NCBI GenBank assembly: GCA_020830965.2
Contig: JACCFC020000002.1
Span: 1-64,000 of the forward strand
DNA from: Neisseriaceae bacterium TC5R-5
GTDB taxonomy: Bacteria; Pseudomonadota; Gammaproteobacteria; Burkholderiales; Chromobacteriaceae
DNA: 64,000 nt
Reading direction: 5' to 3'
Each line of letters starts with the position of its first letter. Position 1 is the stretch's first letter. Position numbers and translations under genes: made by a program. The notes below the pieces were generated by a model that worked only from the letters and a program-made list of their open reading frames with translations, was not told the origin of the DNA and made no database searches. Below, piece by piece: positions 1 through 64,000 of the stretch.

Positions 1-21
1 TACACTTATCGGTTATTCAGT

Positions 22-33
22 TTGTTAAAGAGC
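22..33 (-). promoter_or_regulatory. rrn boxA antitermination site
   Basis: On the minus strand this reads GCTCTTTAACAA, the core of the boxA antiterminator found in bacterial rRNA operon leaders, where it recruits the NusB/NusE complex. It lies about 50 bases downstream of the expected start of the promoter at 89-117 and points out of the window's left edge, so a 16S rRNA gene should begin shortly beyond base 1. The sequence match is direct; the rRNA gene itself is inferred. Confidence 0.8.
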
Positions 34-88
34 GTTTCAGCTAGTTCCCAGAACCCTTCCTGCTGGCCTGTCTCTGCTGAGGTGGCGA

Positions 89-117
89 ACTATACCCACA
101 CCAATGAATCACGTCAA
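89..117 (-). promoter_or_regulatory. Strong sigma-70 promoter, probably rrn operon promoter
   Basis: The minus strand has a -35 box TTGACG (112-117), a 17-base spacer and a -10 box TATAGT (89-94). The DNA just upstream (about 120-200) is very AT-rich, as expected for an UP element. With boxA at 22-33 in the same direction, this has the layout of an rRNA operon promoter and leader. It fires leftward, away from argJ, whose stop lies about 110 bases upstream. Confidence 0.75.
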
Positions 118-224
118 CACCATTTTGACAAAAAGATGAAAATTAAAAGAAATAAAACAGGTCGTTTTACTATAAGCCTTTAAATAGATTAAACAATCCT
201 GTTTTTGCCGGCTGATAATTTTTA

Positions 225-1442
225 TCAACTCCGATAGTCTGCGTTGATTTTTACGTAGTCGTAGGAGAAGTCGCAGCTCCACACGGTAGCTTCCGCCGCC
301 CCACGATCTAGCAAAATCTTGACGGTAATCTCTGCCTGCTGCATCACTCGCTGCCCGTCTTCTTCCTGATATTGAGGATGACGGCCACCATTGCTGGCGA
401 CCAAGACATCATCCAGATACAGCTTGACTCTATTGACGTCCAGATCCTGCACCCCCGCGTAGCCAATCGCGCACAGCAGGCGCCCTAGATTGGGGTCGGA
501 GGCAAAGAAGGCGGTTTTAACCAGAGGAGAGCGTGCGATGGCATAGGCCACTTGTTTGCACTCATCAACGCTGCGCCCTCCTTGTACTTGAATGGTGATG
601 AACTTGGTTGCCCCTTCGCCATCACGAATAATAGCTTGCGCGAGTTCAATCGCCAGCTTGAGCAGGGCTTGCTTCAAGACGCTATAAGCAGGATGCGAAA
701 CTGAGTCGATCAGCGGCGCTGTACTCTTGCCGGTGGCGATCAGCATAAAGCTGTCATTCGTTGAGGTGTCGCCATCAACTGAAATGCAGTTGAAGGATAG
801 CTCCGCCACTTCTTTTAGCAGTTGGCGAATCACCGGGCGGGTAATAGAGGCATCAGTGGCGATGAAGCTGAGCATGGTGGCCATATTAGGATGGATCATG
901 CCGGCCCCTTTGGCGATGCCAGTAATATGTACTGAGTGCCCTTCTATTGCTAATTGGACACTGGCTGCCTTCGGCGTGGTATCGGTAGTCATGATGGCCG
1001 CGGCAGCGGTACTCCAGTCCGCAGCTTGCCTGGCAGGTAGCGCTTGTATGATTTTATCTACCGGCAGCGGTTCCAAAATGACACCGGTGGAGAAGGGAAG
1101 AATCTGCTCCACTTCGCAGCCCAACTCTGCAGCCAGACTCTGGCAAACCTGTAGCGCATCGGCCCGACCTTGCTCGCCGGTACCCGCATTGGCATTACCG
1201 GTATTAATGATAAGCGCGCGCGTTTGGACGCTAGCCTCTAGATGTTGCTTAGAGATTTGCACGGGTGCTGCGCAAAAACGGTTCTGGGTAAAGACACCGG
1301 CAACGGTATTACCCTTGTCCAGATGAATCACCAGCACATCGTTACGTGCTGCGGTTTTGATGCCAGCGGCAGCGACGCTAAGTTGCAGGCCGGCGATGGG
1401 ATATAAAGAATCTGCGTTGGCAGCTTTGAGATTGACGGCCAT
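225..1442 (-). CDS. argJ: Bifunctional glutamate N-acetyltransferase / N-acetylglutamate synthase ArgJ
   Basis: ArgJ moves the acetyl group from N-acetylornithine to glutamate, recycling it in arginine biosynthesis; many members also use acetyl-CoA. The 405 residues match the usual length. The self-cleavage signature is clear: [14 protein letters not shown], with the nucleophilic Thr at about residue 189. Cleavage before this Thr gives the alpha and beta chains of a cytoplasmic heterotetramer. TGNANAGTG near residue 81 is another family hallmark. The ATG start gives the family-typical N-terminus. It follows recQ on the same strand after a 75-base gap, and the rrn promoter lies downstream. Whether it is mono- or bifunctional cannot be decided by eye. 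Confidence 0.95.
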
Positions 1443-1517
1443 GTATCACTCCGAAGATGAAATTATTCGGCGTGATTGTAACGGAATTGGCTGTCGGTAC
1501 CAGAGCGTTGGATAGCG

Positions 1518-3320
1518 CTATACCGTACTGGCCGCTTCGCACAGCAGCTGCAATAAGGCATCGCCATAACGGGCGAGCTTTAATTCACCCAAGCCATAAG
1601 CCCGACCCAGCTCGCCCCTGCTGGTTGGGTGACGCTCGACCAGATCGCGCAGGGTGCGATCGGTGAAAATCACATAGGCCGGTACGTTTTGCTCATCGGC
1701 TATCTGGCGACGCCAGGCGCGTAAGGCCTGCCATAACCGCTCTTCACGCTCGGTGCGCAGCCAGCGATCACCACTAATATGGCTGCGCGCTTTTTTCTCG
1801 TCCGCCAGTGGCCGCAAATAAATAGGCTGCAAACCTTTAAGCAGCGGGCGACAGGCTTCGGTCAGTACCAGCGACTGCCCACGCGCAATGTCCACCTGCA
1901 AGAGTTGACGAGCCACCAGTTGCCGGATAATGGAGCGCCAGCCACGCTGGTTGTAATCCTTGCCAATCCCATAGGTGGATAAACGATCATGCCCTAGTGC
2001 CGCCATGCTCGGCGTGTTGCGTCCGAGCAACACATCAATCACATGCCCGGTCGAGAAACGCTGCCCCACACGGTAAATACAGGACAGTAATTTTTGCACC
2101 AGCACGGTGGCATCGAAGGTGACGGGCGGATACAGGCAATTATCACAATGACCGCAAGGAGCATGTTGTTCGCCAAAATGGGCCAATATATGCTGCCGAC
2201 GGCAACTGGCCGTCTCGCAGAATGCCAGCATGGCATCCAGCTTGCTCAATTCCACCTGTTTTTGCAGCGCCGCCATTTCGCCGCCTTCTATCATCTGCCG
2301 CAATTGCACCACATCGTTCAGGCCATAGCACAGCCAACTGACAGCGGGCAGACCATCGCGCCCGGCCCGACCCGATTCTTGGTAAAAATTCTCCGGGCTT
2401 TTGGGCATATCAATATGGGCGACAAAACGTACATCGGGCTTATCAATGCCCATGCCGAATGCCACTGTCGCCACCATCACGATGCCCTCCTCACGCAGAA
2501 ACTGGCGTTGGTGGCTATCGCGCAGCTGATGCGTCAAACCGGCATGGTAGGGCAGCGCCGGAATGCCGTTATCGCACAACCATTGCGCGGTTTCATCGAC
2601 ACGCTTGCGCGACAAACAATACACAATGCCGGAAGCGCCCACATGTTCGTGGCGGATAAACTCCAGCAGCTGCTTTTTGGCATTGTGTTTTTCTATCACC
2701 TGATAATAGAGATTAGGCCGATCAAAGCTGGATAGAAATACCCGGGCCTCGGCCAACTGCAGATAATGCAGAATGTCGAGTTGGGTTTGCTCATCGGCAG
2801 TAGCCGTTAGCGCAATGCGCGGCACCTGTGGAAAACGCTGCGCCAGGATACCCAGCTGCTGATACTCCGGCCGGAAGTCGTGGCCCCAATGACTGACGCA
2901 ATGCGCTTCATCAATAGCGAACAGGCTGATCTGCAACTGCTCCAAAAATGCCAGAAAGCGCGGCATCAGCAAACGTTCGGGTGCCACATAGAGTAGATCG
3001 AGACGGCCATCACGCGCTTGCTGGGCAATTTCCCTGGCCGCGTCCGACGACGTGGCCGAGTTAAGACAGGCCGCCGCCACGCCCTGCGCCAGCAGGGTGG
3101 CGACCTGATCCTGCATCAGCGCAATCAACGGCGACACCACGATGGCAACGCCGGGGCGCATCAGCGCCGGAATCTGAAAGCACAGGCTTTTACCGCCACC
3201 GGTAGGCATCAACACCAGCGCATGACCGCCGTCGGCGATATGCGCAACAATCTCCCCCTGCTGACCACGAAACGCCGAGTAGCCAAAAATGTTTTTTAAA
3301 AGGGAGGGGGCATCCTGCAT
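1518..3320 (-). CDS. recQ: ATP-dependent DNA helicase RecQ
   Basis: RecQ is a 3'-5' helicase of recombination and replication-fork repair. In order it shows the helicase core (Walker A TGGGKS near residue 43, DEAH in FAIDEAHCVSHWG, the FRPEY aromatic loop), the zinc-binding segment with four cysteines (CETASC ... CGHCDNC) and winged helix, and a C-terminal HRDC domain over the last ~80 residues. The ATG at 3320 is chosen over one 39 bases upstream because it follows an AGGA and gives the usual short N-terminus before the helicase core. The product is 600 residues, normal for the family. It is divergent from the lipoprotein gene at 3459. Confidence 0.95.
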   Translation of the reverse strand: MQDAPSLLKNIFGYSAFRGQQGEIVAHIADGGHALVLMPTGGGKSLCFQIPALMRPGVAIVVSPLIALMQDQVATLLAQGVAAACLNSATSSDAAREIAQQARDGRLDLLYVAPERLLMPRFLAFLEQLQISLFAIDEAHCVSHWGHDFRPEYQQLGILAQRFPQVPRIALTATADEQTQLDILHYLQLAEARVFLSSFDRPNLYYQVIEKHNAKKQLLEFIRHEHVGASGIVYCLSRKRVDETAQWLCDNGIPALPYHAGLTHQLRDSHQRQFLREEGIVMVATVAFGMGIDKPDVRFVAHIDMPKSPENFYQESGRAGRDGLPAVSWLCYGLNDVVQLRQMIEGGEMAALQKQVELSKLDAMLAFCETASCRRQHILAHFGEQHAPCGHCDNCLYPPVTFDATVLVQKLLSCIYRVGQRFSTGHVIDVLLGRNTPSMAALGHDRLSTYGIGKDYNQRGWRSIIRQLVARQLLQVDIARGQSLVLTEACRPLLKGLQPIYLRPLADEKKARSHISGDRWLRTEREERLWQALRAWRRQIADEQNVPAYVIFTDRTLRDLVERHPTSRGELGRAYGLGELKLARYGDALLQLLCEAASTV

Positions 3321-3458
3321 GGTTGGGTCAATCCTGGAAAAGCGGCTATTGTACGGCAAGCCTTAACACACGTCCCTGCTCTGCGTGGCAACAACGTAAA
3401 AACTGGCCGCCCGCACCCTGGCTGTGCGAAACTCTGCGGGTTTCTTTGGAGCTTACTT

Positions 3459-3953
3459 ATGCGCACTCTCTACTTTATATTGCTGACTACGCTGCTTTTG
3501 GGCGGCTGTGCCAGCACAGGCAGTATCGGCAACGGCCAATCTGCCAGCAAAACCAGCGCCGCCAACACTGCCAACGTCCCACCCGCCCCGGCCAATGCCG
3601 ACTGGCAGAATCTGGGCGTCTCACCCAGTGGCAATATTCTTAACGAAATCGATAAGCTCTCGATCAAACGCGAAGGTGCCATAGTGACCTTCCGTGACCG
3701 CAAAACCATTTTCAATCTGCGCAAAGAGAATTTTCTATCTACGCCCAAGCATAAAATCTCCATCAATACCTGGCAGATGGACTGCGCCCAACGCACCTTC
3801 CGGCTACAGGACATGCTGTTATTTGACGAAAATGGCCGTCAGCTTGCCAGCTTCTCTTATAATGACAAGCAGATCAAAGCCATACCGATTGTGGCCAACT
3901 CTGCCAGCTACCAGCAAATGCTGCTGGTGTGTCAGGGCGTGCCCGGCTTTTAA
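3459..3953 (+). CDS. Small predicted outer-membrane/periplasmic lipoprotein
   Basis: This 164-residue protein starts with a lipoprotein signal peptide (lipobox LGGC, Cys at about 17), followed by a low-complexity Ser/Ala/Asn/Pro linker to about residue 47. The rest is a compact domain with two cysteines (about 110 and 159) that could form a disulfide. A GGAG precedes the ATG. The stop is 29 bases before the parA start, so the two may be co-transcribed. I do not recognise the family. The pattern resembles small 'surface-adhesin/stress' lipoproteins of proteobacteria, but no function can be assigned. Confidence 0.75.
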   Translation: MRTLYFILLTTLLLGGCASTGSIGNGQSASKTSAANTANVPPAPANADWQNLGVSPSGNILNEIDKLSIKREGAIVTFRDRKTIFNLRKENFLSTPKHKISINTWQMDCAQRTFRLQDMLLFDENGRQLASFSYNDKQIKAIPIVANSASYQQMLLVCQGVPGF

Positions 3954-3982
3954 ACCAGCAAACCATTCGTTCAGGGGGGCTT

Positions 3983-4780
3983 ATGCCAGCTATCCGTCGC
4001 GTTGTATTCAACCAAAAAGGTGGAGTGGGCAAGTCCACCATTACTGTTAATCTGGCAGCCGTCGCCGCCAAGCAGGGCAAAAAGGTATTACTGGTAGACC
4101 TCGACCCGCAAGGCAATGCCAGCCAATACCTGCTGGGCGCACAGGCACACCCCGACACCCCCACGCTGGCTGACCTGTTTGAACAAATACTCAGCATCTC
4201 CATTTTTGGCAAAGACCCGGAGGCATTTGTCCAAGCGACACCGATAGCCGGCTTGTCCCTACTGGCTTCCCACCCGGAACTGGCCGAACTGATGATCAAG
4301 CTGGAATCCCGCTACAAAATGTTCAAGCTGAAAGAAGCTCTGGACAAACTGGCCCCCCAGTACGACGAAATCTGGATAGACACCCCGCCAGCACTCAATT
4401 TTTATACCCGCTCGGCGCTGATTGCCGCCAACCGCTGCCTGATTCCGTTCGACTGCGACGCCTTCTCCCGCCAGGCTCTGTACAACCTGCAAAACAGCAC
4501 CGACGAATTACGGGCAGACCATAACCCGCATCTCTTTATAGAAGGCATTGTCGTCAACCAGTTTCAAGCGCGCGCCAGCCTGCCGGTACGACTGGTTGCC
4601 GAACTCATCGCCGAAGGACTGCCGGTGCTGCAATCCACACTGTCCGTCTCGGTTAAGATCCGCGAATCACACGACGCCGCCTGCCCGATGGTTTATCTTG
4701 ATCCGCGCCACAAACTCTCGCGCGAATTCGAAGCGCTGTATCAGGAGCTGAGTACCGCCAAACACACCACCGCAGCCTGA
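3983..4780 (+). CDS. ParA/MinD-family ATPase (orphan, no ParB)
   Basis: The protein is a deviant-Walker P-loop ATPase of the ParA family: KGGVGKST at residues 12-19, the DLDPQGN switch near 42, and IDTPP near 133. Such proteins position DNA, chemoreceptors or other cargo by ATP-driven dimerisation on the nucleoid. The ATG at 3983 follows a G-rich ribosome site and puts the P-loop at the N-terminus, as expected (265 residues); the in-frame upstream start overlapping the lipoprotein gene is less likely. No ParB, no parS-like repeat and no chemotaxis gene is nearby, so the cargo is unknown. It is convergent with comEC, with only 14 bases between stops. Confidence 0.88.
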   Translation: MPAIRRVVFNQKGGVGKSTITVNLAAVAAKQGKKVLLVDLDPQGNASQYLLGAQAHPDTPTLADLFEQILSISIFGKDPEAFVQATPIAGLSLLASHPELAELMIKLESRYKMFKLKEALDKLAPQYDEIWIDTPPALNFYTRSALIAANRCLIPFDCDAFSRQALYNLQNSTDELRADHNPHLFIEGIVVNQFQARASLPVRLVAELIAEGLPVLQSTLSVSVKIRESHDAACPMVYLDPRHKLSREFEALYQELSTAKHTTAA

Positions 4781-4794
4781 AAGCCCACGCCGAC

Positions 4795-7065
4795 TCAATC
4801 CGCCATCCCGCACGGCCCCTCTGCCCGCCAATAACGCCGTTGCTGCTGCCGCCAGCAGCCAACGGCCAGCTCATTACCCATCTCCAGCATCAAGGCGCCA
4901 TCCCAATCGGTACGTAACACGGCCACCTCATACTGCTGCAAACGCTGCAACACACTGGGGTGCGGATGACGATAGCGGTTCAGATAACCGGCACTGATCA
5001 CCGCATAACGAGGCTGCACCGCCTGCAACCAGGCACTGCCGGTAGCGGTTTTACTGCCATGATGACCGACCACCAAGACCGTGCTGCGCACGCGTACATT
5101 ACCCTGCGCCAGCAAGCCCTGCTCTACCGCCTGCGGAGCATCCCCCATCAGCAATAAAGCCTGCTGCTGACTGGCCACCCGTAAAATACAGCTGCGCGAA
5201 TTATCATCAGTACGCAGCTCATTCGCCGCCGGTGATAACACATCAAAACGGATACCATCCCACACCCAGCTTAAACCCTGCCGACAGGGCTCACCCCGTA
5301 AACCCAGCCCTGGCAGACTTTCTGGCTGCCCCGCCAACACCTGCCGTACCGGCAAGCTGCGCACCACCCCGGCGGCTGCGCCATCGTGGTCATAATCGTG
5401 GTGCGACAACAACAGCACGTCCAACTGTCGTACCCCCAAACCCTGCAAACCAGGTAACACCACCCGCTCCGCCTCTGGCAGGCCGGTATCAAACAACAAG
5501 CTGTGTGTGGCAGTCTGCACCAGCACTGACAAACCCTGCCCCACATCCAGCACCGTCGCGCGAAATGTTCCCGCTAACGGCGGTGTAGGTCGATAACACA
5601 GCATCGGCAGCAACAGTAAGGCCGCCAACGCCCGCCCCGGCACACCACGCGGCGCAATCAGCCACAGCGCGCCCCACAGCGCTAACAGTAATAAAGGCCA
5701 CGGTGTTGCGGGTAAGGCTAAAGATGGCCACTGCGCCAGCCACTCCACCCACCCATAAAAACCCCGCACCAGCCAGGCGGCCAGCTGCAAAGGAAAATCC
5801 CACGGTGACAACACAGCAAACAAAGCTAATGGCGTCAGCAAGGCTGACACATAAGGAATGGCCAGCGCATTGGCCAGCGGCGACACCAGCGGGAAACGGG
5901 CAAACCACCACAGCAGCGGCACCACGCTGCACACCCCGGCCGACCATTGCCCAGCCAAGACCAGCCGCCACTTAGCCGCTGGTCGCCGCCGCCCCACACT
6001 CACCGCCAACAAGGCCGCCACCAAACCAAACGATAACCACACCCCCGGTGCTAGCACACAAAACGGGTCCACCACCAGCACCACCGCCAAGGCCAGCCAC
6101 CACAAATGAAACGGCGATAAGGCCCGCCGCCAGCACAACATCAATAAAGCACTGCCCAACATATAAAGTGTGCGTTGTGTCGGCACCGAAAAGCCGGCCA
6201 ATAAGGCATACAGCGTGGCCACCACAAAAGCAAAGCCCGCAATCAATAAACGCGGTGCCGCCCAAGGCGGACAGTAACGCCGCAAGATGGCCGCCGCCAG
6301 CGCCGCCGCCAAACCGGCCAGCATGCCGACATGCAAGCCCGAAATCGACACCAGGTGGGTCAAACCGGTCGCCGAAAACAGCTGCCAATCGCTGCGCGCC
6401 ACTCGTTGCTGCGCACCTACCGTCAAGGCCGTAATCAAGGCCGACTCCCGCCCCACCCCCAACACTCGCTCCACCCTGGCCACCAAAGCGGCACGCGCGC
6501 TATCCACCCAGGCCAGCGCCTGCTGACTATCTGCCAGCCGCTGCCGCTGCTTGGCCAGCGAACCGCTCGCCAGCACCCCATCGGCCCACTGCTTCTGCTC
6601 GCTATCAAAGCCAAAGGCATTCGCCTGCCCGTGCCGCCGCTTAAAACGTCCGCTCAACTCCCAGCGGCTACCCGTTGGCCACTCACGCTGGCCATAATCC
6701 GACACCGCCACCCGCGCCGGTAACTGCACACCCGCCGTCAAGGTCTGTTCCACCAACAACTCCAGCCGGGTACCATATTGCGAGATATTAGGCAAACCAC
6801 GTACCGCCGCCACAAAGCGAATCGGCCGCTGCTCCCACGCTGCCGGTAAGTCCTGCGCCAAACGCCACTCCGCCCGCACAGCGGCATAGCCCACGCCCAG
6901 CAACAAAACACACAACCCCCGCCCCCAACGCTGCCCACCCGACGGCAGCCAAGTAGCAAGCAGCCACCCCGCCGCCGCCAACAGCACACAAATGCCAGCC
7001 ACCGGCAGCTCCGGCAAAAAAGCACACAGCGTGATACCGGCTAAAAAAGGAATAAGCACCCACAT
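4795..7065 (-). CDS. comEC: ComEC/Rec2 DNA-uptake channel protein
   Basis: ComEC is the inner-membrane channel that carries single-stranded DNA into the cytoplasm during natural transformation. The 756 residues have the full family layout: N-terminal membrane segments with a soluble OB-like loop, a Competence-domain membrane region (SISGLHVGM near residue 240 is a hallmark), and a C-terminal metallo-beta-lactamase domain with HHDYDHDG near residue 555 and GHHGSKT near 670. The length and intact metal motifs suggest a functional gene. It is divergent from the ankyrin gene. Competence would offer one route for the recombination seen elsewhere in this window (inference). Confidence 0.93.
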   Translation of the reverse strand: MWVLIPFLAGITLCAFLPELPVAGICVLLAAAGWLLATWLPSGGQRWGRGLCVLLLGVGYAAVRAEWRLAQDLPAAWEQRPIRFVAAVRGLPNISQYGTRLELLVEQTLTAGVQLPARVAVSDYGQREWPTGSRWELSGRFKRRHGQANAFGFDSEQKQWADGVLASGSLAKQRQRLADSQQALAWVDSARAALVARVERVLGVGRESALITALTVGAQQRVARSDWQLFSATGLTHLVSISGLHVGMLAGLAAALAAAILRRYCPPWAAPRLLIAGFAFVVATLYALLAGFSVPTQRTLYMLGSALLMLCWRRALSPFHLWWLALAVVLVVDPFCVLAPGVWLSFGLVAALLAVSVGRRRPAAKWRLVLAGQWSAGVCSVVPLLWWFARFPLVSPLANALAIPYVSALLTPLALFAVLSPWDFPLQLAAWLVRGFYGWVEWLAQWPSLALPATPWPLLLLALWGALWLIAPRGVPGRALAALLLLPMLCYRPTPPLAGTFRATVLDVGQGLSVLVQTATHSLLFDTGLPEAERVVLPGLQGLGVRQLDVLLLSHHDYDHDGAAAGVVRSLPVRQVLAGQPESLPGLGLRGEPCRQGLSWVWDGIRFDVLSPAANELRTDDNSRSCILRVASQQQALLLMGDAPQAVEQGLLAQGNVRVRSTVLVVGHHGSKTATGSAWLQAVQPRYAVISAGYLNRYRHPHPSVLQRLQQYEVAVLRTDWDGALMLEMGNELAVGCWRQQQRRYWRAEGPCGMAD

Positions 7066-7261
7066 GACAATATACTAACGCGCCAACCCGGCACACACAC
7101 CGCGCCCAAAGAACAGGACGAAGGGACACATATTGGTTTATAACGGCATAGAAACCCGTCACAATCCGGGTGGCAAAATAGCGCCCATTGAAATATGGCG
7201 CTGAAATAGCGGCCTGCGATGCGGCCAGACACACTTCACTTTAATTAGGGATGGAAGCGGT

Positions 7262-7993
7262 ATGAATCTGAAACAGTTACTTCTAGCGGGCACATTTGCT
7301 TTAAGCACCGCTCATTTGCTGGCGGCAGAAAATGATGCGGCGGCTACCACGGTCGATTTATCCAAATTTCGCTACAACCTGGAACAGATGCAAGTCATCG
7401 CCAACCCCAAGCTGCTAGCACATCGTACTTTTTATGAAAAGCCCTCCACCGGCCCGGATGCAGCTTGGTTTGATGCAGTCAAGCAAGGCAATCTGGAAGC
7501 GGTAAAAGCCATGGTAGCAGCCGGGCAAAATCTGGAAGCCAAAGATGAGGACGCACTAGGACAAACGGCTTTAGGCTGGGCAGCCTTTATCGGTTATCTG
7601 GACATGGTGCAATATCTGGTGGAACAAGGTGCCGATATTCGCGCTACCGATCGTGCCGATGTGTACAACACCATCAAATCAGCCGTAATGGGCAATAATG
7701 TAGAAGTCGTTAAATATCTGCACGGACTGTTAAAAGACGAGATCAATTGGGATGCCCGAGAAAAGGATAACGAAACCCTGTTTTTAGTCGCCGCGGTAGA
7801 TGGCAGGCTGGAAACCGTTAAATACATCTTGCAGTTTCATCCCGACATCAATGTCGTCGCCGTCAATGAGCAGCCCAAAATTAACGCCAGCCCGCTGAGT
7901 GGAGCCTGTGAAAGAGGCTTTAGCGATGTGGCTGATTTACTGATAGAAAACGGTGCGATTAACCACAAAACTGGTAAATCCAGCTGTAACTAA
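7262..7993 (+). CDS. Exported ankyrin-repeat protein
   Basis: The 243-residue protein has a cleavable signal peptide (ends near LLAAEN, about residue 22) and three or four ankyrin repeats from about residue 75 to the end, including LGQTALGWAAFIGYLDMVQYLVEQGADI. Ankyrin repeats bind other proteins; the partner is unknown. A GGGATGGAAG ribosome site precedes the ATG. Periplasmic ankyrin proteins are sometimes linked to catalases, but the catalases here lie far away. It is followed by an inverted repeat and a MITE-like element before the PAAR gene of the type VI island on the other strand. Confidence 0.85.
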   Translation: MNLKQLLLAGTFALSTAHLLAAENDAAATTVDLSKFRYNLEQMQVIANPKLLAHRTFYEKPSTGPDAAWFDAVKQGNLEAVKAMVAAGQNLEAKDEDALGQTALGWAAFIGYLDMVQYLVEQGADIRATDRADVYNTIKSAVMGNNVEVVKYLHGLLKDEINWDAREKDNETLFLVAAVDGRLETVKYILQFHPDINVVAVNEQPKINASPLSGACERGFSDVADLLIENGAINHKTGKSSCN

Positions 7994-8058
7994 GCTGACA
8001 AACAACTATCTTCACCATCCGCCGCCCAATGAAAATCAGCCGGGCCATGGCCGCACAG

Positions 8059-8090
8059 TAAGCCCTTCGCCAGCGCTGGCGGGGGGCTTA
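8059..8090. repeat. Perfect-armed inverted repeat, possible terminator
   Basis: TAAGCCC (8059-8065) and GGGCTTA (8084-8090) enclose a second palindrome GCCAGC/GCTGGC. The structure lies 66 bases after the ankyrin stop and directly abuts the left end of the MITE-like copy at 8091. No T-run follows, so it is a weak terminator candidate. The rest of the gap up to the PAAR stop (8207-8384) shows no gene or motif I can name. Confidence 0.4.
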
Positions 8091-8206
8091 AAAGCCGCTA
8101 ACAAAACCCCTGATCCCGCGTTGCACCCCCTTGCCGTACCACTGCTACTGTCTGCGTCGGCACGTACCTTGACTCAGGGGCTCTTTGAAGTCTTGTTGGC
8201 GGCTCT
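8091..8206 (+). repeat. MITE-like element, copy A
   Basis: This is one of five related elements in the window (others at 9907, 21352, 36726 and 54245). It begins AAAGCCGCTAACAAAAC and ends TTGTTGGCGGCTCTT, an imperfect terminal inverted repeat of about 20 bases. The interior (CCTGATCC..GCGTTGC..CTTGCCGTACCACTGCTAC) is shared with the other copies. There is no coding capacity. Orientation '+' is defined by the CCTGATCC end coming first. Confidence 0.7.
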
Positions 8207-8384
8207 TTGCCAATATAGGCTGGCTAAGCGATTTAGCCTGGTTGGCGGCAGGTATCGAAACAGCTAGCACCATTCTTGTTCGGTTAGTCCAGCGGGGTAA
8301 GCCAAGCGCTTATAAAGCGCCTATGCGGCCCATACCACAACGACGGCGACCAACTCCCGCTGCCCGGACACCAGCACAAAGCGT

Positions 8385-8657
8385 TTACGCCACCGTAGCG
8401 TTGGCACTACCCAGCAAGCGACAACCACACTCGCAGCGGTCACCTTCCAGCGCTACCGGCAAATCACCAAACAATGGGCCAGAGGCCTCGGCGATACGAT
8501 TAGGCCCGTGCGGCTGACCATTCGGGTAGGGCTTGGGGCATAACACCGCATCGTGTAAGCGCGCTAGCGGCTTACCCCATAGCTGATACGCCGGGTTGGC
8601 GCTCACTACCGCGCCACCACCATCGGTAAGATCGCCCAAGACAATCATTTTTTTCAT
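8385..8657 (-). CDS. PAAR-domain protein, type VI secretion spike tip
   Basis: A 90-residue single-domain protein with the PAAR pattern: GDLTDGGG near the start, a GKPLARLHD turn, HGPNRIAE, then a C-terminal CECGCRLL. PAAR proteins cap the VgrG trimer and help load effectors onto the type VI spike. AGGAG sits eight bases before the ATG. It is the last gene of the vgrG-tle-tli4 series on this strand, 46 bases after the Tli4-a stop. No extra effector domain is fused. Confidence 0.88.
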   Translation of the reverse strand: MKKMIVLGDLTDGGGAVVSANPAYQLWGKPLARLHDAVLCPKPYPNGQPHGPNRIAEASGPLFGDLPVALEGDRCECGCRLLGSANATVA

Positions 8658-8703
8658 TGCCTGCTCCTATCAACAATTTGCAATCATCAGCCTGCCCAAA
8701 TAC

Positions 8704-9834
8704 TTACCCCCCAATCCAGCGCCAGCGCACATCGCGCTCCTCACCCGGCAGCAGGCCCAAGGTGGGCAGGCGTTGGCCCTGGCTTAAGCGCAGTGCTGGG
8801 GTGCGGCTGACAAAGGCGGTTTTGGGGTGGCCGGGTGGCAGCTCCGGTTGCCACAGGCCGCTATGACTGGCCGGGCTGGTGGATGGCAGCAGCGGTTTTT
8901 GCGTGGTTTGCGTTGGTGGCGCATCGACACGGAAGCGCAGGCTGCCGAGTAGCTTGTCCCACAGCGCCAGCATTTCGGCATCGCTGAGCGAGGCCTGCGG
9001 GGCGGCGCCGACACGATTGGCCGCCACCTTGCTGTACAACTGCGCATCCAGCGTCGGATATAAGGTGTTCTGACGGCGCTCGCTGTTTTCCCAGGTAAAA
9101 TCGTGACTGCCATCCGCATGTGTTACCAGCGACTCCTCACCCGGCCAGACAAACACCTGACGCGCCCCTTCCCGCAGCACCGCCAACGCCGGGTAATCAC
9201 TGCCTAATAGCTCTTTTTGCATCGCAATACGCGACAACAGGCTCTCGCCATCCTCATCTTCAATACTGGCCGCCTTATTACTGCTAACCGAAAAACTCAG
9301 ATCGGGATAACTGGGCAGATGAATACCGGCCTCAATAACTTCCTGAAACTGGCCGCTGAGCTCGGCAATAAAACCATGATCAATACATACACCCGCCTCG
9401 CTCGGCACCTCATCCGGCTGACGCACCCGCAGTTGCTTAAGTAAGGGCGCAATCTGCTGCTTGCCACGCCACGCAAACAAATGCGGCGTCAACGCCATAA
9501 ACGTACACGCGCTAACACCGCCGTGCTGCTTGGCGATGTGGTCACGATACGCCAACACCTCCCAACTACCCGGCAAGACCCCGGCACCAAAATAAGCAAT
9601 CTCGGCGCTCTTGCTCAGGCCAAGCTGCTGCTCACGATAAGCCTGAGCGTAAGCCGACAACTGGTCAGCGGCATGCCGATACAGCGTAATCGGCACCGGC
9701 ACCTGCTGCGCCCCCCATAGCAACACCGCCTCAGCAGGGACCTCCAGCACATACCGACCAAAACAAACCATTTTGGTTTGCGCAAACAAACGCTGTAAAC
9801 GAAGTGATAAATCAGGCATACCCTGCTCCTGCAT
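8704..9834 (-). CDS. Tli4-family immunity protein (copy a), signal peptide missing
   Basis: Tli4-type proteins neutralise lipase (Tle) effectors of the type VI system in the periplasm. The family N-terminus (LSLRLQRLFAQTKMVCFGRYVLEVP) and the C-terminal conserved domain (SFSVSSNKAAS ... LYPTLDAQLYSKVAANRVGAAPQASLSDAEM) are present. Unlike copies b and c, the protein begins right at this domain with no signal peptide; a stop (TGA) lies two codons upstream of the ATG in frame. A MITE-like element ends 72 bases upstream. Its last ~80 codons are nearly identical in DNA to copy c. Without export it could not protect the periplasm, so it may be a decayed or relocated copy. Confidence 0.82.
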   Translation of the reverse strand: MQEQGMPDLSLRLQRLFAQTKMVCFGRYVLEVPAEAVLLWGAQQVPVPITLYRHAADQLSAYAQAYREQQLGLSKSAEIAYFGAGVLPGSWEVLAYRDHIAKQHGGVSACTFMALTPHLFAWRGKQQIAPLLKQLRVRQPDEVPSEAGVCIDHGFIAELSGQFQEVIEAGIHLPSYPDLSFSVSSNKAASIEDEDGESLLSRIAMQKELLGSDYPALAVLREGARQVFVWPGEESLVTHADGSHDFTWENSERRQNTLYPTLDAQLYSKVAANRVGAAPQASLSDAEMLALWDKLLGSLRFRVDAPPTQTTQKPLLPSTSPASHSGLWQPELPPGHPKTAFVSRTPALRLSQGQRLPTLGLLPGEERDVRWRWIGG

Positions 9835-9906
9835 AGGTGCTCAGCGGCAGACGCTGCGCGGCCAATAAAAATCTCTCACGGCAAATCCACACAGCTTGGC
9901 GGCTAT

Positions 9907-10020
9907 AGAGCCGCTAACAAAACCTCGAAGAGTCCCTGAGCCAAAGCGCGCCAACGCAGACAATACCAGTAGTACGACAAGGAGGCGCAACGCGGGATCA
10001 GGGGTTTTGTTAGTCGCTCT
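9907..10020 (-). repeat. MITE-like element, copy B
   Basis: This 114-base copy starts AGAGCCGCTAACAAAACC and ends GGTTTTGTTAGTCGCTCT, in the inverse orientation to copy A. It sits between Tle1 and Tli4-a. The last base of the element plus the flanking TA form the TAA stop codon of Tle1 (10020-10022), so the insertion sets the 3' end of that gene. Confidence 0.75.
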
Positions 10021-12011
10021 TAATCTTCCCGCTCAGGCCAAGTCTCAGCATGCTCCCGCACCATTTTGATAATCGAATACAGGGTCGAAGCCAATACCTT
10101 TGGATCGCTATAACTATTCGCGTGACCATAGCCCTTTTGCACAAAGATGACCTTGGCCCGCTGACGACTCGCCGACGCCTTGCTGGGTACCGTATCATCG
10201 CCGGCATCGGCCTCTGGCCGTAGCAATAAGGTCAGCGTCTGCCCTTCCGGCGTCTGCACCTTGAGCCAGCCCTTACCCTTATTACCCTGTTTGTCCCCAT
10301 AAGCCTCTGACAACAAGCGCCAGCCACGGGGGTGGGACCACACCCCCTCCTCCTGCACCTGCCAAATCACCCGACCATAAGCCAGCTTATCGGTGTTTTC
10401 GCCATAACTGGCATAAGTGTTCGGGTGATACAGATCGCGGATGGTGTGATGAAAAGCCTGTGCCCGCTGCAAACGCTCCTGCACCGCCTGATAGGCAGTC
10501 TGATTCTCATACTGTTTGCCTGCCGGGTTAATCCATTGCGGATTGAGCAGACGCCACCATTGCTCAGGGCCAGCCAGATAGATATCGCTAAGCGGGTCTT
10601 TATCGGCATAACTAGCGGCGGAGCCAGCGGCCGTTACCGCGGCAAGCGGCGTACTCGGCCACTGCGCCAGCACCTGATGCTGCTTGGTCTGCACCTGCAA
10701 CCAGCCGGAAGTATCCTGACCAGCACCATCACGGCCCAAGGCATAATGCGGCGCGGGCAACAACTCCAGCCCCCCCGGCGTATTGGCCAAGACCGCGGTA
10801 GCCTGTCGGCCACGCCGACCAAGCACACGCGTAGTCATATTCTGCTTAAAAGACTCTTTGCTGCCAGCATTGGGCACCAAGGCCGCCCCGGCACGAAAAC
10901 GCTTATAGGTTTCGGCCGCACCGGTAGCCGGTTGCACACTGTGAACAATGCCCAGGATGGAATCGGCGATATTACCGGCATAAGCCGGATGAAGCAGCGC
11001 ACTCGCCACCAAACCACCCATAGAATGAGTAATGATGATGACCTTATCGCACAGACGGCCATTGTCGGTATAACACTTCATCACCTCCCGGATACGCTCC
11101 GCCACCTTACCGGCCGAAACCGCATTGCTTTGCGTCCAGTTGTAGCCGATGGCGTGCACCGGGTACCAGCAATCATGAATACAGTACAGATCATCCTCAC
11201 TCACCGGCGGGAGACCACCACTAGCGCCCCATTCTTGCGGATCAATACCGATCACCGCAGGCACCCCGTGCGCACCCTGCTGAGCTGGCTTACCCTCACC
11301 CGCCGAGCCAGGCTCAGCACCCGGTACCGGCCAGTTGGCAGACAAACCCGCCTCACCTTGCGCGTTAACACACACAATATTGTTAAGCGCCTCCTCCAGC
11401 GTCTGCAAAACCGTGCCATAAAAACCGTATGCCACCTCACTCCAACCACGCCAGCGGGCCACCTCGGCCGCGGTAAACGGCTTGTCGCGCTCAATGCTGC
11501 CCGGCGGCAAAGCTGGCGGGTTTCTCAACAAGCCGATATCGGGCAGATTATCCGGCACATTTTTATGGCGATTGTTCGCATTAAGCCTGAACAAATCATC
11601 CAAAGTGAGCCGCTCAAGATCGGGCTCACCCGCCTCCTCAGCTGCCAAATCATAGCGATCCACCTCGGTGCTATCCGGGTCCAGCATGCGCTGCCGCCGC
11701 GAGGGCGGCTGCAATATCCGCCCAGGCTGAAAATACAACATAGAAGCATCGGGCCGCCAAACAACATTATTGCTGCGCCCCATCTGCTCTTGCCGCTCAG
11801 CCGTCTGACGCAAATTACTGCCCATAATGCCCGGCAACAAAATAATCGGTATCACCCGCTCAGGCGGCACCACCACGTTGTAACGCACCGTATCGCTGAC
11901 CAGCGTCAGCGGTATATACCCCCCTGCCTCACCATGCATCAGGGCATAACTATTGATAGTGATACGATCCGGCGGGCAAGGCGCAATCGGTTTCGGTTTA
12001 TAACGGCTCAT
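10020..12011 (-). CDS. Type VI secretion phospholipase/lipase effector, Tle family (Tle1 of this island)
   Basis: This 663-residue alpha/beta hydrolase resembles PGAP1/Tle4-like type VI lipase effectors, delivered to the periplasm of rivals to attack membrane lipids. Visible elements are PGIMGSNLR near residue 60, the nucleophile in THSMGGL (Ser about 330), GDDTVP (Asp about 605) and a His in KGYGH (about 630), a plausible Ser-Asp-His triad. The start at MSRYKPKP is chosen because it matches Tle2 and overlaps the upstream immunity stop as ATGA. Its C-terminus ends at the MITE edge about 12 residues short of Tle2's tail. The catalytic residues are all intact. Assignment to Tle4 rather than another Tle class rests mainly on its Tli4-type partners. 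Confidence 0.85.
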   Translation of the reverse strand: MSRYKPKPIAPCPPDRITINSYALMHGEAGGYIPLTLVSDTVRYNVVVPPERVIPIILLPGIMGSNLRQTAERQEQMGRSNNVVWRPDASMLYFQPGRILQPPSRRQRMLDPDSTEVDRYDLAAEEAGEPDLERLTLDDLFRLNANNRHKNVPDNLPDIGLLRNPPALPPGSIERDKPFTAAEVARWRGWSEVAYGFYGTVLQTLEEALNNIVCVNAQGEAGLSANWPVPGAEPGSAGEGKPAQQGAHGVPAVIGIDPQEWGASGGLPPVSEDDLYCIHDCWYPVHAIGYNWTQSNAVSAGKVAERIREVMKCYTDNGRLCDKVIIITHSMGGLVASALLHPAYAGNIADSILGIVHSVQPATGAAETYKRFRAGAALVPNAGSKESFKQNMTTRVLGRRGRQATAVLANTPGGLELLPAPHYALGRDGAGQDTSGWLQVQTKQHQVLAQWPSTPLAAVTAAGSAASYADKDPLSDIYLAGPEQWWRLLNPQWINPAGKQYENQTAYQAVQERLQRAQAFHHTIRDLYHPNTYASYGENTDKLAYGRVIWQVQEEGVWSHPRGWRLLSEAYGDKQGNKGKGWLKVQTPEGQTLTLLLRPEADAGDDTVPSKASASRQRAKVIFVQKGYGHANSYSDPKVLASTLYSIIKMVREHAETWPERED

Positions 12012-13057
12012 CGCTGAAGTCCTGTTGAATGACTGCGTGGGCTTACAGAGGAAAGGGACGAAGTTTGCGTCGGCGGCGCATCGACACGGAAGCGCAGGCT
12101 GCCGAGCAGTTTGTCCCATAGCGCCAGCATTTCGGCATCGCTGAGCGAAGCCTGTTGCGCAGCACCGACGCGATTGGCGGCTACTTTGCTGAACAGCTTG
12201 GCATCCAGCGTCGGATAGAGGGTGTTCTGGCGGCGGTCGGTGCTTTCCCAGGCAAAGTCGTGGCTGCCGTCTTTACGCCTAGCCAGCGACTCTTCGCCCT
12301 GCCAGATATAGACCTGGCGCTTGCCTTCGCGCAGCGTGCTCAGCTTGGGGTAGTCAAAATTGAGAAAGCCTTTTTGCTTGGCGATTTTCTGCAATAAGGT
12401 CAGCTCATTACCATCCGTAATACTGGCTTCTTTATTGCTGCTGACTGAGAAACTGACATCGGGATAACTGGGAAGATAAAGACCAGCATCGATTATTTCT
12501 TGAAAGTTGCCAGTGTTATCGGCAATAAAACCATGATCTATGCAAATGCCAGAATCTTTAGGTATCTCATCAAGGTTGCGAACGCGGAGACCTTTGATCA
12601 AAGGGGCGATAAGCTTCTTTCCTGTCCACTCAAACAAATGAGGCTCTAGCGCAATAAAAGTATAAGCACTTACACCCCCATACTTTTTTGCAATGTGATC
12701 TTGATAAGAGATAACTTCAAAACTGTTTGGGACTGGGCCAACTCCGAAATAGCTAATTTCTGCTGTCTTACTGCGTTTGGCCTCTTTATCTCTTTGAGAT
12801 TGGGCATAGGCCATCATTTTAGAAGCTTCATTAAGGTGCACAATTATTTTGCTCGGCACCTCCTGAAACCCCCATAGCAATTCAGTCTCTACAGGCACAT
12901 CCATCACATAGCGACCAAAGCAGACGGGTTTGGTTTGTGCAAACAGGTTTTGCAAACGTTCCGAGAGTTTGGGCATCGCTTGCTGCTGATCACTTGCTAC
13001 CGTGTAGGCGTTCAGGCTAAGCAGTAAAGCACCTACCGCTAATAGCGCTGGTTTCAT
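12008..13057 (-). CDS. Tli4-family immunity protein (copy b), exported, shortened C-terminus
   Basis: 349 residues with a Sec signal peptide (cleavage near YTVAS, about residue 22), then the family start LSERLQNLFAQTKPVCFGRYVMDVP. The N-terminal block and the SFSVSSNK-to-FRVDAPPTQT block match copy c almost base for base, while residues about 75-180 differ. After PPTQT the reading frame leaves the family pattern and ends about 17 residues later, so the ~55-residue tail of copies a and c is missing. The stop overlaps the Tle1 start (ATGA), giving coupled translation of immunity and effector. It is probably the cognate immunity of Tle1 (inference from overlap). Confidence 0.85.
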   Translation of the reverse strand: MKPALLAVGALLLSLNAYTVASDQQQAMPKLSERLQNLFAQTKPVCFGRYVMDVPVETELLWGFQEVPSKIIVHLNEASKMMAYAQSQRDKEAKRSKTAEISYFGVGPVPNSFEVISYQDHIAKKYGGVSAYTFIALEPHLFEWTGKKLIAPLIKGLRVRNLDEIPKDSGICIDHGFIADNTGNFQEIIDAGLYLPSYPDVSFSVSSNKEASITDGNELTLLQKIAKQKGFLNFDYPKLSTLREGKRQVYIWQGEESLARRKDGSHDFAWESTDRRQNTLYPTLDAKLFSKVAANRVGAAQQASLSDAEMLALWDKLLGSLRFRVDAPPTQTSSLSSVSPRSHSTGLQR

Positions 13058-13127
13058 CCGCTGACCTCGCTAGACTTAGGGCGTGTTGTTCGCCGTGGTG
13101 GGGCTGCTGTCATTGTCTGACCCGCGC

Positions 13128-14324
13128 TTACGCGCCAATCCAGCGCCAGCGCACATCGCGCTCCTCACCCGGCAGCAGGCCCAAGGTGGGCAGGCGTTGG
13201 CCCTGGCTTAAGCGCAGTGCTGGGGTGCGGCTGACAAAGGCGGTTTTGGGGTGGCCGGGTGGCAGTTCCGGTTGCCACAGGCCGCTATGACTGGCCGGGC
13301 TGGTGGATGGCAGCAGCGGTTTTTGCGTGGTTTGCGTTGGTGGCGCATCGACACGGAAGCGCAGGCTGCCGAGCAGTTTGTCCCATAGCGCCAGCATTTC
13401 GGCATCGCTGAGCGAAGCCTGTTGCGCAGCACCGACGCGATTGGCGGCTACTTTGCTGAACAGCTTGGCATCCAGCGTCGGATACAAGGTGTTCTGGCGG
13501 CGGTCGCTACTTTCCCAGACAAAATCGTGGCTACCGTCTTGGCGCCTGGCCAGCGACTCTTCGCCCTGCCAGATATAGACCTGGCGCTTGCCTTCGCGCA
13601 GCGTGCTCAGCTTGGGGTAGTCAAAATTGAGAAAGCCTTTTTGCTTGGCGATTTTCTGCAATAAGGTCAGCTCATTACCATTCGTAATGCTGGCTCCTTT
13701 GTTGCTGCTGACCGAGAAGCTGACATCCGGGTAGCTGGGCAGAAACAGACCGGCACCGATGATTTCCTGAAAACTGCCGCTGTTATCGGCAATGAAACCA
13801 TGATCTATGCACAAACCTGGATCGGTAGGGATGTCGTCGGGGGAGCGAGCACGAAGACCTTTGACAACCGTAGCTATGCTCTTACCACCTAACAACCCAA
13901 ACAAATGCTGACCTGCTGTTACAAAAGTATAAGCCGCCTCGCTTTTGTATTCTTTTGCGGTGTCATCTCTGAAATAGCGTATTTCCCAACTGGTAGCAGT
14001 TGGCCCTGAACCGACATAGGTAATTTCAGCCGTTTTATCGGTTGCAAGTATCTTTGCTTGATAGTTTTTAATGTGTTCCTTAAGAGCAGCCACTTCATTT
14101 GCATAGACAGTAATTTTGCTCGGCGCCTCCTGAAACCCCCATAGCAATTCAGTCTCTACAGGCACATCCATCACATAGCGACCAAAGCAGACGGGTTTGG
14201 TTTGAGCAAACAGGCGTTGCAGACGAACAGATAATTCGGGCATGGGTTTCTCCTGATGGCGTGGCGCCCCACAGGCGCTCAGACTGATCGATAAACAGAA
14301 TAGCGCTAGTACAGAATGCTTCAT
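13128..14324 (-). CDS. Tli4-family immunity lipoprotein (copy c)
   Basis: 398 residues beginning with a lipoprotein signal (lipobox LSAC, Cys about 18), then the conserved Tli4 N-terminal motif with KPVCFGRYVMDVP and the C-terminal domain through LLPGEERDVRWRWIGA. Lipid anchoring in the periplasm suits an antidote to membrane-attacking lipases. It overlaps the Tle2 stop by four bases (ATGA), so it is the best candidate partner of Tle2. Its central ~100 residues differ from copy b, whereas both flanks are almost identical. The last 239 bases match copy a with one visible mismatch. Confidence 0.88.
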   Translation of the reverse strand: MKHSVLALFCLSISLSACGAPRHQEKPMPELSVRLQRLFAQTKPVCFGRYVMDVPVETELLWGFQEAPSKITVYANEVAALKEHIKNYQAKILATDKTAEITYVGSGPTATSWEIRYFRDDTAKEYKSEAAYTFVTAGQHLFGLLGGKSIATVVKGLRARSPDDIPTDPGLCIDHGFIADNSGSFQEIIGAGLFLPSYPDVSFSVSSNKGASITNGNELTLLQKIAKQKGFLNFDYPKLSTLREGKRQVYIWQGEESLARRQDGSHDFVWESSDRRQNTLYPTLDAKLFSKVAANRVGAAQQASLSDAEMLALWDKLLGSLRFRVDAPPTQTTQKPLLPSTSPASHSGLWQPELPPGHPKTAFVSRTPALRLSQGQRLPTLGLLPGEERDVRWRWIGA

Positions 14325-16198
14325 GGTGCGGCCTCGCTGGTATCAGGTTCTGCTGCCGGCTCTGGCCAACCCTCGGCCAGATTGGCCAGTTTTACCACTG
14401 CATACAGCGTGGACGCGAGCACCTGCGGTTGTTCATAACTGCTTTGATGTTCGTAATTAGTCTGGCGAAACAGGATGGTGGCGCGCTGGATACGGCTGCC
14501 GGATTCGGTGCTGGGGACGGTTTCGTCGCCCGCCTCACGCGGCGGCAGCACTTTTAAGGTGAGTTGCTGCCCTTCCGGGGTTTGCACCTTGAGCTTGCCT
14601 TCGCCGTTTTCAGTCAGCAGCCGCCAGCCCTGGGGGGAAGACCAGTTGCCGCTTTCCTGCACCTGCCAGCGCACACGACCATAGGCAGCGCGCTTCAGAT
14701 CATCGCCATAGCTGGCATAAGTATGCAGGTGATAGAGATCACGGATTTTTTTGTGGAATTTTTGAGCCTTTACAGCTCGTTGTAGCGCCATAGAATAGGC
14801 CGTTTCTTCCCCATATTTCTTATCCCCCGGATTCACCCAGTCCGGGTTCAGCAAGCGCCACCATTGCAATGGATCAGCCCCATAAATCTCGCGGGCCGGG
14901 TCACTGTCGGCAACAGGCGGAGGCGGCATGCCGGGCCTAGCCGGTGGGGGTGGCGCGGGGCTGGCGGGCCAGCTCGCCAGGGTTTGCTGTTCCTTATTGA
15001 TCACTTCCAGCCACGGCGCGGTGTAATGCGCTGCCGGCAGCAATTCCAGTCCGCCGGGGATATTGCCGAGCACGGCGGTGACATTGGGGCCGTCATTGCC
15101 CATCACTTTGCTGACGATGTTTTTACTGATTTCAAAGAAGTGGCCACCTTCGTTGCCGGTACGCATACGTTTATAAGTGGCAGCGGCACCGGTGGCGGGC
15201 TGCACATTGTGCACAATGCCGAGAATGGAGTCGGCGATATTGCCCGCAAAGTCGGGGTTGAGCAGGGCGCGCGCCACCAGGCCACCCATGGAGTGGGTGA
15301 CGATGATGACTTTGTCGCACTGGCGGCCATTGTCGGTGTAGCACTGCATGATATCGCGGATACGCTCAGCAACTTTGCCAGCAGAGACGGCATTGCTTTG
15401 TGTCCAGTTGTAGCCGATGGCGTGTACCGGGTACCAGCAGTGGTGAATGCGGTAGAGCTCGTCGTCGCTCACCGGCGGGTGGCCGGCGCCGCCCCCCCAT
15501 TGTTCCGGGTCGATACCGGTGACGGGTATCTGGCTGGCTTTGGCATCGGGCCGCCAAGCCGGGTAGAGTTCGGCAGCACCACCGGGCTGAAGCTGCACGA
15601 TGTCGTTAAGCCTTTGTTCCAGCGTTTTGAGCAGGGTGCCGTAGCTGCCGAACATCACTTCGCTCCAGCCGCGCCAGCGTGCCACTTGGGCGGCGGTGAC
15701 CGGTTTGTCGCGCTCGATACTACCGGGTGGTAGCGGTGGCGGGTTTTTCAGCAGGCCGATATCGGGCAGGCCGTCGGGGACGTTGTCGTGACGGCTGTCG
15801 GGGTGGACACCGGGGTGTTCGTTAGGGTTGTCGCCGGTAAATTCATAGCGGTCGACTTCGGTGGTGTCGGGGTCAAGGCTGAGCTGGCGTTCGGCCGGGC
15901 TGAGCCAGCCACGTTTGAGGGTGTCCCAGGTGTCGTCCGGCCGCCAGGCGCGGTTGTCTTTGCGGCCCAGCTCTTGCTGGCGCTGGTCGGTCATGCGCAG
16001 ATTGCTACCCATGATGCCGGGCAAGAAGATGACCGGAATGACGCGCGCGGGCGGCACGATGAGGTTGTAGCGCACGGTGTCGGTGTGGTGGGTGAGCGGC
16101 AGGCAGGCGCCCGCTTCGCCGCCGATCAGTGCGTAGCTGCTGAGGTTGATACGATCTGGCGGGCAGGCCGCAATCGGTTTGGGTTGGTAGCGGCTCAT
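14321..16198 (-). CDS. Type VI secretion phospholipase/lipase effector, Tle family (Tle2 of this island)
   Basis: This 625-residue paralogue of Tle1 shares the start MSRYQPKPIAACPPDRI, the oxyanion region PGIMGSNLR, the nucleophile THSMGGLVARALL, GDETVP and a YEH His near the end. It also keeps the WRGWSEV and WYPVHAIGYNW blocks that typify this effector group. The middle and the PAAEPDTSEAAP tail differ from Tle1. It overlaps vgrG upstream and Tli4-c downstream, both by ATGA, the textbook vgrG-effector-immunity order. The toxin presumably travels on the adjacent VgrG, perhaps via that protein's C-terminal extension (inference). Confidence 0.87.
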   Translation of the reverse strand: MSRYQPKPIAACPPDRINLSSYALIGGEAGACLPLTHHTDTVRYNLIVPPARVIPVIFLPGIMGSNLRMTDQRQQELGRKDNRAWRPDDTWDTLKRGWLSPAERQLSLDPDTTEVDRYEFTGDNPNEHPGVHPDSRHDNVPDGLPDIGLLKNPPPLPPGSIERDKPVTAAQVARWRGWSEVMFGSYGTLLKTLEQRLNDIVQLQPGGAAELYPAWRPDAKASQIPVTGIDPEQWGGGAGHPPVSDDELYRIHHCWYPVHAIGYNWTQSNAVSAGKVAERIRDIMQCYTDNGRQCDKVIIVTHSMGGLVARALLNPDFAGNIADSILGIVHNVQPATGAAATYKRMRTGNEGGHFFEISKNIVSKVMGNDGPNVTAVLGNIPGGLELLPAAHYTAPWLEVINKEQQTLASWPASPAPPPPARPGMPPPPVADSDPAREIYGADPLQWWRLLNPDWVNPGDKKYGEETAYSMALQRAVKAQKFHKKIRDLYHLHTYASYGDDLKRAAYGRVRWQVQESGNWSSPQGWRLLTENGEGKLKVQTPEGQQLTLKVLPPREAGDETVPSTESGSRIQRATILFRQTNYEHQSSYEQPQVLASTLYAVVKLANLAEGWPEPAAEPDTSEAAP

Positions 16199-18789
16199 GC
16201 CTGGCCCTCCGGCTTGAGTTTGATCAGCACGCGGCCGGGTTCGGCTTGTTGGTGCAGGCGGGTGGCACCGTCGCCGCTGCTGCGTTGTGCTTGCACGCCC
16301 TGGCCGCTAAGGCCGAGGTGTACTTGGTAGTTGGCAACGGGTTTGCCACTGGGTTTGATCAGGAAAACTTGCTGATCAAAGGCGCTGGCCGGGTAGTCGA
16401 CCAGGCTGGCGGCTTGCGGTTGCGGGTTTTGCAGCGCGAAGCTGCTGGCGTGGATGATTTTGGCCGCCTGCATGAATTCGATAATTTGCTCGGCGGTGAT
16501 TTTAAGCAGGCTGCCTTTAACCTTGAGGGTGATTTCGCTGTCGGCTTCAAGCTGAATGTTTTTAGCACGTAGCTTGATATCTTGCTTGGCTTTGAGCTGG
16601 ATGTCGCCGTCTTGCGCTTCGAGGTCGAGCAGGCCGGTGGCCGTGGCCAGTTTCATGCCTTGGCTGTGGGCCAGCATGGTGAGGCGGCGGGCGGCATTGA
16701 TAAAGAGGCCTTCCTGGCTGCTGAGGCTGGTGTGGCCACCACTGGTGAGGGCCAGATTCTGTTGGCTGTGGTGGTGGCTATTGCCTTGGCTGCTGCTGAT
16801 TAAGTCAGCGGCGGCATTCAGCAGCAGGTGGGCTGCGATGAGTTCGCCATTGGTTTTGCCGCTACCGGCGGTGGTTTTGTAGGCGTCTTGCAGGGCTGCT
16901 GTTACTTGCTCGTAGCCATCGGCCTGCATGCGGTGGTGTTCGGCGGCTTGAGCATGGGTGTGTTGCTGTTGCACCGCTTGTTGCAGGCGGCTGAGGGCGG
17001 CGGTGAGGGTTTTGTGGTGGCCTCCGTTGTGACTTTCACTGCTGATAATCAGCCCACCGTTGGCTCGCACCGCACCGTGGCCATCGGTGTAGAGTTCGAA
17101 GCCATCGCCACGGTCTTCCTGACGGCCCTGTTGCGGGTGTAAGCGAGTCAGTTTGCCTAAGCTGAGTTGGCTTTGCTGGAAATCGCTGCCCAGATGCGCT
17201 TGAGTTGCGCCGTGACTGTTGTCGAAGAATAAGTGGCTGCCGCCCTGGCCGTTGAGTTCACGTTGGCGGTTGCCACTGACGGCGGCGTTTTGCGGTAGCG
17301 CCATGCTGTGGAAGTGCTGGTTGTTACGCATCGCCGCCATAATCACCGGTTTGTCGGGGTTGCCGTTGTCTTCGTATTCGACCAGCACTTCGCTGCCGAC
17401 ACGCGGCGGGTCGAACTGGCCGTGGGCGTCGCCAGCGGCTGGCGTGGCGACGCGTATCCAGATGCTGCCGGAGCCGTACCTGTCCCAAGGGAACTGTACG
17501 CGTACGCGACTGTATTGGTCAGTCCATATTTCTTGCGGGTTGTCTTTGCTGTCATTCTCCGGGCCGATAACGCGTGCGCTTTGCGGGCCGGTAATGCGTG
17601 GCCAAGGGATGGTAATGGGGGGGTGGTAGGGTTCGCTGATGGGGTGGAATTGGGCGCTGACGTGGCATTGCCAGTTTTGGTCTTGGCCAGATTCGTCGGC
17701 GCTGTCTTCCAGCTTTAAGGTGGTGGCCAATACCAGATAGCTGCCGTTGGCGCTGCCAAGTGGGTGGCCGCTGAGTTCGACATAGGTGCAGGGGATGAGG
17801 GCACGGATATTGCCGCTGCCTTGACTGGTGCGGCCGGGGATGCGGTGTTGCTGCATGCGAATGCGCGCCAGCCGTTCGCCGTCTGCCCAGGGGTCGTGTT
17901 CGAAGGTGGGCTGGGTGTGTTCGCTGGGGTAGTCAAAGACCTCGGCATTTTGCTGGTCGCTGTTGTGGCTGGTTTGCCGTGGGGCGTGTTGTTGTGCGTC
18001 CAGTTTGGCTAGGGATTGGGCGTAGCTGTAGGCGGCGGTGCTGTAGCTGCCGGGCACCAGGCTGTCGCTAATCGTCCATTCGTTGAGGTGCTCTTGTTCG
18101 GCTTTGAAGCTGGGAGGGAAGTATTCCAGGTGTTGATAGGCTTCGCTGGCATTGGCTTTCCAGCCGCTGGCGTGGTCGGTGAGGATCAAGCGGTGGTGTT
18201 CGGCGTCGTGTTCGAAGAAGTAGCTGATACCGAGGTTTTCCAGAATCCTGGCCACGAAAATATAGTCACTTTCCTGTACCTGCTGTCTGTACTTGCGCTT
18301 GGGGTAGTCGCTGCGCTTAAGCCGATATTCGACCGGAAAGTTATAGGCGCTCAGAATGTGCTCGATAGTGTCCAGATCGTTCTGTTCCTGAAATATCCGC
18401 GAGTTCTGGCCTAGGTCGGTGAGGTAGAACCAGGGGCGCAGGGTAAAGCCGAAAACGTGGTGGCGGCCTTCCGGGCGCAGGTAGCGCACATTGCTGACAA
18501 TCCCATTGATATGGCGAGTGCCAGCACCGATGGCCAGACCACCTAGACCCATGCCGTCCAGTTCGATATGGATGCTCAGGCTTTTGCCGGTGATGCGTTC
18601 CGGGCTTAGCGCAGCGGGGAGCTGGTCGCCTGGTTGGGTGGTTTTCAGTTCTAGCTGGTACTCAAACAGGGTGTTGTTTGCTTCATCGCCATTGAGCCTG
18701 ATGAGCTGGAGGGCGGGCTGTTCCAGCACCATGGGAATGGCTGGGCCGGAGACGGTGACCGTGCGCCGGTTAAGATCACTGAGTTTCAT
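16195..18789 (-). CDS. vgrG: Type VI secretion spike protein VgrG with C-terminal extension
   Basis: VgrG forms the trimeric spike of the type VI machine. The 864 residues include the gp27-like N-terminal part, the gp5 OB-fold (WTDQYSRVRVQFPWD near residue 410, then VATPAAGDAHGQ), a DUF2345-type repeat region (about 560-770), and a C-terminal ~65-residue domain containing IKPSGKPVANYQVHL that looks like a transthyretin-like fold, known in some VgrGs to carry effectors. GGAAGGAG precedes the ATG. The stop overlaps the Tle2 start (ATGA). No tss baseplate or sheath genes are in the window, so this is an orphan vgrG cluster depending on a core locus elsewhere. Confidence 0.95.
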   Translation of the reverse strand: MKLSDLNRRTVTVSGPAIPMVLEQPALQLIRLNGDEANNTLFEYQLELKTTQPGDQLPAALSPERITGKSLSIHIELDGMGLGGLAIGAGTRHINGIVSNVRYLRPEGRHHVFGFTLRPWFYLTDLGQNSRIFQEQNDLDTIEHILSAYNFPVEYRLKRSDYPKRKYRQQVQESDYIFVARILENLGISYFFEHDAEHHRLILTDHASGWKANASEAYQHLEYFPPSFKAEQEHLNEWTISDSLVPGSYSTAAYSYAQSLAKLDAQQHAPRQTSHNSDQQNAEVFDYPSEHTQPTFEHDPWADGERLARIRMQQHRIPGRTSQGSGNIRALIPCTYVELSGHPLGSANGSYLVLATTLKLEDSADESGQDQNWQCHVSAQFHPISEPYHPPITIPWPRITGPQSARVIGPENDSKDNPQEIWTDQYSRVRVQFPWDRYGSGSIWIRVATPAAGDAHGQFDPPRVGSEVLVEYEDNGNPDKPVIMAAMRNNQHFHSMALPQNAAVSGNRQRELNGQGGSHLFFDNSHGATQAHLGSDFQQSQLSLGKLTRLHPQQGRQEDRGDGFELYTDGHGAVRANGGLIISSESHNGGHHKTLTAALSRLQQAVQQQHTHAQAAEHHRMQADGYEQVTAALQDAYKTTAGSGKTNGELIAAHLLLNAAADLISSSQGNSHHHSQQNLALTSGGHTSLSSQEGLFINAARRLTMLAHSQGMKLATATGLLDLEAQDGDIQLKAKQDIKLRAKNIQLEADSEITLKVKGSLLKITAEQIIEFMQAAKIIHASSFALQNPQPQAASLVDYPASAFDQQVFLIKPSGKPVANYQVHLGLSGQGVQAQRSSGDGATRLHQQAEPGRVLIKLKPEGQA

Positions 18790-18815
18790 ATTTGCTCCTT
18801 CCTTATGGGGGCTGA

Positions 18816-19130
18816 CTACTTCTCTGCTGATGAGGTGTGTTGTTGTTGCATCTGCCGCGCAAGCTCTTCCCTTTCCTGTTGTCGTTGATCGGTGTAAACA
18901 AAAGCTTTGCCCATCATTTGTCTGAAGTCGGCAATGCTGAGGACTTGGTAAGCCAGACTCAGCGCGACTAAGTCCACTAAGTAGTTTTTGCTAAAAATAG
19001 GGCAGCCTTCCCATTCTGATCCGGCCTCACCCACAATTTGGGGGCTGGTGATGATGACTGGCTGCCCTTCAACTTTCTCAACCGTAAATTGATCATCTGC
19101 TATGGAGTCAACAACGCAAGAAATAGGCAC
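18816..19130 (-). CDS. Small protein of unknown function heading the vgrG operon
   Basis: A 104-residue acidic protein starting with GTG, eight bases after AGGAGC. It shows no signal peptide or membrane segment, has a hydrophobic central stretch (LVDLVALSLAYQVL) and ends in a Gln/Glu-rich likely helix. It lies 26 bases before vgrG in the same direction, so it is almost certainly the first gene of the operon. I do not recognise the family. Its place suggests a chaperone, adaptor or regulatory role in VgrG/effector loading, but the sequence does not show this. Confidence 0.65.
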   Translation of the reverse strand: MPISCVVDSIADDQFTVEKVEGQPVIITSPQIVGEAGSEWEGCPIFSKNYLVDLVALSLAYQVLSIADFRQMMGKAFVYTDQRQQEREELARQMQQQHTSSAEK

Positions 19131-19437
19131 AGGTGCTCCTTAATGTAGAGAGGTTTCGTTATTCACTTATTAGAGAGGTAAGCTTACTAGACATTAGTGA
19201 TTTCTTATGAATAAGCCAGGGGGGGTGTTTTAACTATGGATTATTAGACTTTTGTGATAATCTGATAAGTTTTCGACTTTTTACATAGAATAAAAAAAGT
19301 TAACTATTTGTTTTTTAAGCAATTTACCATTGCTTAATATGCGTACTATATCGTCGTTAAAAGGCGAATTTTGGCTAGGTCGGCCATAGGGTTAATGAGG
19401 GGCAAAAAAAATTTGGCGAATGCCGGGGAGGAATGGC
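19131..19437. promoter_or_regulatory. AT-rich upstream region of the vgrG operon with a perfect palindrome
   Basis: This 307-base gap separates luxR from the type VI operon. It is clearly more AT-rich than its neighbours and holds no credible ORF. TTAAGCAAT (19315-19323) and ATTGCTTAA (19329-19337) form a perfect 9-base inverted repeat with a 5-base centre, about 190 bases upstream of the first operon gene and 100 bases after the luxR stop. No T-run follows on either strand, which favours an operator over a terminator. The operon promoter should lie here but I cannot fix it. Confidence 0.5.
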
Positions 19438-20184
19438 TTACTCAAGCAAACCGAAAGCTTGTGCTTCAATCACCGCATGCTCAATTTTTTTAACATTAAG
19501 CTTATCTTTTATCGTGCTGATTTTACGATAAACCGAGGAAGGGCTCATATTCAAAAACACCGCCATTTCCTCTGCCACTTTCCCGCCTTTGGCTAGTTCT
19601 AATAACGCTATTTCATCTGCGGTGATACTGAATTTTTTGACGGCCTGTTGTCTTAGATATTCACACCACCACCATAGCAACTCGGTGGCCAAGGCGGCAA
19701 ATTGCGCCCGGTTACGCATTAGCAGTGGCTCTCCAACCGGCCTTTCCAGTGAGGAGCCAACATAGAGCAAGCCCATACGCTGGCTAGCTGCCATATAGGT
19801 ATGAGTGGGAATGACCAGGCCGCTTCTGAAGCCATATTGGGCGCCAAATTCGGCCATCTCAATTTGCCCTGGAGTGTGTTTGGTGATCATGGAGTTAAGG
19901 CGGGGGGTGCTATTTTTGTAAGCATAATCGAGAAAAGGGTCATTCAGAAACCACATGCGTTGATCGTAAACGCGACAGAATTCGGCATCGCAGCCGATGA
20001 GAAACTGAAAGCTCGGCTTGGGGTGATTTACCCCCGGCGGCAGTAGCAGGGTATAGACAAAACTTTCCCCACCTAGGGCAACAACAATTTTTTTAGTCAG
20101 ACGACCTGCTTCTGCTTTAGTCGCGCAACTTTGCAGATGATTGATGGCTTCCATCACCTCTGTTTTTTCTAAAAAAACACTCAT
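19438..20184 (-). CDS. LuxR-family transcriptional regulator with autoinducer-binding domain (LuxR solo)
   Basis: This 248-residue protein has an N-terminal ligand-binding domain of the quorum-sensing type (MWFLNDPFLDYAY carries the conserved Trp and Asp-Pro of the acyl-homoserine-lactone pocket) and a C-terminal LuxR helix-turn-helix (GGKVAEEMAVFLNMSPSSVYRKIS, about residues 200-223). No luxI homologue is in the window, so it may sense signals made elsewhere in the genome or by neighbours. It lies directly upstream of, and parallel to, the type VI island, which makes control of the island plausible but unproven. Confidence 0.85.
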   Translation of the reverse strand: MSVFLEKTEVMEAINHLQSCATKAEAGRLTKKIVVALGGESFVYTLLLPPGVNHPKPSFQFLIGCDAEFCRVYDQRMWFLNDPFLDYAYKNSTPRLNSMITKHTPGQIEMAEFGAQYGFRSGLVIPTHTYMAASQRMGLLYVGSSLERPVGEPLLMRNRAQFAALATELLWWWCEYLRQQAVKKFSITADEIALLELAKGGKVAEEMAVFLNMSPSSVYRKISTIKDKLNVKKIEHAVIEAQAFGLLE

Positions 20185-20532
20185 GCTATTTACTCGAAAT
20201 AAACAAATCAGGAAACCCTGACCTCGTGGTGCGTATTTTATTATTCAAAGCGCACCACTTATCATGACAGGGTTAAAGTTAACCTTTGTTCTGATTAACT
20301 CAAAAAAAACGGCTGTTCTGTTTTTAATTAAACAGCCATTTAAAATAGGAGGAGCAAGACCGTATAATAAACTGAATATTAATGAAACTAGCGTTTCAGT
20401 TTATTGCGCTGCATTGCTTATTAGAATTAATAGCAAAATGTATTTACAAAAATTGGCCATGTCACCTGATCTTTATAACAGTCAAACTATTTAGTTTTAA
20501 TTCGTTCAAATCTTCATTTAACCAGGAAATTT
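20185..20532. promoter_or_regulatory. luxR-rsmJ divergent intergenic region with inverted repeats
   Basis: This 348-base AT-rich region separates divergent luxR and rsmJ. GTGGTGCG (20226-20233) and CGCACCAC (20251-20258) form a perfect 8-base inverted repeat 42-74 bases upstream of luxR. A second symmetric site, GGTTAA-AG-TTAACC (20271-20284), follows. Either could be an operator, including autoregulation by LuxR. Short open frames here lack ribosome sites and look non-coding. Confidence 0.4.
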
Positions 20533-21321
20533 ATGTTTACCACCCCGCTGTATTGTGCCGAAGCCGCCCGTCGGGATAGCGCGCACCAATTAGCCACTCG
20601 CTTTGCCTTGCCCTTAGTGCGGCAACGTCCTAGCCAGGGTTATTGGCTAGAGCTGGGGGCGGAGCGCCTAGAACTGCTAACCATCGGCAAACACGGGGCG
20701 GTATATGCAGAATTTGTCGATGGGGCGGCGAAACATCGCCGCGAACAAGGGGGTGGTCGTGGTCAGCCGGTGGCCAAGGCGATAGGTTTGAAAGGAGCCA
20801 AGCCGCTGCCGCATGTGGTGGATGCCACTGCCGGGCTGGGGCGGGATAGTTTTGTGCTGGCCAGCCTGGGTTGCCAGGTAACGATGCTGGAGCGCTCGCC
20901 GGTAGCGGCTGCCCTGTTGGCTGATGCGCTGGAGCGTGCGCACCGTCATCCGGACACTCAGGCAATCGCCGCTCGTATGCACCTGGTGCATGCCAATGCG
21001 GCGCTGTGGCTGCCCGGCCTGCCAGTTGCTGAGCGTCCGGAGGTGGTGTTTGTCGATCCGATGTTTCCGGACAGTGACAAGAAAAACGCAGCGGTAAAAA
21101 AAGAGATGCAGGCATTTCAACAGGTGATTGGCGATGATCTGGATAGCGCGGAGTTGCTGCAAGCCGCTCTGCTTGCCGCTACACAGCGGGTGGTGGTGAA
21201 ACGGCCACGCTTGGGAGCGGCAATTATTGGCCCCACCCCTTCGGCTGTGATGAATGGTAAGTCCACACGTTTTGATTTATATATCGTCAAAGCATTGTTA
21301 TCGGCCAAGCCCTTGTTGTAA
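20533..21321 (+). CDS. rsmJ: 16S rRNA (guanine-1516-N2)-methyltransferase RsmJ
   Basis: RsmJ methylates G1516 of 16S rRNA using S-adenosylmethionine. The 262 residues show the family order: an N-terminal part with YWLELGAERLELL, the SAM-binding motif VVDATAGLGRDSFVLASLG near residue 97, MLERSP near 120, and the catalytic-type VFVDPMFPDS near 172. AGGAAAT precedes the ATG. It stands alone, divergent from luxR, with a MITE-like copy 30 bases after its stop. Confidence 0.93.
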   Translation: MFTTPLYCAEAARRDSAHQLATRFALPLVRQRPSQGYWLELGAERLELLTIGKHGAVYAEFVDGAAKHRREQGGGRGQPVAKAIGLKGAKPLPHVVDATAGLGRDSFVLASLGCQVTMLERSPVAAALLADALERAHRHPDTQAIAARMHLVHANAALWLPGLPVAERPEVVFVDPMFPDSDKKNAAVKKEMQAFQQVIGDDLDSAELLQAALLAATQRVVVKRPRLGAAIIGPTPSAVMNGKSTRFDLYIVKALLSAKPLL

Positions 21322-21351
21322 GGTGGCCCACCGGCAGGGTGGTGAGCGCTT

Positions 21352-21427
21352 AGTGCCGCTAACAAAATCCCTGATCCAGCGTTGCACCTCGGCTGAGGGA
21401 CTCTTCGAGGTTTTGTTCGCGCCGCTT
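21352..21427 (+). repeat. MITE-like element, copy C (internally shortened)
   Basis: A ~76-base derivative of the dispersed element: AGTGCCGCTAACAAAATCCCTGATCC at the left, GACTCTTCGAGGTTTTGTTCGC at the right, and about 40 interior bases missing compared with copies A and E. It lies just after rsmJ and might double as a stem-loop transcript end. The flanks are TTA and TAA. Confidence 0.65.
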
Positions 21428-21591
21428 AAGGTAAGTGGTCGATTAGCCAATGTTTAGGCCGGTTCTTATTCGTGTTGTTCAGCAAGCCAAGCGTGTGTTG
21501 TCTACAATCTGAACATGAACAAGTGTAAATGCCATTGTTCGTTCAACCCCTCATTATCCACTGCCACAATGCAGACCAATAGGAGCCATGG

Positions 21592-22359
21592 ATGCGCATT
21601 AGAACCCTGGGCGCCGCTGCCTGTATCGGTTACCCCGGTCACACCACCAGCTTTTTGATTGATGAAAATACCTTGCTGGATTGCGGCACCGGTGTTGGTA
21701 CGCTCAGTCTGGAGCAGTTACTGAATATTCACCATGTCTTGCTTAGCCATAGTCATCTTGATCATTGCAGCTATTTGCCGTTATTAGCGGATGTGCATGC
21801 TAGACATAATGGTAGCGGCCTCACGGTTTACAGTGAGCCTGAGACGCTGCAGATTCTGCATCGCCACCTTTTTAATGATGAGTTGTGGCCCAATTATTGT
21901 CAGCAGCCATCGGTAGAGCATCCTTGGGTACGTATGCAGGCGGTGGAGGTTGGCGATACCTTTCCTATCAATGATGGGCTGGCCACCGTGCTGCCTGCCA
22001 GCCATAGCTTGCCGGCCATTGGTTGGCTGCTGGAGGGCAATTGGCGTGCGATGGCTTTTAGTGGTACTACCGGCACGTGCCCGGCGTTCTGGCACTGGAT
22101 GAATAGTGTGCCTTCGCTCACCGATATTGTCTGCGAGGTGACTTATAGTAATCAGCTTAGCCACCACGCTCGGGTACAGGATCGCATGACGCCAGCGCAG
22201 TTGCAGCCCTTTCTCGCCAATCTCCCCCCCAATCTGCATCTGTGGATATCGCATCTCAACCCCCTCTGTTCGCAGGCTGTGATGACCCAGTTAGCCGAGG
22301 GTCTGCCAGCCAATGTTGACTTGTGGCCACTTACCGCCGATACCGTGATTGAGCTATAG
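21592..22359 (+). CDS. MBL-fold hydrolase, 3',5'-cyclic-nucleotide phosphodiesterase-like
   Basis: This 255-residue metallo-beta-lactamase-fold protein has the metal motif SHSHLDHCSYLP near residue 52, a further His in LPASHSLPAIGWLL near 142, and SGTTG near 159. The combination (HxHLDH plus SH and the SGTTG turn) matches class II cyclic-nucleotide phosphodiesterases more than classical lactamases. It would therefore hydrolyse cAMP or a related phosphodiester in the cytoplasm. No signal peptide is visible. AGGAG precedes the ATG. It is single, followed by the subtilase after 126 bases. The substrate is uncertain. Confidence 0.75.
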   Translation: MRIRTLGAAACIGYPGHTTSFLIDENTLLDCGTGVGTLSLEQLLNIHHVLLSHSHLDHCSYLPLLADVHARHNGSGLTVYSEPETLQILHRHLFNDELWPNYCQQPSVEHPWVRMQAVEVGDTFPINDGLATVLPASHSLPAIGWLLEGNWRAMAFSGTTGTCPAFWHWMNSVPSLTDIVCEVTYSNQLSHHARVQDRMTPAQLQPFLANLPPNLHLWISHLNPLCSQAVMTQLAEGLPANVDLWPLTADTVIEL

Positions 22360-22484
22360 GCTGAGCGTGTTGTCAGCCTAGTTCTACAGTGCCTGTTCCC
22401 TCTTGCTGGCGGGCTTTGGCTGCGTGCTATAGTCACGCCTCTGATTCTGCTCATGTTCAGCTTGCTCAATCCAAGGGGGATTTC

Positions 22485-23723
22485 ATGCAAAAAAATGACT
22501 TAATTCTGGCGCTATGCGCTGTAGTGCTTGGTTTTCCCTGGCTGATTCAAGCCGGCAATCTGGATAGTTACTCCGCCCCGGCGAATTTGGGTGGTACGGT
22601 GAGCGGGACTTACACCGATTCGCGTGGCCTGGTTTATGACGGCAGTGGCTATACGGTGGTGGTCATTGATGGGGCTTTCCTGCCCAGGGCTCCGCAGTTG
22701 CTTCAAGCTAACGGCCAGTCCAAAGTAAGCGCTGAACGCTGCATCGGCCAGGAAACCGGCACGCCTTGGACTTCGCTGTGTCTGGATGGACAACACAGCG
22801 ATCATCGCCTCTACCTAGGCGAGAGCCGCAACACCCCGCTTTATTTTTACCGCAGTAGCTCGGCGGGCAGTTCACAGCCTTCCAACTCCGCGCTGAGGGT
22901 GTGTCGGGATACCAGTTCAGATGCGCCCGATTATTTTTGTCACGCTTTTCATGGCACCGCCACGGCGGCGCTGGTGGCCGGTACGCCGGCACTGCGCAAC
23001 GACCCTATCATGGGCGGCCCCATTCGCTATAGCGGAGTAGCGCCGGGAGCGAGTTTGATCACCATCAAGGTGGGGGGTGGCGTCGGGGATCAGGCGGGCT
23101 GGCCTATCGCCAGTGTGCTGGATGCACTCAATGAGGTGGAGTTGCTGGCGCAGCAGCCGCGCAGCCAACCGATTGTAGCGGTGAATATTTCGGCTAGCGG
23201 CAATGCCACGGCCAGCCAGCCTAACCCGGATTGTAGCGCGACATCCGAGGGCGGCAAGATTGATGCGATTGCCGCGCGGTTGAAGAAAAAGGGGATTGCG
23301 GTGGTGATGGCATCTGGCAACGATGGTTTGACGGCAGCCAGTAACTGGACTTGCGGCAGCCATATCATTGCGGTGGGTGCCACCGAGGTTAAGCAGCCGA
23401 CACAGGCAACGTTTTATAGCAATCTTTCCGCCAGGCTGGCGCTGTTGGCGCCAGTCGGTAGCGGTGATTACCCTTGTCTCTATCGCAATTGTCTGATGAC
23501 GGCGTGGAAGGATCAGGGCAGCTTTGTGGTGTGGGGGACGTCGTTTGCGTCACCGCAGGTGGCAGGGGCATTTGCAGTGCTACGCCAGAAGTACGGGATG
23601 AGTGAGTCGGTTGATCAGTTATTAAGCCGTCTGCAAAATACCGGGCTACCACTCAGCGGCCCACGCGCCACTGAGGCGGGGCCACAGGCCAAAGTGCTGA
23701 ATATCCGCGCCGCCTTGCAATGA
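22485..23723 (+). CDS. Exported subtilisin-like serine protease (S8)
   Basis: This 412-residue subtilase has a signal peptide (about residues 1-23, ending near LIQAGN). The catalytic triad is visible: Asp in VVVIDG (about 62), His in FHGTATAALVAG (about 156) and Ser in GTSFASPQVAG (about 353). The oxyanion Asn appears in ASGNDG. Several cysteine pairs suggest disulfides. The ATG at 22485 is chosen because AAGGGGGA precedes it and it begins the signal peptide; an upstream in-frame start lacks both. There is no clear propeptide inhibitor domain and no autotransporter barrel, so the protease is probably released to the periplasm or exported further. Confidence 0.9.
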   Translation: MQKNDLILALCAVVLGFPWLIQAGNLDSYSAPANLGGTVSGTYTDSRGLVYDGSGYTVVVIDGAFLPRAPQLLQANGQSKVSAERCIGQETGTPWTSLCLDGQHSDHRLYLGESRNTPLYFYRSSSAGSSQPSNSALRVCRDTSSDAPDYFCHAFHGTATAALVAGTPALRNDPIMGGPIRYSGVAPGASLITIKVGGGVGDQAGWPIASVLDALNEVELLAQQPRSQPIVAVNISASGNATASQPNPDCSATSEGGKIDAIAARLKKKGIAVVMASGNDGLTAASNWTCGSHIIAVGATEVKQPTQATFYSNLSARLALLAPVGSGDYPCLYRNCLMTAWKDQGSFVVWGTSFASPQVAGAFAVLRQKYGMSESVDQLLSRLQNTGLPLSGPRATEAGPQAKVLNIRAALQ

Positions 23724-23762
23724 ATCAAAGCGCTGTCGCCAGAGAGGCAGCAGCGCTTTGAT
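23724..23762. terminator. Bidirectional terminator between subtilase and proA
   Basis: ATCAAAGCGCTG (23724-23735) and CAGCGCTTTGAT (23751-23762) form a perfect 12-base stem with a 15-base loop between two convergent genes. The stem's A/T ends give short T-tracts on both strands. Confidence 0.75.
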
Positions 23763-23783
23763 GTTTAGAGCCGCTAGATGCGC

Positions 23784-25043
23784 TCATTCACGAATTTGCC
23801 CATCTCCCAGCACAATCCACTTTTGACTAGTCAGCCCTAACAGGCCCACCGGGCCACGGGCGTGGATTTTGTCGGTAGAGATACCGATTTCGGCACCTAA
23901 GCCGTATTCAAAACCATCGGCAAAACGAGTGGAGGCATTGACCATCACGCTGGCAGAATCCACTTCATGTAAAAAGCGACGGGCACGGCCATATTCTTCG
24001 GTAACGATAGCGTCGGTGTGGTGGCTGCCCCAGTGGTTGATGTGCTCAATCGCTTCGTCCATATCTTTCACCACGCGGATGGCGAGAATGGGCGCCAGGT
24101 ATTCGGTAGCCCAGTCTTCGTCATTGGCTGGCCAGACTTTTTCTCCGAGGATAATACGGGTACGCTCACAGCCGCGTAACTCTACCCCTTTTTCCCAGAA
24201 GCCTGCGGCCAGGCGCGGCAGAATGAATTCGGCAAACGCGGCATGAACCAGCAGGGTTTCCATGGTGTTGCAGGTGCCATAGCGGTGGGTTTTGGCGTTG
24301 ATGGCGATGTTGAAGGCTTTGTCCGGGTTGGCCGTGTCGTCAATATAGACATGGCAGTTACCATCCAGGTGTTTGATCACCGGTACTTTGGCTTCATGCG
24401 TGATGCGTGCCACCAGGCCTTTGCCGCCACGCGGCACAATCACGTCAACGTATTGCGGCATGCTGATCATTTCACCTACCGCCGCCCTATCCGTGGTAGT
24501 CAATACCTGTACGATATCAGCAGGCAGGCCAGCCAGTCGCAAGCCTTCATGTATACAGTGAGCAATGGCCTGATTACTGTGAAACGCTTCGGAACCGCCA
24601 CGCAGCAGGGTGGCATTACCTGCCTTCAGGCACAGCCCGGCGGCATCGGCCGTCACATTGGGGCGAGCCTCGTAGATAATGCCAATCACCCCCAATGGCA
24701 CGCGCATTTTACCCAGTTGAATACCGGAGGGCCGATAGGCCATTTCACTGATTTCGCCTACCGGATCGGGCAAAGCGGCAATCTGCCGCAGGCCTTCTGC
24801 CATATTGACGATGCCTTTTTCGTCTAGCGTCAGCCTGTCGAGCATGGCGGCTTCCATGCCGTTTTTACGCCCCTCGGCCAAGTCCTGCTCATTGGCGGTC
24901 AACAATGCCGTTTTTTCGCGCAGGATGGCATCGGCAATGGCATGTAGCGCACGATTTTTTTGCTCAGAATTGGCGCTGGCAATCACGCGGCTGGCTTTGC
25001 GGGCAGTCTTGCCAACCTGCTGCATATACTCTTGAACGTTCAT
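23784..25043 (-). CDS. proA: Gamma-glutamyl phosphate reductase (ProA)
   Basis: ProA reduces gamma-glutamyl phosphate to glutamate-5-semialdehyde with NADPH, the second step of proline biosynthesis. The 419 residues match the usual length. Family marks are [20 protein letters not shown] near residue 118, LLRGGSEA near 147, and the catalytic Cys in [12 protein letters not shown] (about 258). The C-terminal [17 protein letters not shown] is intact. proB is not adjacent. It is divergent from sbp. Confidence 0.96.
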
Positions 25044-25243
25044 GAGAGATTTTCCCGCTATGTAAACTTTAAGTATTCAGCTTAAACCAAAGCGCTGGCG
25101 GCGACTAGTTGCGTGCCGCCGATGATAAGCAAGTTACTTTTATTTCAAAAAGGGATAAAGGTAGCGCCCAATGTTCTTTATGGTTATAAAGTAGCTGCGT
25201 ATATAGTGCCGGCATGATCAAATCATGCTTACGGAGTAAACCG

Positions 25244-26236
25244 ATGAAACGACAGCTTACCCTTGGAATTTTTCTTAGCGCACTGATCACGCCGGTAACG
25301 GCCAATACCACTTTACTCAATGTCTCTTATGACGTCTCTCGTGATTTTTATAAGGATTACAACCCGGCTTTCCAAAAAGCCTATCAAGCTAAAACCGGTC
25401 AGCCGATCAGTGTCCAGCAATCACATGGCGGCTCCAGCAAGCAAGTACTAGCGGTGGCCAATGGCCTGGCGGCGGATGTGGTGACGATGAACCAGGCTTC
25501 TGATATTGATCTTTTAGCTAGTAAAGGTTTATTGGCCGCCGATTGGGCCAAGCGTCTACCCAATAACGCGGTGCCGTTCAGCTCGGTGACGGTACTGCTG
25601 GTACGCAAGGGCAACCCCAAGCAAGTGCGAGACTGGAGTGATCTGATTAAACCCTCAATCAAGGTGATCATTGCCAACCCGAAAACTTCCGGCAATGGCC
25701 GCTATGGGTATCTGGCCGCCTGGGGCTATGCACTGAAACAGCCGGGAGGCAATGCCAGCACGGCACAGGCCTTCGTCAGCAAAATCATCAAAAATGTGCC
25801 GGTACTGGATACCGGCAGCCGTGCCGCGACCAATACATTTATGCAGCGCCAGATGGGCGATGTGTTGGTGACATTTGAGAATGAAGCCGAGATGGTTGCC
25901 CGTGAATTTGGTCGTGGCAGCTTTGAGGTGATCTACCCCTCTATTTCGATTCTGGCGGAAAATCCGGTAGCGGTCGTCGATAAGGTGGTCGCCCAGAAAG
26001 GCAGTCGCAAACAGGCCGAAGCCTATCTGCAATATTTGTGGAGCACGGAGGGGCAGACCATCGCCGCCCAGAATTATTTACGCCCGCAAAACCCAGCAGT
26101 CAGCCAACAGTTCAGCAGTCGTTTTCCTGCGGTTAAAACCTTTACCGTCGCCAGCGTGTTTGGTTCGTGGGCAAACGTGAATAAGCAGCATTTTGCCGAT
26201 GGCGGCAGCTTCGACCAGATTTACCGCAAACCCTAG
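25244..26236 (+). CDS. sbp: Periplasmic sulfate-binding protein
   Basis: This is the solute-binding subunit for sulfate (or thiosulfate) ABC uptake. The 330-residue protein starts with a signal peptide ending near VTANT (about residue 21). Family signatures follow: NVSYDVSRDFYKDYN, QSHGGSSKQ, ADVVTMNQASDID and NPKTSGNGRYGYLAAW, which supply sulfate contacts. The ATG at 25244 follows ACGGAG and starts the signal peptide. The permease and ATPase genes (cysT, cysW, cysA) are absent here, so it must work with a transporter encoded elsewhere. Confidence 0.9.
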   Translation: MKRQLTLGIFLSALITPVTANTTLLNVSYDVSRDFYKDYNPAFQKAYQAKTGQPISVQQSHGGSSKQVLAVANGLAADVVTMNQASDIDLLASKGLLAADWAKRLPNNAVPFSSVTVLLVRKGNPKQVRDWSDLIKPSIKVIIANPKTSGNGRYGYLAAWGYALKQPGGNASTAQAFVSKIIKNVPVLDTGSRAATNTFMQRQMGDVLVTFENEAEMVAREFGRGSFEVIYPSISILAENPVAVVDKVVAQKGSRKQAEAYLQYLWSTEGQTIAAQNYLRPQNPAVSQQFSSRFPAVKTFTVASVFGSWANVNKQHFADGGSFDQIYRKP

Positions 26237-26428
26237 TTCACCGCTCGCATGGGGCTTTATTAAAACTGATGTTGACAGTATTAGCACAGCAATCTATTGC
26301 GCAGTAAGGCAAACCCTTTCAAAATCAGCGCTTTTGTGCAGATTTTGCCCGCCTGACACGGCTGGAGGTGTAAGTCTGTGCCAATATTCTATTGCTGTCA
26401 CAAGCAGCGCAATGTCAGGAGCTCTCTC

Positions 26429-27328
26429 ATGCAACACAAAGTCAGCCGTGAACACCTCGTCTATGCGATGTCGCGCGACAATCCACCCGCCTTACAAGTT
26501 CGCCCCGGCAGTACCGTGGTTTTTGAGACCTGCGACTGTTTTGAGGACCAGATCCGCACTGCGGATACGCCTTTTGCAGCCCTGGACTGGAGTCGCATCA
26601 ACCCGGCGACGGGCCCGGTTTTCGTAGAAGGTGCGGAACCCGGGGATACGCTAGTAGTGGAGATACGGGATATTCGCCTGGCCGAACAGGCTGTGATGAT
26701 GACAGCACCTAATCTGGGCGTGATTGGCAAACAGCTCAGTCATAGTGAAATTGAGATTGTGCCCATTAAAAATGGTAAAGCGCGCTTGTTTGACCGTGTC
26801 GAGCTGCCACTGAACCCGATGATAGGCGTGATTGGTACCGCACCAGCGGGCGAGCCCATTGCCTGTGGAGTGCCGGACCAGCACGGCGGCAATATGGATT
26901 GCAAGATCATTACAGTTGGCACCACTCTTTATTTGCCGGTGCAGGTCACCGGTGCTTTGTTGGCTTTGGGCGATCTGCATGCGGCGATGGGTGATGGCGA
27001 GGTGTCGGTATGCGGGCTGGAGATTCAGGGCGAGGTGGAAGTACAGCTATCGCTGATCAAAGGTCAGCCGTGGCCTTTGCCCTTGGCCCGCACCGCAGCG
27101 CATCTCTACACTATCGCTTCGGCGGTACAACTGGATGACGCAGCGGATATGGCTGCCGCCAATATGGTGAATTTACTGGTACGTCACAGTGATTTAAGCC
27201 AGGCCCAGGCGGTGAGCCTACTCAGCGTGGGTGGTAATTTGCAGATCTGTCAGGTGGTAGACCCGCAAAAAACCTGCCGCTACGAGTTGCCGCTTAGCGT
27301 ATTGGCACAACTGAATATCCATTTCTGA
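26429..27328 (+). CDS. Acetamidase/formamidase family amidohydrolase
   Basis: This 299-residue cytoplasmic enzyme of the FmdA/AmdA family hydrolyses short amides to the acid and ammonia. Typical features are RPGSTVVFETCDCFEDQI near the start, NPATGPVFVEGAEPGD, a Gly-rich HGGNMDCK region near 150, and VTGALLALGDLHAAMGDGE with metal-binding His and Asp. CAGGAG precedes the ATG at 26429; the longer in-frame start has no ribosome site. The APC permease follows after 78 bases, suggesting an uptake-and-use pair. The actual amide is unknown. Confidence 0.88.
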   Translation: MQHKVSREHLVYAMSRDNPPALQVRPGSTVVFETCDCFEDQIRTADTPFAALDWSRINPATGPVFVEGAEPGDTLVVEIRDIRLAEQAVMMTAPNLGVIGKQLSHSEIEIVPIKNGKARLFDRVELPLNPMIGVIGTAPAGEPIACGVPDQHGGNMDCKIITVGTTLYLPVQVTGALLALGDLHAAMGDGEVSVCGLEIQGEVEVQLSLIKGQPWPLPLARTAAHLYTIASAVQLDDAADMAAANMVNLLVRHSDLSQAQAVSLLSVGGNLQICQVVDPQKTCRYELPLSVLAQLNIHF

Positions 27329-27406
27329 AACCATTAGCATCACTGCTATTCGCCAAGGTGCCATAGAAGCACCTGGCGAGCTGTTGATTGCCCAAAGGAA
27401 CATCCT

Positions 27407-28750
27407 ATGTCCATCGAGAATTTTGGTTACAAAGAAGAGCTAAAACGGGCTCTGACATTTAAGGATCTGCTGATCTACGGCATGATCTTCATGGTACCGA
27501 TCGCGCCATTCGGTATCTTTGGTTATGTGGCGGATGTGGCCGATGGCATGGTGCCGCTGGCTTATATTCTGGGTATGGTAGCCATGTTCTTTACGGCGAT
27601 GAGCTATGCCGCGATGTCGGAGGCCTTCCCGATTTCCGGTTCGGCCTATGCCTACACTTATCGCGGCATCCATCCGCATATTGGCTTTATCTGCGGCTGG
27701 CTGCTGCTATTGGATTACATTCTGATTCCGGCCTTGTTGTATGTGATCAGTGCCAATTCGCTGCAGGCACTGTTCCCGGAAATTCCCAAATGGCTGTGGA
27801 TTGCCACTTTTCTGGCCAGTTGCACGCTGATTAATATCCGTGGGGTGGAGATGACCGCCCGCGCCAATATCGTGTTCCTGATTGCGCAATTAATTGTGCT
27901 GGCTATTTTTATCGGCGTCGGGCTGCATGCCCTATATGGCGGCACTGGTGCCGGTCAGTTGACGAGCGCCCCGGTGTATAACAGCCATCTGAACTGGTCG
28001 GTGGTGGCTGCGGCGACCTCGATTGCGGTGCTGTCCTTCCTCGGCTTTGACGGTATTTCTACGCTGGCCGAAGAAGTGAAGGGTGATAACCGTAAGGTAG
28101 TAGGACGAGCAACCATTGCAGTACTGTTTTTGATGGGTAGTATTTTTATTGTACAAACCTGGATTGCGGCGGATCTAGCTAAAGGCATGCACTTTAAATC
28201 GCTGGATACGGCTTTTTACGAAGTCGCCGGTGCGGCTGGTGGCCGCTGGCTGTATGTGCTCACCGCCTGGGCGACGGCCCTGGCTTGGGGGATTGCCAAT
28301 GCCTTGGCGGCACAGGCTGCGGTATCTCGTATTCTGTTTTCAATGGCACGTGACCGCCTACTACCGGCCTCCAAACTGCTGTCTAAAATTCATCCGCGCT
28401 TCAAAACCCCTTATATCAGCACCGCGGTCGTAGCCGTGGTTTCGCTGGCGGTTGGCCTCTACTTTTTGAATGATGCTGATACCTTGTCCAAACTGGTCAA
28501 CTTTGGTGCGCTAACCGGCTTTGTATTACTGCATATTTCGGTGATCTGGCACTTTGTGGTCCGTCAAGGCTCAACCCGCTGGATACGCCATGTATTATTC
28601 CCCTTGCTGGGTATCACTATTATTGGCTTCGTTCTGGCCAATCAGGATAGGGAAACTCATTTGATGGGCGGTGCCTGGATTGCTATCGGGCTGGTTTATC
28701 TGTTCATTCTGGTATTTATCCTCAAACGTAAAGCGGCGTTGGAAGTCTAA
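27407..28750 (+). CDS. APC-superfamily amino acid/amine permease
   Basis: This 447-residue inner-membrane protein has about twelve hydrophobic segments and the APC signature near the first helix (MIFMVPIAPFGIFGYV), followed by YTYRGIHPHIGF and SFLGFDGISTLAEEVKGD in helix 6, typical of amino acid-polyamine-organocation carriers. It probably imports an amino acid, amine or amide by proton or substrate exchange. AAGGAAC precedes the ATG. It is likely co-transcribed with the amidase upstream; the C-terminal tail is short and basic. Confidence 0.88.
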   Translation: MSIENFGYKEELKRALTFKDLLIYGMIFMVPIAPFGIFGYVADVADGMVPLAYILGMVAMFFTAMSYAAMSEAFPISGSAYAYTYRGIHPHIGFICGWLLLLDYILIPALLYVISANSLQALFPEIPKWLWIATFLASCTLINIRGVEMTARANIVFLIAQLIVLAIFIGVGLHALYGGTGAGQLTSAPVYNSHLNWSVVAAATSIAVLSFLGFDGISTLAEEVKGDNRKVVGRATIAVLFLMGSIFIVQTWIAADLAKGMHFKSLDTAFYEVAGAAGGRWLYVLTAWATALAWGIANALAAQAAVSRILFSMARDRLLPASKLLSKIHPRFKTPYISTAVVAVVSLAVGLYFLNDADTLSKLVNFGALTGFVLLHISVIWHFVVRQGSTRWIRHVLFPLLGITIIGFVLANQDRETHLMGGAWIAIGLVYLFILVFILKRKAALEV

Positions 28751-28900
28751 ACCCGTTCTATCAGCACAAGGCTGGCCCAAGTCCAGACCCCATACGCCGG
28801 CAGAATATGGCCTGATCATGTTCAGAAACTTCGTATCTGGTTTGTTATTGGGTGCAGCCTTGCGTTATTCTGCGCCCTTCTTTCCTTGCTTGATGCCGCG

Positions 28901-30694
28901 ATGACTTTTCAAAAAATAACAGCACACCTCGCGTTGCTGGCGGTGTGTTTAATTGCCATTGTGCCGTTTGCTTCCCGTATTCACTATGTGCCTTTGCCAC
29001 AGTGGTTTGGCGAGATTAATGTGATTTGGTTGCTGTTAGTGGCGGCACTGTGTTTATTGCCTAGTGGGCGCTTATTTGATGCGCTGCCGAGGGCGAGTTG
29101 GTGGTGCCTGGCACTGGCCGCCGCCTGGGCACTACAACCACAGTGGGTAGCACTGCTCTTTCCCGGTATGAATTATGTAACCGCACTGGCTTGGCTGGCG
29201 CTCGCGCTGCTGGCTTCAGTTGTGGCTTCCTTGCGGGGTTTATGGGGTGAGCGCAGCTTTAGCACCGCATTAGCCTGGGCATTGATCGTCGGTGGCATGG
29301 TGCAATCGCTGATCGGCCTCGCTCAGTTAACCGGCTTGGCCCCAGTTTTAGGCTTGTTCTACGATGGCTCGCACCCCACGGGCAATGTGTTCGGCCATAT
29401 TGGTCAGCGCAATCAGTTTGCCCATTATCTGATGTGGTCGGTATTAGCCGGCTGCTATCTGTTTGCCATCGGACGCTTATCGCGACTCTGGCTCAGTCTA
29501 TTAGTCGTGTGGTTGGCCTTTATGCTGGCCGTGGCGGGCTCTCGTACTATTTTACTGTATCTATTGGTGTTATCTGCTCTGGCATGGCTTTGGCACTGGC
29601 GCATACAGGATAAGGAATCATCACAGCTAAGATGGGCAGTACTAGCCTCTTGCCTAGTGATTTTGCTGATGCAACTGCTATTGCCCGCCTTGAACCAGCT
29701 TATCTCTTTACTGGTGCATGCCGATGTTCATAGCGCCTCTGGCCTGGAGCGCCTGGCGGCCAGTAGTGATGGCATGGGCTCGCGTCGTTTTGCTGAGATG
29801 CACAAAGCCTGGCTGGTTTTTCTGGCACACCCGCTGGGTGGAGTTGGCTGGTCGCAGTTTGCGGCGGAAAGTGTACGACTGCAGCCTTTGCCGGAGTTTA
29901 TGGCAGCTGGCTTCAACAGCGGTTTGTTTACCCACTCGCACAATCTGATTCTGCAATTACTCGCCGAGATGGGGGGGGTGATAAGCGCCCTGGTGCTGCT
30001 GGGTTTTGTCTGGGTTATCTGGCCTTTCTTCAGCCATCAGGCCAAACCGGAAGGACTGCTGGCGCTGGGCTGTTTGGCGGTCACACTCACGCATAGCATG
30101 CTGGAGTACCCGCTGTGGTATTACTATTTTTTAGCGATGCTGGTAATTTTTAGCGCGATGGCGCCCAGAACAAGCCCTGCAATCATTAGCTGGCCATGGC
30201 GTTTGCCCATGCTGCTGACTACGGTTTACTTTGCTTGGTTATCATTGAGCAGCTTGTCGCTATTTTGGGAGATGGTGGACTTATCAACACCCACCAATAA
30301 TACGCAACGTGATCTGAAACGACGCACGCGTTTGGCTGAACTAGTGCAGACACAACCTCTATTTGCGTTTCATGCCTTGTACTCGCTGGATGATTATCTG
30401 GCGGTAAGCCATGATGATCTGGCGCAAAAACTGTTGCTGGAACAACGCTTGACGGCATTCCGCCCCTATCCTGACGTCATGCTAAAACGTGCGCAATTGG
30501 AAATTCTAGCCGGCAAACCACAGCAAGCGGAGGTAACCTTGCAAACCACCTTGGCGTCCTTTCCCACTTACGCCCAGCAGTTTTTGCAAACCCTGGATGA
30601 TGACAAGCCGGAATGGGAACCGCTGCGCAAAATTGCCCGGCAAGCTTATGAGCAATTACCCGCTAAATATAAATCGGCAGAAGAGGACGAGTAA
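28901..30694 (+). CDS. pglL: PglL-type O-oligosaccharyltransferase (Wzy/WaaL fold)
   Basis: This multi-spanning protein of ~597 residues resembles PglL/PilO enzymes, which transfer lipid-linked glycans to Ser/Thr of pilin and other periplasmic proteins. The PglL motif HPTGNVFGHIGQRNQFAHYL (about residues 155-174) and the Wzy_C region with THSHNLILQLLAEMGG (about 342) are present, and the C-terminal ~150 residues form a soluble tail. The ATG at 28901 and a TTG 15 bases upstream are both possible; neither has a good ribosome site. WaaL ligase is an alternative, but the QRNQFA motif favours PglL. No pilin gene is adjacent. Confidence 0.85.
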   Translation: MTFQKITAHLALLAVCLIAIVPFASRIHYVPLPQWFGEINVIWLLLVAALCLLPSGRLFDALPRASWWCLALAAAWALQPQWVALLFPGMNYVTALAWLALALLASVVASLRGLWGERSFSTALAWALIVGGMVQSLIGLAQLTGLAPVLGLFYDGSHPTGNVFGHIGQRNQFAHYLMWSVLAGCYLFAIGRLSRLWLSLLVVWLAFMLAVAGSRTILLYLLVLSALAWLWHWRIQDKESSQLRWAVLASCLVILLMQLLLPALNQLISLLVHADVHSASGLERLAASSDGMGSRRFAEMHKAWLVFLAHPLGGVGWSQFAAESVRLQPLPEFMAAGFNSGLFTHSHNLILQLLAEMGGVISALVLLGFVWVIWPFFSHQAKPEGLLALGCLAVTLTHSMLEYPLWYYYFLAMLVIFSAMAPRTSPAIISWPWRLPMLLTTVYFAWLSLSSLSLFWEMVDLSTPTNNTQRDLKRRTRLAELVQTQPLFAFHALYSLDDYLAVSHDDLAQKLLLEQRLTAFRPYPDVMLKRAQLEILAGKPQQAEVTLQTTLASFPTYAQQFLQTLDDDKPEWEPLRKIARQAYEQLPAKYKSAEEDE

Positions 30695-30710
30695 GATAGC
30701 AAGCAGACAG

Positions 30711-30742
30711 AAAAAGCCGCGCAATATGCGCGGCTTTTTTTA
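30711..30742. terminator. Bidirectional rho-independent terminator (pglL / rpoH)
   Basis: AAAAAGCCGCGCA, a 3-base loop and TGCGCGGCTTTTTT form a 13-base stem between two convergent genes. T-runs are present on both strands. Confidence 0.92.
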
Positions 30743-30758
30743 TAGGGAGTGCGATGAC

Positions 30759-31622
30759 TTAATTATCTAATACCACCCCAGCACTAAGCGCTGCCTTCAT
30801 TTTGCTCAAAGCCTTGGCCTCAACCTGACGGATACGCTCAGCGGACACACCAAACTCAGCAGCCAATTCATGCAGGGTAGCTCCGCTATCATCTGCCAGC
30901 CAGCGGGCTTCGACAATACGACGACTACGGGCATCCAGCGTAGAAAGAGCATGCTCAATGCCCTCGGTCTGCAGATGATCAAATGCCCGGCGCTCCAGCG
31001 CCCGGGTAGGCTCGCTGTGAGAATCAGCCAGCCAGTCTATCGGTGCGTAAGCTTCATCGTCATTATCATCAGCTAGCAGTGAAATATCCTGACCGCTCAT
31101 GCGGATTTCCATTTCACGAACTTCTTCCGGCTTTACGCCCAGCTCTTCGGCAATACGCTTGGCTTCGTTTTCTGACAGCGCAGAAAAGCTACTTTTCATG
31201 CTGCGCAGATTAAAAAACAGCTTGCGTTGTGGCTTGGTAGTAGCGATACGCACCAGACGCCAGTTGCGCAGAATAAACTCATGCATCTCCGCCTTGATCC
31301 AATGAATAGCAAAGGAAAACAAGCGAACACCACGGTTGGGTTCAAAGCGCTTTACCGCTTTCATCAGGCCAATATTGCCCTCTTGAATGAGGTCAGCCTG
31401 CTGCAGGCCGTAACCGGTATAGCCACGGGAAATCGAGACGACGACGCGCAAATGAGACAACACCATTTGGCGTGCGGCTTCCAGATCATTTTCGGTCTGA
31501 AAACGAACCGCTAACTCATTCTCCTGTTCCGGAGTGAGCATAGGGACGCTGTTCACGGCCTGGATGTATTGCTCCAAGCTACCGCTAGTGGACGGGACGG
31601 GCAAAGCAAATGCGTTGTTCAT
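30759..31622 (-). CDS. rpoH: RNA polymerase heat-shock sigma factor RpoH (sigma-32)
   Basis: The 287-residue sigma-70-family factor directs transcription of chaperone and protease genes. Region 2 (DLIQEGNIGLMKAVKRFEPNRGVRLFSFAIHWIKAE) and the RpoH box (RKLFFNLRSMKSS near residue 130) identify it; region 4.2 at the end (GVSAERIRQVEAKALSKMK) binds the -35 element. The start MNNAFALPVP is chosen because it is conserved among Neisseriales and follows AAGGAGG; an ATG six bases further upstream is too close to that site. A CIRCE-like operator lies upstream (31654-31680). It follows ftsX on the same strand. Confidence 0.96.
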   Translation of the reverse strand: MNNAFALPVPSTSGSLEQYIQAVNSVPMLTPEQENELAVRFQTENDLEAARQMVLSHLRVVVSISRGYTGYGLQQADLIQEGNIGLMKAVKRFEPNRGVRLFSFAIHWIKAEMHEFILRNWRLVRIATTKPQRKLFFNLRSMKSSFSALSENEAKRIAEELGVKPEEVREMEIRMSGQDISLLADDNDDEAYAPIDWLADSHSEPTRALERRAFDHLQTEGIEHALSTLDARSRRIVEARWLADDSGATLHELAAEFGVSAERIRQVEAKALSKMKAALSAGVVLDN

Positions 31623-31653
31623 TATTGTCATTACCTCCTTGGGTGCTGCAATA

Positions 31654-31680
31654 TTAGCACTCGCCAACCGGGAGTGCTAG
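31654..31680 (-). promoter_or_regulatory. CIRCE-like HrcA operator upstream of rpoH
   Basis: On the plus strand the site reads TTAGCACTC, nine bases, GAGTGCTAG, one base away from the CIRCE consensus TTAGCACTC-N9-GAGTGCTAA bound by HrcA. It ends 32 bases upstream of the rpoH ATG. On the minus strand TTGACT (31697-31702) lies 17 bases ahead of a TAGCAC inside the operator arm, so the operator may cover a promoter's -10 region. The operator match is direct; HrcA control of rpoH is inferred. Confidence 0.85.
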
Positions 31681-31819
31681 CAATCAACATGGGTTCAGTC
31701 AATGATTTTAACTATTGGCCTAATAGTAACCGGATTTCAGTCGGCCGGTGACACTGGTCTGTTAAGCGATGTTACAAATAGCGTTCTGCTAGGTATCCGC
31801 AAGCGCGACCTGGAGGCTT

Positions 31820-32728
31820 TCATCGAGGTTCAATAGCCCGCAGATGGTGGTTGGTGGCCAGACGTGCGCCCAACACTGTTAGAGCAATAGCCAAACCAAT
31901 GGTGACCGCCAGCTCTAGCGGGCTTAAGTAACGCAAGCTAAGCTGCTCGCCGTATAACATGGCGAACTCACTAATCGCCGGATTGGCAGCATAAACAAGC
32001 CAATACGTCAGGCCCCAGGCTATCAGTGCGGCCAGCACACCCTGCCACATCGCATGATAAAGAAAGGGCCGACGGATAAAGCTATCCGAAGCCCCAATCA
32101 GCTTGGACACTTCAATTTCATCCTGACGAGCCAGTATCTGCATACGAATGGTGTTATTGGTGACCAGCACCAGCCCCAAGCCTAAAGCGCCAGCTAAAAA
32201 CCAGATAAGCTTGTCGGCAATGCCCAGCAAAGCATGTAAGCGCTTGGCCCAATGCGCATCAAACTGCGCCAACTCCACCATGGGCAAACCGGACAGTTCT
32301 TTTTGCAAGATTTCCAGCTCGCCAGGTTCCAGAGTTTTCGGCGTCACGACAAAAGCGTCCGGCAGCGGATTGCTCTCCAGGCCATCTCCGAGCCCAGACA
32401 ACTGATTGCGCTTTTCCATTTCTGCCAGCGCATCGGTTTTATTGACGAAGTAATAACTCTTGATCTTAGGGTGATGGCTTAGTGTCGATCTCACCGCTGC
32501 TAGGTCAGGTTTTTCTGCACTCAGCTCCATAAACAAAGTAATTTGCGGTGTGGCACTCAGCCGCCCTACCCAAGCCTGCAGGCTATCGATGGCCAGATAA
32601 AGCGATAAGGGTAGGGTCAAGGCCAAAGACAGCATTAAAAGCGTTAACAAACCACTGACCGGTTGTCGCAACAACTTGAGAAGAGCTTGCACGGCGCTTT
32701 GCCAGTGTAGATAGATAAAGTGTTTCAT
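31820..32728 (-). CDS. ftsX: Cell-division ABC transporter permease FtsX
   Basis: FtsX is the membrane half of the FtsEX complex, which couples the Z-ring to activation of septal peptidoglycan hydrolases. The 302 residues show one N-terminal membrane helix (about 25-48), a periplasmic domain to about 170, then three further helices including the conserved GASDSFIRRPFLYHAMWQG loop. It overlaps ftsE by four bases. Gene order ftsY-ftsE-ftsX-rpoH is the classical one. Confidence 0.95.
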   Translation of the reverse strand: MKHFIYLHWQSAVQALLKLLRQPVSGLLTLLMLSLALTLPLSLYLAIDSLQAWVGRLSATPQITLFMELSAEKPDLAAVRSTLSHHPKIKSYYFVNKTDALAEMEKRNQLSGLGDGLESNPLPDAFVVTPKTLEPGELEILQKELSGLPMVELAQFDAHWAKRLHALLGIADKLIWFLAGALGLGLVLVTNNTIRMQILARQDEIEVSKLIGASDSFIRRPFLYHAMWQGVLAALIAWGLTYWLVYAANPAISEFAMLYGEQLSLRYLSPLELAVTIGLAIALTVLGARLATNHHLRAIEPR

Positions 32729-33378
32729 GCGCTAAATTGCCCTTCTCGCAGTCGAATGATATGTCTGCCATAGTCCTCCATCAGCGTCTCATCATGCGCC
32801 GAAATCAGCACCGTTACCCCAACCTGATGAAAGGATTTGAAAAGCTCCATAATATCCAGTGCGTAGGCACGATCAAGATTGGCCGAAGGCTCGTCGGCCA
32901 ACAGAATACTGGGCCGGTGCACCACCGCCCGCGCAATACACAAACGCTGTTGCTCACCGCCGGACAAGCGGATAGGCATGGTCTTTTCCTTCGTCAGCAA
33001 TCCAACCTTATCCAGCGCCGCCCGTACCCGTTTAGCCGCATCACGCCGGCTAAAACCAATGATGTCTAGTGGCAGCATCACATTGTCGAACACATTACGA
33101 TCAAACAGAATTTTATGATCCTGAAACACAATGCCCAGATGCTGGCGCAGATAAGGAATCTGCCGGGTGCGTAATTTGGAAAGATTCTGACCGTTGACAA
33201 TCACACTGCCACTGCTGGCACGCTCAATACCAGCCACCAGTTTCAGCAAGGTGGATTTACCCGCACCAGAGTGCCCTGCCAGAAACACCATCTCACCGGT
33301 CTGTATCTGAAAAGAAAGATTTTTTAAGGCTTCATTGCCACCAGGATAACGCTTGGTGACCTGATCGAACTGGATCAT
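32725..33378 (-). CDS. ftsE: Cell-division ATP-binding protein FtsE
   Basis: This 217-residue ABC ATPase pairs with FtsX. Walker A GHSGAGKST (about 36-44), Q-loop FQDHKILFDRNVFDNV (about 86), ABC signature LSGGEQQR (about 139) and Walker B ILLADEPSANLD (about 159) are complete. IQFDQVTKRYPGG at the start is typical of FtsE. It starts 15 bases after ftsY and its stop overlaps the ftsX start. Confidence 0.96.
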   Translation of the reverse strand: MIQFDQVTKRYPGGNEALKNLSFQIQTGEMVFLAGHSGAGKSTLLKLVAGIERASSGSVIVNGQNLSKLRTRQIPYLRQHLGIVFQDHKILFDRNVFDNVMLPLDIIGFSRRDAAKRVRAALDKVGLLTKEKTMPIRLSGGEQQRLCIARAVVHRPSILLADEPSANLDRAYALDIMELFKSFHQVGVTVLISAHDETLMEDYGRHIIRLREGQFSA

Positions 33379-33393
33379 GTTCTATTCCCACGA

Positions 33394-34500
33394 TTAGTCA
33401 AATAGCGCATCAATATAATCTTTACTGTTGAACGGGCGCAGATCATCAATGCTTTCACCGATACCAATAAAACGTAGCGGCACCGGATGCTGCTTGGCGA
33501 TGGCGGCAATCACGCCCCCCTTGGCACTCCCGTCCAGCTTGCTCAGAATCAGGCCCGTCAAACCTAAGGCCTCATCAAATGCGCTGACCTGCGTCAGCGT
33601 GTTCTGACCAATATTGGCATCCACCACCAGAATAATTTCATGCGGTGCCTCCGGCAGCGCCTTCTGGATCACACGCTTTACTTTCTTGATTTCTTCCATC
33701 AAGTGTAGTTGCGTCGGCAGGCGCCCTGCCGTATCGGCCAGCACAATATCAATATTGCGTGCAATGGCCGCCTGGATGGCATCGTAGCAAACCGCAGCCG
33801 AGTCACCACCTTGCTGTGCAATCACCGTGACATCATTACGCTCACCCCAGGCCATCAACTGCTCGCGCGCTGCCGCGCGAAAAGTATCACCGGCCGCCAA
33901 TAACACGCTTTTACCCTGACTTTGGTAATACTTGGCCAACTTGCCAATAGACGTGGTCTTTCCGGCTCCGTTCACCCCGGCCATCATGATCACGAAAGGC
34001 TTTTTGTCATTCACATTGAGCGTTTGTTCCAGCGGGCTGATCAGATCATACAAAGCGTCTTTCAGCGCCCCTTTCAGTTCTGAGGAATCTTTCAGCCCTT
34101 TTAGCGACACGCGTTCACGGACATCTTTCAATAGATGCGTAGTCGCACCCATGCCCATATCGGCGGTCAGCAGCAGGGTTTCCAGCTCTTCGTATAAATC
34201 TTCATCGATTTTGCCGCCGCCAAACAGACCAGCAAAAGACTTGCCCAACTTGTCGCGTGTTTTACTCAGCCCCGCTTTTAAGCGCTCCGCCCAACTGGAC
34301 TTCTTGACGATGGCCGCCGGTTCGGCGAGTGCTGGTGCTGCTGCCGGTACAATCGTAACCGTTTCGGCGATAATAGCAGGGCTGGCAACGACAGGTTCAA
34401 CAGCGGGAGGGGTAAGGGGCGGCTCCACAGCGGGGGCCATTTCGGGAGAGGGAATAGCCGTCTCGACCGGCTTGGGTTTCTTCTTGAAAAAACTAAACAT
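33394..34500 (-). CDS. ftsY: Signal recognition particle receptor FtsY
   Basis: FtsY is the SRP receptor GTPase that delivers ribosomes making membrane proteins to the Sec translocon. The 368 residues include an acidic/Pro-Ala-rich N-terminal A domain (to about 75), the N helical bundle and the G domain with GVNGAGKTTSIGKLA (about 183), DTAGRLPTQ (about 263) and SKLDGSAKGG (about 331). The MFSFFKKK start is preferred to one five codons upstream because it is the usual N-terminus. Confidence 0.96.
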   Translation of the reverse strand: MFSFFKKKPKPVETAIPSPEMAPAVEPPLTPPAVEPVVASPAIIAETVTIVPAAAPALAEPAAIVKKSSWAERLKAGLSKTRDKLGKSFAGLFGGGKIDEDLYEELETLLLTADMGMGATTHLLKDVRERVSLKGLKDSSELKGALKDALYDLISPLEQTLNVNDKKPFVIMMAGVNGAGKTTSIGKLAKYYQSQGKSVLLAAGDTFRAAAREQLMAWGERNDVTVIAQQGGDSAAVCYDAIQAAIARNIDIVLADTAGRLPTQLHLMEEIKKVKRVIQKALPEAPHEIILVVDANIGQNTLTQVSAFDEALGLTGLILSKLDGSAKGGVIAAIAKQHPVPLRFIGIGESIDDLRPFNSKDYIDALFD

Positions 34501-34763
34501 AGATTTGCGGGTCAATGATGCGATAAATAGCTAAATTGTATACGTTAACGCGCTGGCTGGGGGGCGATTGCCGCTATTCTGTACCGATTGACCGCTATTG
34601 CGCGCTGATTCTACCGTTACAACCGCCAAAGGTGGGCGGCATGACAAAAATCAGCCCATTTCGTCAAGTTCGCGTTACACTCTGCCCGCGCTTTTTCCCT
34701 GACCCTGTTTGGCAGGAAAGCCAGCGCTCACTGTCCAGTATTTTGCCCAGCCCATTGAGAATC

Positions 34764-35324
34764 ATGAATTCATCACGCAATAAAGTCCGCATCATCGGCG
34801 GAGACTATCGGCGCCGTCTGCTCGCCTTCCCCGACGCAGAAAACCTGCGCCCGACACCAGATCGTGTCCGGGAAACCCTGTTTAATTGGCTGGGCCAAGA
34901 CCTATACGGCAAATGCTGTCTAGACTTATTTGCCGGCAGCGGCATTCTGGGCTTTGAAGCCGCCTCTCGCCAGGCCCGACGCGTCGTCATGGTCGAAAAA
35001 TCACGCCAGGTTGCCGCTGCGCTACAGAGCAATGTGCAGTTGCTACAGGCAGCGGCTATTGAAGTTGTCACCCGGGACGCCATGTTATATCTGAAAAACT
35101 GTACCGAGCGCTTTGATGTAGTGTTTATCGACCCGCCCTACAACTCCGAACTGCTCAATCAGGCCTTGCCCTACCTGAATGATTTGTTAGCCGAAGGGGG
35201 CATGGCGTATATAGAAACCAGAAAATGGCCTGAGCTACCAGCAGACTGGCAGGTATGGCGCAAGGGTAAAGCAGGCTTGGTGCAATATGGCTTATTGCAA
35301 CGAAGTGACGAACAGACTATATAA
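34764..35324 (+). CDS. rsmD: 16S rRNA (guanine-966-N2)-methyltransferase RsmD
   Basis: The 186-residue Rossmann-fold enzyme methylates G966 of 16S rRNA. Marks are RIIGGDYRRRLL near the start, RPTPDRVRETLFNWL, the SAM motif LDLFAGSGILGFEA (about 54) and the catalytic FIDPPYNSE (about 123). The ATG at 34764 follows TTGAGA and gives the family-typical start; the long open frame upstream (from 34536) lacks conserved sequence. It is divergent from ftsY and followed by a ferredoxin gene. Confidence 0.94.
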   Translation: MNSSRNKVRIIGGDYRRRLLAFPDAENLRPTPDRVRETLFNWLGQDLYGKCCLDLFAGSGILGFEAASRQARRVVMVEKSRQVAAALQSNVQLLQAAAIEVVTRDAMLYLKNCTERFDVVFIDPPYNSELLNQALPYLNDLLAEGGMAYIETRKWPELPADWQVWRKGKAGLVQYGLLQRSDEQTI

Positions 35325-35365
35325 GCTCATAACAGACTGAGCTTGCTACGTCCGGCAACGGATGA

Positions 35366-35653
<288 letters not shown>

Positions 35654-35713
35654 CTACCTGGCCTACCGGTGGCCCTGCCTATTATCGACAGAGCTACCCG
35701 TAGGCCAAGTCTT

Positions 35714-36622
35714 TCACTCCCTACGTCGTCGCAAACGAGACTGGCGCCAGCCCTCGGCAGAATAAAGTAATAAAGCCAACCAGATCAGCGCAAAACCAAT
35801 AGCGCGCGCACTCCCAAAACTCTCTTGAAATAACCACACTCCCAGCAAGAGCTGAATACTCGGGCCGATATATTGCAATAAGCCCACTGTCGCCATTCTT
35901 AAACGACGAGCACCAGCGGCAAACAGCAATAAAGGCACCGCCGTCACTACCCCCGCCCCCATCAGCAGCATGGTCTGCCAGCCAGAGCCATGACCAAACG
36001 CCGCTTGTCCTTGCCATTCAAACCATAACAAAGCGGCCAAAGCCAATGGTGCCATCAGAAAAGTTTCCAGCGCCAAACCCTCCAGCGAGGCCAGCGGCGC
36101 ACGTTTACGCAATAAACCATACCAGGCAAACGTTGCCGCCAGCGATAAGGCAATCCACGGAAATGCCCTAGTACTCAACGTCAGCCATAACACCCCTGCC
36201 GCCGCCAGCCCCACTGCCGCCAATTGCCCACGCGACAAACGCTCAGCCAAAAACCAGCGCCCCAACAACACATTAAACAAAGGGGTAATGAAATAACCCA
36301 GGCTAGCCTCCACAATGTGGCCACTATTCACCGCCCAGATATACAACAGCCAATTGAGCGTCAATAAGGAGGATGACCAAGCGAAAACAGCATACTTCCG
36401 TGGCTGTTGCATCACCTTGCCCAGCCATGCCCATTGCATGCGCACACACAAAATACCGGCCAAAAACACCGCCGACCAGATAATACGATGACTCAGAATC
36501 TGCCAAGCAGGAATCGCTTGCAATGGCTTCCAGTACAAGGGGAACAAGCCCCAACAAACAAAGGCAGTGGCCGTTAGCCAGACACCCCGCCGACTATCAG
36601 CCGGAGACACAGAGGAAGACAT
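35714..36622 (-). CDS. rarD: RarD/EamA-family transporter
   Basis: This 302-residue inner-membrane protein of the drug/metabolite transporter superfamily has about ten membrane helices arranged as two EamA halves. The opening RGVWLTATAFVCWGLFPLYWKPL and LNWLLYIWAVNSGHIVEASLGYFI identify the RarD branch (chloramphenicol-sensitive protein). The substrate is not established for the family. The C-terminus is strongly basic (RQSRLRRRRE). Confidence 0.9.
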   Translation of the reverse strand: MSSSVSPADSRRGVWLTATAFVCWGLFPLYWKPLQAIPAWQILSHRIIWSAVFLAGILCVRMQWAWLGKVMQQPRKYAVFAWSSSLLTLNWLLYIWAVNSGHIVEASLGYFITPLFNVLLGRWFLAERLSRGQLAAVGLAAAGVLWLTLSTRAFPWIALSLAATFAWYGLLRKRAPLASLEGLALETFLMAPLALAALLWFEWQGQAAFGHGSGWQTMLLMGAGVVTAVPLLLFAAGARRLRMATVGLLQYIGPSIQLLLGVWLFQESFGSARAIGFALIWLALLLYSAEGWRQSRLRRRRE

Positions 36623-36725
36623 AAAGCATTTCGAAGAAAAAGAAAATAAGCAGCTAGCTTAACGGTTTTAAGTATGGAGTAAAACCTGATATAGGCAACC
36701 CGGCAAAACAAGGAACACCTATCTA

Positions 36726-36836
36726 AGAGCCGCTAACAAAACCTCAAAGAGTCCCTGAGCCGAGGAGCACCAACACAGGCAGTAGCAGTAGTACGGCAAG
36801 GAGGCGCAACGCTGGATCAGGGAGGGCAGCGGCTCT
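36726..36836 (-). repeat. MITE-like element, copy D
   Basis: This 111-base copy starts AGAGCCGCTAACAAAACC and ends AGCGGCTCT, flanked on both sides by TA, which fits a TA target duplication. Its right inner end is degenerate (GGGAGGGCAGCGG in place of the usual GGGGTTTTGTTAGCGG). It lies in the 355-base gap between rarD and the ferredoxin oxidoreductase; the remainder of that gap carries no other recognisable feature besides the oxidoreductase ribosome site AGGAGGAG at about 36965. Confidence 0.72.
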
Positions 36837-36977
36837 TAGTCACCATTTACTTTGATGCTCCGCTGGTCTGCCTGCCCGATATGGCGTACAAATAAGTAAT
36901 TAAGTGGAGAAAACAAACCACCTAGCAGCGGCCATGCCCCAACGCCGTCGTCCGCGTGAACGACAGGAGGAGAAACC

Positions 36978-39900
36978 ATGTCAATCCGCCATGCCAGTCT
37001 GGAAGACAAATACACCGCCAGCAGCGGCCCGGTACTGATGACCGGCATTCAAGCACTCGTGCGGCTGCCCATGCTGCAACAACAACGAGACCTCGCTGCC
37101 GGCCTGAATACCGCAGGCTACATTACCGGCTATCGCGGCTCCCCGCTAGGTACCGTTGACCAGACCATGCAAAAAGCCCAGCCTTATCTGCATGCCCACC
37201 AAGTCATCTTTCAGCCCGGAATTAACGAAGACCTTGCCGCCACTGCCGTGTGGGGAACCCAGCAGGTCAATATGTTTGATGGCGCCCAATACGATGGGGT
37301 GTACGCGCTGTGGTATGGCAAAGGCCCCGGCGTAGATCGCTCGGCCGATGTGCTCAAACATGGCAATGCCGCCGGTAGCAGCCGCTATGGTGGCGTACTG
37401 CTAGTTGTCGGCGATGATCACGCGGCCAAATCGTCTACCTTTCCGCATCAATCTGACCACCTCCTCGCTGCCAGCATGATCCCCGTACTCAGCCCCTCCA
37501 GCGTGCAAGAAGTGCTGGACTATGGCCTGCACGGCTGGGCGATGAGCCGCTACTCCGGCTGCTGGGTGGCGCTCAAAGCCATCTCCGACACCATAGAAAG
37601 CTCCGCTGTCGTTGATATCTCGCCCGAGCATTTTCAATACCAGCTACCGGATAACTTTCCACTGCCGGCCGACGGCCTCAATATCCGCTGGCCCGACCCA
37701 CCTCTGGCGCAGGAAAAACGCGTCCTACACCAGCGCCTGTACGCCGCGCTGGCCTATGCCCGCGTTAACCAGCTCAACCGCGTTACGCTGGACACCCCCA
37801 ATGCCCGACTCGGCATCATCACCTGCGGCAAAAGCTATCTGGACGTGATGCAAGCGCTCAGCGATCTAGGCATAGACCAACAACTTGCCGCCGACATCGG
37901 CCTACGCATCTACAAAGTCGGCATGGTATGGCCACTGGAACCGGAAGGCGTGCGCCACTTTGCCGAAGGACTGGAAGAAATCCTGGTCGTCGAAGAAAAA
38001 CGCCAGATCATCGAATATCAACTGAAAGAACAGCTCTACAACTGGCGCGACGATGTACGACCACGCGTCGTCGGCAAATTTGCTGAAAAAGGCGAATGGG
38101 CACTGCCCCATGGCGATTGGCTGCTGCCGGCTGCCGGCGAACTCACCCCTGCGATGATTGCGCAAGCGATCGCCAACCGCCTGGCGCTGATCTTTGACAG
38201 CCCCATCATTCACGACCGTCTCAAGTTCTACCACGACAAAGAAGCCCAACTGGTCAAACCACGTAGCGCCTTAGCCCGCATCCCACACTACTGCTCCGGC
38301 TGCCCGCACAATATCAGCACCAAGGTTCCTGCCGGCAGCCGCGCCGTCGCTGGCATCGGCTGCCACTATATGGCCCACTGGGTACAAGGTGACAGCACCA
38401 AAACCTTCACCCAGATGGGTGGTGAAGGCATCACCTGGGTAGGTCAGGCACCATTCACCCGCACCCGCCATATCTTCACCAATCTGGGCGATGGCACCTA
38501 CTTTCACTCTGGCCTGATGGCTATCCGCGCCGCCGTCGCCGCCAAGGTCAACATCACCTACAAAATTCTCTACAACGACGCCGTTGCCATGACCGGCGGC
38601 CAAGCTGTGGATGGCGAACTCAATGTCCCGATGATCACCCGCCAACTCGCCGCCGAAGGCGTGCAACGCATTGTGATCACCAGCGACCAGCCGGAAAAAT
38701 ACCAACACATGACCGGCCTGGCAGCAGGCGTCAGCGTCTACCACCGCCGCGAACTCAATCGCGTGCAAACCGAGTTGCGCGAAGTTACCGGCACCACCAT
38801 TTTGATTCATGAACAAACCTGCGCCGCCGAAAAACGCCGCCGCCGCAAACGTGGCGACTACCCCGACCCGGCACGACGCGCCTTCATCAACCAACGCGTC
38901 TGCGAAGGCTGTGGCGACTGCGGCATACAATCCGGCTGCCTGTCGCTACTGCCACTTGCCACACCACTGGGGCGCAAACGCAGCATCGACCAATCCAGCT
39001 GCAATAAAGACTACTCCTGTCTCGAAGGCTTCTGCCCCAGCTTTGTCACCGTCGAAGGTGGCCAGTTGAAGAAACCGGCCGCCAGCCATACCCGCCTGGA
39101 TCAGCTCCCCGAACTTGCCAGCCCCAGCATTCCCGACACCCGCGAGCCCTATAGCATCATGGTGACCGGCATAGGCGGCACCGGCGTCATTACCATCGGC
39201 CAAGTGCTAGGCATGGCCGCTCACCTTGACGGCAAAGGCGTGACCGTACTGGACATGGCCGGGCTGGCGCAGAAAGGCGGCTCGGTGTGGTCACACGTAC
39301 GCATTGCCGACCACCAAGAGCAACTCTATGCGGTGCGCATTGCCACCGGCGACGCTCATCTGGTACTCGGCTGCGACCTGGTCGTCACCGCCTCCGAAGA
39401 AGCGCTGGCCAAAATGCGTGAAGGCTTTAGCCACGCCATCGTCAACAGCTATGAAGCGCCCACCAGCGCCTTTCTCAAAAACCCGGACAGCGACTTCCCC
39501 AGCGCCGCGATGAAACAGGCGATACAAGAAGCCGTTGGCCACGAACGCTACCGCGAAGTCAACGCCACCCGCCTTGCCACCGCACTGATGGGCGATGCCA
39601 TCGCCAGCAATATGTTCATGCTCGGCTACGCCTGGCAACAAGGGCGCATACCGGTCACGCTGGCGGCCATCATGCAAGCCATCCAGCTCAACGCCACCTC
39701 CATCGACCTCAACCAGGATGCCTTCCAGTGGGGCCGCCATGCCGCCGCCGACCCCGCCCGGCTTGATAGCCTGCTCCACCCCGGCAGCGTGGTGCAACTC
39801 ATCCCGCGCGCCCATGCGGCCCACGTCCAACAACACCGCGCCCAGTTACTGGCGCAATATCAGAATCAGGCACTGGCCGACCGCTACCTCGCACGGGTGC

Positions 39901-40442
39901 AACAGGTCAAAGAAACCGAAAAAACCCTCAACCCGAAGAGCGAAGCGCTCACACTGGCCGTCGCCACCGCTTATTTTCAACTGCTGGCGTACAAAGACGA
40001 ATACGAAGTGGCGCGGCTGTACAGTGATGGCGAATTCCAACGCGAGCTGGCGCAACAGTTTGACGGCGATTACCAGCTACGCTTCCATCTGGGTGCCAGT
40101 TGGCTCACCGGTGGCAAAGCGCGCAAAGTCACGTTCGGCCCTTGGCTGATGCCCGCGATGAAACTGTTGGCCAAGCTGCGTTTTCTACGTGGTAGCTGGC
40201 TCGACCCATTCGCCTACCAAACCGACCGCCAGCTAGAACGGCAACTGATTAAGGAATTTGAACAGCAGCTAGACCAATTACTCGCCAGCTTAAACGCCGA
40301 CAAACTGACACAAGCCATTGCCCTGATAAAAACTTACGAAGGCATACGCGGGTTTGGACATATCAAACAGCGCAATTATCAGATGGCCAAACAGCAGCAG
40401 AAGGAAATAACACAGGGGGTTGTTGGATTAAAACAGGCGTAA
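36978..40442 (+). CDS. Indolepyruvate ferredoxin oxidoreductase family protein (fused subunits)
   Basis: This 1154-residue enzyme oxidatively decarboxylates aryl or branched 2-oxo acids from amino acid breakdown to acyl-CoA, passing electrons to ferredoxin. In order it has the TPP-dependent alpha-like part (GYRGSPLGTVDQ near 37, GDDHAAKSSTFPHQSDH near 143, PHYCSGCPHNIS near 435), a ferredoxin-like region with cysteines (VCEGCGDCG ... CNKDYSCLEGFCP near 640-690), and the gamma-like part (VTGIGGTGVITIGQVLGMAA near 730). Such single-chain fusions are common in beta- and alphaproteobacteria. AGGAGGAGAAACC precedes the ATG. It appears monocistronic. Confidence 0.93.
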   Translation: MSIRHASLEDKYTASSGPVLMTGIQALVRLPMLQQQRDLAAGLNTAGYITGYRGSPLGTVDQTMQKAQPYLHAHQVIFQPGINEDLAATAVWGTQQVNMFDGAQYDGVYALWYGKGPGVDRSADVLKHGNAAGSSRYGGVLLVVGDDHAAKSSTFPHQSDHLLAASMIPVLSPSSVQEVLDYGLHGWAMSRYSGCWVALKAISDTIESSAVVDISPEHFQYQLPDNFPLPADGLNIRWPDPPLAQEKRVLHQRLYAALAYARVNQLNRVTLDTPNARLGIITCGKSYLDVMQALSDLGIDQQLAADIGLRIYKVGMVWPLEPEGVRHFAEGLEEILVVEEKRQIIEYQLKEQLYNWRDDVRPRVVGKFAEKGEWALPHGDWLLPAAGELTPAMIAQAIANRLALIFDSPIIHDRLKFYHDKEAQLVKPRSALARIPHYCSGCPHNISTKVPAGSRAVAGIGCHYMAHWVQGDSTKTFTQMGGEGITWVGQAPFTRTRHIFTNLGDGTYFHSGLMAIRAAVAAKVNITYKILYNDAVAMTGGQAVDGELNVPMITRQLAAEGVQRIVITSDQPEKYQHMTGLAAGVSVYHRRELNRVQTELREVTGTTILIHEQTCAAEKRRRRKRGDYPDPARRAFINQRVCEGCGDCGIQSGCLSLLPLATPLGRKRSIDQSSCNKDYSCLEGFCPSFVTVEGGQLKKPAASHTRLDQLPELASPSIPDTREPYSIMVTGIGGTGVITIGQVLGMAAHLDGKGVTVLDMAGLAQKGGSVWSHVRIADHQEQLYAVRIATGDAHLVLGCDLVVTASEEALAKMREGFSHAIVNSYEAPTSAFLKNPDSDFPSAAMKQAIQEAVGHERYREVNATRLATALMGDAIASNMFMLGYAWQQGRIPVTLAAIMQAIQLNATSIDLNQDAFQWGRHAAADPARLDSLLHPGSVVQLIPRAHAAHVQQHRAQLLAQYQNQALADRYLARVQQVKETEKTLNPKSEALTLAVATAYFQLLAYKDEYEVARLYSDGEFQRELAQQFDGDYQLRFHLGASWLTGGKARKVTFGPWLMPAMKLLAKLRFLRGSWLDPFAYQTDRQLERQLIKEFEQQLDQLLASLNADKLTQAIALIKTYEGIRGFGHIKQRNYQMAKQQQKEITQGVVGLKQA

Positions 40443-40616
40443 TATTTAAATTATTTAAATGATTGAGCAATTTTAAGCAGATCACTCTCGCTTAATAGTA
40501 TTTAAAAAAGACACTTAAATTTTTCGAGCATGGAGAATAGCCCACAGAAAAAGTTAATGATGACTAAAACTCACGATTTATTTTATTTTAAATGAAACTT
40601 TAAAACCACAAAACAA

Positions 40617-40651
40617 AAACCCCTTGACTTAAATCAATAAGCAAGGGGTTT
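40617..40651 (-). terminator. Rho-independent terminator
   Basis: AAACCCCTTG (40617-40626) pairs with CAAGGGGTTT (40642-40651). On the minus strand the stem is followed by GTTTTTGTTTT-like T-rich sequence, so it best serves the small exported-protein gene ending at 40702; it can also stop the oxidoreductase transcript. The AT-rich stretch 40443-40616 contains nothing else I can name. Confidence 0.8.
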
Positions 40652-40701
40652 GTTACTAGCATTAATATGCTAAAGTTTTCCGATTAAAACGGATCTTGCG
40701 A

Positions 40702-40899
40702 CTACCAGCCCCAGTTAGGTGCTGGGCAACCGAAAAGTCCCCAGTTTTTAGATGTGGCGCCATTACTATTCTTCCAGACACAATGCTCGACACCTGCTAC
40801 CCAATTAGAGCTAACTTTACGCCACGAACCTGCCTGAGAAGGGCCAGACAGAGTAACCATACAGCCAACTAAAATAGCCATCAAAGTTAATTTTTTCAT
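40702..40899 (-). CDS. Tiny exported protein, paralogue 1
   Basis: This 65-residue protein has a clear signal peptide (MKKLTLMAILVGCMVTL, cleavage near SQAGS, about residue 23). The mature ~42 residues are rich in Trp, Asn and Ser and contain two cysteines, likely one disulfide: WRKVSSNWVAGVEHCVWKN, then GLFGCPAPNWGW. AAGGAG precedes the ATG. A similar gene lies just upstream. I do not recognise the family. Size and export could fit a secreted peptide, a small envelope protein or a bacteriocin-like product; nothing decides between these. Confidence 0.7.
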   Translation of the reverse strand: MKKLTLMAILVGCMVTLSGPSQAGSWRKVSSNWVAGVEHCVWKNSNGATSKNWGLFGCPAPNWGW

Positions 40900-40959
40900 G
40901 ACAAGACTCCTTGAGCAAACATCAAATGGAAAAATTCATGCTGCAATGAGAAAACCATT

Positions 40960-41145
40960 TCATCCAGGGTAAGGACAGCCAAAGAGGCCCGAATTGCGGT
41001 ATGTCGCGTTACCTTTTTTCCAAGTGCAATACTCAACAGCAAAATTCCAGTTGGAATAAGTTTTCACCCATGAAGCAGCATAAGAAGGTGTAGATAAAAC
41101 ACCCATAAAACCCAATGCAATAACGGCCAATGTCAATTTTTTCAT
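40960..41145 (-). CDS. Tiny exported protein, paralogue 2
   Basis: A 61-residue protein with signal peptide (MKKLTLAVIALGFMGVL, cleavage near SYAAS). The mature part, WVKTYSNWNFAVEYCTWKK then GLFGCPYPG, shares W-x-K-x-x-SNW-x-x-x-VE-x-C-x-WK and GLFGCP-x-P with paralogue 1. The ATG at 41145 is preferred over an upstream one because it begins the signal peptide and follows AAGGAG. The two genes are 60 bases apart in one direction, so they probably form an operon from a tandem duplication. Function unknown. Confidence 0.7.
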   Translation of the reverse strand: MKKLTLAVIALGFMGVLSTPSYAASWVKTYSNWNFAVEYCTWKKGNATYRNSGLFGCPYPG

Positions 41146-41277
41146 GGCATTACTCCTTGAAGTTTTGTCGCTTAAAAGGGCTAATGAAATCAGAACTAGT
41201 TCCGAAGTCATGACTGCAATCTACGGCAATAAAATCATTAATGCAATAGATAAAAAAAGACCTTTAGTACAGGTTGA

Positions 41278-41824
41278 TTAATCATCGCTTGAGGTAAATA
41301 AAAAATCATCTGCCCAGTTTTTAGGGTTGCTTTCGATGTAATCATTTATTTTCTGATACTCAACATCATCGCGAATAATATGGTCGTAAAAACGTGACTG
41401 CTAGGCAAACTCGAATCCTTGCTGACGGGCGTGTCGGCTAAGGGCCGACTTATACCCGCCAATGATCGAAGAAACCGTGTTTTTCCCCTGATTTTGAAAG
41501 CGCATTTTCGCTGGCGATTTTGTCTGTACCGCATGCGTTGTTTCTACGGACAAAATCAATATCCCGTGCACATGGTTGGTGCATCACAATAAACGCGCCC
41601 AGTTCCACATTTTGCGCATGTTGTGGAATTTGATACCAAAAGGTTTCCGCCAATTGTCCTAAGGGCGACAGCGCCATCCGGCCCTGCGTGATCTGCCCGA
41701 AAAAATGTTGCCGTTTTGCGGTGCAGATAGTGATGAAATACGCCCCTGCACAGCCATAACACCACCAAGCCGCCCGTGCAGAAGGGATACGATAGCGGTT
41801 TTTGAAATAGATATTCTGCGTCAT
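41278..41824 (-). pseudogene. REP-associated tyrosine (Y1/HUH) transposase RayT, decayed
   Basis: Reading on the minus strand, MTQNIYFKNRYRIPSARAAW, GAYFITICTAKRQHFFG and VELGAFIVM match RayT transposases. One frameshift near 41580 then breaks the frame just before the HUH-like NHVHGILIL. The shifted frame continues through SSIIGGYKSALSRHARQQGFEFA, an in-frame TAG (41401-41403) where the family has Trp, then QSRFYDHIIRD and NPKNWADDF to the end. So only two lesions separate it from a full ~180-residue enzyme. RayT enzymes mobilise REP palindromes, and such palindromes lie next to it (41868-41947) and around mcrBC. Confidence 0.85.
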
Positions 41825-41867
41825 AGCTGCCCACCTTCAAGGCATGTCAATGTCGGGCCGGGTGATC

Positions 41868-41947
41868 ATCATTGTAGAGACAAGGCGTCCATCATTGTAG
41901 AGACAAGGCGTCCATCATTGTAGAGACAAGGCATGCCTTGTCTCTAC
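41868..41947. repeat. REP-type repeat cluster next to RayT
   Basis: Two direct units of 23 bases (ATCATTGTAGAGACAAGGCGTCC at 41868 and 41891) are followed by a third that completes the palindrome GTAGAGACAAGGC-AT-GCCTTGTCTCTAC (ending 41947). The core is the same as at 42631 and 46452. The cluster starts 44 bases upstream of the RayT pseudogene start. Confidence 0.85.
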
Positions 41948-42007
41948 GGGGCCGGGCGTTTATCGTTTTACGGTGGTGCGGTGGTGGGACGATGGGGTGG
42001 TGTATCC

Positions 42008-42358
42008 CTACACCATCGCCTCCAACTCCTGCACCGCGCCATCCATCTGCCGTTCAAACGGCTCCAGCAATACCCTGACTTCGCTGGCTAATAGCTTGTC
42101 ATCTTCCAGCTTGCGTAAACATTGCAACATCACTTGCAGTGCAGAATGGGTATCGCTAAGGATTTTCACGTTCTCACCTAATGTACTGGCGATGGCTTGT
42201 TGGTAGCCACGGGCTCGCTGTAGATGAACATCCAGTCGCGTTTGTTGCGGCAATAATTCCTGATGCAGGCGGTGCAGCGCACCTAGTTCCAGACTGAGAT
42301 CATGCACCGCCTGACGGGCGGCAAGAGGAGTGAGGTTATTGTCTAACGGTGTTGACAT
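42008..42358 (-). CDS. Predicted all-helical protein of unknown function (116 aa)
   Basis: A 116-residue acidic protein with no signal peptide or membrane segment and long stretches of heptad-like Leu/Ala spacing (LSLELGALHRLHQELLPQQTRLDVHLQRARGYQ, then MLQCLRKLEDDKLLASEVRVLL), suggesting a coiled coil or helical bundle. AGGAGC precedes the ATG at 42358, which is chosen over an unsupported start 63 bases upstream. Its leader carries a perfect 10-base hairpin and a larger structured element (42431-42580). It is divergent from mcrB. I do not recognise a family. A small RNA-binding or regulatory role is only a guess. Confidence 0.6.
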   Translation of the reverse strand: MSTPLDNNLTPLAARQAVHDLSLELGALHRLHQELLPQQTRLDVHLQRARGYQQAIASTLGENVKILSDTHSALQVMLQCLRKLEDDKLLASEVRVLLEPFERQMDGAVQELEAMV

Positions 42359-42386
42359 CTTACGGCTCCTAACTGGTTTAGCTGGC

Positions 42387-42412
42387 CCCCATCTGCGTTT
42401 GGGCAGATGGGG
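42387..42412 (-). promoter_or_regulatory. Perfect leader hairpin upstream of the 116-aa gene
   Basis: CCCCATCTGC and GCAGATGGGG form a 10-base GC-rich stem with a 6-base loop, 28 bases upstream of the ATG at 42358. No T-run follows in either direction, so it is not a standard terminator. Confidence 0.6.
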
Positions 42413-42430
42413 CAGACACATGACACAGTT

Positions 42431-42580
42431 AGAGACCCGATTTAACTAGAGACCGGTGGCCCGAAGGCCCAGTGCCACGGCCTGCCCGGTGGGCATGCAA
42501 TGGCACAGTCACGAATAAGGCTGGCTTATCCGCTAGTTAATCTCGGGTCTCTAAACCCGAATGCCGTTGGTATGACGGCA
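42431..42580 (-). ncRNA. Candidate structured RNA or leader element between the 116-aa gene and mcrB
   Basis: Nested perfect helices can be drawn. The outer stem AGAGACCCGA (42431-42440) pairs with 42543-42552, continued by TAACTAG (42443-42449) with CTAGTTA (42533-42539). Inside are GGCC/GGCC (42458-42469), GTGCCA/TGGCAC (42472-42477/42501-42506) enclosing TGCCC-GGT-GGGCA (42483-42495), and ATAAG/CTTAT (42515-42529). A further hairpin TGCCGT/ACGGCA (42562-42580) flanks it. On the minus strand the GGCC stem is capped by UUCG closed by C-G, a specially stable loop, which favours minus-strand transcription. CGGGT (42544-42548) can alternatively pair with ACCCG (42555-42559), excluding the outer stem. 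No known RNA family was recognised. Confidence 0.5.
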
Positions 42581-42630
42581 CGTCGGCTAGCGTATGGGTT
42601 TGCCACAGGGGTGTCAAGATGTTCATCACC

Positions 42631-42658
42631 GTAGAGACAAGGCATGCCTTGTCTCTAC
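42631..42658. repeat. Single palindromic REP unit upstream of mcrB
   Basis: A perfect 28-base palindrome made of GTAGAGACAAGGC, AT-centred GCAT overlap and GCCTTGTCTCTAC, identical in core to the copies at 41868-41947 and 46452-46610. It lies 88 bases before mcrB. Confidence 0.9.
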
Positions 42659-42745
42659 AGGGCGGATTGTCAGCCCGGCCCACCTATGTCATAAACACAG
42701 CTGCATTATCCTGACCAACCTACACAGTTAAAGCTAAACCCCACC

Positions 42746-45136
42746 ATGGCCGACTATTTCACGAGTGATCATTTCGAGCTGTTAAACAAATGGCAAGGGC
42801 AAAAGCGCGATGACTCCAATCCCGAACAGAATCACGCCTACGAAACGCTGAAACAGGCATACGCACTAACAGAGGCCTGGGCGCAGCAGGTGCAAGCGGC
42901 CTTGTTTCCGCTCGGCAAAGTGGATATCCGCAAACGTCCTACCAGTCAGGGCAATCAATTCACGCCCTATACCTGGGCCAAAATCTACCCCACTCCCGAC
43001 GCACCAACAGAGCTGGCCTATACCGTAGGCCTGGGTGCCGTTGATGGTTTTGTGGTGAAGATCGATACCGTCGGGCTCCTCGAATCGGACCCGATCCGCA
43101 AAACCTATTTGGCGTTACGCGGTAGCTACGACAACAGCTCGCCCTTTGTCACCAAGCTGCCGATGAAGGAGGGGCTAGGCTGGTCACTGGAGCAGTTGAC
43201 GGCATGGAGTGTTACGGCGATACGCAGCTTTAAACTGAGCTATGCCGAGGTGGCGGCAAGCTTGGGGGTAAGTAAGGCATTAAGCGATGCGGAGATAGTT
43301 CAACATTTCGACGCCAAGCCTCAATTTAAAACCTTTCGTGCTACGTGGTCACCACCGGAGCAAGCTTTGTTCTGCCGTCTAGCACGGGCGGTACACGCGG
43401 TGGGCTTGGATTGGTGGCATGCCGGCCCCGCGAACCAATTGCGCTTTGGCCGTAAGCATCCCGGTAGTGAGCGTGCGGTCGGCGTACTCGGCATTATCCG
43501 GGGTAGCCAGTTGCAAACACTGTCTTGGATACATCAATTAGTAGGGGCGCTGCCCAGACGCAAACGAGAGCCGTTGACCGAGGAGTTGGTCGCCACCATT
43601 GAGGCAGCACTGGCGGCGGAACAGTTGCAGGTGAAAAACTGGCTACCCCTAGAAACGATGCGGTCAGGGCTATGGCCAGACCAGTTAGGCAATGAGTTGC
43701 TAGAGCAAAGTGATGATGACGAAGATACTGTAGATAACACCACGCTCAGTCCACCAATCAACCGCATTTACTACGGGCCGCCGGGAACGGGGAAAACCTA
43801 TACACTGACCGAGCTGCTAAAGCGTGATTACGAGCAAGTGATGAGTCGTGTTTCCAGTGAGGAGTGGCACGAGCAGTTTATTGCCGACAAAATCGCGGGG
43901 CTGAAGTGGTGGGAGGGGATTGCCGCAGCACTGCTTAATTTAGGCGGTCAGGCCAAAGTAGCGCAGCTACATGAACATCCGTTTATCCAGGCGATCGCCA
44001 GTACCAAGGAGCGCAATCAGAACGTCAAGCAAACGCTGTGGGGGACATTGCAGCACCACACTATTGACGAATCGAAGACCGTTAACATCAAACAGCGAAT
44101 GGCCCCCGCTATCTTCGACAAAACAGAGACGGATTCAATCTGGCAGTTTGCCGGTGACTGGCAGGAGTTGTGCGCCGATATTATCGACATGGTTCAGGCT
44201 TATCAGGCTGGCCCGCCACCCTCTGGCCGTGTACGTCGCTATAACATTGTCACCTTCCATCAATCTTATGGCTATGAGGAGTTCGTCGAAGGCTTACGCC
44301 CGGTGCTGGCCAATGATGGTGAAGGTGAAGGCGGCACTATTCACTATGAGGTTCGCGCCGGTGTCTTTAAAGAGTTATGCCGCCGCGCCCGTGCAGCACC
44401 GGAGCAGCGCTTCGCGATGGTGATCGACGAGATTAACCGTGGCAATATCAGCAAGATTTTCGGTGAGCTGATTACCTTGATTGAGCCGGATAAACGCGAG
44501 GGTGGCCGGGGCGCCATTGCGGTGAGCCTGCCCTATTCCGGTGAGCCTTTTTCGGTGCCACCCAATATTGACATTATCGGCACGATGAATACCGCCGACC
44601 GCTCGCTGGCGCTGCTGGATACTGCGTTGCGCCGCCGCTTCGAGTTTGTGCCACTGTTGCCGGATATGCGCGATGATGGAGAGGCGCCACTGGCAGGTTT
44701 GCGGGTGACGGTGGACGCTGAGCAGCTCAACATCCCATGCCTGCTGGCGGCAATGAATCTGCGCATTGAGGCTTTGTTTGACCGCGATCATTGCTTGGGC
44801 CATGCCTACTTTATGCCTTTACGCTCGGTGCCAGATGGTGAAACACGGCTAGAAGCATTGCGGCAGATTTTCCGCACGCGCATCTTGCCCTTGCTGGAGG
44901 AGTATTTCTTTGAGGACTGGCAGAAGATTCGGCTGGTGCTGGCAGATAATCAAAAACCTGACACCGCGCAATTTATCCAGCTAAGCACACAGCATGAGAG
45001 CGATTTAGATAGCTTATTCGGGCCCAATCATGGGCTGGACAGCTATGCCATGCAGCCACGCTATACGGTGCAAGAAGCAGCGTTTGCTGATCTGCGCGCT
45101 TATATCGGTATTTACGAACCGTTGGAGCAATCGTGA
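42746..45136 (+). CDS. mcrB: McrB-type AAA+ GTPase of a modification-dependent restriction system
   Basis: McrB is the motor that recognises modified DNA and, with McrC, cuts it. The 796 residues carry an N-terminal ~330-residue part of unrecognised type (probable DNA- or base-recognition region) and an AAA+ domain. Walker A GPPGTGKT is at about 345, Walker B with MVIDEINRGNISKIFGEL at about 557, and the McrB-typical GTMNTADRSLALLD at about 612, followed by ALRRRFEFVPL. The NTAD segment is the GTP-specificity signature of McrB. mcrC follows with a GTGA overlap. The pair is bracketed by REP palindromes, consistent with an accessory defence gene set. Confidence 0.92.
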   Translation: MADYFTSDHFELLNKWQGQKRDDSNPEQNHAYETLKQAYALTEAWAQQVQAALFPLGKVDIRKRPTSQGNQFTPYTWAKIYPTPDAPTELAYTVGLGAVDGFVVKIDTVGLLESDPIRKTYLALRGSYDNSSPFVTKLPMKEGLGWSLEQLTAWSVTAIRSFKLSYAEVAASLGVSKALSDAEIVQHFDAKPQFKTFRATWSPPEQALFCRLARAVHAVGLDWWHAGPANQLRFGRKHPGSERAVGVLGIIRGSQLQTLSWIHQLVGALPRRKREPLTEELVATIEAALAAEQLQVKNWLPLETMRSGLWPDQLGNELLEQSDDDEDTVDNTTLSPPINRIYYGPPGTGKTYTLTELLKRDYEQVMSRVSSEEWHEQFIADKIAGLKWWEGIAAALLNLGGQAKVAQLHEHPFIQAIASTKERNQNVKQTLWGTLQHHTIDESKTVNIKQRMAPAIFDKTETDSIWQFAGDWQELCADIIDMVQAYQAGPPPSGRVRRYNIVTFHQSYGYEEFVEGLRPVLANDGEGEGGTIHYEVRAGVFKELCRRARAAPEQRFAMVIDEINRGNISKIFGELITLIEPDKREGGRGAIAVSLPYSGEPFSVPPNIDIIGTMNTADRSLALLDTALRRRFEFVPLLPDMRDDGEAPLAGLRVTVDAEQLNIPCLLAAMNLRIEALFDRDHCLGHAYFMPLRSVPDGETRLEALRQIFRTRILPLLEEYFFEDWQKIRLVLADNQKPDTAQFIQLSTQHESDLDSLFGPNHGLDSYAMQPRYTVQEAAFADLRAYIGIYEPLEQS

Positions 45137-46455
45137 GCGGCATCACCGCGTATGAGTTTGACGCGCTGGCCACCGAGATAGCCGGTCTGCTTCCCCGCGA
45201 TGGCTTGCGGCTGGTTCCGGAGCCGGTCTATCGCTGGCTGGAGCGGCAGTGTTTGCAGACGGCAGCACAGGGAGGAAGCACCTGGCTGCGGCTGAGCATG
45301 CGACAGGGCCAACCGGTGGTGCAGTTGACCAGCTTTGTGGGGGTGATACGCGCACCGAATGGTTTTCAGATTGAGGTACTGCCCAAGGTGGGTAAGGCAA
45401 GCGCTGACGGCGCAGCAGAGGCGCGCCAACTATTGCTTAAGATGTTGTGTTGTCTGCCTGAGTTTCGCCATCTGCAGATCGAGAGCGCCCGGGTATTAGC
45501 AGCACGCTTACCCTTGCTGGAGGTGTTTATTGCCGAGTTTCTGCGCTTAGTGCAACACATCGTTAAACGGGGTTTGCGCGGGGCGTATGCCCGCCGACAG
45601 GATAATCTGTTTGCCTTGCGCGGTAAGTTGCTACCGGCTGCGCACTTGCGGCACAACCTCGTGCGGGCCGATCGTTTCTTTACTGAGCATGATGAGTTTT
45701 CGAATGATAGGCCGGAGCATCGTTTGCTGCATACGGCCTTGCGACGGGTGTTGGCGCTGACGCAGGTACAAGCCCATCAGCAATGGGCACGCGGGCTGGC
45801 TTTTGTGTTTGCCGATATCCCCTTGTCGGTACAGCCCCGGCTGGATTTTCAGCAGCTAAGGCTAGAGCGTGGCATGGGGCATTACGCCGACGGGTTGGCC
45901 TGGTGCCAGTTGATACTGGATGAGATGTCACCGCTAAGCGGCCATGGTGAGCACGTGGCACCGTCGCTGCTGTTTCCGATGGCGGCGCTGTTCGAGGCGT
46001 TTGTGACCCGACATCTGGCACAACAGCTGAAAACGCCATTCACACACACCACTCAGGCACGTCATCATCATCTGGTACAGCATCAGAAGCAGTCGTGGTT
46101 CCAGTTGCGACCGGATCTGCTGATACAGCAAAACCGCGAGAATGTGTTGGTGCTGGATACTAAGTGGAAGCTACTGGATAACATGCAGGCAAACGGCACA
46201 AATAAATACGGCCTGTTGCAAAGTGATTTTTATCAGTTGCTGGCTTATGGCCATAGTTATCTGGGGGGTCAGGGTACCTTGGTGTTGATCTATCCCAAAA
46301 CAGATCGTTTTACTCGCGCCTTGCCGGTATTCGAGTTTCCCCAACACCAGGGTTTGCAACTATGGGTACTGCCTTTTTGTTTGCAGTCACAAACCTTGTT
46401 AACACCCGAACAAGCGCCTTTTATTGACACATTTGGCAAATATCAACAGACGTAG
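45133..46455 (+). CDS. mcrC: McrC-type nuclease subunit
   Basis: McrC is the endonuclease partner of McrB. The 440-residue protein has a central helical region and a PD-(D/E)xK nuclease core near residues 325-345: LRPDLLIQQ followed by VLVLDTKWKLL, with Asp, Asp and Lys in place. The start is a GTG inside the overlap with the mcrB stop (GTGA), giving coupled translation, as usual for mcrBC. The 3' end runs straight into a REP array. No methyltransferase or other defence gene accompanies the pair. Confidence 0.92.
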   Translation: MSGITAYEFDALATEIAGLLPRDGLRLVPEPVYRWLERQCLQTAAQGGSTWLRLSMRQGQPVVQLTSFVGVIRAPNGFQIEVLPKVGKASADGAAEARQLLLKMLCCLPEFRHLQIESARVLAARLPLLEVFIAEFLRLVQHIVKRGLRGAYARRQDNLFALRGKLLPAAHLRHNLVRADRFFTEHDEFSNDRPEHRLLHTALRRVLALTQVQAHQQWARGLAFVFADIPLSVQPRLDFQQLRLERGMGHYADGLAWCQLILDEMSPLSGHGEHVAPSLLFPMAALFEAFVTRHLAQQLKTPFTHTTQARHHHLVQHQKQSWFQLRPDLLIQQNRENVLVLDTKWKLLDNMQANGTNKYGLLQSDFYQLLAYGHSYLGGQGTLVLIYPKTDRFTRALPVFEFPQHQGLQLWVLPFCLQSQTLLTPEQAPFIDTFGKYQQT

Positions 46456-46610
46456 AGACAAGGCATGCGTTGATCATCGTAGAGACAAGGCATACGTGAT
46501 CATCGTAGAGACAAGGCATACGTGATCATCGTAGAGACAAGGCATACGTGATCATCGTAGAGACAAGGCATACGTGATCATCGTAGAGACAAGGCATGCC
46601 TTGTCTCTAC
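46452..46610. repeat. Tandem REP array downstream of mcrC
   Basis: Six units begin GTAGAGACAAGGC at 46452, 46479, 46505, 46531, 46557 and 46583, spaced 27, 26, 26, 26 and 26 bases. Most share the linker ATACGTGATCATC; the last completes the 28-base palindrome ending GCCTTGTCTCTAC. The array starts within the last codons of mcrC. Because the linkers are identical, this is a tandem repeat and not a CRISPR. Confidence 0.9.
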
Positions 46611-46664
46611 ATTCCGTTATCAATGGTCAGGCCAGCCCCTACGGCCAATTGGGCCTAAGCCTGT

Positions 46665-48944
<2,280 letters not shown>

Positions 48945-49116
48945 TTAATTAATCAGACCGATAGGCAGAGCCCCAATACGGTGTCGGCCTGGCGACCAGT
49001 CGTTAAGAGAGTGTGAACCTCCTCATAGAAATTCATTAAGCCTTGCTGGCAAGCGCTGATGGCTAAGCGCATAGTAAGGCCATCCTAAACGTTACTTTTT
49101 CTGTCAGGAGATAAAG

Positions 49117-49461
49117 ATGAAACAACTTAGTCGTCACCGTATCGTTGCTGGTTTGCTGACTTGTTTTGCGCTAGGTATTGCCGCCAATAGCATGGCCGCT
49201 GAAACCCCTTGGCAGCAAGGTCAGCAGCGTCACGAAGAAGTGAACAAACGCCTGGAAAATCAGCACGATCGCATTGAACAAAAACGTGCCGATGGTGAGA
49301 TGAGCAAGGCCAAAGCACAAGAGATACGCAAGGAAGACCGCCATATTCGTCAACAGGAGAAGAAAATGGCCAAGCGTGATAAAGGTCATTTAACCAAGCG
49401 CGACCAGAACCGCCTGAACCATGAAGAGAATCATGTTAGCAAGCAGATCGGTCAGCACTAG
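49117..49461 (+). CDS. Small periplasmic charged helical protein
   Basis: A 114-residue protein with a signal peptide (cleavage near NSMAAE, about residue 27). The mature part is very rich in Lys, Glu, Gln, Arg and His, predicted as long helices (RLENQHDRIEQKRADG, KRDKGHLTKRDQNRLNHEENH). AGGAGAT precedes the ATG. Similar 'hypothetical periplasmic' proteins occur in other beta- and gammaproteobacteria, but I know no function. It has its own terminator and no operon partners. Confidence 0.75.
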   Translation: MKQLSRHRIVAGLLTCFALGIAANSMAAETPWQQGQQRHEEVNKRLENQHDRIEQKRADGEMSKAKAQEIRKEDRHIRQQEKKMAKRDKGHLTKRDQNRLNHEENHVSKQIGQH

Positions 49462-49472
49462 TGAATTACCTG

Positions 49473-49513
49473 CCCCATGTATGAGTTAAGTCGGACATGG
49501 GGTTTGTCTTTTT
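49473..49513 (+). terminator. Rho-independent terminator
   Basis: CCCCATGT (49473-49480) pairs with ACATGGGG (49495-49502), followed by TTTGTCTTTTT. It terminates the small periplasmic-protein gene. Confidence 0.88.
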
Positions 49514-49650
49514 AGCGCCTTCAGCTTTCTCGGTCGTTCTGACTATGGCTTAACTTTATGCCCCACCGCCTACTGTTCCGGCGCCACACATGGATTTTGT
49601 GAGTGGAAATACAGTAAAATCGCCTGTTTTTCAATTTCTTAGTCCCTCCC

Positions 49651-50601
49651 ATGTCCGAAGCAAGTGACGTTATTGGCGATAAGGCCAAAAAGTCTGTGTT
49701 TGAGGCCAATAAACTGGCCAAACGTCTACGTCACCATGTGGGTGACGCCATTAATGATTTCCAGATGATTGAGCCCGGCGACCGGGTAATGGTCTGCCTG
49801 TCTGGCGGCAAGGATAGTTATACCCTGCTGGATATTCTGCGCGGTCTGCAAAAGTCGGCGCCGATTGATTTTTCTATCGTGGCGATGAATCTGGATCAGA
49901 AGCAGCCGGGCTTCCCCGAGCATGTCTTGCCGCAGTATCTGGATGCTATCGGGGTAGAGTACCGCATTATCGAAGAGGACACCTACTCTATCGTCAAGCG
50001 TTTGGTGCCGGAAGGAAAGACCACCTGCAGCCTGTGTTCGCGCTTACGACGCGGGGTGCTGTATCGGGTGGCGAGCGAGCTGGGCGCGACCAAAATTGCG
50101 CTGGGCCATCATCGCGATGATATTTTGCACACACTGTTTTTAAATATGTTTTACGCCGGCAAGTTGAAGGCGATGCCGCCCAAGCTGGTGTCCGACGATG
50201 GTCGCCAGATGGTGATTCGCCCGCTGGCCTATTGCCGCGAGAAGGATATCGAGCGTTACGCCGCCTTGCGCGAGTTTCCGATTATCCCGTGCAATCTGTG
50301 CGGTTCGCAGCCTAATTTGCAACGCCAGGTGATAAAAGAGATGGTGAATGATTGGGATAAACGTTTTCCGGGGCGGGTAGAGAGCTTATTTCGCGCGGTG
50401 CAAAACGTGGTGCCTTCCCATCTGGCGGATACCAGCCTGTTTGATTTTGCCGCTTTGCAAACCGGTGATACCCCGTTTCCCGATGGCGATACCGCCTTTG
50501 ATAAAGAAGAGTTTAGCGAGCCCGCAACGGCAACATCGGCTCGGGTAATCAGTATTTTGGACTCACGCCCAAGGGCAGAGGAGCACACCGATGACGCGTA
50601 A
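49651..50601 (+). CDS. ttcA: tRNA 2-thiocytidine(32) synthetase TtcA
   Basis: TtcA thiolates cytidine 32 of certain tRNAs using a 4Fe-4S cluster and ATP. The 316 residues contain the PP-loop SGGKDS (51-56), the catalytic Cys pair [12 protein letters not shown] (about 126 and 129) and a later Cys in [11 protein letters not shown] (about 217-220). [17 protein letters not shown] is another family block. The start MSEASDV leads into the conserved [18 protein letters not shown]. It overlaps the next gene by 11 bases. Confidence 0.95.
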
Positions 50602-51391
50602 GGCCTTGCATCCCTTTCGTCGCCGGGTACGGGCTGCCATCGATTATTTGCCTGCGGTGGAGATTTCCGAGGTAGACAATATCCGCTCGCTGCACCTAGG
50701 TTCGGAAACCATTCAAAGCTCCATGGATATGGATGATCCAGCCGAGTTGGTGTTGTCGTACAGCCGCGCCATGATGGGCTTTTTATTGTGGAATGCGGAA
50801 CCGGCGCATGTGCTGCATATCGGTTTGGGTGGCGGTTCGCTGGTGCGTTTTATCGATGAATATCTGCCGGATACCGTGAATGTGGCAGTGGAACTGAATC
50901 CACAGGTCATTGCGGTGGCACGCTCCTTTTTTAAGCTACCGGAAGAAGGTGATTTTTTTGAGATCGTCGAGGCGGATGGTGCCGATTATGTGAAGGTATT
51001 CCGCGGCTCGACCGATGTGATTATGGTCGACGGCTTTGATGGTTTGCAGATTGTTGATGCCTTGACTACCGAGGATTTTTTTAGCGACTGCCGTCAGGCC
51101 TTAAGCCCCCATGGCATATTTGTCACCAATTGGTGGAGTGGCGATAAGCGTTATCACAGTTTTATGGAGCGTTTGCTGGGCGTGTTTGAAGGCCGGGTAC
51201 TAGAATTGCCTTCGGCCAGTCATGGCAATGTGGCGGTGATGGCCTTTAAACAAAGCCCCAGCCTGACCCAATGGGATGCACTCAAAGAACGCGCCGACCG
51301 GCTAGAGGGCCAGTTCGGCTTGGAATTTGCGGAATTTGTCAGCCGTTTGCGGCAAACTAATCAGCAAACAGCGGGACATTTAGTCATTTAA
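50591..51391 (+). CDS. Spermidine synthase-like protein
   Basis: This 266-residue Rossmann-fold protein has the aminopropyltransferase layout: [19 protein letters not shown] (about 75) for the nucleotide cofactor, [14 protein letters not shown], then [28 protein letters not shown] with the acidic loop near 140. It lacks the full N-terminal beta domain of classical SpeE and may belong to the large group of SpeE-like proteins of unsettled substrate. It overlaps ttcA by 11 bases, so the two are co-transcribed, and it ends at a terminator-like hairpin. Confidence 0.8.
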
Positions 51392-51392
51392 G

Positions 51393-51426
51393 GCCAGCGG
51401 TTTAAACACGCTGGCTAATTTTTTGG
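51393..51426 (+). terminator. Terminator-like hairpin just upstream of wbpA
   Basis: GCCAGCG (51393-51399) pairs with CGCTGGC (51409-51415), followed by TAATTTTTTGG. It starts two bases after the stop of the spermidine synthase-like gene and ends 12 bases before the wbpA ATG, so it lies in the only space available for a wbpA promoter. Confidence 0.8.
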
Positions 51427-51437
51427 GGAATATTTTC

Positions 51438-52745
51438 ATGATCAAGCAATTGTTACTGAACCGCATTGCAGATAAGTCGGCAGTCATCGGCATTGTCGGG
51501 CTGGGTTATGTCGGCTTACCCCTGATGTTGCGTTTTGCCGAGGTGGGCTATCGTGTGCTCGGTTTTGATATTGATCAGCGCAAGGTAGAAGCCTTATTGG
51601 CCGGTCAGAGTTATATCGAACATATCAGCGCCGACAGCATCGCCACAGCGCTGGAGCGCAGCTTTAGTGCCACGACCGATTTTTCGCGCGCGCATGAGGT
51701 GGATGCGCTGATTTTGTGTGTGCCAACGCCGTTGAATAAATACCGCGAGCCGGATTTGTCCTTTGTACTGAACACGATGGATAGCCTGGTGCCCTATTTG
51801 CGGCCAGGTCAGTTGGTATCGCTGGAGTCGACGACTTACCCCGGCACCACCGATGAGGAGCTGTTGCCGCGCATTAGCTCACGCGGTTTGAAGGTGGGCG
51901 ATAATATTTTCTTGGTATTCTCGCCAGAACGCGAAGACCCCGGCAATCCCAACTTTACTACCCGTACCATTCCCAAGGTATGCGGCGGCGTGACCGCTTC
52001 CTGCTTGGAAGTGGGCGTGGCACTGTATGGCAAGGTGATTGATCAGGTCGTGCCTTTGTCTTCTACCCGTGCGGCCGAGATGACCAAGTTATTGGAGAAT
52101 ATCCATCGGGCCGTGAATATCGGCCTGGTGAACGAGATGAAAATCGTCGCCGATAAAATGGGCATCGATATTCATGAGGTAATCCGCGCCGCAGCGACCA
52201 AGCCCTTCGGCTTTGTACCGTATTATCCTGGCCCCGGCTTGGGCGGCCACTGCATCCCGATCGACCCGTTTTATCTGACCTGGAAAGCCCGTGAGTATGG
52301 TGTGAATACCCGCTTTATCGAACTGGCGGGTGAGGTGAATTCAACGATGCCGGATTATGTGGTCAGCAAAGTCGCCGCAGCGTTGAACCAACGCAAAAAA
52401 GCCATTAATGGCAGCCGAATTCTGGTCTTGGGCATTGCTTATAAGAAAAATGTCGACGATATGCGGGAAAGCCCATCGGTGTTTTTAATGGAAAAGCTGC
52501 GTGATCTGGGTGCACAGATAGCCTATAGCGACCCGCATGTGTTGGTGTTCCCGCAGATGCGCGAGCATCATTTTGATTTGCAAAGCGTCCCGTTAACAGC
52601 CGCCAGTATCGCCAGCTATGATTGCGTGCTGCTCGCCACCGACCATGACCGCTTTGATTACGCGCTGATTAAGGCACAAGCACAGTTGATCGTGGATAGC
52701 CGTGGCAAGTATCTGGAAGCCTCTACGCATATTGTGAAGGCTTAA
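51438..52745 (+). CDS. wbpA: UDP-N-acetyl-D-glucosamine 6-dehydrogenase (WbpA type)
   Basis: This first enzyme of the diacetamido-uronic acid route oxidises UDP-GlcNAc to UDP-GlcNAcA with NAD. The 435 residues have the NAD motif [21 protein letters not shown] (about 18-38), [15 protein letters not shown], and the catalytic Cys in [18 protein letters not shown] (about 270). The sequence style ([16 protein letters not shown]) matches WbpA/WbpO dehydrogenases. The ATG at 51438 follows GGGGAA; an upstream TTG is less likely. The next genes supply the other steps. Confidence 0.9.
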
Positions 52746-52766
52746 ATCGAGCACCTAGGAGCTACC

Positions 52767-53138
52767 ATGTCACAACCCGTTTCACCTGAAAATATTGCCG
52801 CGGCTTTGACTGAACTGTGGTCACCGCGAGTCATTGCCGAGGTCGATGATGTTTATATAAAGGTGGCCAAAATACAGGGATCGCTTGCTTGGCATCGCCA
52901 CGATAATGAGGACGAGTTGTTCTGGGTGCTGAAAGGACAGATGAAGATCGAACTGGAAGACCGCACCATAGTGTTGAATGAAGGTGAGATGTTTGTTGTC
53001 CCCAAGGGGGTATTGCACAACCCAATTGCCGAAGAAGAGTGCCAATTAATGTTGATTGAACGTAAGTCGACCCAGCACACCGGCAATGTGCTTACCGATA
53101 AAACACGCTCTTTAGATGAGCAGCTACGCCCACTATAG
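52767..53138 (+). CDS. Cupin-fold protein in the wbp operon
   Basis: A 123-residue single-domain cupin with motif WHRHDNEDELFWVLKGQMKIELE (metal-binding His, His, Glu near residues 40-47) and the second motif VPKGVLHNPIAEEE (His near 80). It lies between wbpA and wbpB in one operon. Such small cupins can be isomerases, epimerases or oxygenases, but the reaction cannot be told from the sequence. AGGAG precedes the ATG. Confidence 0.8.
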   Translation: MSQPVSPENIAAALTELWSPRVIAEVDDVYIKVAKIQGSLAWHRHDNEDELFWVLKGQMKIELEDRTIVLNEGEMFVVPKGVLHNPIAEEECQLMLIERKSTQHTGNVLTDKTRSLDEQLRPL

Positions 53139-53178
53139 AAACGTCTTTGTGTATGTAAATACTTAATTGGATTTTCTA

Positions 53179-54237
53179 ATGTTAGTTACCCCCCCTATTA
53201 CGGATCGCAAGATCCGCTTCGCCTTATTAGGCTGTGGCCGTATTGCCAATAATCATTTTGCTTCACTGGAGCAGCACGCCGAACGTGCCGAGTTGGTCGA
53301 TGTGTGTGATATCGACCCAGCCGTGCTGCAAGCGGCAGTACAACGTACTGGTGCGCGCGGCCATCGCAGCCTGAGTGAGATGTTGGCGGTTAGCAACGCC
53401 GATGTGGTGATCCTGACTACCCCCTCCGGCCTGCACGCCGACCAGAGCATTGCCTGCTCGGAGGCGGGGTTTCATGTGATGACAGAAAAGCCGATGGCAA
53501 CCCGCTGGGAAGATGGTCTGGCCATGGTCAAGGCCGCCGATAGAGCCAACCGCCATCTATTTGTAGTGAAGCAAAACCGTCGTAACGCCACCTTGCAGTT
53601 GCTGAAGCAGGCCATGCAGGAAAAGCGCTTTGGTCGCCTCTATATGGTGAATGTGAATGTGTTCTGGACACGTCCGCAAAGTTACTACGATACCTCGGCT
53701 TGGCGCGGCACCTGGGAGTTTGATGGCGGCGCGTTTATGAACCAGGCCAGTCATTATGTCGATCTGCTGGATTGGCTGATTGGCCCGGTAGAGAGCGTAC
53801 AGGCCTACACGGCCACGCTGGCACGCAATATTGAGGTAGAGGATAGCGGTGTCGTCAGCGTCAAGTGGCGTAGCGGCGCGCTAGGTAGCATGAACGTCAC
53901 CATGCTGACCTATCCGAAAAATCTGGAGGGTTCGATCACCATCCTGGGCGAACATGGCAGTGTGCGCGTAGGTGGGGTAGCGGTAAATGAAATTCAGCAC
54001 TGGGAATTTGCCCAGCCGCATCCGATGGATGAGGACGTCAAACAAGCCAGCTACGCCACGACCAGTGTTTATGGCTTTGGCCACCCGCTATACTATGACA
54101 ACGTGCTCAATACGCTGTACGGTGACGCCAGCCCGGAAACCGATGGCCGCGAAGGCTTGAAGTCGCTGGAATTGCTCATTGCGATTTATCTGTCAGCCCG
54201 CGATGGACGCCGGGTGAGCTTGCCACTGGATTATTGA
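53179..54237 (+). CDS. wbpB: UDP-GlcNAcA 3-dehydrogenase, Gfo/Idh/MocA family (WbpB type)
   Basis: WbpB oxidises C3 of UDP-GlcNAcA, the second step of the pathway, and works closely with the aminotransferase WbpE. The ~352 residues show the NAD-binding FALLGCGRIANNHF near the start, TPSGLHAD (about 77), and the catalytic EKPMATRWEDG region with Lys (about 100), typical of Gfo/Idh/MocA oxidoreductases. An ATG at 53179 is preferred over an upstream TTG. A MITE-like copy follows its stop within the operon. Confidence 0.88.
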   Translation: MLVTPPITDRKIRFALLGCGRIANNHFASLEQHAERAELVDVCDIDPAVLQAAVQRTGARGHRSLSEMLAVSNADVVILTTPSGLHADQSIACSEAGFHVMTEKPMATRWEDGLAMVKAADRANRHLFVVKQNRRNATLQLLKQAMQEKRFGRLYMVNVNVFWTRPQSYYDTSAWRGTWEFDGGAFMNQASHYVDLLDWLIGPVESVQAYTATLARNIEVEDSGVVSVKWRSGALGSMNVTMLTYPKNLEGSITILGEHGSVRVGGVAVNEIQHWEFAQPHPMDEDVKQASYATTSVYGFGHPLYYDNVLNTLYGDASPETDGREGLKSLELLIAIYLSARDGRRVSLPLDY

Positions 54238-54244
54238 AGCTTTT

Positions 54245-54358
54245 AGCGCCGTTAACAAAACCCCTGATCCAGCGTTGCGCCTCCTTGCCGTACCACTGCT
54301 ACAGTCTTCGTCGGCGCGCCTTGGCTCAGGTGCTCTTCAAGGTTTTGTCAGCGGCTCT
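54245..54358 (+). repeat. MITE-like element, copy E, inside the wbp operon
   Basis: This 114-base copy starts AGCGCCGTTAACAAAACCCC and ends GGTTTTGTCAGCGGCTCT. It fills most of the gap between wbpB (stop 54237) and wbpD (start 54423). The long inverted ends would fold in the transcript and could affect read-through to the downstream genes. Confidence 0.75.
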
Positions 54359-54422
54359 TATTGAGACAAGAACCGGCTTTGAGCCATGAAAACCACGCAA
54401 AAACAATAGCTAAAGGTGAAAA

Positions 54423-54989
54423 ATGACTTATCAAACACACCCTTCCGCCATTATCGATGAAGGTGCTCAGATTGGGGCCGGTACTCGCGTTTGGCATTGG
54501 GTTCATATTTGTAGCGGCGCTCAGATCGGTGAGCATTGCTCCTTCGGCCAGAACGTATTTGTCGGTAATGATGTGCTGATCGGCAATAATGTGAAGGTGC
54601 AAAACAATGTCTCCATCTATGATGCAGTCACCTTAGAAGATGATGTGTTTTGTGGCCCATCTATGGTGTTTACCAATGTTAATAATCCGCGCAGCCATGT
54701 GGTGCGCAAGCATGAATATCGCCGCACCATTATCAAAAAAGGGGCATCCATTGGCGCCAATGCCACCGTGGTATGTGGCCACACCGTCGGTGAACATGCC
54801 TTTATCGGCGCGGGGGCAGTAGTGACACGTGATGTTCCACCCTATGCAGTCATGGTGGGCGCACCGGCACGGCGCATTGGCTGGATGTGCTCCTGTGGCG
54901 AGCGTTTGTCCAATGAGATTGCCAATCAGGCCTGCGCTGCTTGTGGCGTACAATACGAGATCGGTGGCAATCACTGTTCGCTGCTGTAA
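54423..54989 (+). CDS. wbpD: UDP-2-acetamido-3-amino-2,3-dideoxyglucuronate N-acetyltransferase (WbpD type)
   Basis: WbpD adds the second acetyl group, giving UDP-2,3-diacetamido-2,3-dideoxyglucuronic acid. The 188-residue protein is a left-handed beta-helix acyltransferase: hexapeptide repeats run through most of it ([20 protein letters not shown], then [45 protein letters not shown]). A C-terminal Cys-rich tail (CSCGERL ... CAACG) is typical of WbpD relatives. It lies between wbpB and wbpE. Confidence 0.9.
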
Positions 54990-55083
54990 GGCTTCTTATT
55001 TTTTGGCCAGCCGAACCCTCGTGCATCGGTAATCAACCACCAGTGCTCCGGGCTTGGCGCGGCAATAACCGACCTATCCTCCC

Positions 55084-56181
55084 ATGACCATTCAATTCAT
55101 CGATTTAAAAGCACAATATCAGCATCTTAAACCAGCCATCGACGCCCGCATTCACGCGGTGTTGGAGCATGGTCAGTACATCATGGGGCCGGAGGTGAAA
55201 GAGCTGGAGCAGCAGTTGGCCAACTATACCGGTGCCAAACACGCGATTGGTGTCAGTGATGGTACCAAGGCTTTATTGATTGCGATGATGGCGCTGGGTA
55301 TCAGTGCTGGCGACGAGGTGATTACGACACCATTTACTTTTATTGCCACCGGCGAAATGATTGCGCTCTTGGGGGCCAAGCCGGTGTTTGTCGATATTGA
55401 CCCACGCAGCTACAACCTAGACCCCAGTTTGCTGGAGGCGGCAATCACGCCACGCACCCGTGCCATCATGCCGGTAAGCCTGTATGGACAATGCGCTGAT
55501 TTCACCGCCATCAATGCCATTGCCGCCCGTCATGGGCTGGCGGTGATTGAAGATGGCGCACAAAGTTTTGGTGCCAGTCAGCATGGCAAAAAGTCTAATA
55601 ATTTATCCACCATAGGCTGTACCAGCTTCTTCCCTTCCAAGCCCTTGGGTTGCTATGGCGATGGCGGCGCTTGCTTTACCAGTGACGACGCGCTGGCCAA
55701 GAAAATGCGCGAGATTCGCACCCATGGGCAGGATAGGCGCTACCACCACCCGATAATCGGCATCAATGGTCGTCTGGATACGCTACAAGCCGCCGTTCTG
55801 CTAGCCAAATTCCCTTCATTCCCTGCCGAGGTAACAGCACGCGCGCGCATCGGGGCTCGTTATAGCGAGTTGTTACAAGACGTGGTACGTGTGCCGGTGA
55901 TAAGCACAGGCAATAGCCATGTCTATGCACAGTACACGGTGGAAGTAGCGCAGCGCGATGCCGTACAGGCGGCTCTCAGCGAGCAGGGTATTCCTAGCGC
56001 CGTGCACTATCCGATTCCACTGCATTTGCAGCCGGCTTTTGCTTATCTGGGCTTGGGCGTCGGCAGCTTCCCGCAGGCCGAGGCTGCTGCCAAGCGGGTA
56101 ATGAGTTTGCCCATGCATCCATTCCTGGATGAAGCAACACAGGATACGATAGTCGCGGCTCTCAAGCAGGCCTTGCGCTAG
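55084..56181 (+). CDS. wbpE: UDP-2-acetamido-3-oxo-glucuronate aminotransferase (WbpE type, DegT family)
   Basis: WbpE installs the C3 amino group by PLP-dependent transamination from glutamate. The 365 residues have MTIQFIDLKAQYQHLKPAID at the start, GVSDGTKALLIAM near 56, EDGAQSFGA near 157 and the PLP Lys in SFFPSKPLGCYGDGG (about 185), all DegT/DnrJ/EryC1 marks. With wbpA, wbpB and wbpD it completes the UDP-diacetamido-glucuronate route. No WbpI epimerase is in the window, so the gluco sugar may be the end product here. Confidence 0.9.
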   Translation: MTIQFIDLKAQYQHLKPAIDARIHAVLEHGQYIMGPEVKELEQQLANYTGAKHAIGVSDGTKALLIAMMALGISAGDEVITTPFTFIATGEMIALLGAKPVFVDIDPRSYNLDPSLLEAAITPRTRAIMPVSLYGQCADFTAINAIAARHGLAVIEDGAQSFGASQHGKKSNNLSTIGCTSFFPSKPLGCYGDGGACFTSDDALAKKMREIRTHGQDRRYHHPIIGINGRLDTLQAAVLLAKFPSFPAEVTARARIGARYSELLQDVVRVPVISTGNSHVYAQYTVEVAQRDAVQAALSEQGIPSAVHYPIPLHLQPAFAYLGLGVGSFPQAEAAAKRVMSLPMHPFLDEATQDTIVAALKQALR

Positions 56182-56182
56182 C

Positions 56183-57457
56183 GTGCGGGTAGCAGGATGG
56201 CGTTTGCCGCTGGCCAAGAGTGCTTTTTTGCGCCACATCCTTACCCTGCTTAGTGGTGCAGCAGTCGCCCAACTGATTCCCTTACTGGTTTCACCCTTAC
56301 TCACCCGCTGGTACAGCCCGACAGATGTCGGTTTGCAAGCAGTTTATTTGTCATGGCTGTCCAGCCTGGCGGTACTGGCCACTGCGCGCTATGAAATGGC
56401 GATTGTGCTGCCAGCCGAAGCTGAGCGCGCCAGTAATTTGATGGCCTTGTCACTCGGCATCGCTTGCGCTTGTGCGCTGCTATTAGTGGTCTTGCTACTG
56501 TTGATCGATACTCAGGCCCTGGCACAACAGTTGGGGGCGGTGGGGCTGGCTCCCTGGTTGTGGCTATTACCCTTATCTTTGTTATTGGCCGGAGCCATGC
56601 AGGCATGGAGCAATTGGAACAACCGTCAGCGACATTATCGCGCCAATGCACAGGGGCGCATGGCACAGGCATTCAGCACCGCAGCCGTCCAATTAACTGG
56701 TGGTTGGCTGGGGGCCGGTTCTGCCGGTTTGATTTTGGGGCAGCTAGCCGGACAGCTCGGTTCTTTGGCGGCACAAATCTGGCAGGATGTTAAAACCCGC
56801 TTTGCCTGGTGGCCGCAAGTCAGCCGTGCCGGTATGCGTGAGGTGGCCATCGCCTATCAGGAGTTTCCGAAAATCAATACACCGCATGCCTTAAGCACTG
56901 CGCTGCTGGAGGCTGCCACCTTATTATTGCTGGCACGTTTGGCCGGTGCTGCCGCCGTCGGCTATTACGGTTTGATGATGCGGGTCTTGAAGCTACCGGC
57001 CGCGCTAATTGGTCAGGCGGTGGCACAAGTGGCTTACCGTGAGTTGGCCGAGGCCCGACAACAGCAGCAGCTATTACAGCCGATTCTACGCAAGATGATG
57101 TTGCTGCTGTGTGCACTGGCCCTGCCGCCGTTTATCCTGATGCAAATAGCAGGCGAGCCTTTGTTTGCCTGGGTGTTCGGCCAGCAATGGGCCACGGCTG
57201 GGCGCTATGCTCAGGCGATGTCTTTATATATTCTGCTGCACTTTATCGCTTCACCCTTGGGCATGGTGCCCTTGGTGATCAATCGACAACGCAGTGCTTT
57301 CTTATGGTCTTTGCTGCACGCGCTACTGTTGTTGGGATGTTTAGCGCTAGGCTTCAGTGTGGGCTTGCCATTAGAGAAGACTTTACAGTGGATATCGCTA
57401 GTGTTTGCCGCTTACTTTCTCAGTTACTTTATTTGGCTGTATAGGGCGTCCCGATGA
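56183..57457 (+). CDS. Wzx-type polysaccharide/oligosaccharide flippase
   Basis: This 424-residue membrane protein with about twelve helices belongs to the polysaccharide biosynthesis (MATE-like) flippases, moving lipid-linked glycans across the inner membrane. The N-terminal LLSGAAVAQLIPLLVSPLLTRWYSPTDVG is characteristic. It starts with GTG one base after the wbpE stop, with no separate ribosome site, so it is translationally coupled. Its stop overlaps the next gene by four bases. Confidence 0.87.
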   Translation: MRVAGWRLPLAKSAFLRHILTLLSGAAVAQLIPLLVSPLLTRWYSPTDVGLQAVYLSWLSSLAVLATARYEMAIVLPAEAERASNLMALSLGIACACALLLVVLLLLIDTQALAQQLGAVGLAPWLWLLPLSLLLAGAMQAWSNWNNRQRHYRANAQGRMAQAFSTAAVQLTGGWLGAGSAGLILGQLAGQLGSLAAQIWQDVKTRFAWWPQVSRAGMREVAIAYQEFPKINTPHALSTALLEAATLLLLARLAGAAAVGYYGLMMRVLKLPAALIGQAVAQVAYRELAEARQQQQLLQPILRKMMLLLCALALPPFILMQIAGEPLFAWVFGQQWATAGRYAQAMSLYILLHFIASPLGMVPLVINRQRSAFLWSLLHALLLLGCLALGFSVGLPLEKTLQWISLVFAAYFLSYFIWLYRASR

Positions 57458-58035
57458 GCTGGCTTTCTTTCTTAAAACGTCTGCGTTATCGACTATCGGC
57501 CTGGGTGCAGCCGCGCATGTTATATGGTTTTAGTCGCGGCGATGGCGCTTATCTGTCGCGTACGCGCGTTTCCAATATGACCCGTATCGAACATCCGGAC
57601 AAATTGATGGTTGCGGATAATGTCTATATCGGCCATTTCAATATGATTGATGCATCCGGTGGTTTGCAAATAGGTGAAGGCTGCCAGATCACCAATTACG
57701 TGTCAGTGTTAACTCATTCCAGCCATGTTGCTATCCGGCTTTATGGTGCCGAGTATCTGAAGCAGCAACAGCACATTGGCTATCTGCGCAAAGCCAGCAG
57801 CCTGGGCGCTTATTGTTTCATCGGCCCGCATTCGGTGTTGATGCCGGGCGTGGCGCTGGGCAAGGGCAGCTTGGTTTCGGCCTATAGTTATGTGGCAGCG
57901 GGTCACTATCCCGACTTTGCCATTCTGTCGGGCAACCCGGCACAAGTGACTGGGGATACTCGCCAACTGGATGCCCGCTGGCTGGCTGAACACCCGGAAC
58001 TATTAGCTTTTTATGAGGCATGGGCTCATGGCTGA
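57454..58035 (+). CDS. Left-handed beta-helix acyltransferase
   Basis: This 193-residue protein of the LacA/WbbJ/NodL group carries hexapeptide repeats (MVADNVYIGHFNMIDASGGLQIGEGCQITNYV; LGAYCFIGPHSVLMPGVALGKGSLV) with a His (THSSH) likely to be catalytic. It probably acetylates a sugar of the surface glycan. It overlaps both neighbours, placing it firmly in the glycan operon. Donor and acceptor are unknown. Confidence 0.82.
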   Translation: MSWLSFLKRLRYRLSAWVQPRMLYGFSRGDGAYLSRTRVSNMTRIEHPDKLMVADNVYIGHFNMIDASGGLQIGEGCQITNYVSVLTHSSHVAIRLYGAEYLKQQQHIGYLRKASSLGAYCFIGPHSVLMPGVALGKGSLVSAYSYVAAGHYPDFAILSGNPAQVTGDTRQLDARWLAEHPELLAFYEAWAHG

Positions 58036-59104
58036 ATCTATTCAGAAAGTCCTGATTGTCGGTTCCGCTTCGGTGCATACCTGGCGCTATCTGAACGGCA
58101 TCGCTCCGCATGTGGCTGAGCTTTACCTGGCCAGCAATGAAGGGCCGTCGCCAGAACAACGGCCGCCGAACCTTGTCGCTAGCCTGTGTGTAGATTTCCG
58201 CTTAACTGCACTGCGTACCGCCACAATATTGCGTTCCTGGATAGAGCAGATCGAACCACAGCTGATTCACATCCACCAGGCTAATAGCGTCGCCTGGCAC
58301 ACCTGCCGGGCAGCAAGCAGTATGGGCATTCCTATCCTGCTCACGACCTGGGGTTCGGATGTATTGCTGTTACCGCAGCGCAGTTGGCTGATGCGCCAGT
58401 TGGTGCGCAGTAATTTACTGGCAGCCGATGCCATCACCGCTGACTCGCTCTATTTGGCAGCCAAAGTGCGTGAATTAGCAGGAGAAGTCTGCCAGATTCA
58501 CCTGTTGAACTACGGCATAGACAGTCTGCCTGTCCATACACCAGTTAGTAACAAGCCATACAAAGTGCTGTCCTGCCGTCTGCACAAACCGTTATACCGT
58601 ATCGACGCTATTCTGCATGCTTGGCAACGGGTGGAGTTAAGTGAGCAGTTTGCCCACTGGAGCCTCACAATTGCAGCGAACGGCAGCGAAACTGCTGCTT
58701 TGCAACAATTAGCAGCGGCGCTGCAGTTGCGGCGGGTCACTTTTACCGGCTTTGTCAGCAGTCAAGCTTTGGCTGAGCTCTATGCTGAGTCTCGTGTGTT
58801 TGTCAGTGTCCCGACATCCGACGCCACCAGCATCAGCCTGCTGGAAGCCCTAGGCCATGGCTGCCTACCCTTGCTGTCTAATTTGCCGGCTAATGGTGAA
58901 TGGGTGATTGATGGTTTAAATGGCTGCATTGCCGAGGACATTCACCGCTTGGATGACGATCTATTACGCAGCATAGCCTTGGCGAGTGACGATACCCATC
59001 TACAACAGATAGCCGATACTAATCGCGAACTGGTTACGCAGAAGGCGTTACATCAGAACAATATGGCACGCTTTGCTGAACTCTATCGGGAGCTGGTGCA
59101 ATAG
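58028..59104 (+). CDS. Glycosyltransferase, GT4-like
   Basis: This ~358-residue GT-B-fold enzyme probably adds a sugar to the lipid-linked glycan at the cytoplasmic face. The N-terminal half has GSASVHTWRYLNGIAPH, and HIHQANSVAWHTCRAA near 85. The C-terminal donor domain has FVSVPTSDATSISLLEALGHGCLPLLSNLPANGEWV near 255-290, with the Glu of the family's EX7E-like motif. The ATG at 58028 follows GAGG; an ATG 15 bases upstream is possible. It is the last gene of the operon and the only recognisable glycosyltransferase in it. Confidence 0.85.
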   Translation: MAESIQKVLIVGSASVHTWRYLNGIAPHVAELYLASNEGPSPEQRPPNLVASLCVDFRLTALRTATILRSWIEQIEPQLIHIHQANSVAWHTCRAASSMGIPILLTTWGSDVLLLPQRSWLMRQLVRSNLLAADAITADSLYLAAKVRELAGEVCQIHLLNYGIDSLPVHTPVSNKPYKVLSCRLHKPLYRIDAILHAWQRVELSEQFAHWSLTIAANGSETAALQQLAAALQLRRVTFTGFVSSQALAELYAESRVFVSVPTSDATSISLLEALGHGCLPLLSNLPANGEWVIDGLNGCIAEDIHRLDDDLLRSIALASDDTHLQQIADTNRELVTQKALHQNNMARFAELYRELVQ

Positions 59105-59228
59105 AGTTACTGCCGCAGTCATAACTAAAAACTATCAAACGGATTTGATATATAAATTTTAAAAATATCGCATTTGACTCGATAATGGCCGCTCTTCTTC
59201 CTAATAAGCTAAAAGAGAAAGAGCCTCT

Positions 59229-60761
59229 ATGCGACCTTTATCACCGTTTGTTTCCCGCCCATTGCTCGCCCTGAGCCTAATCGTGAGCAGCAGCTTCGGC
59301 CAAGCCGCCACCTTAACCCAAGATAACGGCGCACCGGTCGGTGACAACCAGAATAGCCAAACGGCAGGTCCTAGTGGCCCTACTCTATTACAAGACATTC
59401 AGTTGCTGCAGAAGCTGCAGCGCTTTGACCGAGAACGCATTCCCGAACGAGTCGTCCACGCTCGTGGAGCAGGTGCGGAAGGGGTATTTGTATCAAGCGA
59501 AGGCTTGGCTGATGTCAGCCGTGCCATGGTTTTTCAAAAGGGTAAGCAAACCCCGGTGTTTGTCCGTTTCTCTACCGTGATCGGCAGCCGAGGCGCACCG
59601 GAAACCGATCGTGATCCGCGCGGGTTTGCCACCAAGTTTTATACTGAGCAAGGCAACTGGGATTTGGTAGGTAACAATCTGCCCGTGTTTTTTATCCGGG
59701 ATGCGATCAAATTTCCAGACATGGTCCATTCCCTGAAACCCGACCCGGTCACCAATGCGCAAGATCCTAATCGCTATTTCGATTTCTTCTCGCATATCCC
59801 AGAATCCACGCATATGCTGACCCGTCTGTTCTCCAACTACGGCACCCCCGCCAGCTATCGCGAGATGAATGGCAGCAGCGTACACGCATTGAAACTGCTC
59901 AGCGCTGATGGTCGTTACCAATACGCCAAGTTCAGTTGGAAATCCCGTCAAGGTGAGCGCAATCTACGTGCCAATGAACTACCAGCCCTGCAGGGTAAGT
60001 CCGTTGGTCACGCCACGGCTGACCTGGTTCAAGCCATCACCGATAAGCGTTACCCTGCCTGGGACTTATATGTACAACTGATCAAGCCGGAAGACATGAA
60101 CCGCTTTGAATTCAATCCGCTTGACCCGACTAAGGTCTGGAGCAATATTGCAGAGCGCAAAGTCGGCACCATGACGCTGAACAAGATACCGGCTAACTTT
60201 TTTGAGGCCACTGAACAGGTAGCGATGTCACCAGCCAATTTGGTACCCGGGATTGAAGCCTCTGAGGATAAGCTGCTGCAAGGTCGTCTATTTTCTTATC
60301 TAGACACACAGACCCACCGGGTAGGCACCAACTTTCAAGCACTGCCGGTTAATCGCCCACGCGTAGCTGTCGCCAATAACAATCAGGACGGCGCGCAAAA
60401 TGCTTCAGGCCGTCAGGGAGGCATCAATTACGAGCCGAGCCGTTTGGCGGGCCTCAAGCAAGATCCACAATTCCGTGCCAGCCAATTACCGCTACAGGGC
60501 AGCACACAGCAGGCAGCCATCAGCAAGACATTAAACTTCAAACAGGCGGGTGAGTTTTATCGTTCACTCAGTACCCAGGAACAGGCGGATCTGATTCGCA
60601 ACCTGGCAGGAGATCTGGTTCAGGTACGCAATCTGGAAACCCGCGACACCATGTTGTCACATTTCTACAAGGCGGACGCAGAATACGGCACCCGCCTTGC
60701 ACAAGCATTGCAAGTGAACATCAGCACCATCCAGCAACGGGCAAGTCTGTTAAAAGAGTAA
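59229..60761 (+). CDS. katB: Exported monofunctional heme catalase (KatB type)
   Basis: This 510-residue catalase differs from most by a signal peptide (cleavage near FGQAA, about residue 26), so it should act in the periplasm, like KatB of Pseudomonas. The catalytic His is in ERVVHARGAGAEG (about 77), the distal Asn in DLVGNNLPVFFIRD, and the heme-ligand Tyr in RLFSYLDTQTHRVG (about 358). RFSTVIGSRGAPETDRDPRGFATKFYT is the conserved signature. It stands alone between the glycan operon and a shared terminator. Confidence 0.94.
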   Translation: MRPLSPFVSRPLLALSLIVSSSFGQAATLTQDNGAPVGDNQNSQTAGPSGPTLLQDIQLLQKLQRFDRERIPERVVHARGAGAEGVFVSSEGLADVSRAMVFQKGKQTPVFVRFSTVIGSRGAPETDRDPRGFATKFYTEQGNWDLVGNNLPVFFIRDAIKFPDMVHSLKPDPVTNAQDPNRYFDFFSHIPESTHMLTRLFSNYGTPASYREMNGSSVHALKLLSADGRYQYAKFSWKSRQGERNLRANELPALQGKSVGHATADLVQAITDKRYPAWDLYVQLIKPEDMNRFEFNPLDPTKVWSNIAERKVGTMTLNKIPANFFEATEQVAMSPANLVPGIEASEDKLLQGRLFSYLDTQTHRVGTNFQALPVNRPRVAVANNNQDGAQNASGRQGGINYEPSRLAGLKQDPQFRASQLPLQGSTQQAAISKTLNFKQAGEFYRSLSTQEQADLIRNLAGDLVQVRNLETRDTMLSHFYKADAEYGTRLAQALQVNISTIQQRASLLKE

Positions 60762-60785
60762 TAAGCGAGTAAAGCCTGGGTATTA

Positions 60786-60815
60786 AAAAAGGCCGGGAAT
60801 TTACCCGGCCTTTTT
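60786..60815. terminator. Bidirectional terminator (katB / mlaA)
   Basis: AAAAAGGCCGGG and CCCGGCCTTTTT form a strong stem with a 6-base loop between convergent genes, with T-runs on both strands. Confidence 0.92.
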
Positions 60816-60830
60816 CTTATACAACTTTCG

Positions 60831-61637
60831 TTATTGTGCTGCCGAAGCCACCGGCTTGCCCGGCAGAGTAGTCTTGCTCGCCGGCTCAGCGGGGGAGTTG
60901 ATGAGTTCATCCAGATTGATATCATTAGCGCCCAAGCCAGTAGGGTCCGGCAAACCCAGACGCTTTGCCCGTAATTGCATAAAAGCATCGCGTGTATAAG
61001 CATAAGGATCTACTGCGGCAGTATCGACCATATTGCCCACATCCAGATACCGTGCTCTAAACTCAATGGCAGAGAGTCCATATACCGCAATCGCTTCATT
61101 TCTATTGCTGTACAAAATTTCTTCCGGACGCGGAGCAACCATAGTGACGACTTGGCCGGAACCATCGCGTACAGTGGATGGACCAAACAATGGCATCACA
61201 AAATAATTACTGTCATGCCAACCCCAAGTTGCGAAGGTATCACCCAGAGTATTTTTATTATTTTTTAGTCCCGCCTGGCTAGCAATATCAATGAAACCAA
61301 ACAAACCAAAACCAGTATTCATCACCACCCGCATCAAATCATTGAGCGCCTTTTCCGGCTCAGCTCGCAGAGCATTCGATGCCATGCTGTATACATCTTT
61401 GAAGTTATCGAAAAAATTGCTAATTCCGGTTTGTACCGGTGAAGGCGTAATAGCCTTATAACCTTGGGCTACCGGTTTAAGCACATAGCGATCAGCCGTA
61501 TCATTGATTTGATACATCACACGATTATAGGGTTCAAAGCGGTCATACGGCACACTGGGGTTACTGGCGCAGCCACTCAAACAGAGTGCGACCATGATCG
61601 TTGTAGGTAATAAATGCCGGCACGCCATGGTCATCAT
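60831..61637 (-). CDS. mlaA: Outer-membrane lipoprotein MlaA (VacJ)
   Basis: MlaA removes misplaced phospholipids from the outer leaflet of the outer membrane and passes them to MlaC. The 268 residues start with a lipoprotein signal (lipobox LSGC, Cys about 23), followed by the family's YDRFEPYNRVMYQINDTADRYVLKPVAQGY and an intact NNLMRV-like NDLMRVVMNTGFGLFGFIDIA core. The first ATG overlaps the mlaB stop (ATGA); two more in-frame ATGs follow closely. It is the last gene of the mla operon. Confidence 0.94.
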   Translation of the reverse strand: MMTMACRHLLPTTIMVALCLSGCASNPSVPYDRFEPYNRVMYQINDTADRYVLKPVAQGYKAITPSPVQTGISNFFDNFKDVYSMASNALRAEPEKALNDLMRVVMNTGFGLFGFIDIASQAGLKNNKNTLGDTFATWGWHDSNYFVMPLFGPSTVRDGSGQVVTMVAPRPEEILYSNRNEAIAVYGLSAIEFRARYLDVGNMVDTAAVDPYAYTRDAFMQLRAKRLGLPDPTGLGANDINLDELINSPAEPASKTTLPGKPVASAAQ

Positions 61638-61933
61638 TCTCCAGTAGAAGCGGGAAACAGGGGAGTCATCGAATAGAGCTCTAACAAACCGTACAAACCT
61701 GTTGGCCAGTGCTTCACCATCAGGGTATGGCCTGCGGCAATAGCCGTTCGTTTTACAGCCAATAGCAGCGCCAACGCCGCAGAGTCTGCGGCCTCAACAG
61801 CCGACAGATCAATAGTGAGACTTTCTGCTGCCGCCAGATCAGTCAACGAGGACAATAAGGTCGCACAACTGTCCATATTTAGTGTGCCAACCAGGCTGGT
61901 CTGACCTGGCGCAGAATGCAGCAACTTAACCAT
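61634..61933 (-). CDS. mlaB: STAS-domain protein MlaB
   Basis: A 99-residue single STAS domain (LTIDLSAVEAADSAALALLLAVKRTA) that binds the MlaF ATPase in the MlaFEDB complex. It overlaps mlaC by 8 bases and mlaA by 4. Confidence 0.9.
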   Translation of the reverse strand: MVKLLHSAPGQTSLVGTLNMDSCATLLSSLTDLAAAESLTIDLSAVEAADSAALALLLAVKRTAIAAGHTLMVKHWPTGLYGLLELYSMTPLFPASTGE

Positions 61934-62564
61934 GGCTCTTGGCTATACCAACCGAAGAGGAACTGCCGTTTTTCTCTTGCAGCATTTTGACCAATCCATC
62001 TACGCCATTCTTACGAATTTCTTCGTTAAAAGTATTGCGATAAACGGTAACCAAACTGGCCCCTTCCACACTCACATTATAAACTCTCCAACCTTGCGGC
62101 GTTTTTGAAAGCGAGTAATCCACCGATACTGGGTTAGGGTTATTGGGCAAAGTAACCGTCGATTTAACCGTAGCTTCACGATTATCATTGCTCATTACCG
62201 GATTGGGCTTAATGTCAATCTGTGCGGCTTTGAAACGTGTCATCGTAGATGAGTAGGTCTGTACCAACAAGGTTTGGAACTGCTGGGTTAGTTGAGCACG
62301 TTGTTCAGCTGTAGCCTGACGCCAGCCTAAACCAACAGCTAATGCCGTCATACGCTGAAAATCAAATAACGGTATCGCGGCACTTTCTACCTGCTGACGA
62401 ATCTGTCTGGTGTTCTTGCCATTGTCCTGTTTCAAGATCTCAAGGATTTGACGCGAATTTTCCTTGATAAAGTCAGCAGGGCCATCATTAGCAGCCAACG
62501 CCAGAGCAGATAAGCCGAATAACAAACAGCCCAAGGCAAATAATTTCTTTATCACTTTTATCAT
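61926..62564 (-). CDS. mlaC: Periplasmic phospholipid-binding protein MlaC
   Basis: MlaC shuttles phospholipids across the periplasm between MlaA at the outer membrane and MlaD at the inner membrane. The 212 residues include a signal peptide (cleavage near ALALAAN, about residue 24) and the MlaC/Ttg2D domain with DFQRMTALAVGLGWRQATAEQRAQL and VDYSLSKTPQGWRVYNVSVEGASLV. A 98-base gap separates it from mlaD; overlap with mlaB follows. Confidence 0.93.
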   Translation of the reverse strand: MIKVIKKLFALGCLLFGLSALALAANDGPADFIKENSRQILEILKQDNGKNTRQIRQQVESAAIPLFDFQRMTALAVGLGWRQATAEQRAQLTQQFQTLLVQTYSSTMTRFKAAQIDIKPNPVMSNDNREATVKSTVTLPNNPNPVSVDYSLSKTPQGWRVYNVSVEGASLVTVYRNTFNEEIRKNGVDGLVKMLQEKNGSSSSVGIAKSHG

Positions 62565-62662
62565 CCATCCGTAAAATTAAGGTGACCTAGACAGGCCGAT
62601 AATCGATGCCATATTTATTTCGATGCTCATAACTTCGAGCTTTCCCCATGCTATGCACGCTA

Positions 62663-63127
62663 TTAGTTTGCGCCTTTGTTAGTAAATCCAGTCATGAATC
62701 TACCAATTAATTGTTCCAGCACCATGGCAGAAGAGGTAATAGCAATCGAATCGCCAGGGCGCAGTGTATTTTCCGAGCCACCCTGCAACAGGCCGATGTA
62801 CTGCTCACCTAACAAACCCGCCGTCAAAATAGAGGCGCTAGCATCTTCACTGATCGGATAAGCTTTTTCTATCGTTAAAGTAACGCGTGCGCGATAGGTT
62901 TTAGGGTCTAACCTAATATCACTCACCCTACCAATAACCACCCCAGCTTCTTTAACCGGCGCTTTAACTTTCAGACTACCAACGTTGTCAAAATCGGCAT
63001 ATAGCGTATAGGTTTGTGAAGCATGTTGTGGGGTCAGATTTGCCACTTTCAAGGCAAGAAAAGTCAGCGCGGCCAATCCCAATGCAACAAAAATACCAAC
63101 CCATAAATCAATAGTAGAGCGTTTCAT
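62663..63127 (-). CDS. mlaD: MCE-domain protein MlaD
   Basis: A 154-residue inner-membrane anchored protein: one N-terminal helix (about 8-27) and an MCE domain (ADFDNVGSLKVKAPVKEAGVVIGRVSDI), ending in the short helix tail that forms the hydrophobic pore of the MlaD hexamer. It follows mlaE after 11 bases. Confidence 0.94.
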   Translation of the reverse strand: MKRSTIDLWVGIFVALGLAALTFLALKVANLTPQHASQTYTLYADFDNVGSLKVKAPVKEAGVVIGRVSDIRLDPKTYRARVTLTIEKAYPISEDASASILTAGLLGEQYIGLLQGGSENTLRPGDSIAITSSAMVLEQLIGRFMTGFTNKGAN

Positions 63128-63138
63128 GCAAGTTCTTC

Positions 63139-63924
63139 CTAAAACATAAAGGCTGTCAGGATAAAGTCCAGAGCCAGAATTACTAGAGCCGAAGTCACTA
63201 CTGTGCGAGTAGTCGCAGCGGACACACCCGCTGCGGTTGGCGTAGCGTCATAACCCTCAAATACCGCTATCAGCGTAATCGCTATCCCAAAGAACAGGCT
63301 TTTAATCACACCGTTGACGACATCATTATGCCAATCTACATTGGCCTGCATTTGCGACCAAAACGTGCCGCTATCCAGCCCTATCATCACCACTCCAACC
63401 AGATAGCCACCGATAATACCGAGCATATTGAACAGCGCAGCCAAAATCGGCATGGAAATCACACCCGCCCAGAAGCGTGGGGCAATCACCCTGGCAATCG
63501 GATTGACTGCCATGACGCTCATCGCATCCAGTTGCTCAGTCGTTTTCATCAAGCCAATTTCGGCAGTCATCGCGCTACCAGCCCGGCTGGCAAACAATAA
63601 AGCCGCCAATACAGGGCCAAGCTCTCGCAATAAGGCCAACGCCACCATCGCGCCCAAGGCATCGGATGAGCCAAATTTGGCCAATGTGGTATAGCCTTGC
63701 AAGCCAAGCACCATACCAACGAACAAACCCGAGACCGAAACGATGATCAGCGACATCACCCCGGCAAAATAAATCTCCCGAATGGTCAACCGCAGCCGCA
63801 ACAAACTTTGGCCACTATTTAGTAAAATAGCCACCAGAAAACGACAGATAAAACCCAAACGCCAAACCGCGTTAATACTGATATGACCAAGACGCCGTAA
63901 CGGCGACGCAACAAAATCAAACAT
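63139..63924 (-). CDS. mlaE: Phospholipid ABC transporter permease MlaE
   Basis: This 261-residue permease has about five membrane segments and the MlaE/YrbE marks RELGPVLAALLFASRAGSAMTAEIGLMKTTEQLDAMSVMAVNPI (about 95-138) and GYDATPTAAGVSAATTRTVV near the end. It forms the membrane core of MlaFEDB. Its ATG overlaps the mlaF stop. Confidence 0.95.
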   Translation of the reverse strand: MFDFVASPLRRLGHISINAVWRLGFICRFLVAILLNSGQSLLRLRLTIREIYFAGVMSLIIVSVSGLFVGMVLGLQGYTTLAKFGSSDALGAMVALALLRELGPVLAALLFASRAGSAMTAEIGLMKTTEQLDAMSVMAVNPIARVIAPRFWAGVISMPILAALFNMLGIIGGYLVGVVMIGLDSGTFWSQMQANVDWHNDVVNGVIKSLFFGIAITLIAVFEGYDATPTAAGVSAATTRTVVTSALVILALDFILTAFMF

Positions 63925-64000
63925 CCTGCCCTCCTGTCAGCCCCAAATCAGCAGCCAGGGATTGCTGTGCTGGATAAGCAAAGTGCACCGGGCCATCGGC
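63917..64000 (-). CDS. mlaF: Phospholipid ABC transporter ATPase MlaF, C-terminal end only
   Basis: The last 27 codons of a gene that enters from the right edge. The frame reads ADGPVHFAYPAQQS and ends GLTGGQDV, matching the C-terminus of MlaF (DGPV..YPA). The TGA stop overlaps the mlaE start, as expected for the mlaFEDCBA operon. The ATPase motifs lie outside the window. Confidence 0.85.
   Translation of the reverse strand, partial: ADGPVHFAYPAQQSLAADLGLTGGQDV

Follow-up and report, generated by a model that had tools for sequence, protein, structure and literature searches.

The structured element at positions 42,431-42,580 of the window is very probably the leader RNA of the 116-aa gene that follows it, and a diverged form of the C4 antisense RNAs known from phages. 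The window is the whole 64,000-nt stretch of DNA from Neisseriaceae bacterium TC5R-5 that was analysed. Rfam returned no match anywhere in it at the gathering threshold, and a first-pass annotation made from the letters had placed the element in no recognised family. This placement was wrong, although the window copy does fall short of the Rfam cut-off: in a permissive search, C4 (RF01695) matched the minus strand at 42,406-42,491 with 37.8 bits (E=8.7e-6 for 401 bases; cut-off 45 bits). Most homologues found with the window-copy model score 49-79 bits against Rfam C4, and two score 37-44 bits. Based on these scores relative to the 45-bit cut-off, we call the window copy a C4-derived variant and the majority class C4. 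Weak matches to isrK (RF01394) and c4-a1b1 (RF03163) were also found in relatives, and the window copy matches isrK with 15 bits. Our first idea, an unlisted riboswitch or a retron-like unit, was dropped once relatives matched Rfam C4.

The C4 identity was decided by a reverse test. Covariance model R1 was built from five copies of the window genome only and contains no phage sequence. It aligned end to end, over all 190 positions, with the immunity region of phage P1 (a1-b1-C4-a2; 55.1 bits, E=1.9e-14). The match spans from the 5' hairpin to the 3' hairpin, and the P1 record annotates a1, b1, C4, a2, b2 and icd at the corresponding positions. The parts of a C4 fold, a long outer stem, a UUCG-type hairpin, a variable loop b' and a junction strand a', are all present and align to model positions 1-87. 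Upstream in the same transcript lie a1 and b1, complementary to a' and b' in a 20-bp stem with compensatory changes. The majority class carries a2/b2 targets at the ribosome-binding site of the downstream gene; in the window subfamily none was found. As for RNase P processing, the majority class has a UAU/GGCGGG site similar to that of P1, and the window differs there. At the window, no icd/ant (antirepressor) operon stands behind C4, and the 116-aa protein has no phage family match; IMG/VR held no relative by protein or DNA pattern. Judged by these sequence comparisons, the window element is a C4-type antisense leader rather than a new class.

Read on the minus strand, the unit runs from a promoter through the structured leader to the 116-aa gene. 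The RNA of 42,431-42,580 folds at -71.5 kcal/mol, compared with -49.2 ± 4.1 kcal/mol for 200 dinucleotide shuffles, none of which was as stable (z=-5.5). For the whole leader (42,359-42,589), z is -5.8. The strong structure claimed for this interval is thereby borne out, also by covariation in 66 homologues. All the described features were confirmed: the nested hairpins, the C(UUCG)G hairpin of the minus strand, and the outer stem, given as 10+7 bases and consisting of 10 bp followed by 8 bp. The interval is correct for the structure but too short: it covers the 5' two thirds of the element, missing a 3' third that reaches to about 42,388 and a promoter at 42,617-42,589. The neighbouring 'helical-protein gene' does exist and is in fact the element's own downstream gene. 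As read from the sequence, the putative promoter has a -35 box TTGACA (42,617-42,612), a 17-nt spacer and a -10 box TACGCT (42,594-42,589); a strict scanner found no promoter at the window copy. It is retained in related copies, whose flanking sequence diverges immediately upstream of it, and a loose scan found a -35/-10 pair in 49 of 66 homologues.

All parts of the leader lie on the minus strand. The 5' hairpin (helix P1; 42,562-42,580) has 98.4% of cells paired, with compensatory changes (alignment A5). Next comes the 5' arm, formed by a1 (TTAGAGACCCGA) and b1 (ATTAACTAG) at 42,533-42,554, a predicted internal decoy for a' and b' of C4. Its stem has 14 pairs with compensatory changes and its position matches the annotated a1/b1 of phage P1. 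Hairpin P3 (42,512-42,532) is 96% paired, with double changes in all eight of its pairs. Within the C4 core, the variable loop b' (42,440-42,450) has b1 as its partner here and in most homologues also the Shine-Dalgarno (SD) sequence. The junction strand a' (42,426-42,439) pairs with a1 and contains CUAACUG, complementary to CAGUUAG at the SD. The 3' hairpin (42,388-42,411), which carries a2 in most homologues, is followed by the SD region CAGUUAGGAG (42,366-42,375) and the gene for the all-helical 116-aa protein (42,008-42,358).

The RNA can adopt two folds. In the precursor fold, C4 is paired with the 5' arm (a1-b1) and with the arm that precedes it; in the C4 fold, the 5' half of C4 pairs with its 3' half. 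The two folds use the same strands and are mutually exclusive. The covariance test for compensating changes, which the first-pass annotation had proposed, was run and was positive for both. Among 66 homologues, 90% of the precursor-fold pairs are standard, with 678 double-change cells compared with 177 ± 12 in shuffles and 62-108 when partners were slid. The outer stem and hairpin of the C4 fold are 97.2% paired in the same homologues, with 125 double-change cells versus 26. The first five copies already had double changes in 18 pairs, versus 6.2 in shuffles. Outer-stem variants in which both strands changed together include AACTAG/CTAGTT, CCACAAG/CTTGTGG, ACACACTG/CAGTGTGT and CCAACAG/CTGTTGG.

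The 261-bp neighbourhood of the element recurs within the window genome, where R1 detected 17 copies. Those that were aligned share the promoter, structured leader, SD and a gene of 115-116 codons, and are divergent outside the unit. R1 matched 54 of 200 related genomes of 19 genera. A second covariance model, R2, matched 49 of 399 genomes sampled across the order and found up to 40 copies per genome in the window's genus (40 in G002 and G018, 38 in G013 and 35 in G005). The G005 copies are scattered all round the chromosome, which is one contig of 5.33 Mb. Chromobacterium sphagni (G016) and C. subtsugae PRAA4-1 (G007) are among the relatives' genomes; G015 we take to be C. violaceum ATCC 12472, as its vioS-vitR gene pair supports. 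Among the neighbours of the window-genome copies, inspected in part, most are ordinary chromosomal genes (arginase, CheA, a potassium transporter, dihydroxy-acid dehydratase), while two copies adjoin phage genes. The position of the window copy next to a defence locus, to which attention had been drawn, looks incidental given the mostly ordinary neighbours of other copies.

C4 RNA is already known, including a multi-copy chromosomal family in Acinetobacter (PMC5320573), and some of the stronger copies may already be marked by Rfam-based genome annotation. What is new are genomes of the Chromobacterium group with up to 40 C4 copies, mostly outside prophages and ahead of DUF1484 genes. The units share with C4 of phages P1 and P7 (RF01695; c4-a1b1, RF03163) the promoter, 5' hairpin, a1-b1, C4 core, SD-overlapping site and small gene. 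They differ in being chromosomal, in their many copies and in carrying DUF1484-type genes instead of icd-ant; the window copy differs further in its score under the Rfam cut-off and in having no recognisable a2/b2. The isrK RNA of prophage Gifsy-1 (RF01394) is likewise a prophage leader RNA to which the relatives' leaders are similar below threshold, but no Gifsy-type operon is found at the window. The Group 1 sRNAs of Acinetobacter baumannii are chromosomal C4-like RNAs with a variable loop, present many times per genome and apparently processed from longer transcripts (PMC5320573). Phage or bacterial targets in trans were proposed for these (PMC5320573), whereas most copies here show a target in cis, located over the SD of the gene that follows.

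If each RNA is an antisense repressor with a private key, its loop should be complementary to its own gene's SD but not to the SDs of neighbouring genes. In 35 non-redundant homologues from outside the window genome, b' had a Watson-Crick run of 8.4 nt with its own SD region, compared with 4.3 ± 1.0 nt for the SD regions of other copies. The junction strand a' matched its own 3' hairpin over 7.7 nt and those of other copies over 5.1 nt. Own-target matching was equalled in 0 of 2000 permutations for b' and likewise for a'. Phage P1, used as a positive control, gave runs of 8 and 7 nt at the annotated sites. The longest Watson-Crick run replaced duplex energies as the measure of own versus other targets, since these discriminated poorly because of GC-rich parts common to the targets.

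In phage P1, C4 RNA is processed by RNase P to about 77 nt and silences the phage's own antirepressor operon, according to the P1 work as cited in PMC5320573. By analogy, one promoter would give a transcript with the order a1-b1-C4-(a2-b2)-gene, as in P1. In this precursor, a1 and b1 would pair with a' and b' inside C4 and lock C4 away. Once released, by RNase P in the case of P1, the C4 part would refold to the C4 fold, exposing b' in a loop and a' in the junction. These would then anneal to complementary sequences that overlap the ribosome-binding site or lie upstream of it, blocking translation in cis and also in trans on any matching mRNA. For the repression, the RNase P processing and the action in trans, this scheme draws on the P1 work as PMC5320573 cites it; we infer that window-type units are transcribed, processed and repressed in a like manner.

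How the window copy itself is wired is uncertain. It retains the promoter, the decoy arm, the C4 fold and an intact gene. Its b' matches its own SD over only 3 nt; b'-SD matches in the window subfamily are 3-5 nt, which is chance level, and a2 is not recognisable in the window 3' hairpin. The match of a' (CUAACUG) to CAGUUAG at the SD is 7 nt long, a length reached by 2% of shuffles (p ~0.02). It is common to the window and one sister copy, and three other sisters are at chance level. Because the b'-SD match is weak and the a'-SD match occurs in one sister only, rewiring and decay are both possible: control may have passed to a', other targets may be addressed, or the copy may be decaying.

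We consider it unlikely that the window copy is a relic that derives from a C4 module and regulates nothing any more. Decay would explain why b2 and a2 are unrecognisable in the window subfamily, why the window score lies below the Rfam cut-off, and why TAG codons interrupt the reading frame of some sisters and one lacks most of the RNA. It fits poorly with the b1/b' stem of loci L029-L032, which consists of four different sequences, each still complementary on both sides, with a promoter that is retained while the flanks are not, and with the intact gene of the window. In three copies of the window gene, TAG stands in place of the sisters' CAG (G000:C2:96708-97055, C2:73435-73779 and C2:27949-28293); these copies are probably pseudogenes.

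Among the three options offered by the first-pass annotation, a riboregulatory leader directed at the 116-aa gene is the best supported, and the DNA end of a mobile unit is unsupported as an explanation of the structure. The latter reading, in which the element is the terminal structure of a non-autonomous mobile DNA element, is very improbable even though the copies are many, dispersed and sharp-edged and a 28-nt palindrome borders many units. The copies, ~74-90% identical, have their edges at the promoter and the stop codon, for which selection would be a sufficient explanation, and compensatory changes preserve RNA pairs including G-U. The perfect palindrome (GTAGAGACAAGGCATGCCTTGTCTCTAC) occurs exactly at 13 sites in the genome; eight of these lie no more than ~100 bp from a C4 unit, but at varying distance and on either side. 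It flanks the window unit, just upstream (42,631-42,658) and downstream (an identical copy at 41,920-41,947), and is found again at 46,583-46,610. The palindrome may represent a REP-like repeat, or it may contribute to the spread of the units. A ligand-sensing translational riboswitch with its aptamer in the multibranch region can hardly be entertained: competing strands around the SD and a conserved multibranch core are typical of such riboswitches, but this core is the C4 RNA, homologous to P1 and Rfam C4, each copy has a pairing strand of its own, as fits antisense recognition and not a shared ligand, and the downstream genes include a phage antirepressor-type protein (L069).

Returning to the C4 leader, the gene behind it at the window encodes a protein predicted to be all helix (pLDDT 74), which is probably a remote relative of the DUF1484 family (PF07363), to which VioS belongs. 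This relation is based on profile comparison and transitive clustering and not on direct BLAST. The DUF1484 profile scored 16.7 bits (E=0.01), below the Pfam cut-off of 21.2 bits, while BLAST clustering joined the protein to DUF1484 and hhalign gave E=4.9e-6 (86%). Direct pairwise BLAST against VioS was negative (E=19). Protein searches of PHROGs and NCBIfam gave nothing useful, and a PDB sequence search gave only coiled-coil noise. The window protein and VioS are ~24% identical in a multiple alignment, and antagonism of CviR cannot be assumed for the former. In the related genomes, a C4 element lies 115-235 nt upstream of at least 35 of 61 DUF1484 genes, a lower bound since some weak RNA matches were left out of the lists compared. 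A further 15 of the 61 are in tandem behind another DUF1484 gene.

VioS inhibits the LuxR-type receptor CviR and thereby represses the purple pigment violacein; the interaction of VioS and CviR was found by yeast two-hybrid (PMC5339254, PMC11019928). It was the only characterised DUF1484 protein found in our literature search, and none of the papers searched connected C4 with Chromobacterium, DUF1484 or VioS. A predicted VioS model (pLDDT 71, pTM 0.48) had no fold match with E < 0.4. The six vioS primers that have been published all have exact matches in C. subtsugae PRAA4-1, the strain compared here in place of ATCC 31532 itself, at a C4-led 138-aa DUF1484 gene, which identifies that gene as the published vioS. 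In locus L077, the promoter primers span 3257-3451, the C4 element 3443-3638, and the coding primers run from codon 2 at 3676 to 4103. These positions place the end of the published promoter fusion (196 bp) 9 nt inside the C4 element. Two Tn5 insertions in what their source terms the vioS 'putative promoter region' may lie in the C4 leader.

C. subtsugae PRAA4-1 has two vioS-like genes (L177 10444-11087 and L178 9105-10049), one C4-led and one beside a vitR-like gene. The second copy is 91% identical, is syntenic with the vioS-vitR pair of ATCC 12472 and has no C4 directly upstream. Two primers for the knock-out fragment (PMC5339254) match both copies in PRAA4-1. CV_1055 of C. violaceum ATCC 12472, upstream of which no C4 was detected, was initially taken for a vioS that had lost its C4; it is the VitR-linked copy.

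Control of vioS expression has been stated to be open (PMC5339254) for C. subtsugae ATCC 31532, from which the quorum-sensing reporter CV026 is derived. Under sublethal tetracycline, a translation inhibitor, vioS mRNA is lower even without airR, and a mechanism is lacking (PMC7240160). Since the P1 C4 system acts on translation of the gene behind the leader, C4 is a natural candidate for this response, and the tetracycline effect on vioS could run through it. The C4 leader ahead of vioS offers a readily testable mechanism for vioS control. The published promoter fusion left it out, and C. subtsugae has the second, VitR-linked copy. It is possible, if on balance somewhat doubtful, that in Chromobacterium and relatives a phage immunity RNA has given rise to private antisense locks across the whole genome, each with a key to its own gene and one of them setting the level of VioS. 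If so, quorum sensing and antibiotic-induced violacein would be linked to the release of a phage-derived C4 and translation from the vioS leader. An RNA of phage superinfection immunity would then serve as a regulatory cassette that can be used repeatedly, in as many as 40 copies on one chromosome, most of them not in prophages, whose target sites are visible.

Cargo other than DUF1484 genes is mixed, and includes short peptides of ~60 aa followed by a second gene, a ~150-aa family common in G005, and a Bro-N/ORF6N protein. The peptide genes (57-62 aa) stand between C4 and the second gene, in the position of P1 icd, in many copies outside the window genome (L048, L053, L059, L071 and others); the peptides have no family match. 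The second cargo family of G005 (L158-L175; ~140-175 aa) is present in many copies with LPFVR...YPHYWQ...YGRECAAHL motifs, and most C4 loops of its units are without an SD match. Phage-type arrangements persist in the clade: in L069 (genome G022), C4 lies directly ahead of the Bro-N/ORF6N antirepressor-type protein, and in L121 a C4 unit is beside a Rha/KilAC antirepressor. In L115 (5404-7054), a LuxR-type autoinducer-binding gene (PF03472) immediately follows a C4 unit with a 102-aa gene, an arrangement of note because VioS targets CviR. The window also encodes two tandem related small peptides of 65 and 83 aa on the minus strand (40,702-41,211), which are possibly secreted, with leader-like MKKLT... 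starts and W/C-containing C-termini.
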